Assembly (NCBI GenBank): GCA_023265515.1
Contig: JAHFSZ010000004.1
Span: forward strand, 14,704-58,998
Direction: 5' to 3'
DNA length: 44,295 nucleotides
DNA from: Verrucomicrobiota bacterium
GTDB lineage: Bacteria; Verrucomicrobiota; Verrucomicrobiia; JABWAM01; JAHFSZ01
Both the position numbers and the translations under genes were made by a program. This document shows positions 1 to 44,295 of this stretch, one piece after another. The stretch's first letter is position 1, and every line of letters starts with the position of its first letter. A model generated the notes under the pieces. It was not told the DNA's origin. It searched no databases and saw only the letters and a list, made by a program, of their open reading frames with translations.

Positions 1-1823
1 CGGCGCTCCAGCTCGTTATACTGCTTCAAGATGGCATCGGGAATCCTGCTGCCGAACTTCTTGAAGAATTCCTTCTGGTCCTGGAGCTCCTGTTTCCATT
101 CCGAGGGCTTGACCGAGAACAGTTCTTCGACGGTTTTCGGGTCCAGATTGAGTCCGCTGAGGTTGATGGACTCAGGTGTCGGAACATACCCAATCGGCGT
201 CTTTTTCGCGCCGCCCTCGTGGTCTTTCCGCGCGTGTTCAGGCTGACAACGCTCGAGAATCCACTTGAGGACACGGATGTTATCGCCGAAGCCCGGCCAG
301 ATGAATTTTCCCGCAGTGTCCTTCCGGAACCAGTTCACGTGGAAAATTTTCGGGAGCTTTTTCCCGGCCAGCCCTGAGCTTGCCTGCCCTGAGCTTGTTG
401 AATGGACCTGCCCGACATTCAACCAGTGCTGAAAATAATCCGCCATGTTGTAGCCGCAGAACGGAATCATCGCCATCGGATCGCGACGGAGCACTCCCGC
501 TGCGCTCGTCGCTGCCGCCGTCGTCTCGGAAGCCATGGTGGCGCCGATGTAGGTGCCGTGTTCCCAGTCAAAGGCTTCATACACCAGCGGTGTGAGATGG
601 GCGCGGCGTCCGCCGAAAATAATCGCGGAGATCGGAACACCCTTCGGATTCTCCCACTCGGGCGAGATGCACGGGCACTGGCGCGCCGGCGCGGTGAAGC
701 GCGAGTTCGGATGCGCGGCCTTCTCCTTGCTCTCCGGGGTCCACGGATTGCCCTTCCAGTCGGTCGCCTTTTTTGGCACTTCGCCGTCCATGCCTTCCCA
801 CCATGGAGTGTTGTCCTCCTTCAATGCGACATTGGTGTAGATGGTGTTCTTGCGGATCGCAGCCATCGCGTTCGGATTCGTCTTGGAGCTGGTCCCCGGA
901 ACAACGCCGAAGAAACCGGCCTCCGGGTTGACCGCGTAAAGCCGGCCGTCCTCCCCATAGCGCATCCAGGCGATATCGTCGCCCACGGTCCAGACCTTGT
1001 GATCTTTGAACAGGTCGGGGGGGATCAGCATCGCCAGGTTCGTCTTGCCGCACGCGCTCGGAAAAGCCGCCGCGATGTAGGTCACGTCGCCCTTGGGGCT
1101 TTCGATGCCGAGGATGAGCATATGCTCGGCAAGCCAGCCTTCGCGGCGGGCGCTGACGCTCGCCAGCCGGAGCGCATGACACTTCTTTCCAAGCAGGGCG
1201 TTGCCGCCGTAACCGGAGCCGACGCTCCAGATCAGGTTCTCGTCCGGAAAATGGCAGATATAGCGGCGCTCGGGATTGAGATCAGCGGTGCTATGCAGGC
1301 CGCGCACGAATTCGGCGGAGGAGCCAAGATGATCCAGCGCGACCTTGCCGACGCGGCACATGATCCGCATATTGATGACGACGTAAATGCTGTCGGTCAC
1401 CTCAATGCCCACCTGGCTGAACGGCGAGCCGACCGGGCCCATCAAATAAGGCACCACGTACATCGTCCGGCCTTTCATCGAGCCGCGGAAGATCGGCTCA
1501 ACTTTTGCCTTGGCGTCCTCGGGGGACATCCAGTTGTTGGTCGGCCCAGCGTCCTCCTGCCTGGGCGTGCAAATAAAAGTCAGGTGTTCGACACGCGCAA
1601 CATCACTCGGATTGCTCCGCGAAAGGTAACAGCCGGGAAACTTCTCCCCATTGAGTTTTCGGAGGATGCCCGCCCTTTCGGCCTCGCCAATCATCCGCCG
1701 GCCCTCCTCCTCCGAACCATCGCACCAGAACACCCGGTCCGGCTGCGTCAATTCAGCCACATCCTTCACCCAACGCTCGAGATTCAGATTCTTCACTTCC
1801 GATCCTTTCCTGTTTTCGGGCAT
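1..1823 (-). CDS. pckG: Phosphoenolpyruvate carboxykinase (GTP), 3' end cut by window edge
   Basis: Converts oxaloacetate and GTP to phosphoenolpyruvate and CO2 in the cytoplasm, the first step of gluconeogenesis. Reading the complement from the ATG at 1823 gives over 600 residues without a stop, reaching the window edge. The GTP-type signature AAFPSACGKTN lies near residues 252-262, with the reactive cysteine at about 258 followed by the P-loop lysine. GDDIAWMRYG, GFFGVVPGTS and FHVNWFRKD also match the family. An alternative GTG start at 1796 has a better ribosome site (AAAGGA, 6 nt away) and would drop nine residues. Near residues 472-486, between FQHWL and LPKIFHVNWF, there is an in-frame insertion rich in Ser and Gly encoded by a 15-bp tandem repeat. 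It lies 73 bp downstream of the hybrid kinase gene and has its own -10 element. The family call is certain; the exact start is not. Confidence 0.96.
   Translation of the reverse strand, partial: MPENRKGSEVKNLNLERWVKDVAELTQPDRVFWCDGSEEEGRRMIGEAERAGILRKLNGEKFPGCYLSRSNPSDVARVEHLTFICTPRQEDAGPTNNWMSPEDAKAKVEPIFRGSMKGRTMYVVPYLMGPVGSPFSQVGIEVTDSIYVVINMRIMCRVGKVALDHLGSSAEFVRGLHSTADLNPERRYICHFPDENLIWSVGSGYGGNALLGKKCHALRLASVSARREGWLAEHMLILGIESPKGDVTYIAAAFPSACGKTNLAMLIPPDLFKDHKVWTVGDDIAWMRYGEDGRLYAVNPEAGFFGVVPGTSSKTNPNAMAAIRKNTIYTNVALKEDNTPWWEGMDGEVPKKATDWKGNPWTPESKEKAAHPNSRFTAPARQCPCISPEWENPKGVPISAIIFGGRRAHLTPLVYEAFDWEHGTYIGATMASETTAAATSAAGVLRRDPMAMIPFCGYNMADYFQHWLNVGQVHSTSSGQASSGLAGKKLPKIFHVNWFRKDTAGKFIWPGFGDNIRVLKWILERCQPEHARKDHEGGAKKTPIGYVPTPESINLSGLNLDPKTVEELFSVKPSEWKQELQDQKEFFKKFGSRIPDAILKQYNELER
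371..400. repeat. 15-bp tandem repeat inserted in pckG
   Basis: Two 15-bp units begin with GCCCTGAGCTTG at 371 and 386, the 12-bp core being identical in both. On the coding strand they read as CAAGCTCAGGGC units and encode the in-frame Ser/Gly/Gln-rich insertion of pckG. Because 15 is a multiple of three, the insertion does not break the frame. I found no other copy in this window. Confidence 0.75.
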
Positions 1824-1833
1824 TTACACCTAG

Positions 1834-1839
1834 ATTATA
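1834..1839 (-). promoter_or_regulatory. Perfect -10 hexamer of pckG
   Basis: TATAAT on the minus strand ends 10 nt before the ATG of pckG. A transcript from here would start about 3-4 nt before that ATG, so it would be nearly leaderless, or would serve the alternative GTG at 1796. I see no good -35 at 16-18 nt distance, so a regulator or another sigma contact would be needed. A weak AGGTG also lies just before the ATG. Confidence 0.45.
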
Positions 1840-1896
1840 CCTGTCTGCGTTACCCAAAAGGGCGGAACGGCGCAAACTATAAATTGAAGGGCGGCG

Positions 1897-4347
1897 TCAG
1901 AAAACAGCCGGTGAAACCGGCGCCTTCTCCTGCGCCTCGAGAACCTTGCGGACCCGCTCGGCGATCTGCTCCACGGTCAGTCCTTCCTTGCGAATGACAT
2001 CGCGGGCCTGCTTCTTGAGGGAGGCCAGCTTGTCTTGCGACAGATCGATGGCGGTAGCGATCAGGACGGGGACTTCCCGGAGGCGCGCCTGCTTGGCCAT
2101 GAAGGCCAAAACCATGAAACCGTCGACGTAGGGCATCATCAGGTCGAGCAGGACGAGGTCGGGCACATCCGTCGACATCAAATCCATCGCCTGGCGCCCA
2201 TCCTCGGCTTGCAGCACATCATAAGAAGCCTGCTCAAGAACCTCGCAGATGAAGCTGCGGAAATCAGGGTCGTCATCCACCACGAGAATCAGACGGGAGG
2301 CCGGGATGGCCAGCTTCTCGACCGCCTCGCGGATCTCTTCCTCCGTGGTGGGCTTGGTCACGTACCCGCTCGCTCCAAGCGACAGGGCGAGCGAGCGATT
2401 TTCCACCATCGAATTGATGATGACAGGAATGTGCGAAGTTTCGGAATTGGACTTCAAGCGCTGCAGGATTTCCCAGCCGTCCCAGTCCGAGAGGATGACA
2501 TCGAGCAGAATAAGGGACGGCTTGTGGATCTCGGCGAAATTCAACCCTTCCGCGCCCGTGGAAGCCCAGATCAGCTCATAGTCGTCCTTCAGGGCATCGA
2601 ATAGAACATGATAAGTATCTTTCTTTTCATCGATCACAAGAATCTTCCTGAGATGCCTCGCTCGCGCCACGGGCTCCTCTCCCCTCTTCAAGCGCTCCGG
2701 GGCGGAAGGCTTGCCCGCTGGCGCATGGAACGGCAGCGTAAACTGGAAATGACTTCCCGCCCCAAACTTGCTCACCACGCTGATGTCGCCGCCCATGAGC
2801 CGCGCCAGCTTGCGCGCGATGGACAGGCCGAGACCGGTGCCGCCATGGCTCCGCGTTGAGGAGGCGTCAAGTTGGCGGAATTCCTCGAAGATGATCTCCA
2901 GGTTTTCCGGCTGAATCCCGATGCCCGTGTCCTCGACGTGGACGCTCAGGAAGTCGGACCCCACAGTCACGTTCAGGTCGACCCGCCCTTTCTCCGTGAA
3001 TTTGACCGCATTGCTCAGCAGGTTGATGATGATCTCCTCCACCTTGCTGGTGTCGCTGTAAACCATGGGCAAGTCGTCCGGAATGGTCGCCTTCAAGGAA
3101 AGCCCTTTGGAGATGGCGTCGGGCTCGACGGCGGCAAGGCAGTCGAGCATCAGCTCGCGCAGTTCGAACTCCTCGGGCAGGAGTTCCATGTGACCCGCCT
3201 CGATCTTGGCGATGTCCAGAACCTGGTTGATCAGGCTGAGCAGGTGCCGGGAATTGCGCAGAACCTTTTCCATCGCCACCCGCTGGCGCTCCGAGAGCGG
3301 GTCTCGCTTGGCCCGGTAGAGCATGTCGCTGAAGCCGATGATCGAATTGAGGGGCGTGCGCAGTTCATGGCTCATGTTGGCCAGGAACTCGCTCTTGACG
3401 CGGCTTGCTTCTTCCAGCTCCACATTCAGAATCTCAAGACGCTGGGACTGGAAGCGGACTTTTTCGAACACGGTCGCGTTGTGGATCGCGATGGAAAGCT
3501 GGCGCGCGGAATTTTCCAGGAACTCGAGGCTCTCCTGCTGCATGTCCGAAAGGCTGACCGCTAAGAGCACCCCAAGCTTCTCGTTGCTGAACGTCAGCGG
3601 GATGCCAACCACTGTTCTCGGCAGGATGTAGCCAAAACCCAGGTTGAAATGAAATTCATTATCCGGATCGAGCTCCTGAAGGATGATGGTCCGCCCCTCC
3701 TTCTCAACCTGGATCGGCAAACCCTCGACCGTCCGCCCCTCCTGGTATTTGATCTGCTGGCCGTCAGCGGCGTAGGCGGCCCTCACCATCAACGGGTCAC
3801 GCTCCATGCGCGCGTGCAGGTAGATGATCCCAAGGTGGCAGTTGGCCGATACCACCATCTTCTGAAGGCTCGCGTCGAGCATGGGCTTCAGGTCGATTGA
3901 ATTGAGCGACTCAAGAATCTCGCGATAGGCTTGCTGGTGGACCTCCCTTCGCTGAAGGGCCGCGTTCGAATGCTCAATTTCCATCGTCCGCGCCCTCAGC
4001 TCCTTCTGCTCCCGCTCAATGATGGCGGTCATGCTGTCAAAGTCGCGAACCAGTTCCCCCAGCTCATCCGTCCGATCGATGCCAATGCGCAGAAAATCGC
4101 CGCGCAAAATCCCATGCACCGCCTCGCGCAGCTTCGCGACCGGTTTCATGATATCCGCCGCCATGATTCCTCCCAGAACCAGCGCCAGGACCACGCTGAG
4201 AAAAATCAGCATCAGAGCGAGCCATGCCCCGCTCGTGATCCCCTCCGCCCATAAGACGTAGCTGAAGTAGCCGACCGAAGGCAGGACGATGGCCATCTGG
4301 AATAGAAATGCCCGCAGCAGCATCCTGAAAAGAGGGCTCTTCCACAT
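1897..4347 (-). CDS. Membrane hybrid histidine kinase (HAMP-GAF-HisKA-HATPase-REC-REC)
   Basis: A sensor kinase of 816 residues. Two membrane helices (about 10-33 and 40-62) are separated by only a few residues, so there is almost no periplasmic sensor. A HAMP-like linker (65-120) and a GAF-like domain (about 135-295) follow, suggesting that the signal is sensed inside the cell. The HisKA motif SHELRTP places the phosphorylated histidine at about 327. The ATPase boxes are NLLSNAVKF (442-450), DTGIGI and GGTGLGLSIA (502-511). Two receiver domains follow, with phospho-acceptor aspartates near 616 (ILLDVI) and 735 (VLLDLMMP). The first receiver has an aberrant acidic pocket (IDEKKD) but keeps the TKP lysine. 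The stand-alone receiver gene lies 4 nt upstream and is probably co-transcribed. The stimulus is unknown; proximity to pckG hints at carbon control but proves nothing. Confidence 0.93.
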   Translation of the reverse strand: MWKSPLFRMLLRAFLFQMAIVLPSVGYFSYVLWAEGITSGAWLALMLIFLSVVLALVLGGIMAADIMKPVAKLREAVHGILRGDFLRIGIDRTDELGELVRDFDSMTAIIEREQKELRARTMEIEHSNAALQRREVHQQAYREILESLNSIDLKPMLDASLQKMVVSANCHLGIIYLHARMERDPLMVRAAYAADGQQIKYQEGRTVEGLPIQVEKEGRTIILQELDPDNEFHFNLGFGYILPRTVVGIPLTFSNEKLGVLLAVSLSDMQQESLEFLENSARQLSIAIHNATVFEKVRFQSQRLEILNVELEEASRVKSEFLANMSHELRTPLNSIIGFSDMLYRAKRDPLSERQRVAMEKVLRNSRHLLSLINQVLDIAKIEAGHMELLPEEFELRELMLDCLAAVEPDAISKGLSLKATIPDDLPMVYSDTSKVEEIIINLLSNAVKFTEKGRVDLNVTVGSDFLSVHVEDTGIGIQPENLEIIFEEFRQLDASSTRSHGGTGLGLSIARKLARLMGGDISVVSKFGAGSHFQFTLPFHAPAGKPSAPERLKRGEEPVARARHLRKILVIDEKKDTYHVLFDALKDDYELIWASTGAEGLNFAEIHKPSLILLDVILSDWDGWEILQRLKSNSETSHIPVIINSMVENRSLALSLGASGYVTKPTTEEEIREAVEKLAIPASRLILVVDDDPDFRSFICEVLEQASYDVLQAEDGRQAMDLMSTDVPDLVLLDLMMPYVDGFMVLAFMAKQARLREVPVLIATAIDLSQDKLASLKKQARDVIRKEGLTVEQIAERVRKVLEAQEKAPVSPAVF

Positions 4348-4351
4348 GGTC

Positions 4352-4738
4352 TTAACCGGTCGAGGCGTCGATTTTCAAAAAGTGGGTCACTTTCGCCAGC
4401 AGTTCGTTGATCGCAAATGGCTTGCTCAGATACTCGTCGCATCCGGCCTCGAGCACCGTCTCGCGATCGCCGGTCATCGCCTGCGCCGTGAGCGCGATAA
4501 TGGGCAGCGTTTCCCTTGAATATTTTTTCCTGAGAGATCGGGTCGCTTCCATGCCATCCATGTCCGGCATCACCATGTCCATCAGAATCAGGTCGGGCAT
4601 CTCCTTCTCGACGAGGTTAAGAACTTCGCGCCCGGTGCGCGCCTGGACAAGCTCACAGCGGAACGGCGCCTCGTCAAAGATCATCTGGATGAGGTCGAAG
4701 TTGTCTTTATTGTCCTCGGCGACCAACACTTTTTTCAT
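4352..4738 (-). CDS. Stand-alone CheY-like response regulator receiver
   Basis: A single receiver domain of 128 residues with no output domain. The acidic pair is at AEDN (8-9), the phospho-acceptor is Asp54 in ILMDMVMPDMDG, the switch threonine is Thr84 in IALTA, and the conserved lysine is Lys106 in YLSKPF. All catalytic positions are intact. It is the first gene of a two-gene unit, with the hybrid histidine kinase starting 4 nt downstream, so it is probably a phosphorylation partner or phosphate shuttle of that kinase. The output could be protein-protein contact, as with CheY, DivK or Spo0F. Both the domain call and the pairing are well supported. Confidence 0.93.
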   Translation of the reverse strand: MKKVLVAEDNKDNFDLIQMIFDEAPFRCELVQARTGREVLNLVEKEMPDLILMDMVMPDMDGMEATRSLRKKYSRETLPIIALTAQAMTGDRETVLEAGCDEYLSKPFAINELLAKVTHFLKIDASTG

Positions 4739-4903
4739 CCGTCATCCTTGGCGAAAATGAAGCAGGCGAAGGCTCTGCACCCCCGCAATAAGAGCAAGAT
4801 ACACTCGCGAATTGAAGGTTCGCAAGTGAAACCGAGCCACCCCAAAGCGCCCCCCGATCCCCGCCAGAAGGGACGCTTTGCGCAGGAAAGCAATCCCTCT
4901 CGT

Positions 4904-4955
4904 GCCCCTCAAGGGGCGCCGGATATCGAATCCCATCCCGGCCGTGGAAGGCCGG
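4904..4955 (-). terminator. Two GC-rich hairpins downstream of the small secreted gene
   Basis: The first hairpin at 4904-4917 is GCCCC-TCAA-GGGGC. The second at 4938-4955 is a perfect 6-bp stem CCGGCC/GGCCGG around a 6-nt loop. They lie just past the stop codon of the 4958-5233 gene on the minus strand. No T-tract follows, so they are at best weak intrinsic terminators or RNA-stabilising structures. The rest of the 219-nt gap 4739-4957 shows nothing recognisable. Confidence 0.3.
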
Positions 4956-4957
4956 CC

Positions 4958-5233
4958 CTAATCGCACGAGCGGAGGACGACCACGCTCCGCCTGGGAACC
5001 CAGCAACCGCCATCATAATAATCCGGGCGATACCAGCCGCGGTCATAGCAACTCGGCCGGTAGTAGCGATAGGTCGGGCAAGGGTCATAACAATACACTG
5101 GCCTGGCATAGCGCACTTCTCTCGGCCGCCAACCGTGCCGGTCGCCGAAACTGAATGAGAACGAGAAATCGTCCGCCGACGCCACGCCGGCACCCGCCAA
5201 CATCAATCCCGCCAATATGAGCATCTTCTTCAT
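4958..5233 (-). CDS. Small secreted Tyr/Arg/Cys-rich protein
   Basis: A 91-residue protein with a clear signal peptide (MKKMLILAGLMLAGAGVASA, cleavage about residue 20). The mature part is a short basic, aromatic chain rich in Tyr, Arg, Pro and Asp with several Cys (PVYCYDPCP and similar), probably exported to the periplasm or surface and disulfide-bonded there. The start at 5233 is fixed by an excellent ribosome site, AAAGGAG seven nt upstream; a longer reading from 5281 has no such site. Tandem Tyr-rich segments (YRYYRP, YRPDYYD) suggest low-complexity structure. I do not recognise a family and assign no function. It stands alone between the receiver gene and the HNH gene. Confidence 0.75.
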   Translation of the reverse strand: MKKMLILAGLMLAGAGVASADDFSFSFSFGDRHGWRPREVRYARPVYCYDPCPTYRYYRPSCYDRGWYRPDYYDGGCWVPRRSVVVLRSCD

Positions 5234-5272
5234 GATTGCTCCTTTCAAAAGATAAGACGCTCGGGGGGGCAC

Positions 5273-5286
5273 CTTATTCAAATAAG
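5273..5286. repeat. 14-bp palindrome CTTATT-CA-AATAAG
   Basis: Perfect inverted repeat with 6-bp arms and a 2-nt centre, 40 bp upstream of the small secreted gene and just beyond the HNH gene's stop. The position and symmetry suit an operator for a dimeric regulator, but no cognate regulator is identifiable. A run of seven G (plus strand) lies between it and the gene. Confidence 0.35.
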
Positions 5287-5314
5287 ATGGATCCGGGTCA
5301 AAACGCGTGCTTTT

Positions 5315-5938
5315 TCAGCGAATTTCTTCGCCGAGCTCAACATGCCAGTAGGCAAGGTCTATGAAATGCTTCCAACTGTCTTCCGTGCGTTTATTAATCG
5401 TCACCTGAAGCAATGGCTGCCATTTGGGACGCCGGGGCTTGCGGATCAGGTGCATGTTGGCCTGCTGGGGCGTGCGGTTGCCCTTGTGAGTGTTGCACTC
5501 GATGCAACTGCAGACGATGTTTTCCCAGACCGTCGGCCCGCCCTGGTCGCGCGGAACGACGTGGTCGAGATTCAATTCCGTGCGGTCGCACACGTGGCCG
5601 CAATATTGGCAGGTGTTGCGGTCGCGCTCGAAAATATTGTGGCGGGTAAATTTCACTTCCTTCTTCGGCGTCCGGCTGTAAACCAGGAGAAGGATCACTT
5701 TGGGAATCCGGATCTTGAAGGAGACGCTGTGGACGGCTTCCTCGTCCGGGAAGGCATCCGAGACACCGCGCCATCCTTCGAAGTCGTAGGTCTGGAATTC
5801 CTTTCCGTCGGGCAGAACAACATGCGCATGGCCGAGGAACAGGAGGGTGAGGGCCCGCTTAACGGTGCAGATATTGACCGCCTGCCACAATCGGTTGAGC
5901 ACCAAGACATTCTGCGTCAATGTTAAAGTCGCGCTCAT
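5315..5938 (-). CDS. HNH endonuclease family protein
   Basis: A 207-residue protein with a C-terminal HNH domain. Paired zinc-binding cysteines are present in CQYCGH and CSCIEC, with the core LNLDHVVPRDQGG carrying the catalytic His, and NTHKGNRTP completing the fold (about residues 105-165). The N-terminal 100 residues (LVLNRLWQAVNICTVKRAL onward) match the stand-alone HNH proteins common in many bacteria. Such proteins cut or nick DNA, but their cellular role is usually unknown; no methylase or phage genes lie nearby. The ATG at 5938 is preferred because the promoter (5949-5977) sits directly upstream; the earlier TTG at 5977 overlaps that promoter's -35. The gene is divergent from gltA. 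Family call secure, role open. Confidence 0.88.
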   Translation of the reverse strand: MSATLTLTQNVLVLNRLWQAVNICTVKRALTLLFLGHAHVVLPDGKEFQTYDFEGWRGVSDAFPDEEAVHSVSFKIRIPKVILLLVYSRTPKKEVKFTRHNIFERDRNTCQYCGHVCDRTELNLDHVVPRDQGGPTVWENIVCSCIECNTHKGNRTPQQANMHLIRKPRRPKWQPLLQVTINKRTEDSWKHFIDLAYWHVELGEEIR

Positions 5939-5948
5939 GAGTTGAGGC

Positions 5949-5977
5949 AAGCTAGCATGACGCAAAAAGTGTGTCAA
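5949..5977 (-). promoter_or_regulatory. Sigma70-type promoter of the HNH gene
   Basis: On the minus strand a perfect TTGACA (5972-5977) is separated by 17 nt from TAGCTT (5949-5954), which has an extended -10 TG dinucleotide in front (TGC-TAGCTT). The -10 ends 10 nt before the ATG at 5938, so the message would carry almost no leader. Confidence 0.6.
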
Positions 5978-5997
5978 TCGGCCCCGTCACCCCAGTG

Positions 5998-6088
5998 AAT
6001 AGCGGATGGCGTATGGCGTATCGGAAACACGAAACCCCGTTTACGAGCGATGTTACTAGCCGCTCTACGCAATCCGCTGTACGCTATG
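5998..6088. repeat. Inverted pair of heptamer-phased repeats between HNH gene and gltA
   Basis: The left arm 5998-6024 reads as AGCGGAT/GGCGTAT/GGCGTAT heptamers. The right arm 6060-6088 carries the same type of 7-bp unit in the opposite orientation (TACGCAA/TCCGCTG/TACGCTA). About 35 nt separate them, so an imperfect hairpin or cruciform is possible. The same arrangement recurs at 9531-9619. The element sits in the divergent promoter region of the HNH gene and gltA; the rest of the gap holds the two promoters. Confidence 0.7.
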
Positions 6089-6096
6089 ATAAGATG

Positions 6097-6125
6097 TTGA
6101 CGCTCTTTGCGGCCTCTGGTTAGTA
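6097..6125 (+). promoter_or_regulatory. Possible gltA promoter
   Basis: TTGACG (6097-6102), a 17-nt spacer and TTAGTA (6120-6125). The -35 is good and the -10 weak. Transcription would start near 6132, leaving a leader of about 48 nt. An AGAGGGA ribosome site precedes the ATG at 6180. Confidence 0.35.
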
Positions 6126-6179
6126 GAAGAACCCTCCGGAATTGCATCAATTTTTAGTCAACGAAGAGGGACAAATTTC

Positions 6180-7331
6180 ATGGGAACTCAAGTGACCAAG
6201 GGACTGGAAGGCGTGGTCGCGACCTCGACCCGGCTGAGCGACGTTCAGGGCGTCGCGGGCGAATTGATCTACTGCGGATACAACATTCATGAGCTGGCCG
6301 GGAAAGTTTCATTCGAGGAAGTGGTTCAGCTGCTTCATCACGGCCACCTGCCCAACGAAGGCGAGCTCGCCGAACTGAAGCGGGAGCTGGCGTCCCAGCG
6401 GGAATTGCCCAAGGGGCTGATCGACCTGATCAAGGTGCTTCCCAAAAATTGTCCACCGATGCATGCCATTCGGACCGGCATCTCGGCCCTTGGCTGTTTT
6501 GATCCGGAAGCCGACGACGACAGCATGGACGGCCAGCGCCGCAAGGCGATGCGGCTGATCGCGCAAATTCCGATCATCACTGCTTATTTCCATCTCGCGC
6601 GACAGGGCAAACCCCTGCCACGGCCGCGGGAGGACCTCGGCGAAGCGGCCAATTTTCTTTATCTGATGAACGGCGGCCAGGTTCCCGACAAGGAGGTCGC
6701 GCGCACACTGGATCTCTGCTACGTCCTGCACGCCGACCACGGCATGAATGCCTCGACTTTCTCGGCGCGTGTGACGATCGCCACTCTCTCCGATATGTAC
6801 TCGGCGATCACCTCGGCGATCGGCACCCTGAAAGGCCCGCTTCATGGCGGCGCCAATGAAGGCGTCATCAAAATGCTCCAGGAAATAGGCTCGCCCGAAA
6901 AGGTGGACGCATGGGTCGACGAGGCGCTCTCCCAGCACAAGAAGATCATGGGGATCGGTCACCGGATCTATAAAACGCTCGACCCGCGTGCGCCGCATCT
7001 CAAGGAGATGGCGGTGAGGCTCAGCGACAAAATCGGGGAGTCCAAATGGATCCAGATCAGCGAGAAGATCGCCGATATCATGCTCCAAAAGAAAAACCTT
7101 CACGCCAACGTCGATTTTTACTCGGCGACGGTTTACTACAGCCTCGGCATCCCAACGGATCTTTTCACACCGATTTTTGCCATCGCGCGGACAGCCGGAT
7201 GGACGGCGCATGTCCTCGAACAGCTTTCGGACAACCGGCTCATCCGGCCCCAGAGCGAGTATGTCGGGGCACGGGACAAGAAAGTGGTTCCCATCGGACA
7301 GCGCAAGCGTCCCGTCGATGTCGATGTGTAG
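6180..7331 (+). CDS. gltA: Citrate synthase
   Basis: Condenses oxaloacetate with acetyl-CoA to citrate, the entry step of the TCA cycle. The 383-residue length fits the short dimeric bacterial type rather than the longer NADH-regulated hexameric type of enterics. The catalytic triad is visible: His222 in [10 protein letters not shown], His261 in GIGHRIYK and Asp312 in [16 protein letters not shown] (184-192) adds a substrate-binding segment. It is the first gene of gltA-sucC-sucD, with 10 nt to sucC, so transcription is very probably shared. 2-methylcitrate synthases are close relatives and cannot be fully excluded by sequence, but the sucCD context supports a TCA role. Confidence 0.96.
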
Positions 7332-7341
7332 CGTTTCGGGA

Positions 7342-8522
7342 ATGAACATCCACGAATACCAAGCCAGGGATCTTCTTGCCGAGCACGGGGTCCCTGTGCC
7401 GAGAGGAAGCGTGGCATCGACGCCGGAAGACGCGGAAAGGATCGCTTCGGAACTTGGCGCACCCGAGCTGGTGATCAAGGCTCAAATCCACGCGGGCGGC
7501 CGCGGCAAGGGGATGTTCAAGCACGGCTTTGCCGGAGGCGTCCACGTCCATCAAACGCCAAAGCAAACCCGAGAGCTGGCGGCCAAAATGCTTGGTCAGA
7601 CCCTGGTCACCCACCAGACGGGCGAATCGGGCCGCCTGGTTTCCAGGGTGCTCATTACCGAGGCCAAGGCGATCGCCAAGGAGCTCTATCTGGCCGTCAC
7701 ACTCGATCGGGCCACCGCCCGGCCCGTGGTCATCGCCAGCACGGAGGGCGGCATGAACATCGAAGAAGTCGCCGAAAAATTTCCCGCGAAGATCGTCCGT
7801 TTGCCGGTCGATCCGCTGGTCGGGCTTCAACCCTACCAGGCACGCAACCTGGCGCGCGCGCTCCGGATTCCCTCCAAGATGCTCGGCGAAGCGTCAGGGC
7901 TGATCATCGGCGTCTACAGGACTTTCATCCAGTGCAGCTGCACGCTGGTTGAGATCAATCCGATGGCCATCACGACGGACGGGCGGGTCATGGCGCTCGA
8001 TGCGAAGATCAACTTTGACGACAATGCCCTTTTCCGTCACGAGAAAATCGTGGCGATGCGTGACCTGGCTGAGGAGGATCCCGCCGAAGTCGAAGCCTCG
8101 AAGTACAATCTCAATTACATCAAGCTCAATGGCAACATTGCCTGCATGGTCAATGGCGCAGGGCTCGCCATGGCCACGATGGACATCATTAAATTTTACG
8201 GCGGTGAACCGGCAAACTTCCTCGACGTCGGCGGCTCGGCCACGCAGGAAAATGTCACCGCTGCGTTTAAGATCATTCTATCGGACAAAAAAGTGAAGGG
8301 AATCCTCGTCAACATTTTCGGGGGGATCATGAAATGCGACATCATCGCCAACGGAATTCTTGCCGCAGTGCGCCAGATCCAGCTCAGCGTCCCGCTGGTC
8401 GTCCGGCTCGAGGGAACGAATTCGAAGGAAGGCCGCAAGATCATCCAGGAAAGCGGATTGAATGTGATCAGCGCCGACGGCCTTGCCGACGCTGCCCAGA
8501 AAATTGTCAAAGCGGTCCAATC

Positions 8523-8526
<4 letters not shown>
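7342..8526 (+). CDS. sucC: Succinyl-CoA synthetase, beta subunit
   Basis: The nucleotide-binding subunit of succinyl-CoA ligase, which interconverts succinyl-CoA and succinate with formation of ATP or GTP. The 394 residues fit the family (about 390). The N-terminal ATP-grasp half begins [16 protein letters not shown] and contains [12 protein letters not shown]. The C-terminal CoA-ligase half carries [21 protein letters not shown] and [11 protein letters not shown]. The start at 7342 is 10 nt after the gltA stop; earlier in-frame starts lie within gltA and are not credible. It overlaps sucD by 4 nt (GTGA), indicating coupled translation and equal subunit supply. Nucleotide preference cannot be read from the sequence with certainty. 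Confidence 0.97.
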
Positions 8527-9422
<896 letters not shown>

Positions 9423-9429
9423 GTTTCAC

Positions 9430-9519
9430 CTACTTCTTTTTCTTGGAAGCCTTCTTCTTGCGTTTTGCATGCCTCTTCCGACGCGCACGTTTGACTCTGG
9501 CTCGCAGCTGCTGACCCAT
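9430..9519 (-). CDS. 29-residue hyper-basic peptide, possible ribosome-associated protein
   Basis: A very short but convincing gene: ATG at 9519, stop TAG at 9430-9432, preceded by a near-ideal TAAGGAG ribosome site four nt upstream. It encodes 29 residues beginning MGQQLRARVKRARRKRHAKR and ending in a lysine-rich tail; 17 of 29 residues are Lys or Arg. The composition and size resemble tiny ribosomal proteins such as mycobacterial bS22 or Thermus Thx, or other RNA-binding peptides; this is inference, as no database search was possible. It lies 90 nt downstream of mutS on the same strand, with a heptamer repeat element between, and converges with sucD (7 nt apart). Automatic gene callers often miss genes this short. 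Confidence 0.7.
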   Translation of the reverse strand: MGQQLRARVKRARRKRHAKRKKKASKKKK

Positions 9520-9530
9520 ATTTCTCCTTA

Positions 9531-9619
9531 AGCGTGGAGCGTTTGGCGTAGAGCGTATAGGAGGAAGAGAATCGGCCCGATCGAAATTCTATCCGCCATA
9601 CGCTATCCGCTATCCGCTG
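9531..9619. repeat. Inverted pair of heptamer-phased repeats between the basic peptide gene and mutS
   Basis: Left arm 9531-9560 consists of AGCGTGG/AGCGTTT/GGCGTAG/AGCGTAT units. Right arm 9589-9619 has CCATACG/CTATCCG/CTATCCG units in inverse orientation. Aligning one arm to the reverse complement of the other gives about 21 matches over 30 positions. The right arm runs into mutS and supplies its last two codons and stop. Same design as 5998-6088. Confidence 0.7.
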
Positions 9620-12171
9620 TTTTTTGTAGTTTCTTCCGGTTTTCCGAACAACATCATCTGCATGTCCGGCTTGATTTTTCTTTTGTGGACCCGGCGCGAC
9701 GGCGCGCCTTCCGGGTCCCAGTCCGCTTCCGTGTCGGAGGACTCGAGCTTGTTCAAGATTTCCTTCGCCCGGTCAATGACCTCGCGGGGAAGGCCCGCCA
9801 GACGTCCGACCTGGATGCCGTAGCTCCGGTCGGTGCTTCCTTCAACAATCTTGCGCAGGAAGATAATCTGGTCGTTCCATTCGCGAACCGCGACGTTGCA
9901 GTTCCGGATCCGCGGCAGGCGCCGCGCCAATTGTGTCAATTCATGGTAGTGGGTGGCGAAGAGTGTCTTGGCCTTGATCCGGTCGTGCAGGTGCTCGACG
10001 ACCGCCCAGGCGATGCTGATGCCGTCGTAGGTGCTGGTGCCACGGCCAATCTCGTCGAGGATGATGAGGCTCTCGGGCGTCGCATTGTTGAGGATGTTCG
10101 CCGTCTCGTTCATCTCGACCATGAAGGTGCTCTGCCCCCGTGTCAGGTCATCATTGGCGCCGACCCGCGTGAAAATCCGGTCGACGAGGCAAACGTTCGC
10201 CTTTTTGGCGGGGACCCACGATCCAATCTGGGCCATCAGCACCAGCAGGGCAGCCTGCCGGATGTACGTTGACTTGCCCGCCATGTTCGGTCCGGTGATG
10301 ATGATGATCTGCTGATCGCCGCCAAGGCGGACGTCGTTCGGGACGAAACCGCCCCGGGACGCGGCAAGCGCATCCGTATCCATCATCTGCTCGAGCACCG
10401 GGTGCCGCCCTTCGCTGATTTCGATCACACCATCCTCGTTGATCTCGGGACAAACGTAGCTGCGTTCGCGCGCGACGGAAGCCAGGCCTGCGAGCGCGTC
10501 GAAGACGGCGACAGCCGAGGCGGTCTCCTGGACCCGGGCGGAATGCCGTATCGCCTCGTCTCGGGTCTGAAGGAAAAGATCGTACTCGAGCTTGATGATT
10601 CGCTCCTCTGACCCAAGTATTTTAGCTTCCATATCCTTTAACTCGGGGGTGATGAAACGCTCGCCTGTGGCGATGGTTTGCTTGCGGTGGTAATCGGGCG
10701 GCACTTTCGAAAGATTTGACTTCGTCACCTCGATGAAGTAGCCGAAAATCGAGGTGAACCGGATTTTGAGTGATGAAATGCCGGTCCGATCGATCTCGCG
10801 CTGTTGAAGCTGGGCAATCCACTCCTTGCCGGAGCGGGCCGCGGACCGCAACTCGTCCAGCTCGGGTGAAAAACCGTCCTTGATCAGGCCGCCCTCCTTC
10901 AGCGCAAACGGCGCTTCCTCGTGGATGGCGCGTTCCAGCAAGCCGGCGAGCTCGTCAAAAATGCCGATCTTCACATGCTCCGCAACAGCCAGCGGCGATC
11001 GCATTTTTCCAAAGCAGTCCCGGACGTCCGGAAGCTTTTGAAGCGAACATTTGAGTCCCAGAAGGTCCCGGGCATTGCCGTTGCCGGTGGCCAGACGGGC
11101 CATGATCCGCTCCAGATCCTTGACTCCCTGGAGAACCTCGCGTCCGCACATGAGCAGTTCCATCTCATTCAGAAATTCGCGAATCACCTGCTGGCGGCCT
11201 CGAATTTGCCCGGCGTGACACAATGGGCGCGTGACCCACTCGCGCATGAGCCGCGCGCCCATCGATGTGACGGTGCGGTCGAGCACCCCCAGCAGGGTGT
11301 GAGCACGCGGTACGGACGCGCCGTCCTCGGTCAGCTCCAGGTTCCGGTGGGTCACGCGGTCCAGCGCCATGCAATGGCCCGGTTCATAGGTGTGGAGACG
11401 GTGCACGTGGGCGAGCGAGCGGCGCAGCTGGTTGACGACATAATGGAGGGCTCCGCCTGCTGCGCCGACGGCCAGGCGCATTTCCTGGCATCCAAAACCG
11501 TCGAGTGACTGTGTCTTAAAATGATCCTTCAGCGTCAGATAAGCCGTCTCGAATTCAAATGTCCACGGCTCGTGGAAAGAGATGTTCCAACCATGGTTTT
11601 TGAGGCGCGAAAGGATCGCTGAATTTCCGGACGGGATGACAATCTCGGCGGGTTGCAGGCGCTGCAACTCGCTGGCGAGCGCCTCGGGGCTCTCCAGCTC
11701 GGAGAGTTTAAAGTCGCCCGTGGTGACATCGAGGAATGCCAGGCCGAACCGCTGATCCGCGTTCGAGATTGCCGCAAGGAAATTGTTCACGTCGGACTTG
11801 AGGTAGCGGTCGGCAAAAATCGTGCCTGGCGTCACGATTTGAGTCACTTCCCGCTTGATGATTCCCGCCCCTCGCCCTTGGCGAGGCTCGCCTCCGGCGG
11901 CCGCCTCCTCGAGTTGGTCGCAAATGGCGACCTTTTTGCCGGCTTTGAGCAGCCGGCCGATGTAGGACTCGCTGGCGTGGTGTGGAATGCCGCACATCGG
12001 CGTTCCGTTGCGCTGGGTCAGCGTGAGACCGAGCAGACCTGAGACCAGTTTAGCATCGTCGCAAAAAAGCTCGTAGAAATCGCCCAACCGGAAGAGCAGC
12101 AGCGCATCGGAGGGAATTTCCCGCTTGATCCGTTGGTACTGCTGCATCATCGGGGTCAGGTTGTCGGCCAT
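9610..12171 (-). CDS. mutS: DNA mismatch repair ATPase MutS
   Basis: Recognises mismatched bases and small loops and starts repair with MutL. From the ATG at 12171 the protein has 853 residues, the usual MutS1 size. The mismatch-probing motif DFYELF lies near residue 36 and MCGIPHHA near 70. The ATPase core has Walker A GPNMAGKSTYIRQ, LVDRIFTRVGANDDL, Walker B ILDEIGRGTSTYDG and ATHYHEL. An ATG nine nt upstream (12180) is an equally possible start, whereas longer readings would run into the metallopeptidase gene. The last residues (Ser-Gly-stop) are encoded by a heptamer repeat, so the C-terminal end has been reset by that element. It lies 50 nt after the metallopeptidase gene. Confidence 0.97.
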   Translation of the reverse strand: MADNLTPMMQQYQRIKREIPSDALLLFRLGDFYELFCDDAKLVSGLLGLTLTQRNGTPMCGIPHHASESYIGRLLKAGKKVAICDQLEEAAAGGEPRQGRGAGIIKREVTQIVTPGTIFADRYLKSDVNNFLAAISNADQRFGLAFLDVTTGDFKLSELESPEALASELQRLQPAEIVIPSGNSAILSRLKNHGWNISFHEPWTFEFETAYLTLKDHFKTQSLDGFGCQEMRLAVGAAGGALHYVVNQLRRSLAHVHRLHTYEPGHCMALDRVTHRNLELTEDGASVPRAHTLLGVLDRTVTSMGARLMREWVTRPLCHAGQIRGRQQVIREFLNEMELLMCGREVLQGVKDLERIMARLATGNGNARDLLGLKCSLQKLPDVRDCFGKMRSPLAVAEHVKIGIFDELAGLLERAIHEEAPFALKEGGLIKDGFSPELDELRSAARSGKEWIAQLQQREIDRTGISSLKIRFTSIFGYFIEVTKSNLSKVPPDYHRKQTIATGERFITPELKDMEAKILGSEERIIKLEYDLFLQTRDEAIRHSARVQETASAVAVFDALAGLASVARERSYVCPEINEDGVIEISEGRHPVLEQMMDTDALAASRGGFVPNDVRLGGDQQIIIITGPNMAGKSTYIRQAALLVLMAQIGSWVPAKKANVCLVDRIFTRVGANDDLTRGQSTFMVEMNETANILNNATPESLIILDEIGRGTSTYDGISIAWAVVEHLHDRIKAKTLFATHYHELTQLARRLPRIRNCNVAVREWNDQIIFLRKIVEGSTDRSYGIQVGRLAGLPREVIDRAKEILNKLESSDTEADWDPEGAPSRRVHKRKIKPDMQMMLFGKPEETTKNSG

Positions 12172-12221
12172 TGCCCCCATTCTTAGGCGACAAAGGATCG
12201 AAAGCAAGACGAAGCACTCAT

Positions 12222-13316
12222 TCAAGGAGCGTGGTCGGCGGCCTGTATTTTTCGCGGCGTCAGCAATACTTGTTTTCGGTACGGCTGGTACTGTGCCCAA
12301 CCGGTGACCGGCAAATTGTATTTGCGCTGATGGTGCCGCAGTTGCGCCTCCATCTGCTGGGGATCCGGCGTGACGAGCAGCGCGCTCACCAGCTCGGGCC
12401 CGCCTGGAAGCTGCATCAGCCACTGCACAAACAAGGTGGCCTCGGAGTAGAACTGCAGAATCTCCGCCCCGGATGGATAGGCGTCCCGCTTCAGATAATC
12501 CTCAAGCGGTATGTCGCGCATCTTGGAAAACTGCTCCTCGAGTGCCACCTCCTTGAGCTGAGACTCAATGGTTTGCGGCGTGATGCCATACGTTTCGCGC
12601 AGAACTTCCAGTCGTTTTTCGAAGCCGTCCGGATACAGCTGCGCGGAAAAATACTCGGCCAGGCCCTCATTCAAAAAGAGGCTCGTTTCCACGTCGGTGA
12701 TCGACATCCGGCCGGGATTGACCAGCTCATAGGTCAGGATATGGCTCGTCTCGTGCGCGAAAACGTAGGGAACGTCCTGGCGGTAGGTCGCCAAGCGGTG
12801 GTCCTTGATGTTTGAATTGGTCACCGGCTCAATGCTGTAGAGGCTGCCTCGTTTGACGATGGTCATCTTCTTGCTGCGCATGGCGTGTGTGTGGCCGACA
12901 ATGCCGGCGGGAATATGCTCATATTTCGAATAATCCTGCTCATTGCCGTAGATCAGAATCTGGGCGGGGCTTGCGGGGAGAAAATGGGTGCGCGGAAAGA
13001 GTTTTTCATAACAGTCGAGAACCGACTGGGCCTCCTTGAGATATCGCTCTGCAACCTCCTGGGTTTCAGCGTAAACGGCGAACTCCCGGCAGGCCGCGCG
13101 ACCCTTGAACCGGCTGTTGCGCTGCTGAATCAGGGCCAGCTCCTGCTGCCAGTGGGCGACCACTTCGGCGGAATTGGAAATACCCCCGCGCTTGTCGAGC
13201 CGCTTGATCTCGGAAATCAACTGCTGGGTGTTGACCACTTCCTCGTCGAGGATGTTCCGCTCCGCCGCAAGGAGGGCGATCGGAAGGAGGAAGATCAGCC
13301 AGAAACGCAAAAGCAT
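12222..13316 (-). CDS. Secreted gluzincin-type metallopeptidase-like protein
   Basis: A 364-residue protein with an N-terminal signal sequence (LLRFWLIFLLPIALLAAE, about 1-18), so the enzyme acts outside the cytoplasm. The zinc motif is HETSH (188-192: His, Glu, His), followed 25 residues later by NEGLAEY, whose Glu217 is the expected third zinc ligand; this spacing is that of gluzincins (MA clan). The middle region PAQILIYGNEQDYSKY resembles DUF1570/peptidase-MA-like secreted proteins. The substrate is unknown. It lies 25 nt downstream of korB and 50 nt upstream of mutS, so it may share their transcript, although a functional link is not evident. The active-site residues all look intact. Confidence 0.8.
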   Translation of the reverse strand: MLLRFWLIFLLPIALLAAERNILDEEVVNTQQLISEIKRLDKRGGISNSAEVVAHWQQELALIQQRNSRFKGRAACREFAVYAETQEVAERYLKEAQSVLDCYEKLFPRTHFLPASPAQILIYGNEQDYSKYEHIPAGIVGHTHAMRSKKMTIVKRGSLYSIEPVTNSNIKDHRLATYRQDVPYVFAHETSHILTYELVNPGRMSITDVETSLFLNEGLAEYFSAQLYPDGFEKRLEVLRETYGITPQTIESQLKEVALEEQFSKMRDIPLEDYLKRDAYPSGAEILQFYSEATLFVQWLMQLPGGPELVSALLVTPDPQQMEAQLRHHQRKYNLPVTGWAQYQPYRKQVLLTPRKIQAADHAP

Positions 13317-13341
13317 GGGGGAAAATACCCCGCGATGCCAT

Positions 13342-14256
13342 TTACATCAACTCTTTGATCAGGGCTTGGCCCTGCTCCTGGGGAAGGCCAACTTTCCGGT
13401 AGGCCAGCGGGCCTCCATTGTCGAGGATCGGCTCCTGTTCGTGAAGGCTCTTCACGCCATCCTGCTTCCAGAAAAGTCCGCAATAGATCGTATCGCCCCA
13501 TTCAAGTCCCTTGTCCATGGCAGCATGGCGGTCGCTCGGGTTGTGGCCGGCGTCTTCCAGAAACTTCACGCGTGCGCCAAAGAAGTCCTTCGTGTTGACC
13601 TTGTTGTAGGTGACACAAGGGCTGAAGACATCGATGAACGCGAAACCTTTGTGGAGGATCCCGCCCTTGATCAAGTTCGCCAGATGCTTCGGATTGCCGC
13701 TGGTCCCGCGAGCAACATAGGTCGCGCCGCACGCGATCGCCATTGGGATCGGGTTGATCGGATTTTCAATGCTTCCGTCGGGGCTGGTCTTCGTCACCAT
13801 CCCTTTGCGGGAGGTCGGAGAAAGCTGACCCGTGGTCAGCCCGTAAATCTGGTTGTCCATGACAATGTAGGTCACGTCGATATTCCGGCGAATTGAATGG
13901 ACGAAATGGTTGCCGCCGATGCCGAATCCGTCGCCGTCGCCGCCGGTCGCGATGACCGTCAACTCATGGTTGGCGAGCTTCAGACCGGTCGCCACGGGCA
14001 GGGAGCGGCCGTGAAGCGTGTGCATGCCATAGGTGTTCATGAACCCGGGAAGGTTTGAGGAGCAGCCGATGCCGCTGACGATGGCCACCTTGTAAGGGGC
14101 GAGATTCAAGTCGGCCAGGGCCATCTGCAGGGCGGCTACGACGGAGAAGTCGCCGCAGCCGGGACACCAATCGGGATGAATTTTTCCCTTGTAGTCAGTG
14201 GATTTCAACTGTCCGGACTTGGACTGCGGTTTGGGTTCTTCGACTGCGGTGCTCAT
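13342..14256 (-). CDS. korB: 2-oxoacid:ferredoxin oxidoreductase, beta subunit (2-oxoglutarate type)
   Basis: The thiamine-diphosphate-binding subunit of the 2-oxoglutarate:ferredoxin oxidoreductase, which decarboxylates 2-oxoglutarate to succinyl-CoA and passes electrons to ferredoxin; the reaction is reversible. It has 304 residues. CPGCG (31-35) gives cluster-ligand cysteines, VSGIGCSSN follows, and the ThDP/Mg motif begins at GGDGDGFGIGGNHF and runs to the MDNQIYGLTTGQ segment. It sits 21 nt downstream of korA and makes an alpha2beta2-type enzyme with it. Other 2-oxoacid substrates are possible, but the TCA genes alongside favour 2-oxoglutarate. Confidence 0.93.
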   Translation of the reverse strand: MSTAVEEPKPQSKSGQLKSTDYKGKIHPDWCPGCGDFSVVAALQMALADLNLAPYKVAIVSGIGCSSNLPGFMNTYGMHTLHGRSLPVATGLKLANHELTVIATGGDGDGFGIGGNHFVHSIRRNIDVTYIVMDNQIYGLTTGQLSPTSRKGMVTKTSPDGSIENPINPIPMAIACGATYVARGTSGNPKHLANLIKGGILHKGFAFIDVFSPCVTYNKVNTKDFFGARVKFLEDAGHNPSDRHAAMDKGLEWGDTIYCGLFWKQDGVKSLHEQEPILDNGGPLAYRKVGLPQEQGQALIKELM

Positions 14257-14277
14257 CTTTTTGATCCTTGTTCGAAA

Positions 14278-16080
14278 CTATACCATGATTTCGTGGACGG
14301 GAACAGTGAGCTGTTCCTTGCCGGCGAGCTGATTTTTGACGCCTTCGACAATGTGATGGGGCATGAACGGCTCACCGTCGTATTTCCGGATATGGCCATG
14401 GGCTTCGATGCTCGTCTCGGAACGAAGGTATCGGGCAAACTGGCCGGAGTAGTTGTTCTCAACGATGATGATCTTCTTGCTCTTGGAGAGAATCTTTTTG
14501 ATCTCCTCGCCGTGGAACGGGACGATCCAGCGAACCTGAAGATGGTTGGCGACGATGCCTTCCTCGGCGGCCAGCTTCTCAATCGCCTCGCGAATGACCC
14601 CCTCGGTCGAGCCCCAGCCGACGAGTGTCACGGCGGCGGTTTCGGGGCCGGCCAGTTTCGGCGCGGCCACCAGTTTTTCCGCCCCGTTCATCTTGCGCAT
14701 CCGCTTCTCGTGCATGGCCTGGCGCTTGTGCGGGTTGGTGAACTCGTCGCTGATGAGCGTGCCGTCCTCGTCGTGATCGTCGGTGGCCACGATATGGATG
14801 TGTCCCGGGGTGCCGGGGACCGCGCGGGGCGAGATGCCGTTCTCGGTGATTTTGTATCGAAGATAAGCGTTGTCGTTGTATCCGCTCGTCGGTTTGACGC
14901 CATCGCCATTGCCGTTGGGGAAAATGACTTCCCCGCGATCAATTTTCGGACTCAGGTTGAATGCGTCCGGATCGATGCTCGCTGTCCCTTCGGAAATCAA
15001 AAGGTCGGTGAGAATAAGGCCGGGGCACTGGAGTTTGTCGACGAGGTTGAAGATTTCAGGAACGGAATTGTAGATGTCGAGGATGCTCGTGGGGGCAACA
15101 ATGACTCGGGGATAGTCGCCCTGGCCGGCGCCGAGGATCTGCCAGAGGTCGCCCTGCTCGGTCTTGGTTGGGATGCCCGTGGCAGGACCGCCGCGCTGGA
15201 CGTTGATGCAAACGACGGGAATTTCCATCATCGCCGACATGCCGAGCGCCTCGGTCATCAGCGCGAAACCACCGCCCGAGGTCGCGCACATCGACCGGCA
15301 ACCCGCATGCGCCGCGCCGATCGCCATGTTGATGACACCGATCTCGTCCTCGACCTGACGGACCATGATCCCCAGCTTGCGCGCATGCGAGGCCATCCAC
15401 ATCAAGACACCTGTGGATGGGCTCATCGGATAGGCGCAGTAAAATTTGACTCCGGCCACGGCGCCGCCAAAACCTGCTGCCTCGTTTCCGGTGATCACGA
15501 CCTGGGGTTTGTCCAGTTTGGGAAGCTTGCTGGCAAAGGGTTTGAAATTCGCCGCGGCATGATCGAAACCGAGACGGGCATTGGTGACGTTGTCTCCAAT
15601 GACCGCATCCCCCTTTTTCTTGAATTGCAATGAAAGAGACTGCTCGAGCGCCTCGAACTCGACACCGAGCATCTGGATCAGCGCGCCGAGGGCGATCGTG
15701 TTGGCATACTTGGTCTTGGGCGCAATGGTTTTGATGGGCAGTGGGCAAAGCTGGACACCATTGGCTGCCTGGCCGGGTTTGATATTGTCGGAGTCGAAGA
15801 AAACCGCTGAACCCAAACCCATCAGCTTGAGGTGACGATCCATCGAATCCTGATTCAGAGTGATCAGTGCAGTTAACTTGTCTCCATGACTGCGAACCGG
15901 GGCGTCACTGGTGCGAATCGTCAGAAAGCTATGGCCGCCCTTGATGATCGATTGGTAAGCGTTGTAGGCAATCAGGTTCAAACCCCGGCGGGAGAAAGTC
16001 TTGGCGAGAATGTTGCCGGGCGTGGCAATACCCTGCCCGTTTTCACCACCGATCCCGACTGCAAAATCCACTTTTGACAT
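14278..16080 (-). CDS. korA: 2-oxoacid:ferredoxin oxidoreductase, fused gamma-alpha subunit
   Basis: Partner of KorB. The 600 residues combine an N-terminal gamma domain (about 1-190, starting FAVGIGGENGQGIATPG) with the alpha pyrimidine-binding domain (about 195-580), including the YPMSPST segment (equivalent of YPITPST), VEDEIGVINMAIGAAHAG and TSGGGFALMTEALG. This gamma-alpha fusion is the standard KorA layout. The ATG at 16080 with an AGAAGGAG ribosome site is preferred to a TTG at 16104. It opens the korA-korB pair and has a plausible promoter upstream. It replaces the NAD-linked SucAB complex, giving low-potential electrons and allowing either direction of the cycle. No ferredoxin gene is in the window. 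Confidence 0.94.
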   Translation of the reverse strand: MSKVDFAVGIGGENGQGIATPGNILAKTFSRRGLNLIAYNAYQSIIKGGHSFLTIRTSDAPVRSHGDKLTALITLNQDSMDRHLKLMGLGSAVFFDSDNIKPGQAANGVQLCPLPIKTIAPKTKYANTIALGALIQMLGVEFEALEQSLSLQFKKKGDAVIGDNVTNARLGFDHAAANFKPFASKLPKLDKPQVVITGNEAAGFGGAVAGVKFYCAYPMSPSTGVLMWMASHARKLGIMVRQVEDEIGVINMAIGAAHAGCRSMCATSGGGFALMTEALGMSAMMEIPVVCINVQRGGPATGIPTKTEQGDLWQILGAGQGDYPRVIVAPTSILDIYNSVPEIFNLVDKLQCPGLILTDLLISEGTASIDPDAFNLSPKIDRGEVIFPNGNGDGVKPTSGYNDNAYLRYKITENGISPRAVPGTPGHIHIVATDDHDEDGTLISDEFTNPHKRQAMHEKRMRKMNGAEKLVAAPKLAGPETAAVTLVGWGSTEGVIREAIEKLAAEEGIVANHLQVRWIVPFHGEEIKKILSKSKKIIIVENNYSGQFARYLRSETSIEAHGHIRKYDGEPFMPHHIVEGVKNQLAGKEQLTVPVHEIMV

Positions 16081-16197
16081 GCTCCTTCTCCAATCCACTT
16101 TCAATAAAAGTTGCTGATGTTTCTAAGGTCCGTGTGCCGCCCTGCCTCATACTGACTCGCCGGTCTCGAATGCCGCAGCATCGAGGAAGCCATTTTC

Positions 16198-16228
16198 AAT
16201 ATACCGGAGCAAATAAATGTAAAGTCAA
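16198..16228 (-). promoter_or_regulatory. Possible promoter of korAB
   Basis: TTGACT (16223-16228) and TATATT (16198-16203) on the minus strand are separated by 19 nt, slightly longer than ideal. The leader would be about 110 nt. The surrounding 295-nt gap 16081-16375 between korA and the ClpX-like gene is AT-richer than the genes; I see no other element in it. Confidence 0.35.
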
Positions 16229-16375
16229 ACAACACAAACTACAGATATTTCTCCAGGTGCCCATGGCCTGATCATTAGTTCGATGTTTGAACTGATACCT
16301 TCTCCTGCCTCCAAACACGATGCATTTAAACGGCGACTACGATGTATTGCAATCCGCAAAACTGGCGATTACCGG

Positions 16376-17971
16376 TCATTTCTTGCGGTACGAATGGATC
16401 ACAAGCTCGCTTAAATATCGGTCGGGATCGGCGATAGCCTCCGCGCTCAGGGCAAAGCTCTTTTGCCCGCTCTGCTTGAAGACCAGCCCCAGCCCAAACT
16501 CGTAATCCTTGAAGATCTTCTCGCAAAGCTCGCGAACTGTCGTATTTTCACGGCGCGCCCGTTCGACCAGGCCCTTGAGCGCACCCTCGTCGAACGTCAA
16601 TTCGATCCCATGCTTCGACGTGAATTTTTCCGCAAATGATCTGGCCGAGAAAAATTGCGCCGCGTTGTCCGAAATCGTTTTGTCGGCGAGGATTTTTTCC
16701 AGCCAGATTTGCGGCTCCCTCACCAAATCCGCCGTGATCGGCAACACCTTCACGTCGGTCGACGGCAGTTCGAACTTGTAATCCCGGAAGACGCGCTCGC
16801 AGACCGTCATCAACGCCCGCGCGCCCGTTTTCTCCTTCACCGCGGCCCCGGCGATCTCGCCCATGGCGTCATCGGTAAAAATCGCGTCGATGCCATAAGC
16901 CTGGAACGCATCCTCGTACTGCCGGATGATGGACCCCTCGCTGTTCTTCAAAATATGAAAGAGATCATCACGCGTTAGTTCGTCGCACACCACGCGGACC
17001 GGCAGACGCCCGATGAACTCCGGCTCGAAACCGAAATGGATGAAATCCTCCGTCTGGGCCCGCCGGAAAATCTGGGCGCTGTCCACGTCGGCGTGAGGCT
17101 TGGCGGCGAATCCAATCTGCGATTTCTTCAGTCGCTGAAAAATGAGCTCTTCAAGTTTGTCAAACGCTCCGCTGACGATGAAGAGAATGTGCTTGGTGTT
17201 GATCGTCGGACGCTTCGGTTTGCCGCCCCGCTGAATCTCCATGGCGGCCTGGATCTGTCCCTGAATGTCGTTGGCGCTGCGCAAGGGAACCTCGGTCTCC
17301 TCCATCAGCTTGAGCAGATTGGTCTGCACTCCGCGCCCGCTCACGTCACGGCTGTGCATCTGCGAAGGTGAGGCGATTTTGTCGATTTCGTCGATGTAGA
17401 CGATCCCGTACTGCGCCAGTTTCACGTTGCCGTCGGCGCGGTGAACCAACTCGCGCACGAGGTCCTCCACGTCGCCACCAACATAGCCCGTTTCGCTGAA
17501 CTTCGTCGCGTCCGCCTTCACGAACGGCACTCCAATCAGCCTGGCGATGGTCCGGACAAGATAGGTTTTGCCGACGCCCGTTGGCCCAAGGATGATGACG
17601 TTCTGTTTGGTGTACTCGCCTTCTTTAAGATTTTTTTCGCGGCTCCGCCTTTGCTTCACCTCAGTCCGGACGTGGTTGTAATGGTCGCACACTGCGATCG
17701 ACAGTACTTTCTTTGCCTCGTCCTGTTGAATGACAAACCGGTCGAGGTATGCCTTGATGTCCTTTGGCTTGAAATGGAAATCAAAAAATTGCGGGTCGGG
17801 ATCGGGCGCGGTCTCCTGTACGCCGCTTTCACCCGTCTCGGTCTGCGGTTGGACCGCGGTGAGAACGACACCGTCGCCGAAGTTTTGCTTCATGAACTCC
17901 TGCAATTTCTTCTGGATTTCGCCCGGACTCGGCGGCCCTGGAGGCGGCTGGTTGTCAGCCGTTTCAGGCAT
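16376..17971 (-). CDS. ClpX-like AAA+ unfoldase lacking the zinc-binding domain, with duplicated C-terminal subdomain
   Basis: A 531-residue AAA+ ATPase clearly related to ClpX. Motifs: Walker A GPTGVGKT (129-136), substrate-gripping pore loop GYVG (162-165), Walker B VYIDEID (191-197), FIGRLP with the arginine finger (319-324), and sensor-2 GARAL (383-387). An IGF tripeptide at 286-288 matches the loop by which ClpX docks onto ClpP, so protease pairing is plausible. The N-terminal Cys4 zinc domain is absent and is replaced by about 65 residues of Pro/Gly/Gln-rich sequence. After the normal small domain (360-405) a second copy of the same fold seems to follow (455-500): FTDDAM...VCERVFRDYKFEL against FDEGAL...LCEKIFKDYEFGL. 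This differs from standard ClpX (about 420 residues). It stands alone between pheA and korA; partner and substrates unknown. Confidence 0.88.
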   Translation of the reverse strand: MPETADNQPPPGPPSPGEIQKKLQEFMKQNFGDGVVLTAVQPQTETGESGVQETAPDPDPQFFDFHFKPKDIKAYLDRFVIQQDEAKKVLSIAVCDHYNHVRTEVKQRRSREKNLKEGEYTKQNVIILGPTGVGKTYLVRTIARLIGVPFVKADATKFSETGYVGGDVEDLVRELVHRADGNVKLAQYGIVYIDEIDKIASPSQMHSRDVSGRGVQTNLLKLMEETEVPLRSANDIQGQIQAAMEIQRGGKPKRPTINTKHILFIVSGAFDKLEELIFQRLKKSQIGFAAKPHADVDSAQIFRRAQTEDFIHFGFEPEFIGRLPVRVVCDELTRDDLFHILKNSEGSIIRQYEDAFQAYGIDAIFTDDAMGEIAGAAVKEKTGARALMTVCERVFRDYKFELPSTDVKVLPITADLVREPQIWLEKILADKTISDNAAQFFSARSFAEKFTSKHGIELTFDEGALKGLVERARRENTTVRELCEKIFKDYEFGLGLVFKQSGQKSFALSAEAIADPDRYLSELVIHSYRKK

Positions 17972-18112
17972 CTTTGGATCCTGTTTTATCTCTTGGATAC
18001 TTCCTCATCTCCTATAAACCAACCATGCCGCTTGCCAAAACGCAAAGGGAAATCATCCATGCAAATCCAGCGGCGCGGCTCAAGTCTGAAGAAGGAATCG
18101 GCCCAACATCGT

Positions 18113-18967
18113 TCAGGCGCGAACGACGCGGGTGCGGTAGAGCCCGAGAATGTCGTAATGCTCGGTTTTCCGCCCAAGCTGAATGAGCATCTTGCGAAAC
18201 CTCGGATCGCGCGGACTGGATTCCAGGTCCACCCAGAAGAGGTATTCGTCCGGGTTGACGATTCCGGTGCGCTTGGCCAGCGGCCTGGACATGATCCTCG
18301 TCATGTTCAGCCGGGCCCGCGCGAATACCTGAAGCGCCCCGACCAGCGCCCCAGGCCGATTTGGAAGACTAAAACAAAGGGCGACCTGATTCGCCCTCGG
18401 TTCGTCAAGCGTGTCGGGAGCGAGCAGATAGAAACGTGTCTGGTACTTTTTGGGATCGCTGAGCTTCCGTTTGAGAACTTTGAGGTGGTAAATGGGCGCG
18501 GCCTTGGCGCTGGCAATGGCGGCGCTTGCCTTACGCTGGCTCGCCAGGTAGGCGCCTTCGGTTGTGCTGACCGTCTCGATCCGCTCGGCATCCGGCAGAT
18601 GCCGGTCGAGCCATTTCTCCAGATACGCCAGCGGGAATGGGTGGGAATAGATGGTTTTGATCCGGCTTACCGGCGAGTTGCCGAGCAATGAGAGTTGGAT
18701 CGGCACATGCCATTGTTCCTGGATCCGGAAGCCGCTGGATACGAAACCGCGGCTGACGATGGCGTCGATCGACTCGGGGATCATTCCGCTGATGCTGTTT
18801 TCAATCGGAACCACCCCGCGGTTGGCCGCGCCGCTGAGCAGGGCGCCAACCACCTGCTGCGAAGTCGGGCAAGCGATATAAGACGCATTCTCCCCGAGTT
18901 GCTTGAGAGCAACCTGGTGCGAGTAACTTCCCGGGCGGCCGAAGAAGGCGACCCGAATCGGTCTCAT
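18113..18967 (-). CDS. pheA: Prephenate dehydratase with ACT domain
   Basis: Converts prephenate to phenylpyruvate in phenylalanine synthesis. The 284 residues comprise the catalytic domain (about 1-185) and an ACT regulatory domain (about 195-275). RVAFFGRPGSYSHQ starts the first lobe, PIENSISGMIPESID matches the family active-site segment, and the TRF triplet typical of the active site is in YQTRFYLL. No chorismate mutase domain is fused. In the ACT domain GALVGAL is present, but the usual ESRP motif reads MSRP, so feedback binding of phenylalanine may be altered. The ATG at 18967 gives the usual N-terminus but has no clear ribosome site; an ATG at 19006 would add 13 residues. It lies 100 nt downstream of the giant two-gene unit. 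Confidence 0.93.
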   Translation of the reverse strand: MRPIRVAFFGRPGSYSHQVALKQLGENASYIACPTSQQVVGALLSGAANRGVVPIENSISGMIPESIDAIVSRGFVSSGFRIQEQWHVPIQLSLLGNSPVSRIKTIYSHPFPLAYLEKWLDRHLPDAERIETVSTTEGAYLASQRKASAAIASAKAAPIYHLKVLKRKLSDPKKYQTRFYLLAPDTLDEPRANQVALCFSLPNRPGALVGALQVFARARLNMTRIMSRPLAKRTGIVNPDEYLFWVDLESSPRDPRFRKMLIQLGRKTEHYDILGLYRTRVVRA

Positions 18968-19067
18968 GGAGCACCGAAGCGTCCGAGCATCAGAGCGCGG
19001 GGTCATTGCGCAAACCTATCGCGTGATGAGTGACGCGTGAAGCGAAAAACACTCTGGAACCAGGTGC

Positions 19068-22025
19068 TCATTCTGGAGATGTCGCGATGGTCATGCCTTC
19101 TGCTGATTCCATTTTGACCGGCTTGCTCACCTTCCAAATATCGCCGATCGCAAACAGCCCGTAGATCGTCCCAAGAAACAATCCCAGAATGAGTAAAATG
19201 GCTTCTGAAACAACGATCAGCGTGAACGGGAGCACGAACCAATGGCTGGTGCCGAGCAGCGGCGCCAGCGGACCCACCGCCCAGTCGCCGCCAAAGAGAG
19301 CGGAAGCTTGTGCGAGTGGCGTGTACGAAACCCTTTCAAGAAAGGACCCCACCCATGGTTGCATGCCTGGAAGGTGCAGGAGGAGACCAAGACCAAGCGT
19401 TAACGCTCCAAGCATCCAATTCAGAATGGCGGCGATCCTCATTTTTAATCTCACACTTAACAGAAATGAAGTAAATGGAGCCGCAATCAACCCCAGCAGT
19501 ATGGGAGATGCCAGAACCACCCAGTGAAGTGGAATCCAATCGTAAAGACGAAATCGGTGCGTGAAAGCGGCCACAAACCCAAGGATGAGAGGCGGATACA
19601 AGAAGCCGATCCACTTGGACAAGATTTCCAGCCTGGCCCATTTTTTCCATAATTGCTTGGAAAAAATGGAGAAACTGCTTTCACCGCTCACGCCGGCTTG
19701 ATCACCCTCCAGGATATAGTTGTCCATCTTCTCCTTAAAGCGTCGATAATCATCGGAAAAGATGGCCGTTGGACCGATGGCAATACCGATCATGGCGCCC
19801 GCAATCCACAGATGCGCGGTACTCATTCCGATCAAGCCTCCCAAAATGTAAATGATGACAAACGCGATGCCGAGAGTGAACACAGGCCTGTAGAACCATA
19901 GATGCTCCCAGATCTGCGGTGTCTTGATCTCAATCGGATTGATCAACCAGGAGCCGCCTCTTGCATACTGCAGAAACCGGCGTAAATCCATAAAAACGCT
20001 TTTCAGGACGACTCTTGGCTTCATGAGTATTTGTGGATAGGTCGCTCCATTGAAGGATCCAAGCACTCCGGTTGCATGCATGACTTCGACCAACAATGTT
20101 TGAATGAGGGCGACGGGCGCCCACAAAATGCCGGTGATGAGATTCGCTGGCAATTTGTAACCGAAGAAAACGGGATGCTCGATGCGTTCGAGCAATGGCA
20201 CCGTAAACTTTTGCTGAATCACCAATAAGATGATCACCATGGTACACCACCACGCCCCTTCCGGTATGAGGACTTCCAGCTTTCCGAAGAGCAGGGATTT
20301 ATAGAGAAACCCTCCGATGAGGATCCACAAGAGGAGGATATCGCCAAACAACCTGCGATTCACGAGGTCATTTAATAAAGCCCCCCTCGCGCCTCTTGCA
20401 ACGGATCTTCCGATGAATCTTAACCACAATTGAGGGACATCAAATGACGGAATCCATTTCGCCGACCACCGCCAAAAATCCACGATCACACCGACCGGTC
20501 GATCGTCCAGGATGATGGGTTCATGCTTGAGGCGTTCCGCCAAGGCCACGCCTCGGGTAACCAGAGGGGGATGCTCGTTGCCGGCAAGTTGTCTGAGGAG
20601 TGTGTCCTTAAAGGTATCAAATGCGCGACGATGGAGCGGCCCTCCCCTCCAAAGCCATGGGAATTTCCACTTCATCCCCTTCTTGGCCCACGACCAGAGT
20701 GAGTTTGCATCCTCGGACATATGGCTGATCAGCTCATCCTCGCTGTTGAATCCCCCCATGATGAGCCTTGAGAACAAATCATCGACCGACTGCTGGTCCT
20801 GGATGACAGCTGGTCTCGACGTCAGTTTCATCAACCAGTGCAACAGAACCCCTGAATACAGGTAGATTTTTGTGAAATAGCAGCCAAACGGAAATCCTGG
20901 TCGCGGTGAAAAGAGTTGATCGAAGTCAGTTGTGCGAGATCCATACTTACCAAATGCCCTGATGCCACCGCATACTTGCGCCAATCCTCGTTGCGTGAAC
21001 CACATATAATGATGTGACCATTGCTCCTGAAAACCCAGTAATGAAGGAGCATAGAGTCCTTCGAACGGCATGTAATAATCCGTTCTGCCCTGGAAGATGG
21101 AAAACTCCTGATGCTCATGGATCAGGTTTAAAAGGTAGAGCCCGCCGCCAGGCGCCAGGAAATTGGTGTCGTCCATGCTGATCCAGAGTTTGACCCTTGG
21201 ATTTCCCGGACTGAAGGGTCTGATTTTTCCCAAATTCGGGCTTTCTTTTGCCTGCTCCCAATCGAGCACACCTTCTTTTGTGATCACCCCGGCGAAGAAA
21301 GGCTGCATCATAAACATCGGCACCAACAGAAATTCGTCCGCCTGTTGGGTCGCATGGGCCAAATGTGGCAAGCCAGTGCGATAGAAGTATTTTCCTATTT
21401 GAAAGCGTGCGGGTTCCATCGCATCCGAGGAATATTTACCCGCGAGGAGTCCTTCGCGATATTCGATCTGGCCCCACCATTTATCCGGAGTGCCGTCCTC
21501 TCCCCAGATGGCGTAACGAAGCATGGAGGCCCCCAGTTTTGGCTTTCGCCCTCCCGGCAACAGCCATATTTGGAACCGGGATTCTCCAGAACGAGCGATC
21601 CCCTTCCCGTCAGTCCATGTGAATTCCTTCCAATACGGCTCGGCGGCTTTCTGAATGACCGAGAAGAACTCCGACCCGGTTAAACCCGCTATCTTGTAGT
21701 GAGGGTCATCAGGATGGTCCACCATGTGTGGCAGTTGCTGGTGGTTTAATTGAAGGATGGCCACCAATTGTTCATCATTATTCCCCCTTAACGAATAGGC
21801 CATTCTCAGTAAGATCTCGCGAACATTGGCCTCAAGTTCCGCCTTGTTCGTTCCAGTCGGAAGCCATGGGCGCAACTCCACAGCGATTTCCTCCTCTCCC
21901 AAAGGCAGGGTGTGAATGGGATTTGCGGCTACCGGCTGAGTTGGATCGATATCGAACGCCACCCTGGCAGGTCCCGCCAACCTGAAATGCCTTTGATGCA
22001 ACCTCTTCAGCTCAGTTAAATGCAA
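19068..22025 (-). CDS. Large polytopic membrane protein, faintly OpgH/GT2 glucan-synthase-like
   Basis: A 985-residue protein I do not firmly recognise. Residues 1-545 are soluble; 550-962 contain roughly nine membrane helices (about 560-580, 590-604, 624-650, 713-735, 738-756, 805-822, 833-858, 864-885, 928-962). Two features recall GT2 glucan synthases such as OpgH/MdoH. One is LWISMDDTNFL (Asp285-Asp286), followed by an acidic/aromatic stretch with EFSIFQGRTDYY and QVCGGIRAFGKYG, in the order expected for the donor-binding DxD region. The other is WVVLASPILLGLIAAPFTSF (836-855), close in pattern to the terminal helices of OpgH. A canonical QxxRW was not found, so activity is uncertain. The apparent start is a TTG two nt after the giant gene's stop, with AGAGGAG ten nt upstream; a repeat at this junction suggests the original start was elsewhere. 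It shares the transcript and low GC of the upstream giant gene. Confidence 0.6.
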   Translation of the reverse strand: MHLTELKRLHQRHFRLAGPARVAFDIDPTQPVAANPIHTLPLGEEEIAVELRPWLPTGTNKAELEANVREILLRMAYSLRGNNDEQLVAILQLNHQQLPHMVDHPDDPHYKIAGLTGSEFFSVIQKAAEPYWKEFTWTDGKGIARSGESRFQIWLLPGGRKPKLGASMLRYAIWGEDGTPDKWWGQIEYREGLLAGKYSSDAMEPARFQIGKYFYRTGLPHLAHATQQADEFLLVPMFMMQPFFAGVITKEGVLDWEQAKESPNLGKIRPFSPGNPRVKLWISMDDTNFLAPGGGLYLLNLIHEHQEFSIFQGRTDYYMPFEGLYAPSLLGFQEQWSHHYMWFTQRGLAQVCGGIRAFGKYGSRTTDFDQLFSPRPGFPFGCYFTKIYLYSGVLLHWLMKLTSRPAVIQDQQSVDDLFSRLIMGGFNSEDELISHMSEDANSLWSWAKKGMKWKFPWLWRGGPLHRRAFDTFKDTLLRQLAGNEHPPLVTRGVALAERLKHEPIILDDRPVGVIVDFWRWSAKWIPSFDVPQLWLRFIGRSVARGARGALLNDLVNRRLFGDILLLWILIGGFLYKSLLFGKLEVLIPEGAWWCTMVIILLVIQQKFTVPLLERIEHPVFFGYKLPANLITGILWAPVALIQTLLVEVMHATGVLGSFNGATYPQILMKPRVVLKSVFMDLRRFLQYARGGSWLINPIEIKTPQIWEHLWFYRPVFTLGIAFVIIYILGGLIGMSTAHLWIAGAMIGIAIGPTAIFSDDYRRFKEKMDNYILEGDQAGVSGESSFSIFSKQLWKKWARLEILSKWIGFLYPPLILGFVAAFTHRFRLYDWIPLHWVVLASPILLGLIAAPFTSFLLSVRLKMRIAAILNWMLGALTLGLGLLLHLPGMQPWVGSFLERVSYTPLAQASALFGGDWAVGPLAPLLGTSHWFVLPFTLIVVSEAILLILGLFLGTIYGLFAIGDIWKVSKPVKMESAEGMTIATSPE

Positions 22026-22075
22026 TTTTAGCAGGCTCCTCTAACCTGAAATGTCTTTGATGCAACCCTTTCAAC
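21967..22075. repeat. 45-bp imperfect direct repeat spanning the junction of the two giant-locus genes
   Basis: Segments 21967-22011 and 22031-22075 agree at 37 of 45 positions with an offset of 64 bp. In the reading frame of the 985-residue protein both copies encode the same motif: LKRLHQRHFRLAGPARVAFD in the downstream copy and LKGLHQRHFRLEEPAKIAFN, followed by a stop, in the upstream copy. In the upstream copy the giant gene is read in another frame and ends there. Confidence 0.8.
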
Positions 22076-25000
22076 GGATTTGTGATGCCTGATAATGGCA
22101 TAGGGTGATTTTGTGAACCGGTGAAAAGTCTTGGAGCAGATAAGGATCAACAGGCCATGGAGGATGATCACAGCGATGAATACCCAATGATGAAGCACAT
22201 GGTTGAGAAGATGGTTGAGCGGTGTGCTGCCCGCCCAATAATAGATCATGCCAAGAATCCAGATGACGGCGGTTAAAATTGCTCTTGGATATACAATGAT
22301 TTGAAGGATGGTCAGCGCCGGAAAAACTCGAAGCAGGTAAGCCAATGGCAATAGAAAGAGAACCGCGGACCAGGTGGAGAAGGCTTCGGGATTTGGATTA
22401 AAGACCACTAAACCCCATAGCGCCAAGAAGGTTGTCCAAAATATTATTAAAAAGTTGAAGAGTAAGATGTTGAATCTAAACGTAATGTTCGGCGACCACT
22501 CCTGCAATCGGCTTACCAGACCACGCATGGGCTCGTTCAATCGACCAAAAGCAACCACCCGGATGATCGAACCTCCAATGGCGATGATGAAGGCCGCCAA
22601 ACTGATATGCTCGATGGGTTCATGATTTTCACCCAACAACCATTTCGCCCAAAATGGCCTGTCGTTGGCTTTGACCAGCTCCATGATTCTGGGCAACTCG
22701 ATTTGTCTGGCTGATTCGTTTAAGTTGCGCTGGGTCTTCCAATCCAGCCTTGCCATTTCTTTGTTGGCGGCATTTGGAAAAAGCAGGTTTAACAGATGCA
22801 ATTTTTTCATCGGGTTGGATTGCCTCTCGTCAATGTGGATGAGCAATTCAACCTCCGACAGAGGCTCGATTCGTGTTCCGGCTAATTCATCGAAGATCTC
22901 TGCGTTATTCAATTTATGGACGGCATAGTCGATGAGTTCCTGCCTTCTGCCTATATTCTCCGTCAGTCGTCTGAGATCCAATACGTCCAATTGTTGATCG
23001 ACCAGCTTACGGGATATATTTTCGAGTATCTCATTTTTTCGGGCAGGATTTTGTGCCAACTGAATTTGTAATGAGCGCGCAGTCGTCGGCTCGGTTGTCA
23101 GTTGATGAATGGAAGGGGGCAGATCCGAATGTTTGATGTCTTGCGCTGGGGTAAAGAGAAACGGCAGTTCATCTTCTATTTGCGTGATTAACGCGTGTTG
23201 TTCATAATCCCGCTTCGGCGGGTAATACACGCGGGCGACACCCAGCTTTAAGGCCGTGTCAGCATAGAAAAGGTAGGCCTCGTCCGGCAGATCGAGCTTA
23301 AGTTCACGGCATAAGGTTCGCAGACGCGCGGCGACCACCAGCCAGTTCTCCAGTGCTTGTTTGGAGACTCGGCTGTAGAACGCTGAGGCCCCGGTTCGCA
23401 GCGCTTCGTTCCATATTTCCCCTTTCGCGCCCTGCATGAACGAATATTTTTTGAACAGATTAAATGCGCAATCTGCCAAATCGATTTGTTTGATGGTCGT
23501 TTCGGTCCTCTCGGGCAATCCTTCATCCACCGACCTGATCGTCGTCAATCCGTGTTCCACTTTTGACTTCAGTCCTTCTGCCACCCTCTCTTGATCCGAT
23601 GGATCAACGATTCCCCAAGCATTAAACACCTCGTCCGTTAATGACCCTATGATTGCCTCTTTATCCCTGCTGTCGATGTTGCCCAGTGATTCTTTTGGCA
23701 ACTTGCTGCTTACGATTTGCGGCAATTTTATAAACCGCAAATAGGCCTCTTGTCGTGTGTAGCCCATCTCTTCGGCCTTTTGGGTATAAAAGCCGATTTT
23801 ACCCGTCGTAAGACTTTCGTGCGAGTAGCGGGACATGAAATCCTTTAACGCGACTCTGAATCGAGGATCCTTGTATTTGTCCTTCTCCCCGATCCTTCTT
23901 GCCTCCCGCTCCTCAAGTATTTTTGCCATGACTGGTTTAACGACTTCTTCTTCGGCAAGCATTTTGCGATGAAATGCAGCGCTTTCCTCTTTCCGCTCTC
24001 TCAAGTTGACCAGGCTTTCAATGACGGAGTGGCTGATTAAATCCCTTAATTTCAGCCAGTAAGGTTGAGCCATCCCCTCGAGGTGTTTGTTGTCCGGATG
24101 ATTTCGGTATAAAGCGGGGACGACGATATCAAGGAATACCTCTCTCGTATCCAGCATGCAGGACACAAAATCCTGCTGTACGCCCTCGATTTCAGATTCA
24201 GTCCTGCCGGCGCTTTTCATCTCGTTCCTGATGATTTCCCATTGCGTCAGCCACCAATTTTCCTCCTCCTTTGCCATCGGAACTCCCACAGCAACATAAT
24301 AGGCCAGCCATAATAATCTTATGTTGTTGTTGGGTCCTAAATCCCTGTAACTTGGATCCAGTTTAAAGATGCTGGCGATTCGTTTACCCAGCGCATATCT
24401 CTGCGATCGATGAAGGCTCAATCTTCCCTGCCGAAAGGTTTCGATGCTTGAATTGAGAACCAAGAATGGCAGTATAAATTTTCCTTCTGAATTGATCCAC
24501 ATGAGCGCCTGGGTGTACGCCGCATCAAGCACCCAGTTTTGAATGTATTCAAAACCGGCTCTTTCCGACTTATCAATGATTCCCAGTTCCTGTAATCGAT
24601 AGATTCTCGTCGCGAGGCCCAGCCTTTGATTATCAGTAATAAGATTAAACTGTTGCTCGAACTCCCCGCCCGTTACTCCCTGGTTGCCATGTTGCATCAT
24701 TTGAATTTCATAGCTTGTGATAAAGGGCAGAGACAACAACTTGGCGCCCAGGATTCCATCGTATTTCAATATGGCGGCCACCTCATCCCTTGTTCTTGCT
24801 CCTCTTCGTATCTGCTCCAGGTATGAGCCCAATACCTGCGACGGGAGTCCGCTTACCATCGGATCCTTCTTGTGGTGGTAGATGTAGATGGACTGCAGAA
24901 ATAATTCATTTGCTGTTTCATTTAAGAGGTCTTCCCTTGTCAGGTTTCTCAAGGAAATGTATCTTGAGACCATTGCCACCGCATCCTGAACACTGACATC

Positions 25001-28000
25001 GATATCGATAAGTCCGGCTGAATAGTGTTTGTCGGTTCCGGTTAGAAGACCCAACATGCCATTGAGATCCCTCATGCTCATCCACCACGGGCGGGTTTGC
25101 GGCTTTGCTTTGATCGCTTCGAGTTCTTGCTGCACTTTTTCGCCGATGATTTTATAGCGATTTTTTGCCGCAGCTAAATCCGCGATGAACTCCTCGATAG
25201 CCTTCGTTCTGGAAAGTCCCGGCTTGCTTTGATATCTCTCGCCGGGCATCTTCCCATCGATCAGCCTGCAAATGTAGAAATCTGTTCCAGACTCGAGGCT
25301 GATTCCTTCTCTTTGGGCGAATGTTTGAATGGCAATCAAGTCTTGCAAGGTTTGCAGAAGCGCCTCCGGAGGCTCCCGTTTATAATCGCGCAGCCTCATC
25401 AAGGCCTGCGTGATCCCGCCGATCTTCCCCCAGTACATGCTCTGCTCGGCCACGCTTTGCAGCTTCTCCGGCATGGGCGTTCCCAGTAAGTTGTAATATT
25501 GGGCGATCTCTCTTTTGCCGTGATCAATCATCCAGATCAGGTTCGACAAATAGGATTGAAGTTCCCTTGGCTTGAATACGCCCCGGTTGTCGGTGATTGA
25601 ATCCAGGACATTGACGATGAGTAATCCCTGCACTTCCGGGTAGAACCACCCAATACCCTCCGATATGCCTAATTGCCGGTTCACCAACTTTTTGGTTTCT
25701 GGCATTTGCTTCACTTCGATGAGGTAGCCAATGAGCTCTCTGAATGAACTCGCGGCTTGCCCAAGCTGTTCTTCGGTCGCCTGCTCGAAATCCTTGCCTT
25801 TGGTTGCATCACGAACGAATCGATTCACCCAATAAATTGCAGAGCCCGTGGCAACTTGCTTACGCAACTTGTTTTGCTCTTCCAATATCTGGACTCCAAG
25901 CCACTTTTTTTCGAGGTAATCTGTCGCGGCGTTGTAATATTCGATGAGCAATTTCAATCTCTCTGCTTCGGGGCGGTTGACGAGTTGAGGGAGCGTGATT
26001 TCGCCGTAATATTTGTTAAGTTCAGCGGCGAATATATTGACCGTTTTTGAATAGGCTTCGATGAGCTGTGGTTTGTCCTCCCATCCTCTCGCCATCACGG
26101 AAGATGAAATAAAATGAAGTATGCCCATGCTCCGTATATCATCAAATGAACGAATAGCCTCCTCTGGATACAAGACTTTGGCTGCGCTCACCATTTTTTG
26201 CCTTAAGCGTGCGATTGCAATCGGATCGATTTTTGAGAGCATGGTTGACTCGACTCTCCGCGCCAATTGAGTCTGCCACTCGATGAAGTCCGCCAGTTTA
26301 TCGGTTGTTTTGGCGGGCTGATTCGGCAATCTTTCGAGAAGTCTCTGCGCATCCTGATGGATGAGGCGTGTCATCCGGTTGAATCTTTCCTGCTCGATGT
26401 CGGCCACGCCATGCTTCGCAAGCATTTCCGTCGATAATATTCCACCCGGCTGTTCGTAGATTTGAGATAAACGGGCGTAATATAAACTGAGTCCCAATTT
26501 CTTAAGAAGATTTTCGTCCACCGTGACGGCGACATCTGAATCCGACATGATATCGAAGTAATCGGGAAACAGGTCCTTAAATGCCGGCTCTACAAAAAAT
26601 TGCATGAAGAACGGCATTTGATCAGATCGATGCAATGGCGATAGTGTTTCGAACACGATTGGACCATAGCGCCTCACCCTTTTGAACGTGTCTTCATCGA
26701 ATTGATATCTCTTCAGGAGTTCGTCCAGAAGAACGCACCAATCGGCATGGTTCAGCAGGTGCTGGTCGGTCGCCCGTATGTGACAACTGCTCAATAATTC
26801 AGTAACATCGGTTTCGAAATCAGGCGGATAGCGTTGCGAGTGGTGAATGGGCCTGACTTCTCTCCATCCGCCCAAAGGCACAAAGCTGCCCAACTTAAAA
26901 CCGGTGGCAAATGGCACCGCGTCCACGCCGTCGTTGGCATCGACAGGCTGTGGCGCCTGTTGATGAGACGTCACTTGGGTTGGCGGCGCTTTGACATCGG
27001 AGATGATGGTCCGGATCCTCTCCCATAGGTGGTTCGTATCAACGATATAAAGGTCCGGCTCAGTCAGCTGGTCGAAGGGTGACTTGTTTGTGTTCGAAAC
27101 GACCTGGCCATATTCCTTGATCAATATCGCCTCATCAAAGAACCTTGAATATTGCTGAACATAATCGTTGTAGGCCGATTCCATTTCCCGCACGGATAGC
27201 ATGACATCAAACGCTTTGACTGAGCCTTTGAAATAGGCCGACATGTTGTCGACAACCAGATTTTCACCCCGCCTTACCCGGGTTAACGAATGGTTTAATC
27301 TTTCCGCTGTTTCCGGTAATTCTTGAATTGCCAATTTTAGATGGGCGGTAAGATCAACGAGATTTCGCTGATGTTGCGCCTTTGCTTTTCCCTCTTCCTT
27401 TTTGGCGATGTCCAATGATGCCGCCTGTTTGCCGCCATCAAAGAGGGTCCATCTCGCTTCAATTCCTGCAAAGATGCGCTCCCCAATCAAGGCCGTTGCC
27501 GTCAGCTTTGGAAGATAGGTATTGATCGCGTTTCTTTGCACGTCGAGCTTTGCTATTCTCACATGCAATGCGCTCGATCTTAAGGTCGGATTTTTTTCCA
27601 CTATTTCATCAATAAGACCTGTAATATCGTTGATTGACGAACCTGGAACATCAAAGTGAGTGATCGATTTTCCCGAACCATCCTTGAGTGTTACAAAGCC
27701 CGTGGTTTGTAACAATTTAAACAGCTCTATTCTTGTCTTGTTCAAATCATCCTCTGCGATGACTTGCAATCTCCTGCATCTGTTCATTTCGGAACCGACA
27801 TCCATGGTCTCAATGCTTTTCTCGGGTGAATATTTATCGATCGTTTTCGCGATTTCCAATAGACGTTGTAATAGGGTGTGTCCGTTTGTTTTAACAAGTT
27901 CGAGGTGGGCTTCCTGAGCCGCGAGTTTCGCGTAGAGTTGTTTGAAGGCGATGGTTGCCTCTAAGACGGCCTTCTCGACCAAGGCCTGGTTTTGATCAAC

Positions 28001-30847
28001 GGATAAGTCCGCGATCCTCATGAGGCTTGGATCCAAGGCGTCTCTCAAATCCCACGAGACGCCCAGATAAGGTGTGACTCTTAATGCTTGCGATCCGGAT
28101 ATGACGTCAAAGGTGTCTGTTGTCGTTGCCGTGGTAGTGCCACCTGAATCCGACAATAACGGATTGGTATCTCTGCCTATTTGAACGATGGAAAAGAATG
28201 TCGGCAGCTTGTCACGCAACACGCCGTCAAATTCAATTTCGGAGATCTGCTTGAGTAAGCGCGGTTTTGCAGAACTGGCATTGATGGCGGTTTTTATCAG
28301 TTCGTATTTCTTCTCGGAGCATGCTGGATAAATCACTCTTTCCTGCAGATTGGCCCCCCAGGCCGCCGCTTCAATGATGGATTGTTGTACCCGATAGTGT
28401 GATTGAAGAATATCCCGGGTTGTGTCGATTTCCTCTGAGCGTATGCCCCGTAATACGCTGATTTCGACCAGGCCCTTTTGGAGTTTATCCAGGTAGATCT
28501 GTTCCTGTTCCTTGAGGAGCTTTAATTGTTCTTCTGCTTCCGTCTTTTCACTTAAGGACCTGTGATAGGCCGTTGCTATTTCATTTCTGATCCGCCCCAT
28601 CGCTGCTTCTTGTTCGTTTTGGTCTTCCTGAACAAGGTTGAGCCTTGCTTCTTCCTCCTCAATTTTGAGCTTCCGATCACCGTTACAGAGCCAATCGATG
28701 AATGAACCGATTTCGCCGACAACGGGAATTCGACCAACAGTGTTTTCAGCGATCATTCCCACAAGCTTGACTGGAGTGGCTGAACCTAAAATCAACTGTC
28801 CGCTATATTCAGTATTTGTATCTTTCAGTTTTGCTATGGAGGCGAAAAAATCCAATTCGATTGGTATATTCCTTTTGATGATCTCTACTCTCGCATCTTG
28901 CAGCTCGTACTCTAATTGTCCGACCCTTTGGTCAATCGAGGCAATGTTTTGCTTTGGCAACCACCTGGGTTTGGCCGTTTGTATGGCGTAGAGATCCTCA
29001 ATATTTGGAATCATCAGCTTGGAACTGGTTGGCAATCCCAACAGCTCAATGAGATCCAGATCAGCCAATGCAGCATCTCTCCAGGCAAGAGTTGCGGCGG
29101 CTTTTATTTCATACAATTGGGCGATGGCCTCCTTTGTATCGATTAAGATGACCTGGTTGTTTGGATCCGAGGCCTGCTTTTCCGTGTACCAATTCAATTT
29201 TTCTTCTTGAAAGCTCAGCCGCCTATTCGTGATATCAATGTTCTCCTTGGCCTTGAGGATGTTGCCTATGCCAAGATCGATACCCAGGCAGGATCTCTCT
29301 TCCGATGCTTTGATTTGGGCCTGTTTTAATTCGGCGTAGGATCTAAGAAACTTTTCTTTGGCTTGTTTGGTATTGTCCCAGGATAGTTTGGCGCCAGCGG
29401 CCAATTGCCCCTCATTGATATCCTTAGCCCCCTTGCCGGGTATCTTTCCTATTCCAACGTCCTGCACTCCAATCAAGATATTGGACAGGTTTAATTGGTT
29501 CTCATTCGATACCTCAATTAACTTTTGAAGGAGAACCTGTTCCTCAACCTTTGAGATCTTAAAAATGACGGATTGTTTCTTAAGCAAATCTTCCAATTCC
29601 CTGGTGGAATGAACCGTTACTTCACTCGTCTGACTATCTTCTGCAGCCGGATCCAACCTATTTTTGATGGCTTTGATTTTTGAAAACCCATATTCCGCCG
29701 CCCTCAGATCAAATTGAGCCGCGTAATATTCGGTGAGCGCATCGATAAGTTCCCTGCCCGAACGAATATCTGCTGTTTCATGAATTGCCTTTCTCTTGCT
29801 CTCCAGCGCTTTGACCCTTAGCTGCTCGTAGTTGATCAATTCCAGCGCTGCTTTTTCTTCGATGAGGATTCTCTTGAACTGTGCGTTGAGGCTGTTTTCG
29901 AGCAATTGGGCCTGAAGTTTTACTTTCTCGATCTCCAATTCTCCCACTTTTTTATTAACATCCTTTGGTAGATCGATGAGGATATTAAAACCTCCACCCG
30001 TATTCGTCAGCGATATCCTAACCGAAAGCCCAAGCTTGTCTTTTGACGCCTCGATCCATGATTTTGCTTCTTGAATTCGAATGTCGTAATCTGCAATCGT
30101 CCTTTGCAATTGCGACAGGTGATTCGTCAGACCTTTTTTCTTGAGTGCGGCATCTTCATCATCGACAGATAAGTCGGAACTGATGTCTGGAATATCCTTT
30201 GTATCCAATCCTAATAAGGCGGCTAATCTGCTTTTGGATTCTCGGAGGTTTCGATTCGCTTCGGCATAAATCCGTTTTCTTTCATCAAACTGGGCTGTCA
30301 CCAAACTCAAGCTGCTGTTGCTGATCTTGCTTTCTCTGTTTCTTTCTTCATCCAGCCTGACGATGGATTCTGTTTCATCCAATGGCTGTTGATTTGCTCC
30401 CGCCAATCGATAATAGGATTGATATTCCCTGTAGGCGTCCAGGACTGTCAGAATAAAGCCCTTGGTCTTAAGCTCCCGGGTGATGGTTTCTCTCTCCGCA
30501 CTCAGTTTGGCTTCCTTAATGACGCCTTCTTCCGCAGGCGTTAATACCGGCAGGGTCATCTCGATCCCCCCAAAAAGACCATAGGTTAAAGTTGGATCGA
30601 GTTGGGTCCCAAGACCTACAAATAAATCGATCGACGGCCCAAACTTGGCTCTCGCCGCTTGGATGCCGATTTGTTTGATTTCTTCATCCAATTTGGCTGT
30701 TCGAACTTCCGGTTGATCGAGCGCGACCTCGATCAGGGCTGCGAGCTCGTCCGGTGGCTGGATGATTTCCTTATTTTCTCCGCCGACAATGCGGGAGGGA
30801 ATGCTGAGCAAGATGAGCAGAAGGCCGAGACTGAATCTTTTTGTCAT
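22028..30847 (-). CDS. Giant envelope protein: six TolC-type repeats, long helical region, C-terminal membrane bundle
   Basis: About 2,939 residues. A signal peptide (TKRFSLGLLLILLSIP) starts at the ATG at 30847; a GTG at 30898 lies upstream of the expected transcription start. The first 1,250 residues contain six outer-membrane-efflux (OEP/TolC) units, each with a pair of beta-strands flanked by long coiled-coil helices. The strand pairs lie near residues 70-103 (PSIDLFVGLG...GGIEMTLPVL), 271-298, 453-491 (GQLAAGAKLSWDN), 661-697, 884-934 (RVTPYLGVSWDLRD) and 1108-1140 (KLTATALIGER...IEARWTLFDGGKQ). Real TolC has two units per protomer and works as a trimer, so one chain carries a full trimer's set. 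Residues about 1,315-2,735 are helical, with no recognised family. Residues about 2,750-2,915 hold about five membrane helices. The gene is AT-richer than its neighbours. It is followed two nt later by the 985-residue polytopic protein. The TolC assignment is good; the overall function is unknown. Confidence 0.75.
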   Translation of the reverse strand: MTKRFSLGLLLILLSIPSRIVGGENKEIIQPPDELAALIEVALDQPEVRTAKLDEEIKQIGIQAARAKFGPSIDLFVGLGTQLDPTLTYGLFGGIEMTLPVLTPAEEGVIKEAKLSAERETITRELKTKGFILTVLDAYREYQSYYRLAGANQQPLDETESIVRLDEERNRESKISNSSLSLVTAQFDERKRIYAEANRNLRESKSRLAALLGLDTKDIPDISSDLSVDDEDAALKKKGLTNHLSQLQRTIADYDIRIQEAKSWIEASKDKLGLSVRISLTNTGGGFNILIDLPKDVNKKVGELEIEKVKLQAQLLENSLNAQFKRILIEEKAALELINYEQLRVKALESKRKAIHETADIRSGRELIDALTEYYAAQFDLRAAEYGFSKIKAIKNRLDPAAEDSQTSEVTVHSTRELEDLLKKQSVIFKISKVEEQVLLQKLIEVSNENQLNLSNILIGVQDVGIGKIPGKGAKDINEGQLAAGAKLSWDNTKQAKEKFLRSYAELKQAQIKASEERSCLGIDLGIGNILKAKENIDITNRRLSFQEEKLNWYTEKQASDPNNQVILIDTKEAIAQLYEIKAAATLAWRDAALADLDLIELLGLPTSSKLMIPNIEDLYAIQTAKPRWLPKQNIASIDQRVGQLEYELQDARVEIIKRNIPIELDFFASIAKLKDTNTEYSGQLILGSATPVKLVGMIAENTVGRIPVVGEIGSFIDWLCNGDRKLKIEEEEARLNLVQEDQNEQEAAMGRIRNEIATAYHRSLSEKTEAEEQLKLLKEQEQIYLDKLQKGLVEISVLRGIRSEEIDTTRDILQSHYRVQQSIIEAAAWGANLQERVIYPACSEKKYELIKTAINASSAKPRLLKQISEIEFDGVLRDKLPTFFSIVQIGRDTNPLLSDSGGTTTATTTDTFDVISGSQALRVTPYLGVSWDLRDALDPSLMRIADLSVDQNQALVEKAVLEATIAFKQLYAKLAAQEAHLELVKTNGHTLLQRLLEIAKTIDKYSPEKSIETMDVGSEMNRCRRLQVIAEDDLNKTRIELFKLLQTTGFVTLKDGSGKSITHFDVPGSSINDITGLIDEIVEKNPTLRSSALHVRIAKLDVQRNAINTYLPKLTATALIGERIFAGIEARWTLFDGGKQAASLDIAKKEEGKAKAQHQRNLVDLTAHLKLAIQELPETAERLNHSLTRVRRGENLVVDNMSAYFKGSVKAFDVMLSVREMESAYNDYVQQYSRFFDEAILIKEYGQVVSNTNKSPFDQLTEPDLYIVDTNHLWERIRTIISDVKAPPTQVTSHQQAPQPVDANDGVDAVPFATGFKLGSFVPLGGWREVRPIHHSQRYPPDFETDVTELLSSCHIRATDQHLLNHADWCVLLDELLKRYQFDEDTFKRVRRYGPIVFETLSPLHRSDQMPFFMQFFVEPAFKDLFPDYFDIMSDSDVAVTVDENLLKKLGLSLYYARLSQIYEQPGGILSTEMLAKHGVADIEQERFNRMTRLIHQDAQRLLERLPNQPAKTTDKLADFIEWQTQLARRVESTMLSKIDPIAIARLRQKMVSAAKVLYPEEAIRSFDDIRSMGILHFISSSVMARGWEDKPQLIEAYSKTVNIFAAELNKYYGEITLPQLVNRPEAERLKLLIEYYNAATDYLEKKWLGVQILEEQNKLRKQVATGSAIYWVNRFVRDATKGKDFEQATEEQLGQAASSFRELIGYLIEVKQMPETKKLVNRQLGISEGIGWFYPEVQGLLIVNVLDSITDNRGVFKPRELQSYLSNLIWMIDHGKREIAQYYNLLGTPMPEKLQSVAEQSMYWGKIGGITQALMRLRDYKREPPEALLQTLQDLIAIQTFAQREGISLESGTDFYICRLIDGKMPGERYQSKPGLSRTKAIEEFIADLAAAKNRYKIIGEKVQQELEAIKAKPQTRPWWMSMRDLNGMLGLLTGTDKHYSAGLIDIDVSVQDAVAMVSRYISLRNLTREDLLNETANELFLQSIYIYHHKKDPMVSGLPSQVLGSYLEQIRRGARTRDEVAAILKYDGILGAKLLSLPFITSYEIQMMQHGNQGVTGGEFEQQFNLITDNQRLGLATRIYRLQELGIIDKSERAGFEYIQNWVLDAAYTQALMWINSEGKFILPFLVLNSSIETFRQGRLSLHRSQRYALGKRIASIFKLDPSYRDLGPNNNIRLLWLAYYVAVGVPMAKEEENWWLTQWEIIRNEMKSAGRTESEIEGVQQDFVSCMLDTREVFLDIVVPALYRNHPDNKHLEGMAQPYWLKLRDLISHSVIESLVNLRERKEESAAFHRKMLAEEEVVKPVMAKILEEREARRIGEKDKYKDPRFRVALKDFMSRYSHESLTTGKIGFYTQKAEEMGYTRQEAYLRFIKLPQIVSSKLPKESLGNIDSRDKEAIIGSLTDEVFNAWGIVDPSDQERVAEGLKSKVEHGLTTIRSVDEGLPERTETTIKQIDLADCAFNLFKKYSFMQGAKGEIWNEALRTGASAFYSRVSKQALENWLVVAARLRTLCRELKLDLPDEAYLFYADTALKLGVARVYYPPKRDYEQHALITQIEDELPFLFTPAQDIKHSDLPPSIHQLTTEPTTARSLQIQLAQNPARKNEILENISRKLVDQQLDVLDLRRLTENIGRRQELIDYAVHKLNNAEIFDELAGTRIEPLSEVELLIHIDERQSNPMKKLHLLNLLFPNAANKEMARLDWKTQRNLNESARQIELPRIMELVKANDRPFWAKWLLGENHEPIEHISLAAFIIAIGGSIIRVVAFGRLNEPMRGLVSRLQEWSPNITFRFNILLFNFLIIFWTTFLALWGLVVFNPNPEAFSTWSAVLFLLPLAYLLRVFPALTILQIIVYPRAILTAVIWILGMIYYWAGSTPLNHLLNHVLHHWVFIAVIILHGLLILICSKTFHRFTKSPYAIIRHHKSVERVASKTFQVRGAC

Positions 30848-30887
30848 CGATGGGGCGATCTCCGGGCCAACGGTGCGGCCGGGCCTG

Positions 30888-30917
30888 ATTATACTCACAT
30901 CGACGATATTCTGTCAC
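30888..30917 (-). promoter_or_regulatory. Near-consensus promoter of the giant two-gene unit
   Basis: GTGACA (30912-30917), 18-nt spacer, perfect TATAAT (30888-30893) on the minus strand. Transcription would begin near 30881, giving a leader of about 34 nt to the ATG at 30847. This shows that the giant unit is transcribed independently of trxA. Confidence 0.65.
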
Positions 30918-31016
30918 GATTCTACGCTGCGCCGGGATGAAGAAGCAGTTCCCGGCGTGCCAACCCTGTGACGGGTCCGCGGAGTGCCGCTTTTTTGAAC
31001 CAAGATCGGTGAAAAA

Positions 31017-31343
31017 TCAGATGTGGGCGGAGATTTTCGTTTCCAAATCCTTCTTGGAAGTCAGGCCGACGATCGTTTCCTTGACCTGGCCACCCTTGAA
31101 GAGGAGCAGTGTGGGAATCGCGCGGATGTTGAACTGGCCGGCCAGGACCTGGTTGTCGTCGACGTTCACCTTCCCGATTTTGTACTTGCCCGCTGATGTT
31201 TTGGACAGCTCTTCGAGCAGTGGTGTGATCGCCTTGCATGGACCACACCATGGCGCCCAGAAATCAACGAGAACCGGCGTGGAGGATTTCTTTACTTCGC
31301 TTTCAAAATTTTCCGCCGACAATTCCAGGATGCCTTGAACCAT
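31017..31343 (-). CDS. trxA: Thioredoxin
   Basis: A 108-residue cytoplasmic disulfide reductase of standard length. The redox motif WCGPC is in VDFWAPWCGPCKAI (about residues 26-39), and the cis-proline is in IRAIPTLLLFKGG (about 72-84). The ATG at 31343 has an AAAGGGA ribosome site; a longer in-frame reading from 31415 adds 24 unlikely residues. It is reduced by thioredoxin reductase, not present here. No signal peptide, so it is not a periplasmic relative. It stands alone between the proline-rich gene and the giant unit. Confidence 0.97.
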   Translation of the reverse strand: MVQGILELSAENFESEVKKSSTPVLVDFWAPWCGPCKAITPLLEELSKTSAGKYKIGKVNVDDNQVLAGQFNIRAIPTLLLFKGGQVKETIVGLTSKKDLETKISAHI

Positions 31344-31486
31344 TTTTTCCCTTTCGTGTTGCTTCCAAATGATGCGATTTTGCCGCGCTTTGGATGGCCG
31401 GAAAAAGTTCGACATCGCCCCAATTCAAGAGGCAGTCCATCCATGCCGGCCTCTGGAGCCGGCTGAATGGCGGCATGAAGTCTGGC

Positions 31487-32581
31487 CTAGATGACCAGAA
31501 CAACGCAAGCCGCAATCACGACGGCGGCAGCGACACCAGCCAGGGCGAGATCGAGGATGCTCACATCTTCTCCTCCTCCACCCCCGAGGGGGACGGAGCG
31601 AACGCTCGGCGCCGAACCCGGTTGCGGGCTGGCGGCGGGCAGTTTTACGGTGCTCGGAGGTGACTCCGTTTTAACGGTCGGTGCGGGCCCTCCCCCGGCT
31701 GCCATAGGGACCGGAACTTTGACCGTTCCGGGCACGGGCACCGGTTTTGGAGCGGCCGTGATCGGCTTGACCGGGGCCGGCGTCCCGGCGATTCGAGGCG
31801 CTGATGGCGGCTGTTGGGGCATGGCGGCGGGAATGGCGGGAATCTTGGCCGAAGAACCCGGTTTGCGCGGCGGCGCCGTCGGCGGCAGCGGCGCCGTCTT
31901 GCGAAGCGTCCCGGGGATGACGGGCGGTTTTACGCGTTCGGTCTGGCTCAGATCGGAAGGCGGCGAAGTCGGCGCGGCAGGCGGCCTGCCCGGCGTGGAC
32001 GGAACTTTGGGCGCGGAGGGCATGGCCGGCGCGATACGCGCAGTGGTCTCCGCCATATCCGGAGCAGGAGGTAATGGCCTGGAGGGTGCGGGAGGCGTGG
32101 CCACCGTGGGCGCGCTGCTCGGCGTGCCTCCGGGATTCATCGCGACGGGAGGACCGGGAGGCGGTGGAGGAGTGACGGCCGGCCTGGCAAATTGAGGTGG
32201 CGGAATTTTCGACGTGTCCGGCGGCGACGACTTGGGCGGCACTGGCGATTGGATGATCGCGCTTCCGGGTTTCAACGTCGGAGCCGGCGCCATCATCGTG
32301 GATCCGGCGGAGGGAGGCTTCATTGCCGATGCAACGGGTCCAGGAGGTTTGAGGCTGGTATCCGATCCTATCGCCTTATTCTTTTCCAAAAGCGAACTGG
32401 TTGTCATCGTCTTGCCCGTTTCCACATCGATCGAGCCGGGCTTCGGTTTGCGAAGCTGAATGCCGGGGGGAAGGCTGATGCGCACCGTGTCCTTCTTCGG
32501 TTCGGCGGGATTCGCGGGCGACGAAGCGCCTGAGGGTGGAGCAGGAGGTTTGGGCGGCGGAGGGGGAGTTGTTTCAGCCAT
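31487..32581 (-). CDS. Proline-rich, tail-anchored membrane protein
   Basis: A 364-residue low-complexity protein. After MAETTPPPPPKPP there is a short conserved-looking segment TVRISLPPGIQLRKPKPGSI (32-51), then about 270 residues dominated by Pro, Ala, Ser, Thr and Lys. A single C-terminal helix, LALAGVAAAVVIAACVVLVI, ends at the last residue. There is no signal peptide, so the disordered region should face the cytoplasm with a tail anchor in the inner membrane; that topology is inference. It has its own sigma70-type promoter and no close partner. The function is unknown; possibilities include a scaffold or a spacer between a membrane and a cytoplasmic target. Confidence 0.75.
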   Translation of the reverse strand: MAETTPPPPPKPPAPPSGASSPANPAEPKKDTVRISLPPGIQLRKPKPGSIDVETGKTMTTSSLLEKNKAIGSDTSLKPPGPVASAMKPPSAGSTMMAPAPTLKPGSAIIQSPVPPKSSPPDTSKIPPPQFARPAVTPPPPPGPPVAMNPGGTPSSAPTVATPPAPSRPLPPAPDMAETTARIAPAMPSAPKVPSTPGRPPAAPTSPPSDLSQTERVKPPVIPGTLRKTAPLPPTAPPRKPGSSAKIPAIPAAMPQQPPSAPRIAGTPAPVKPITAAPKPVPVPGTVKVPVPMAAGGGPAPTVKTESPPSTVKLPAASPQPGSAPSVRSVPLGGGGGEDVSILDLALAGVAAAVVIAACVVLVI

Positions 32582-32621
32582 AAATAAATCCGTGTTTTGA
32601 GAGTTCGATCCTCAGTGTCTA

Positions 32622-32650
32622 AATAGACCAGTTTGGCCAAAATCTGTCAA
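32622..32650 (-). promoter_or_regulatory. Sigma70-type promoter of the proline-rich gene
   Basis: Perfect TTGACA (32645-32650), 17-nt spacer, TCTATT (32622-32627) on the minus strand, giving a leader of about 35 nt to the ATG at 32581. The 146-nt gap 32582-32727 otherwise shows nothing distinct. Confidence 0.6.
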
Positions 32651-32727
32651 ATCTAAAACCTTGAGTTACAATGGTTTTCGCCAGCGTAGTTCATGTCAAA
32701 AAATTTAGATGAACTCGCATCCGGATT

Positions 32728-33804
32728 TTATTTTCCAATGATTTTCAATACCGCGGCGACCGTGGGTCCGCATGGGATCGCTTCACCCGAGTTGGCGATG
32801 GCTGTGTCCGGATCCTTCAGACCGTGGCCCGTCACGGTGCAGACGATGGACGAACCGGGTGCCAAAAGGATCGACTCGGCCGGCCGTCCCTCGGATTCAA
32901 CGCACTTGAGCAGGCCCGCAATTGAGGCAGCGCTCGCAGGCTCGACGAAAATCCCCTCGTGCGAGGCAAGCCAGCTTTGCGCCGCAAGAATCTCCTGGTC
33001 AGTAACCGCGCCGATCAGGCCGTTCGAGGCGTCGCGCGCCTCGACCGCGCCCTTCCAGCTGGCAGGGTTGCCGATCTGGATCGCGGTCGCGACAGTGGAG
33101 GGTTTTTCCACGACGGCGTCGTGGACGATTGGAGCGGCGCCGGCGGCCTCGAAGCCGACCATGCGCGGCCGCTTTTTCGAGCGGCCCGCGGCATGCCATT
33201 CGCAGTAACCTCTCCAGCAGGCCGTGATGTTCCCGGCGTTGCCAACCGGAAGAAAATGAAAGTCCGGCGCCTCACCAAGAGTCTCGATGATTTCGAATGC
33301 GGCCGTTTTCTGGCCTTCGATCCTGTCCGGGTTAATGGAATTCATGATCGCGAAGGTCTTATCCTTTCCGATTTCGCGAACAAGTCGGAGCGCGTCATCG
33401 AAGTTACCTTCGACGGTTACGCATTTGGCGCCGTACATCAGCGCCTGCGCCAGCTTGCCTTTCGAGACCTTGCCGAAAGGCAGGAGCACGACGCACCGGA
33501 TGCCGGCCCGTGCGGCATAGGCCGCGGCCGATGCGCTCGTGTTGCCCGTTGAGGCGCAGATCACGTGCCGGGCGCCCCGCTCGACGGCGAGCGATAGCGC
33601 CACCGTCATGCCGCGGTCCTTGAAGGAGCCTGTCGGGTTGAGCCCCTCATACTTGATATGAACTTTGCAGTCTCGGCCAACCTTGGCGCTCAACCGGGGC
33701 GAAAAAATCAGGGGCGTATTTCCCTCAAGCAGTGTCACGACGGGGGTCGTGGGCGTGACGGGCAGAAACGGGCGATACGCTTCGATGACGCCTTTCCAAA
33801 TCAT
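32728..33804 (-). CDS. thrC: Threonine synthase
   Basis: A PLP enzyme converting O-phosphohomoserine to threonine and phosphate, the last step of threonine synthesis. It has 358 residues, the short bacterial class. The PLP lysine is Lys62 in [10 protein letters not shown], the phosphate-binding segment is [20 protein letters not shown] (83-102), and [15 protein letters not shown] is conserved. The ATG overlaps the hom stop by 4 nt (ATGA), so translation is coupled and both genes form one unit. No thrB homoserine kinase follows in the window, so that step must be encoded elsewhere. Confidence 0.96.
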
Positions 33805-35147
33805 GAAACATCCCCGCCCGGCCGGAGATCCTGACCGCCATCGAAGGGAGCGACGTCGAAAGACTCAACCCGCACCAGCATCGGCCGGCCCCGGATCGTC
33901 GGCAATTTGACGATCTGCTGAAGCGCCCGGCGCATATCACGATACTTCGCGTCGTGGATCATCAGAATCAGCGGAACCACCTTGCCTTCGTGGCCCTCCG
34001 GTTGGATCACCGAACTGATCCCGATGTGCGCCCGCGCCAGGACGGAGGCGATGCCCGCGAGCACTCCCGGGCGGTCGACCACCGACAGCCGCAGATAGTA
34101 GCGCGAGACCACGTCATCGATCGATTTGATTTTTGCGGCCCCGCGGCCGCGGGGTCCGAGCAACGGTCGCATCTCCGTGCTATAGAGCCGGTCGAGGCCT
34201 GCTTCGGAGATGTCCGCGATCACGGCGCTGGCAGTCGCATCCGCTCCCGCGCCTCGTCCATAAAACATCGCATCACCGACAACATCGCCGCGCACTACGA
34301 TCGCGTTGTAGACCCCGTCGACGGCGGCCAAGATGTGCGAGCGCGGGATGAGTACGGGATGGACGCGCGCTTCGATGCCGTTCTCGGCGCGGATGATGCC
34401 GAGCAACTTGATTTCGTAGCCGAGCAAGCGCGCGAATCGAATGTCGAGCGGTGTGATCGATCGGATGCCCTCGATATGAACCTTGGAGAATGGCATCAGA
34501 AAGCCGTTGCTGAGCGACGCGAGAATCGCCACCTTGTGCCCCGCATCGATGCCGTCAATGTCGAGCGCGGGGTTCGCCTCCGCGTAACCGTCCCTCTGGG
34601 CCGCTGCCAAGGCCTTCGCGAAAGAAGTCCCGTCGCGTGACATCTTCGAGAGGATGTAGTTGCAGGTTCCATTGAGGATGCCGTAGATCATTTGGAATCG
34701 GTTGACGATCAAGCCTTCGCGCAACGCCTTGATGATCGGCACACCGCCGGCAACGCTCGCCTCAAAATAAATCTTCGCGCGGTAGCGTGCGGTGACCTCG
34801 AAAATCTCCTCGCCATGCTCGGCCAGTAACGCCTTGTTGGCCGTCACGACCGACTTGCCTTTTCGAAGAGCCGCCAGGATCAGCCTCCTCGCCTCGTTGC
34901 AACCGCCGAAAAGCTCGACAACGATGCTGACGCGCGGGTCCTCGACCAGAGACTTCCAGTCCCGGGTCAGCAGAGCCCGCGGGACCTTGACCAGCCGTTT
35001 CCTGCGGAGATTGCGAACGGCGATCCCGTGGACGGCAAAACGGATGCCAAGCCGTTGCTGGAGCAGGGCGCGGTTCTGCAGCAGGTGCTTGTAGACACCC
35101 TGCCCCACCGTCCCAAAACCCGCTATTGCGATGCCGATTTGCTGCAT
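33801..35147 (-). CDS. hom: Homoserine dehydrogenase with ACT domain
   Basis: Reduces aspartate semialdehyde to homoserine, the branch point to threonine and methionine. It has 448 residues. The N-terminal NAD(P)-binding segment is [14 protein letters not shown] (about 4-17); [18 protein letters not shown] and the [15 protein letters not shown] segment form the catalytic domain. A C-terminal ACT domain (about 360-440, starting [15 protein letters not shown]) probably binds threonine for feedback control. The ATG at 35147 has an AGGA ribosome site 5 nt upstream, preferred over an earlier in-frame start at 35186. No aspartate kinase domain is fused. It is coupled to thrC by a 4-nt overlap. Confidence 0.96.
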
Positions 35148-35253
35148 GAGTTCCTGCCTGAGAGAATACGCAATATGGCAAGCCACACCGAGTCGCGCAA
35201 CCGAATAGTGAGCGTGTCCAGCGTGGATAAAAACGGAAAAAAGGCCGTCCCTG

Positions 35254-35281
35254 CACGCTATCCGCTATCCGCTTAACGCTG
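35254..35281. repeat. Heptamer-phased repeat between hom and the sigma factor gene
   Basis: CACGCTA/TCCGCTA/TCCGCTT/AACGCTG is a run of four 7-bp units of the same type as at 6060-6088 and 9589-9619. A degenerate opposite-orientation partner may lie at about 35208-35227. It sits in the divergent gap between hom and the ECF sigma gene. The 191-nt gap otherwise shows no convincing promoter. Confidence 0.65.
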
Positions 35282-35338
35282 CGCCGCCTGCCACTTCTGC
35301 CGCCTTGACGGGTTTGATTTTTATGATGACAAGAGGTG

Positions 35339-35923
35339 ATGGTCACGCCCACGGACGAGGAATTGATGCTCCTGGTCAAGCATGGGGACCGGGCGGCCTT
35401 CAATACCCTGATGGACCGATACGAAAGGCCGGTCCTCAACGTGATTTACCGCTATCTGCAGGACTACAATGCCGCGCAGGATTTGATGCAGGAGACCTTT
35501 TTGAGGATTTACAAGGCGCGCGAGCGGTACGAGGTTCGGAGCAAGTTTTCGACGTGGATGTTTCAGATTGCGGTGAATCTTTGCCTGAACGAGCGGCGAT
35601 CGCGCTCCTACCGGAGTCACGACTCGATCGAGGCGATGGCCGCGCAACCGGTTCCGCGAGAGTTGAAAGACATGCGGACCCTCGATCCGGGGGAGTCATC
35701 GAGGAAGGCGGAAATGGCCGCGATCGTGCGGGCGGCGGTTGCCTCGCTCAGCGAAGAGGAGCGGGCCATGGTGATTTTGGCGAAATGGGAGGAAAAAAGT
35801 TACGAAGAGATCGCCCAGATCATGGGCTGTTCGATTGACGCGGTAAAGTCGCGCCTCTATCGGGCCAAGAAAATACTCCGCGAGAAGTTGAAGCAGTGGG
35901 TGACAGAACATGAACGAACCTGA
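35339..35923 (+). CDS. ECF-family RNA polymerase sigma factor
   Basis: A 194-residue alternative sigma factor. Region 2 (about 20-90) includes YLQDYNAAQDLMQETFLRIY, which contacts the -10 element and core polymerase. Region 4 (about 135-185) has a helix-turn-helix in WEEKSYEEIAQIMGCSIDAV followed by KSRLYRAKKIL. The ATG at 35339 is preceded by AAGAGGTG. Its stop overlaps the next gene by 14 nt, and that gene overlaps the third by 4 nt, so the three are translated as one unit. ECF factors are normally held by a membrane anti-sigma encoded next door, and the following gene fits that position. The regulon is unknown. Confidence 0.93.
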   Translation: MVTPTDEELMLLVKHGDRAAFNTLMDRYERPVLNVIYRYLQDYNAAQDLMQETFLRIYKARERYEVRSKFSTWMFQIAVNLCLNERRSRSYRSHDSIEAMAAQPVPRELKDMRTLDPGESSRKAEMAAIVRAAVASLSEEERAMVILAKWEEKSYEEIAQIMGCSIDAVKSRLYRAKKILREKLKQWVTEHERT

Positions 35924-36320
35924 ATTGGACAAGAACGATCCGCTTTGGAAGGCGCTTGACGCATTTCCCGATGTGGAGCCGCACCCGCAGTCACGCGCGC
36001 GCTTCTGGGCTCGGATTGCGCGCGATGAAGCCGCGAAGGCGCGCGATGAAACCACAAGGACGCGCGAGGGGATGTCTTTTCGCGGTTTCTTCTCGCGCCA
36101 TACGGGTTGGCTTGTGCGTTATGCTCTTCCAACCGCCGGCTTCGCATGCGCCGTCGCCGCCCTGGCCATCGGCGGCCGGGCTCTGATCCGACAGCACGAG
36201 GCCGACCGCGAAATCGCCGCCAACCTCGAGCTCTACCAGAATCTGGAAGTGATTCAGAACATGGCCCAACTTGCCTCGTACGATGAGCCGGACGAGGATT
36301 TTGACGAGATCGTGGAGTGA
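35910..36320 (+). CDS. Single-pass membrane protein, probable anti-sigma partner
   Basis: A 136-residue protein with a cytoplasmic N-terminal half (1-70), one membrane helix (about 71-91, YALPTAGFACAVAALAIGG) and a short acidic tail (EDFDEIVE). The gene overlaps the ECF sigma gene by 14 nt and the DUF3106-like gene by 4 nt. Size, topology and position are those of an anti-sigma factor, but the zinc-binding HxxxCxxC motif of the ZAS class is absent, so the call rests on context. Residues about 37-55 contain a near-exact duplication (ARDEAAK/ARDETTR) encoded by a 21-bp repeat. Function inferred, not shown. Confidence 0.6.
   Translation: MNEPELDKNDPLWKALDAFPDVEPHPQSRARFWARIARDEAAKARDETTRTREGMSFRGFFSRHTGWLVRYALPTAGFACAVAALAIGGRALIRQHEADREIAANLELYQNLEVIQNMAQLASYDEPDEDFDEIVE
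36018..36059. repeat. 21-bp tandem duplication inside the probable anti-sigma gene
   Basis: Units 36018-36038 and 36039-36059 both start GCGCGCGATGAA and agree at 17 of 21 positions; a partial third unit (ACGCGCGAG) follows. The 21-nt period is three heptamers and seven codons, so the frame is kept. Confidence 0.65.
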
Positions 36321-37045
36321 GCATTCAAAATTCAAAATTCAAAATTCGACATGGCGCCGTTATGGCCGCCTTTTTACTCGCATCGAGTTTCCACTGCCTG
36401 GCGCAACCGGACACCAACGCGGCGCCGAGACGCGCCGAAATCGGCGCCCACCAGAAAAACTTCGATGAGCTCACGCCTGAGGAGCAACAGAAGCTTCGCG
36501 AAAAGCGCGCGAAATTCCAGGAGCTCTCCCCGGAAGAGAAGGCGCGCATCCAGAAACATCTCAAACTCTGGAAGGAGCTTTCGCCCGAGCAGCAGGAAAA
36601 TCTCCGCCAGCTTCAGAAGAAGCTGAAAAATGCGACACCGGAACAGAAGGCGGATCTCCAAAAGAAAATCGACCAGTTTCAGCAGTTGCCGCCCGAACAG
36701 CAGCGGGAGATCATCCACAAGAAAACCAGGATGCGAAACCGTGATACCAGCCAGGGACCGCTGGCCGAACCTTCTCCGCAACTTCAGAAGCGCGTTGAAT
36801 CGCAGTATGATGCCATCTGGGACGACCTGTCGCCCGAGCACCGGCGGATTCTCACGCGGATGCACCAGCGCGCCGAAAGCACGCCGCCCGAGCAACGCGC
36901 GGCGCTGGAGGAGCGTTTGAAAAAGTTCGACCAGCTCTCTCCCGAGGCTCAGAAGGCGCGGCTTCAAAAAATGGCGGACCGCCGGAAAAAGGCGATCCAA
37001 GATCGCAAAGAAAAAGACCAGCAGGACGGCCGCCCCAGCCCGTAG
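36317..37045 (+). CDS. Secreted DUF3106-like helical repeat protein
   Basis: A 242-residue exported protein. After the signal sequence (AVMAAFLLASSFHCLAQ) the chain consists of repeated amphipathic helices with the motif L(S/T)PEEQ/LSPEQQ (FDELTPEEQQKLREK, FQELSPEEKARIQKH, WKELSPEQQENLRQL), as in DUF3106 proteins found near ECF sigma genes. The GTG start at 36317 overlaps the previous stop (GTGA), indicating coupling. Its first 15 residues, including the Lys/Arg needed before the signal helix, are mostly encoded by an ATTCAAA heptamer run. An ATG at 36362 would give a signal peptide without a basic start. A likely role is periplasmic sensing or envelope stress together with the sigma/anti-sigma pair; this is inference. 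A strong terminator follows. Confidence 0.8.
   Translation: MSIQNSKFKIRHGAVMAAFLLASSFHCLAQPDTNAAPRRAEIGAHQKNFDELTPEEQQKLREKRAKFQELSPEEKARIQKHLKLWKELSPEQQENLRQLQKKLKNATPEQKADLQKKIDQFQQLPPEQQREIIHKKTRMRNRDTSQGPLAEPSPQLQKRVESQYDAIWDDLSPEHRRILTRMHQRAESTPPEQRAALEERLKKFDQLSPEAQKARLQKMADRRKKAIQDRKEKDQQDGRPSP
36323..36347. repeat. ATTCAAA heptamer run at the start of the DUF3106-like gene
   Basis: Three and a half perfect copies of ATTCAAA. Read from the overlapping GTG start, they encode most of the leading IQNSKFKI segment. Confidence 0.85.
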
Positions 37046-37046
37046 A

Positions 37047-37087
37047 AGCCGCCACACACATTTTAAAAATGTGTGGGGCTTTTTTTC
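37047..37087 (+). terminator. Rho-independent terminator after the sigma factor operon
   Basis: CACACATTTT (37055-37064) can pair with AAAATGTGTG downstream, extended by AGCC/GGCT, and is followed by seven T residues (37080-37086). It closes the sigma/anti-sigma/DUF3106 unit just before nnr, whose start lies 23 nt beyond the T-run. Confidence 0.88.
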
Positions 37088-37109
37088 TTTGATGCGTTAT
37101 AAGAGCTGC

Positions 37110-38582
37110 ATGAAGCTGGTAACAGCCAGGCAGATGCAGGAGCTGGACCGGCAGACGATCCAGCTCGACAAGGTTCCTCAGAAGACGCTCATGCGCCTCG
37201 CGGGGCGGGCTGTCGCAGACGCCGCGCGAGCCATGCTTCGGCGGCGCGGCCGCGTTCTGGTTCTCGCCGGCACCGGCAACAACGGCGCAGATGCCGTCAT
37301 CGCGGGAAATCTCCTCAAACGCGCAGGTTACCTTGTGCGAATCGCGAATGTTCGAAATCAGAAATCAGAAATCAGAAATTGGATCGGCGAAGCCGATTTG
37401 GTGATCGACGGACTCTTTGGCACAGGCCTCTCACGACCGGTCCGCGGCGAATTCAAGAGAGTCATCGAGTTGCTCAACGGTGCGAAGCGGGCGAATCCAG
37501 CTCTGCACGTGCTGGCGGTCGACATCCCGAGTGGGCTCAACGCCGACACGGGCAAGCCGATGGGTGCGGCGGTCACGGCGGACATGACCGTGACCTTTGG
37601 CCTGCCCAAGCTGGGCCTGGTTCAGCAGTCCGCTGCCAATCAGGTGGGAAAATTGCGCGTGGCTGACATTGGATTTTCGCCCGACCGGATCGAGCGGATC
37701 AAGACGGCGGCCGAATACCTCACGGAAGAGGAAATCCGTCCGCTGGTCCGGGCCCGAAAGCCCGGCTCGTATAAAAGCGACTACGGACACGTCCTGGTCG
37801 TGGCCGGATCCGAAGGGCTTCACGGTGCGGCATGGATCGCGGCCCACGGGGCTCTCGCCGCCGGCGCGGGCCTGGTGACGCTGGCGGTGCCGCGTTCGAT
37901 TTATCCGATGGTCGCATCCCAATGCCGCCAGGTGATGGTGGCGCCGATCGACGATGGCGGATTTGGCTATTTCGGCGAACTGTCGTGGAAATCGATTGAG
38001 CCGCTGCTGGCGAAAAAGGCTTCTCTGGCCATCGGTCCGGGCTTCGGCCGGGCCAGGCACACCTCGGCGTTTCTTGAACAGCTTCTGAGGGCGGCCCGGG
38101 CGCCGGTCGTTCTCGACGCGGACGCCCTGACGCTGGTGGCGGCCAAGCCGGCGCTCCTGCGCGGACTCAAGGTCCCCGCCATTCTGACACCGCACCCGGG
38201 TGAAATGGCCCGCCTGCTGGGTTCGAATTCCCAACGGGTTCAAAGGGACCGTTTGAAAACCGCCGCCGGGTTCGCCTCGAAGCAACAGGTTGTTCTTGTG
38301 CTCAAAGGCGCACGAACCGTGATCGCCGAACCGTCGGGCCATCTCTGGGTCAATTCAACGGGAAACGCAGGCCTGGCATCCGGAGGCAGCGGTGATGTGC
38401 TGACAGGCGTGATCGCAGGCTTTGCCGGACAGCGCCTGACGCCGGCTGAAGCGGCAAAGCTGGGGGTTTTCGTCCATGGTCTGGCAGCAGACCGGCTGGC
38501 GGAAGATCCGGTGTTGACGGGGATAAAAGTAGAAAAACTTTTGGAAGCGATTCCCGTGGCGCTCAAAGCTTGTTGTTCATGA
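37110..38582 (+). CDS. nnr: Bifunctional NAD(P)HX epimerase / ADP-dependent NAD(P)HX dehydratase
   Basis: Repairs damaged hydrated NADH and NADPH in the cytoplasm. It has 490 residues. The N-terminal YjeF-N epimerase domain (about 1-210) shows LAGTGNNGADA and LVIDGLFGTGLSRPV, and AVDIPSGLNADTG follows. The C-terminal dehydratase domain (about 225-490) contains GHVLVVAGSEGLHGAA, the ILTPHPGEMARLLG motif and the nucleotide/Mg motif NAGLASGGSGDVLTG. In the epimerase domain the segment between GYLVRIANV and the next strand is about 20 residues shorter than in E. coli Nnr and is built from an AAATCAG heptamer run (RNQKSEIRN), so this domain may be impaired. The 3' end overlaps the convergent GspF-like gene by 20 nt. 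The start at 37110 is chosen by family N-terminus. Confidence 0.94.
   Translation: MKLVTARQMQELDRQTIQLDKVPQKTLMRLAGRAVADAARAMLRRRGRVLVLAGTGNNGADAVIAGNLLKRAGYLVRIANVRNQKSEIRNWIGEADLVIDGLFGTGLSRPVRGEFKRVIELLNGAKRANPALHVLAVDIPSGLNADTGKPMGAAVTADMTVTFGLPKLGLVQQSAANQVGKLRVADIGFSPDRIERIKTAAEYLTEEEIRPLVRARKPGSYKSDYGHVLVVAGSEGLHGAAWIAAHGALAAGAGLVTLAVPRSIYPMVASQCRQVMVAPIDDGGFGYFGELSWKSIEPLLAKKASLAIGPGFGRARHTSAFLEQLLRAARAPVVLDADALTLVAAKPALLRGLKVPAILTPHPGEMARLLGSNSQRVQRDRLKTAAGFASKQQVVLVLKGARTVIAEPSGHLWVNSTGNAGLASGGSGDVLTGVIAGFAGQRLTPAEAAKLGVFVHGLAADRLAEDPVLTGIKVEKLLEAIPVALKACCS
37355..37379. repeat. AAATCAG heptamer run inside nnr
   Basis: Three perfect AAATCAG units plus AAAT. Translated in frame as RNQKSEIRN within the epimerase domain. 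21 nt keep the frame, although the unit itself is not a multiple of three. Confidence 0.85.
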
Positions 38583-39579
38583 TGTCCATGCAGGCCTTCA
38601 CGTATTCCGCGTACGCGGCGATGATCTTATAAGCAATGTAGACCAGAGCGGTGATGTAGATGGCCTTCGGGATCACCGCCTTGAGGATCGCGAAGCCCTG
38701 CTCGGCCTGCTCCGCGCTCTCTCGGACGATCTGGTTGAGCATTTCCTCCTGCCGGCCGCTTTTTTCGCCGGTAATCCAGAATTCCTCCCACGGCTTGCCG
38801 AGCACGTGGCCGGCCTCAAGCCACGGGCCAATTTGCTCGCCCTGTTTGATGTGCGGCAGGATCGCCTTGATCTGCTCGCGGAGCATGGCGCTGTTGGACG
38901 CCAGCGATGCCACTTCCAGCGCATCGATCACATTGGCCCCGGCGTTGAGCATGCCATCGTAGGCTTGGGCGAATCTTGAAACGACCAGCAACCACCAGGT
39001 CTTGCCGCCGACGGGGATCATTCGCAGGAATTGCTCGATGGGAATCGCCGAGCCGATCCGCTGCTTCAGCAGGCGAATCCCGAAGAAGCAGCCCCAAAAC
39101 AAACCATGGAGAATCAGGAGCGTCAGGAGCACATGCCTGGCATAGGCCCCCCAATCCAGGCTGCCTTCCGTCCGGATCGCACCGATGACGGCCGGCATAA
39201 GCGCCGTGACCACGACCGCGATATGGATGATGAACGCCGGGTAGGCGCATGCCCAGATGGCTTCGCGCCGTAAATCCAAAAAACGACGCAGCGTGTCGCG
39301 CAGGATCGTGCAGCCGATGGGAAGCCGTCCGGAAATCTCCGAGGCATGGAGCACCGCCTGCTCAAACTTCGGCAGGACGGGCTTTCCGATCGTCAGGGCA
39401 TTGGCAAACGTGTGGCCCGCGATGATGCCATTCTGCGCCCGCTGGCAAAGCTCGCGAACGGCGGGACCGCCTGATTGTGAAAGCGATCCGAGCGCCTCCT
39501 GAATGGGCGTGCCCGAATCGACATAAACGCGAAGCTGGTCGTAAAGCCGGACACGCTGCCTCGCGGAAGGAAGCCTCAT
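38563..39579 (-). CDS. Orphan GspF/PilC-type inner-membrane platform protein
   Basis: A 338-residue protein with two T2SSF domains. The first (about 10-125) has LRVYVDSGTPIQEAL and EISGRLPIGC; the second (about 200-320) has FAQAYDGMLNAGANVIDAL and ITGEKSGRQEEMLNQI. Three membrane segments lie near 108-135, 148-170 and 298-325. Such proteins are the inner-membrane platform of type II secretion or type IV pilus machines and bind the assembly ATPase. No ATPase, pilin or secretin gene is in the window, so its partners must be encoded elsewhere. It is 15 nt downstream of the deacetylase gene, probably the same transcript, and its 3' end overlaps nnr by 20 nt. Confidence 0.88.
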   Translation of the reverse strand: MRLPSARQRVRLYDQLRVYVDSGTPIQEALGSLSQSGGPAVRELCQRAQNGIIAGHTFANALTIGKPVLPKFEQAVLHASEISGRLPIGCTILRDTLRRFLDLRREAIWACAYPAFIIHIAVVVTALMPAVIGAIRTEGSLDWGAYARHVLLTLLILHGLFWGCFFGIRLLKQRIGSAIPIEQFLRMIPVGGKTWWLLVVSRFAQAYDGMLNAGANVIDALEVASLASNSAMLREQIKAILPHIKQGEQIGPWLEAGHVLGKPWEEFWITGEKSGRQEEMLNQIVRESAEQAEQGFAILKAVIPKAIYITALVYIAYKIIAAYAEYVKACMDIMNNKL

Positions 39580-39594
39580 GGAGTCAAGCCGGGT

Positions 39595-40680
39595 TCACGA
39601 GCCGCTCTGTCCGTCCTTCGCTCCGCCTTGAACGATGGGTGTCGGGTTGTCGTAGGCGGGCAGCCCCGTCAACTCAGAGATCGTTACGGGCTGCAAGCCG
39701 CGCCCCTTCAACTCCTCGATGATCTGCGGCAGGACACGTACGGTTTCCGCCTTGCGATCATGAAAAAGAATGATCGAGCCATTCCGGGTGTCCCGGCTCA
39801 CTGTCCGAACGATCGCGTCGCCGCTCTTTTTCCTTTGCCAATCGTTGGTATCCACCGACCAAAGGACCACGTGAAAGCCAAGCTCATCGAAGAGAAGAAG
39901 CGTGTCATTCCTGTAGGCGCCGTACGGCGGCCGCAGGAGCTTCGGGACGTAGCCGAGAACTTTTCGGATCTCCTCCTGTGTGGAGACGAGCTCCTGCCGG
40001 ACCTTCTCGTCGCTGAGATGATTGAGCTGGGGGTGGCTGAACGTGTGATTGCCGATCTCATGGCCTTCTTCGACGATCCGGCGCAGCATGGCCGGATGTT
40101 CCTTCACCTGCTCGCCGAGGACAAAGAACGTGCCCTTGACGTTGTACTGCCTCAGGATGTCCAGGATCTGCGGTGTGTACTTGTTGTTCGGCCCGTCATC
40201 GAAGGTCAGTGCGATCTGATTCAGGCTCTCGTTGCCGTGGCTAACGATCTTCACCTTCAGCGGAGAGACGGACTTGGGATGAACCTCCTCCGGGGTGGGC
40301 GGAAGCGCGTGCGTGTATGAGTCGGGAAGGTAAATTTTTTCCTTCACGGGCACCGGAACCTCCGGAGCTGCGGACGATGCCGGCGTGGAGCCTTCCGGCA
40401 CGGCCTTCCGGACAGCCGGGAGACTGACCGTGGTCAGGTCGCCAATCAACGCACCCGAAGGAGCCGAAACAACCGGGGGTGTCGTGGCAACCGGTGAGCG
40501 GGCCGCCGGCAGCGCTGAGGATGCCAGTGAAATGGCCGCGCGGCGATCCTCGGAATCGCCCGGGATGGCTCCTGCGCTTGGGACGCCGCGTCCCTGCGGG
40601 CTGCGATAAAGAACTGCAACCACCAGCGCTATTCCGATGAAAAAGTACGGGAAACGAAACGAATGGATCCTTTGGGTCAT
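39595..40680 (-). CDS. Membrane-anchored polysaccharide deacetylase (NodB/CE4)
   Basis: A 361-residue envelope enzyme. An N-terminal helix (YFFIGIALVVAVLYRS, about 12-27) anchors it; a Pro/Ala/Ser-rich spacer runs to about 145; the CE4 domain occupies 150-345. Catalytic motifs are TFDDGP with Asp161 and Asp162, HTFSHP with metal ligands His212 and His216, RPPYGAYR (250-257), WSVDTNDW (274-281) and ILFHD (304-308). All five CE4 motifs are intact, so it should remove N-acetyl groups from peptidoglycan or another GlcNAc polymer; the true substrate cannot be told from sequence. It lies 61 nt after htrA and 15 nt before the GspF-like gene. Confidence 0.94.
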   Translation of the reverse strand: MTQRIHSFRFPYFFIGIALVVAVLYRSPQGRGVPSAGAIPGDSEDRRAAISLASSALPAARSPVATTPPVVSAPSGALIGDLTTVSLPAVRKAVPEGSTPASSAAPEVPVPVKEKIYLPDSYTHALPPTPEEVHPKSVSPLKVKIVSHGNESLNQIALTFDDGPNNKYTPQILDILRQYNVKGTFFVLGEQVKEHPAMLRRIVEEGHEIGNHTFSHPQLNHLSDEKVRQELVSTQEEIRKVLGYVPKLLRPPYGAYRNDTLLLFDELGFHVVLWSVDTNDWQRKKSGDAIVRTVSRDTRNGSIILFHDRKAETVRVLPQIIEELKGRGLQPVTISELTGLPAYDNPTPIVQGGAKDGQSGS

Positions 40681-40741
40681 TCTATTCGAAGGTTAGTCAC
40701 GTTTGAGTTCAAACACAAATACATTAAACCCCCGCTGGCGC

Positions 40742-41959
40742 TTATCGTGGCAAGCCTTCATTGAGGGAGGGCATCTCGCCAAGGGCGATATCGAGCTTCA
40801 TGGTTTTGCCCTTGCGCCAAAGCTCGAACTCCACGATTTCCCCCCCTTTCCGTGAGATGACGGCGATACGCAGGTCCCGGGGTATCTTGAGTTCCTTGCC
40901 GGCAATCTTCAGAAGGACGTCGGCAGGCTCCAGCCCCCCCGCTTCGGCAGGGGATCCCGTTTCAATGCCCGTCACCACCAGGCCGTGCTCGCCATGATAT
41001 CCGACCTGGCGCGCAAGGTTGCTGTCCGGTGTCATCAGCATCACCGAAACGCCGAGCCACCCGCGCGAAACGCGCTCGCCCTTCATCAGGCTGGGCAGGG
41101 CATCCTTGATCAGGTTGCTGGGGATCGCCAGGCCGATGCCGTGAAACCCGCCGGTCTTGGAGATGATCGCCGAGTTGATCCCCACCAGCTCGCCACGCGA
41201 ATTGACGAGCGCGCCGCCCGAGTTGCCCATGTTGATGGCCGCGTCGGTCTGGATGAAATCTTCATACGGGTTGAGTCCAACGCCGGAACGGTTGATGGCG
41301 CTGACGATGCCGCGCGTCACCGTGTGCCCGAAGCCGAAGGGGTTTCCGACAGCCATCACAAAATCCCCGACGCGGAGCGCGTCTGAGTCGCCGAACGGCA
41401 GAGTCGCAAAATCCCTGCCTTCAACCTTGAGAACCACCACGTCGCTTCGTGGCTCGCTGCCGGCGACCATGGCCTCGAACATCCGGCCGTCATTCATGAG
41501 AATCTGGATCTGCTCGGCGCCTTCGACGACGTGGTACGCGGAGGCGATGTACCCGTCCTGCGTGACAAAGACACCGGAGCCGAGCGACTGCGACTTGTGC
41601 GACTGCGGACGCATCCGGCCGCGGAAGAAATGCTGGAAGAACGGATCGTTCGACAGTGGATTGGGGACGGTGATGGTCCGGCTGGTGAAGACGTTGACGA
41701 CGGCTGGAGTGACGGCCTTTGCCAGCTTCGAGATCGCCTCATCGGTTTTCTGGAGGATCTCGGTGTCGTTCGGATTGAGGATGGGTGTCTTGCTCGGCTT
41801 GAAATCCTTGGTGGATGGAGGGCTTTTTTTGACGGCATGCGCCATGTTATCCTGATTCGTCCGCGTTGCGGATTGGAACCAGAGATGAATGACGAGGGCG
41901 CCGATAATGAAACCGACGACAACGGAGGCGGCGGTTTTCAGGATTTTGGGCGTTTCCAT
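40742..41959 (-). CDS. htrA: HtrA/Deg-type serine protease with one PDZ domain
   Basis: A 405-residue envelope quality-control protease. The N-terminal helix (SVVVGFIIGALVIHLWF, about 12-28) probably serves as a membrane anchor. The trypsin-like domain (about 70-285) has the triad His143 (ASAYHVVEG), Asp173 (RSDVVVLKV) and Ser247 (NMGNSGGAL). One PDZ domain follows (about 290-395, GWLGVSV...GSPAEAGGLEPADVLL). One PDZ plus an anchor resembles DegS or HhoA-type members rather than DegP, which has two PDZ domains. The ATG at 41959 with AAGGGG upstream is preferred to an earlier in-frame start inside the Clp-like gene. The Clp-like gene ends 10 nt upstream, so the two are co-transcribed. Confidence 0.95.
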   Translation of the reverse strand: METPKILKTAASVVVGFIIGALVIHLWFQSATRTNQDNMAHAVKKSPPSTKDFKPSKTPILNPNDTEILQKTDEAISKLAKAVTPAVVNVFTSRTITVPNPLSNDPFFQHFFRGRMRPQSHKSQSLGSGVFVTQDGYIASAYHVVEGAEQIQILMNDGRMFEAMVAGSEPRSDVVVLKVEGRDFATLPFGDSDALRVGDFVMAVGNPFGFGHTVTRGIVSAINRSGVGLNPYEDFIQTDAAINMGNSGGALVNSRGELVGINSAIISKTGGFHGIGLAIPSNLIKDALPSLMKGERVSRGWLGVSVMLMTPDSNLARQVGYHGEHGLVVTGIETGSPAEAGGLEPADVLLKIAGKELKIPRDLRIAVISRKGGEIVEFELWRKGKTMKLDIALGEMPSLNEGLPR

Positions 41960-41969
41960 CAGTCGCCCC

Positions 41970-44294
41970 TTATGGTTTGAGAATGATTTCCGTGTCGGTG
42001 TCGCTGACGTCAATTTTCACCTCATGCCCACCTTCATTCTCCAGCAAAAATTTTGCCAGCGGTTTCAAGAGAAGGTTTTCGATCGCACGATTGAGGTATC
42101 GGGCGCCGAATTCCGCGCTATACCCCTGCCGGACGATCAGATCGAAGGCCGCCTGCGTGATCTCGACGCCGATGCCGCGATCGGCCACCCGCTGGGCCAC
42201 TTCCGAGAGGCGCTTTTCAGCGATCTTGTTGATCACTTCGGAAGTGAGAAAATCGAGGAAAAGGATGTCATCGAGCCGGTTGATCAGTTCCGGTGAAAAA
42301 TAGCCGCGAATGGCGCGATCCAGGGTTTCCCTGAGATAGCCAAACCGTTCCCCACCCTGCATCTCCGTAAGCAGTCGGGTGTCGAGGTCCTTGACGCCGA
42401 GATTCGAGGTCAGAAAGATGATGGTCTGGCTGAAATCGGCCGTGACGCCGTGCGAGTCGGTCAGCCTGCCGTCGTCGAAGATCTGCAGGAAAAGGCGTGA
42501 CACTTCGGGATCCGCCTTTTCGATTTCATCAAAAAGAATCACGGCCTCGGGGTTGGCCCGGACCCCGCTCGTGAGCTGGCCCTCCTCCTCGTGACCGATG
42601 TAGCCGGGTGGCGAGCCGATCAGTTTGGCGACGGTGTGCTTTTCGCTGAACTCCGACATGTCGAAGCGCAGGAGCTTGTTTGCGTTGTTGGTCAGCCCCT
42701 CGGAGACGGACTTGGCCAGCTCGGTCTTGCCAACACCCGTGGGCCCCACCAGCAAAAAGACGCCATCGGGCCGTTGTGCGCGCAGGCCAAGGCCTGAACG
42801 GTTGACCTGAATCGTGTCGACGACCGCGCGGACCACCGGATCCTGGCCCATGATCCGCGACTTGAGAAACTCCTCCAGCTGGCTGATGCTCTGGATTCGC
42901 GTCGCCAGGATGCGCGCCGCGGGGACTTGGGCCTCGCGGGAAACGACCTCGGCGACATCCTCGCGATGGACCGTGTCGCCGACGTGCGTGGCAAGCGAGA
43001 CGCGGGCCGCGGCGTTGTCCAGCGTTGCCACCGCCTTGCCGGGCAGGACCTTGTTCTTGATATACGATTCGGAAAACTCAACAGCGGCGCTGATCGCGTC
43101 GGGGGTGATCTTCACCTTATGGTAGCGCTCCATCCGCGGAGCCATCTTGGCGAGGATTTCCAGCGCCTGTTCGGGAGTCGGCGGCTGGACGTGAAGGGCC
43201 GAAAAATATTTTGAGACCTGCTGGTTTTGCTCGAAATATTTTCGGTAGTCCTCGGGGACCATGTTGCCGATGCACTGCAAATCACCCGACGCGAATGCGG
43301 GCAATAAAATCTGGAGTGCCACGTCCTGCTCCACGTTGTCGAAGAGACGGCCGAACTCTTCAAAGTAAACCAGATATTCGCGATGTGCTCTCGTTTCATC
43401 GACCAGCTGCGTGACGCGCTCCTCGAACGACCCGCGCGAGCGGGTTCCGGGCAGGAGTGAGGCGATGTTCAGCTGGTGGACCACCCTGCCCTGGAGTCTC
43501 TCGGGGCAGTCCGGCTGGCGGAGGCGCCGGGTCAGACCCTGGACGATCGTTGCCTTGCCGATGCCCGGCTCGCCGACGAGAAGCACATTTCGTTGCTGGG
43601 ACCGGCAAAGCACCTCCATCATATCCTGGATCATATCGTCGCGAAAATAGACCGGCGGAAGTTCCTGCACTTCGGCAAGGTGCGTGAGGTTCCGGCCAAA
43701 TTTCGCCAGGATGCTGCCATTGGCCGAAGACGCCGGCGCGGACTGGGACGACAGCAGCCGTTCCTTTCGCTCCAGCGTGATCCTGCGCTCGGAGCCGGGA
43801 AGCGGCGGCGGGACGGAAGGCGCAGGAAAGATTTCGCTCTCGTCCACCTGATATTCGGAGGCAAGCTTCTGGATCTCCTCGGAATAGAGAAAATCCTTGA
43901 TTTCATTGTAATGAAACCCATCGCGCAGGAGGAAGACAACCGTCACCGACGTCACCATTTCAAAGATCGAAACAAACAGGTCCCACTCCGTCGTGATCTT
44001 GGCATGCTGGACCTGTGTGCGCTTCTGAACCTCTTCAAAATAGGCGCGGGCATTTTGCTCAACCGCCTCGGTGCTGAGCGGCAGCACACCCTGGCAGATC
44101 CGCTTGACCACCTGCGTATGATCCAGGTCGAAATGCGCGATGAAAGCCTCGGATAGCGGGTGTTTGGTCTCGACGAAGGCAAGGAAAACCTGGTCGCTCC
44201 CGATGGTGTAGGAATGCTTCAGAAAATAGCGGCGATTCAGCTCCAGAGCCTTGTTGTAAATCTTGAGCGCGGCCTCGGTGAAAAGGATCTGCAT
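41970..44294 (-). CDS. ClpA/ClpB-family AAA+ protein with degenerate first ATPase domain
   Basis: A 774-residue two-ATPase Clp protein. Residues 1-150 form a Clp-N-like domain (FTEAALKIYNKALELN). The first AAA domain (about 215-395) has a damaged Walker A, GEPGIGKAT (241-249, Thr to Ala after the lysine), and a weak Walker B, LVYFEEF (308-314, Asp to Glu). The second (about 470-770) is intact: GPTGVGKT (517-524), pore loop GYIG (564-567), ILFDEIEKA and ELINRLDD. There is no coiled-coil middle domain as in ClpB and no IGF-type ClpP loop in the second domain, so it may be a ClpP-independent remodelling ATPase. The ATG at 44294 fits the usual N-terminus, but it is one base from the window edge, so a longer form cannot be excluded. 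It is followed 10 nt later by htrA. Confidence 0.88.
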   Translation of the reverse strand: MQILFTEAALKIYNKALELNRRYFLKHSYTIGSDQVFLAFVETKHPLSEAFIAHFDLDHTQVVKRICQGVLPLSTEAVEQNARAYFEEVQKRTQVQHAKITTEWDLFVSIFEMVTSVTVVFLLRDGFHYNEIKDFLYSEEIQKLASEYQVDESEIFPAPSVPPPLPGSERRITLERKERLLSSQSAPASSANGSILAKFGRNLTHLAEVQELPPVYFRDDMIQDMMEVLCRSQQRNVLLVGEPGIGKATIVQGLTRRLRQPDCPERLQGRVVHQLNIASLLPGTRSRGSFEERVTQLVDETRAHREYLVYFEEFGRLFDNVEQDVALQILLPAFASGDLQCIGNMVPEDYRKYFEQNQQVSKYFSALHVQPPTPEQALEILAKMAPRMERYHKVKITPDAISAAVEFSESYIKNKVLPGKAVATLDNAAARVSLATHVGDTVHREDVAEVVSREAQVPAARILATRIQSISQLEEFLKSRIMGQDPVVRAVVDTIQVNRSGLGLRAQRPDGVFLLVGPTGVGKTELAKSVSEGLTNNANKLLRFDMSEFSEKHTVAKLIGSPPGYIGHEEEGQLTSGVRANPEAVILFDEIEKADPEVSRLFLQIFDDGRLTDSHGVTADFSQTIIFLTSNLGVKDLDTRLLTEMQGGERFGYLRETLDRAIRGYFSPELINRLDDILFLDFLTSEVINKIAEKRLSEVAQRVADRGIGVEITQAAFDLIVRQGYSAEFGARYLNRAIENLLLKPLAKFLLENEGGHEVKIDVSDTDTEIILKP

Positions 44295-44295
44295 A

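Follow-up and report, generated by a model that had tools for sequence, protein, structure and literature searches.

A giant reading frame in a verrucomicrobial genome as a candidate one-chain outer membrane factor of the TolC type

An outer membrane factor (OMF) is a trimer of two-repeat protomers, with 12 beta-strands and 12 helices in all; the accepted view of a TolC-type channel is that of a homotrimer whose opening engages three identical subunits at every step (PMC8277102). The ordinary OMF is 472 ± 30 aa long (PMC4827864). A contig of a Verrucomicrobiota bacterium carries a giant open reading frame, here called P1, with units that resemble the OEP family (PF02321), and the question is whether a single polypeptide could supply what is otherwise assembled from three. 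In what follows, the window is the whole stretch of 44,295 nucleotides that was analysed, and coordinates given without a locus name are positions in it. We consider it an evenly balanced proposition that P1 is a pseudo-symmetric one-chain outer membrane factor of the OMF/TolC superfamily, tethered to the inner membrane.

The giant reading frame and its OEP units

P1 and its parts are as follows.

22028..30847, minus strand: giant ORF P1, from the ATG at 30847 (mechanical ORF from the GTG at 30898; codon-position GC)
30779..30847, minus strand: signal-peptide-like N-terminus MTKRFSLGLLLILLSIPSRIVGG (read from the sequence; hydropathy)
30149..30766, minus strand: OEP unit U1, residues 45-250, hairpin 30542-30640 (PF02321 E = 4.4e-15)
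29624..30166, minus strand: OEP-like unit U2, residues 245-425, hairpin 29954-30037 (in-register BLAST, beta peak, amphipathic strands)
28979..29617, minus strand: OEP-like unit U3, residues 428-640, hairpin 29375-29491 (in-register BLAST, beta peak)
28283..28981, minus strand: putative OEP unit U4, residues 640-872, hairpin 28757-28867 (spacing, beta peak, strand 1, trace of PF02321)
27644..28303, minus strand: OEP unit U5, residues 866-1085, hairpin 28046-28198 (PF02321 E = 1.5e-4, hhalign 33.2)
27044..27652, minus strand: OEP unit U6, residues 1083-1285, hairpin 27428-27526 (PF02321 E = 2.5e-8, hhalign 63.8)
22619..27043, minus strand: soluble region of ~1,475 residues, residues 1286-2760, family unassigned (database searches)
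22121..22618, minus strand: C-terminal hydrophobic domain with ~5 predicted transmembrane helices, residues 2761-2926 (hydropathy)

The frame is uninterrupted from 22028 to 30898 on the minus strand, which makes 2,956 codons from the GTG at 30898. Residues are numbered from that GTG, so that the ATG at 30847, the probable start, is residue 18 and leaves ~2,940 codons. The GC content at the three codon positions is 0.52/0.36/0.55. Residues 18-40 resemble a signal peptide, with a hydropathy of 1.77 over residues 22-40. Comparison of P1 with itself by BLAST gave no internal repeats at E 10, and there is no tandem array within the frame.

We compared P1 with PF02321 both as a whole and unit by unit. 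The whole chain carries the significant OEP match by which membership of the OMF/TolC family is judged (E = 1.3e-21), with OEP found three times. The original prediction had expected six tandem matches; when the units were searched in isolation, three passed (U1, U5 and U6, at the E values listed), U2 and U3 gave no match, and U4 reached 6.4 bits (E = 9.5), in register. Against an hhalign reference profile of 66 OEP repeats from 33 OEPs of the class, U1, U5 and U6 had local scores of 72.6, 33.2 and 63.8, and U2, U3 and U4 scores of 13.0, 15.9 and 16.6, near the null (~11 ± 2 for shuffles; maximum 12.6 among 36 C-terminal windows). Scores for U2-U4 were likewise near null when units and protomers were aligned to class OEP profiles. 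In an ungapped scan with a hairpin PSSM, U1 and U6 alone stood out, and U6 retains the canonical strand-turn-helix motif. These comparisons identify U1, U5 and U6 as OEP units at the level of sequence similarity. It counts against a one-chain OMF that U2-U4 lack significant profile matches, U4 most of all, and that the units do not alternate cleanly between first-repeat and second-repeat profiles; the assignment to either repeat type is not discriminating.

For U2 and U3, BLAST with composition correction off gave matches of 29.3 bits (E ~2e-3) and 32.0 bits (E ~4e-4, to L046), respectively. Their targets are the second OEP repeats of L018, L043 and L046, OEPs from the same order or the same phylum as the source genome, and the strand-to-helix junction is in register. 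Of 200 shuffles, 2 attained the score in each case, and all 73 control windows from the C-terminal region fell below it; neither match was significant with composition-based statistics on. The similarity is suggestive of OEP units at U2 and U3. BLAST to OEPs did not recover U4, whose candidacy as an OEP unit rests on its context. One HSP covers U1+U2 of P1 against L043 and another covers U5+U6 against L007 and L031, as in ordinary protomers, so these boundaries fit three tandem protomers; no single BLAST alignment to OEPs spans U3+U4 as a full protomer. Alignment thus supports the first and the last of the three predicted protomers well, but not the middle one.

Hairpin placement and the middle units

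Six hairpin segments between long helices had been predicted, at P1 residues 87-119, 288-315, 470-508, 678-714, 901-951 and 1125-1157. Within residues 45-1285, the five strongest peaks of beta-propensity and low charge lie at 100, 303, 475, 710 and 937, which are hairpins 1-5; the peak of hairpin 6 is weaker and ranks behind a linker at 1077. We then slid the six intervals jointly along the region and scored the amphipathic beta signal over 1,231 rotations: the predicted phase came out best, and those that scored as well as it (7 of 1,231) all lay at shifts of at most 6 residues. Peaks and rotation test together uphold the predicted placement. For the intervals of U2-U4 by themselves, random placement has P ~0.01. 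The 12 candidate strands have a summed hydrophobic/polar alternation of 34.5, against 17.1 ± 3.7 for shuffles, with strand ends picked by eye; strand 1 of U4 is amphipathic (P = 0.009).

The distance from one junction of second strand and helix to the next is 194, 196, 204, 240 and 202 residues along P1. In 33 ordinary OEP proteins the same distance, repeat to repeat, is 212.5 ± 9.4 (range 198-235), and the P1 values (194-240) mostly fit. The step of 240 is that from U4 to U5, and U4 has an additional ~25 residues after its hairpin; both count against a one-chain OMF. As signatures in the sequence, P1 therefore presents two-strand hairpins between long helices at a spacing of ~200 residues.

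Structure prediction with AlphaFold2 returned models of low confidence, a point against the one-chain OMF. Residues 45-1244, run as a single sequence, had a pLDDT of 35.6, with a helix-strand-strand-helix drawn in U2. U3+U4, run with six fetched OEP rows, had a pLDDT of 47.1; long helices behind each hairpin were at ~50-75, the hairpins were unresolved and the strands fragmentary, in a run whose alignment placed the first strand of U3 badly. Foldseek found no match to this model at E <= 0.001, and returned generic coiled coils that included TolC-family chains.

Long helices with fragmentary strands would favour a rival arrangement in which P1 holds two true OMF protomers (U1+U2 and U5+U6), with U3+U4 a helical coiled-coil insertion, and assembles with its own copies instead of closing a barrel by itself. 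That U4 is not detectable as OEP and that U3+U4 give no full-protomer alignment would also fit this arrangement; yet the peaks at 475 and 710 fall exactly at the expected hairpins 3 and 4, U3 matches OEPs in register, the first strand of U4 is amphipathic, and the length and spacing of U3+U4 are protomer-like. We regard a coiled-coil insertion as unlikely. Three tandem TolC-type protomers are the best reading of the anatomy of P1 from its sequence: the first and last are well supported, and the putative middle protomer rests on spacing, hairpin placement, the amphipathic character of its strands and the weak match of U3 to OEPs in register. Six hairpins give exactly as many strands, 12, as an OMF trimer has, which counts in favour of a channel made from one chain.

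The C-terminal half, the adjoining gene and the genomic setting

The interval of the original prediction covers less than half of P1, and omits the helical region of ~1,475 residues, the C-terminal domain and the adjoining gene, P2.

19068..22025, minus strand: P2, 985 aa, a soluble N-terminal part of ~560 residues followed by ~8 transmembrane segments
21966..22075, minus strand: imperfect direct repeat of ~45 bp across the P1/P2 junction (sequence; tblastn echo of P2 residues 5-26)

Residues 1286-2760 of P1 have no Pfam or PDB match and none below E 0.1 in NCBIfam, and are probably located in the periplasm. The ~5 hydrophobic helices that follow end in a basic tail, which would lie in the cytoplasm, given an odd number of helices and a periplasmic N-terminal part. 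No ACR_tran (RND) domain is present in P1, and the C-terminal 1,626 residues have no Pfam match. P2 starts directly 3' of the P1 stop, and has no family match (none in Pfam at E 10) and no genome match in the phylum sample. A DD-x-N-x-L-x-P stretch led us to consider P2 as a GT2 glycosyltransferase; this was rejected, as hhalign scored 16.4 against 17.1 ± 2.8 for shuffled sequence, again with nothing in Pfam at E 10. The copies of the ~45-bp repeat lie 64 bp apart and span the P1 stop and the P2 start. Upstream of P1, positions 31487-32581 encode a proline-rich protein of 364 aa with a single C-terminal hydrophobic segment and no Pfam match.

P1 and P2 (19068-30847) form an AT-rich island, with GC of 0.46-0.52 and GC3 of 0.52-0.60, as against ~0.59 and ~0.75 in their neighbours, which are housekeeping genes; ordinary metabolic genes flank the pair on both sides of the same contig. 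This difference makes horizontal acquisition plausible. No relatives of P1 appeared in a first scan of genome contigs. BLAST of 384 genomes of the class and 388 of the phylum yielded weak matches of U1 to ordinary OEPs and nothing else; no relatives of either gene were found among plasmids and viral contigs, nor any of P2 in the phylum sample, and no giant gene or counterpart lies downstream of thrC in relatives. That no homologue of P1 is known counts against the one-chain OMF. The sample includes five relatives from the order of the source genome, all from another family.

The source assembly is MAG-like (2.2 Mb, 88.5% complete), which, with the divergent GC content and the lack of P1 relatives in the phylum sample, raises the prospect that the giant frame arose through faulty assembly or binning, or belongs to a piece of a foreign contig. 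We think this very improbable: the frame is stop-free over 8.8 kb with coding-type positional GC, metabolic genes stand on both flanks of one contig, P1 contains no tandem array, and horizontal acquisition would explain the GC content without any artefact.

OEP matches occur in all 22 relatives searched, two or more in each, and in the source assembly P1 is their sole carrier. This genome encodes two full RND pumps, one of which (CusA-type) adjoins a CusB-type adaptor (HlyD_D23, HMBD; L042 6535-11928). Next to that pump, a DUF2490 protein takes the position that is often filled by an OEP gene. A CusAB-type pair with no other OEP in the genome counts for P1 as a one-chain OMF. P1 might be the general exit duct of the cell, but the ~11% of the genome that the assembly lacks could contain an OEP gene. 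The same observation bears on whether P1 is instead an OMF-derived scaffold that has lost its pore, a long periplasmic coiled coil with a C-terminal inner-membrane anchor. The high divergence of U2-U4, the C-terminal multi-TM domain and the AT-rich, fast-evolving or foreign character of the gene would suit a scaffold; against it, the candidate strands keep their alternating hydrophobicity, U6 keeps the canonical motif, and the only OEP matches of a genome with CusAB-type parts sit in P1. Loss of the pore seems to us improbable.

Proposed architecture and its significance

We propose that P1 may be a tandem fusion of three diverged OMF protomers (U1+U2, U3+U4 and U5+U6), with one signal peptide ahead of them all. 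They would supply 3 x 4 = 12 strands to one barrel in the outer membrane and, to the alpha-barrel beneath it, 3 x 4 stretches of helix; closure of one 12-strand barrel by one chain is an inference. The ~1,475-residue helical region would span the periplasm, and the ~5 helices that end P1 would tether the exit duct covalently to the inner membrane, with P2 as its likely inner-membrane partner and export as the presumed function. In its fullest form, the proposal is of a TolC-type channel that occurs in nature as one polypeptide, has three protomers that differ from one another, is tethered covalently to an inner-membrane domain across the periplasm and serves as the only OMF of the cell; in this form it is tentative, somewhat short of even.

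P1 shares with the TolC/OMF family (TC 1.B.17, PF02321) a signal peptide, helix-strand-strand-helix units, a spacing of ~200 residues and, in three units, matches to the OEP profile. An ordinary member is one two-repeat protomer of ~470 aa that trimerises, whereas P1 has about six repeats in one chain of ~2,940 aa, with ~1,670 further residues that include C-terminal TM helices. RND-OMF fusions of Verrucomicrobiota (L051 433-4890 and L052 3966-8597, ACR_tran with two OEP repeats) occur in relatives. Like P1, they join an OMF covalently to an inner-membrane part, and as fusions within the class they are a precedent for such joining; their two OEP repeats are C-terminal, behind a complete ACR_tran, whereas the OMF units of P1 are N-terminal and no RND is present. 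The fused outer-membrane porins of alphaproteobacteria also hold two or three pore domains per polypeptide, but there each domain is a complete porin-type OMPP (PMC4827864), and each unit of P1 would be one sixth of a barrel. In the engineered, covalently linked AcrB trimer, the subunits of a natural homotrimer stand in one chain, as they may in P1; the linked AcrB is man-made and an inner-membrane pump (PMC8277102), whereas P1 is a natural protein of strongly diverged units. A search of open-access literature brought up no described tandem OMF.

If the proposal is true, P1 would form an exit duct from one chain, and the three-fold symmetry of that duct would be broken. A beta-barrel otherwise shared among subunits could then be built from one chain, and a duct of the outer membrane could have a permanent link to the inner one. 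The roles of the individual protomers in gating and adaptor docking would become testable by point mutation, as with linked AcrB.
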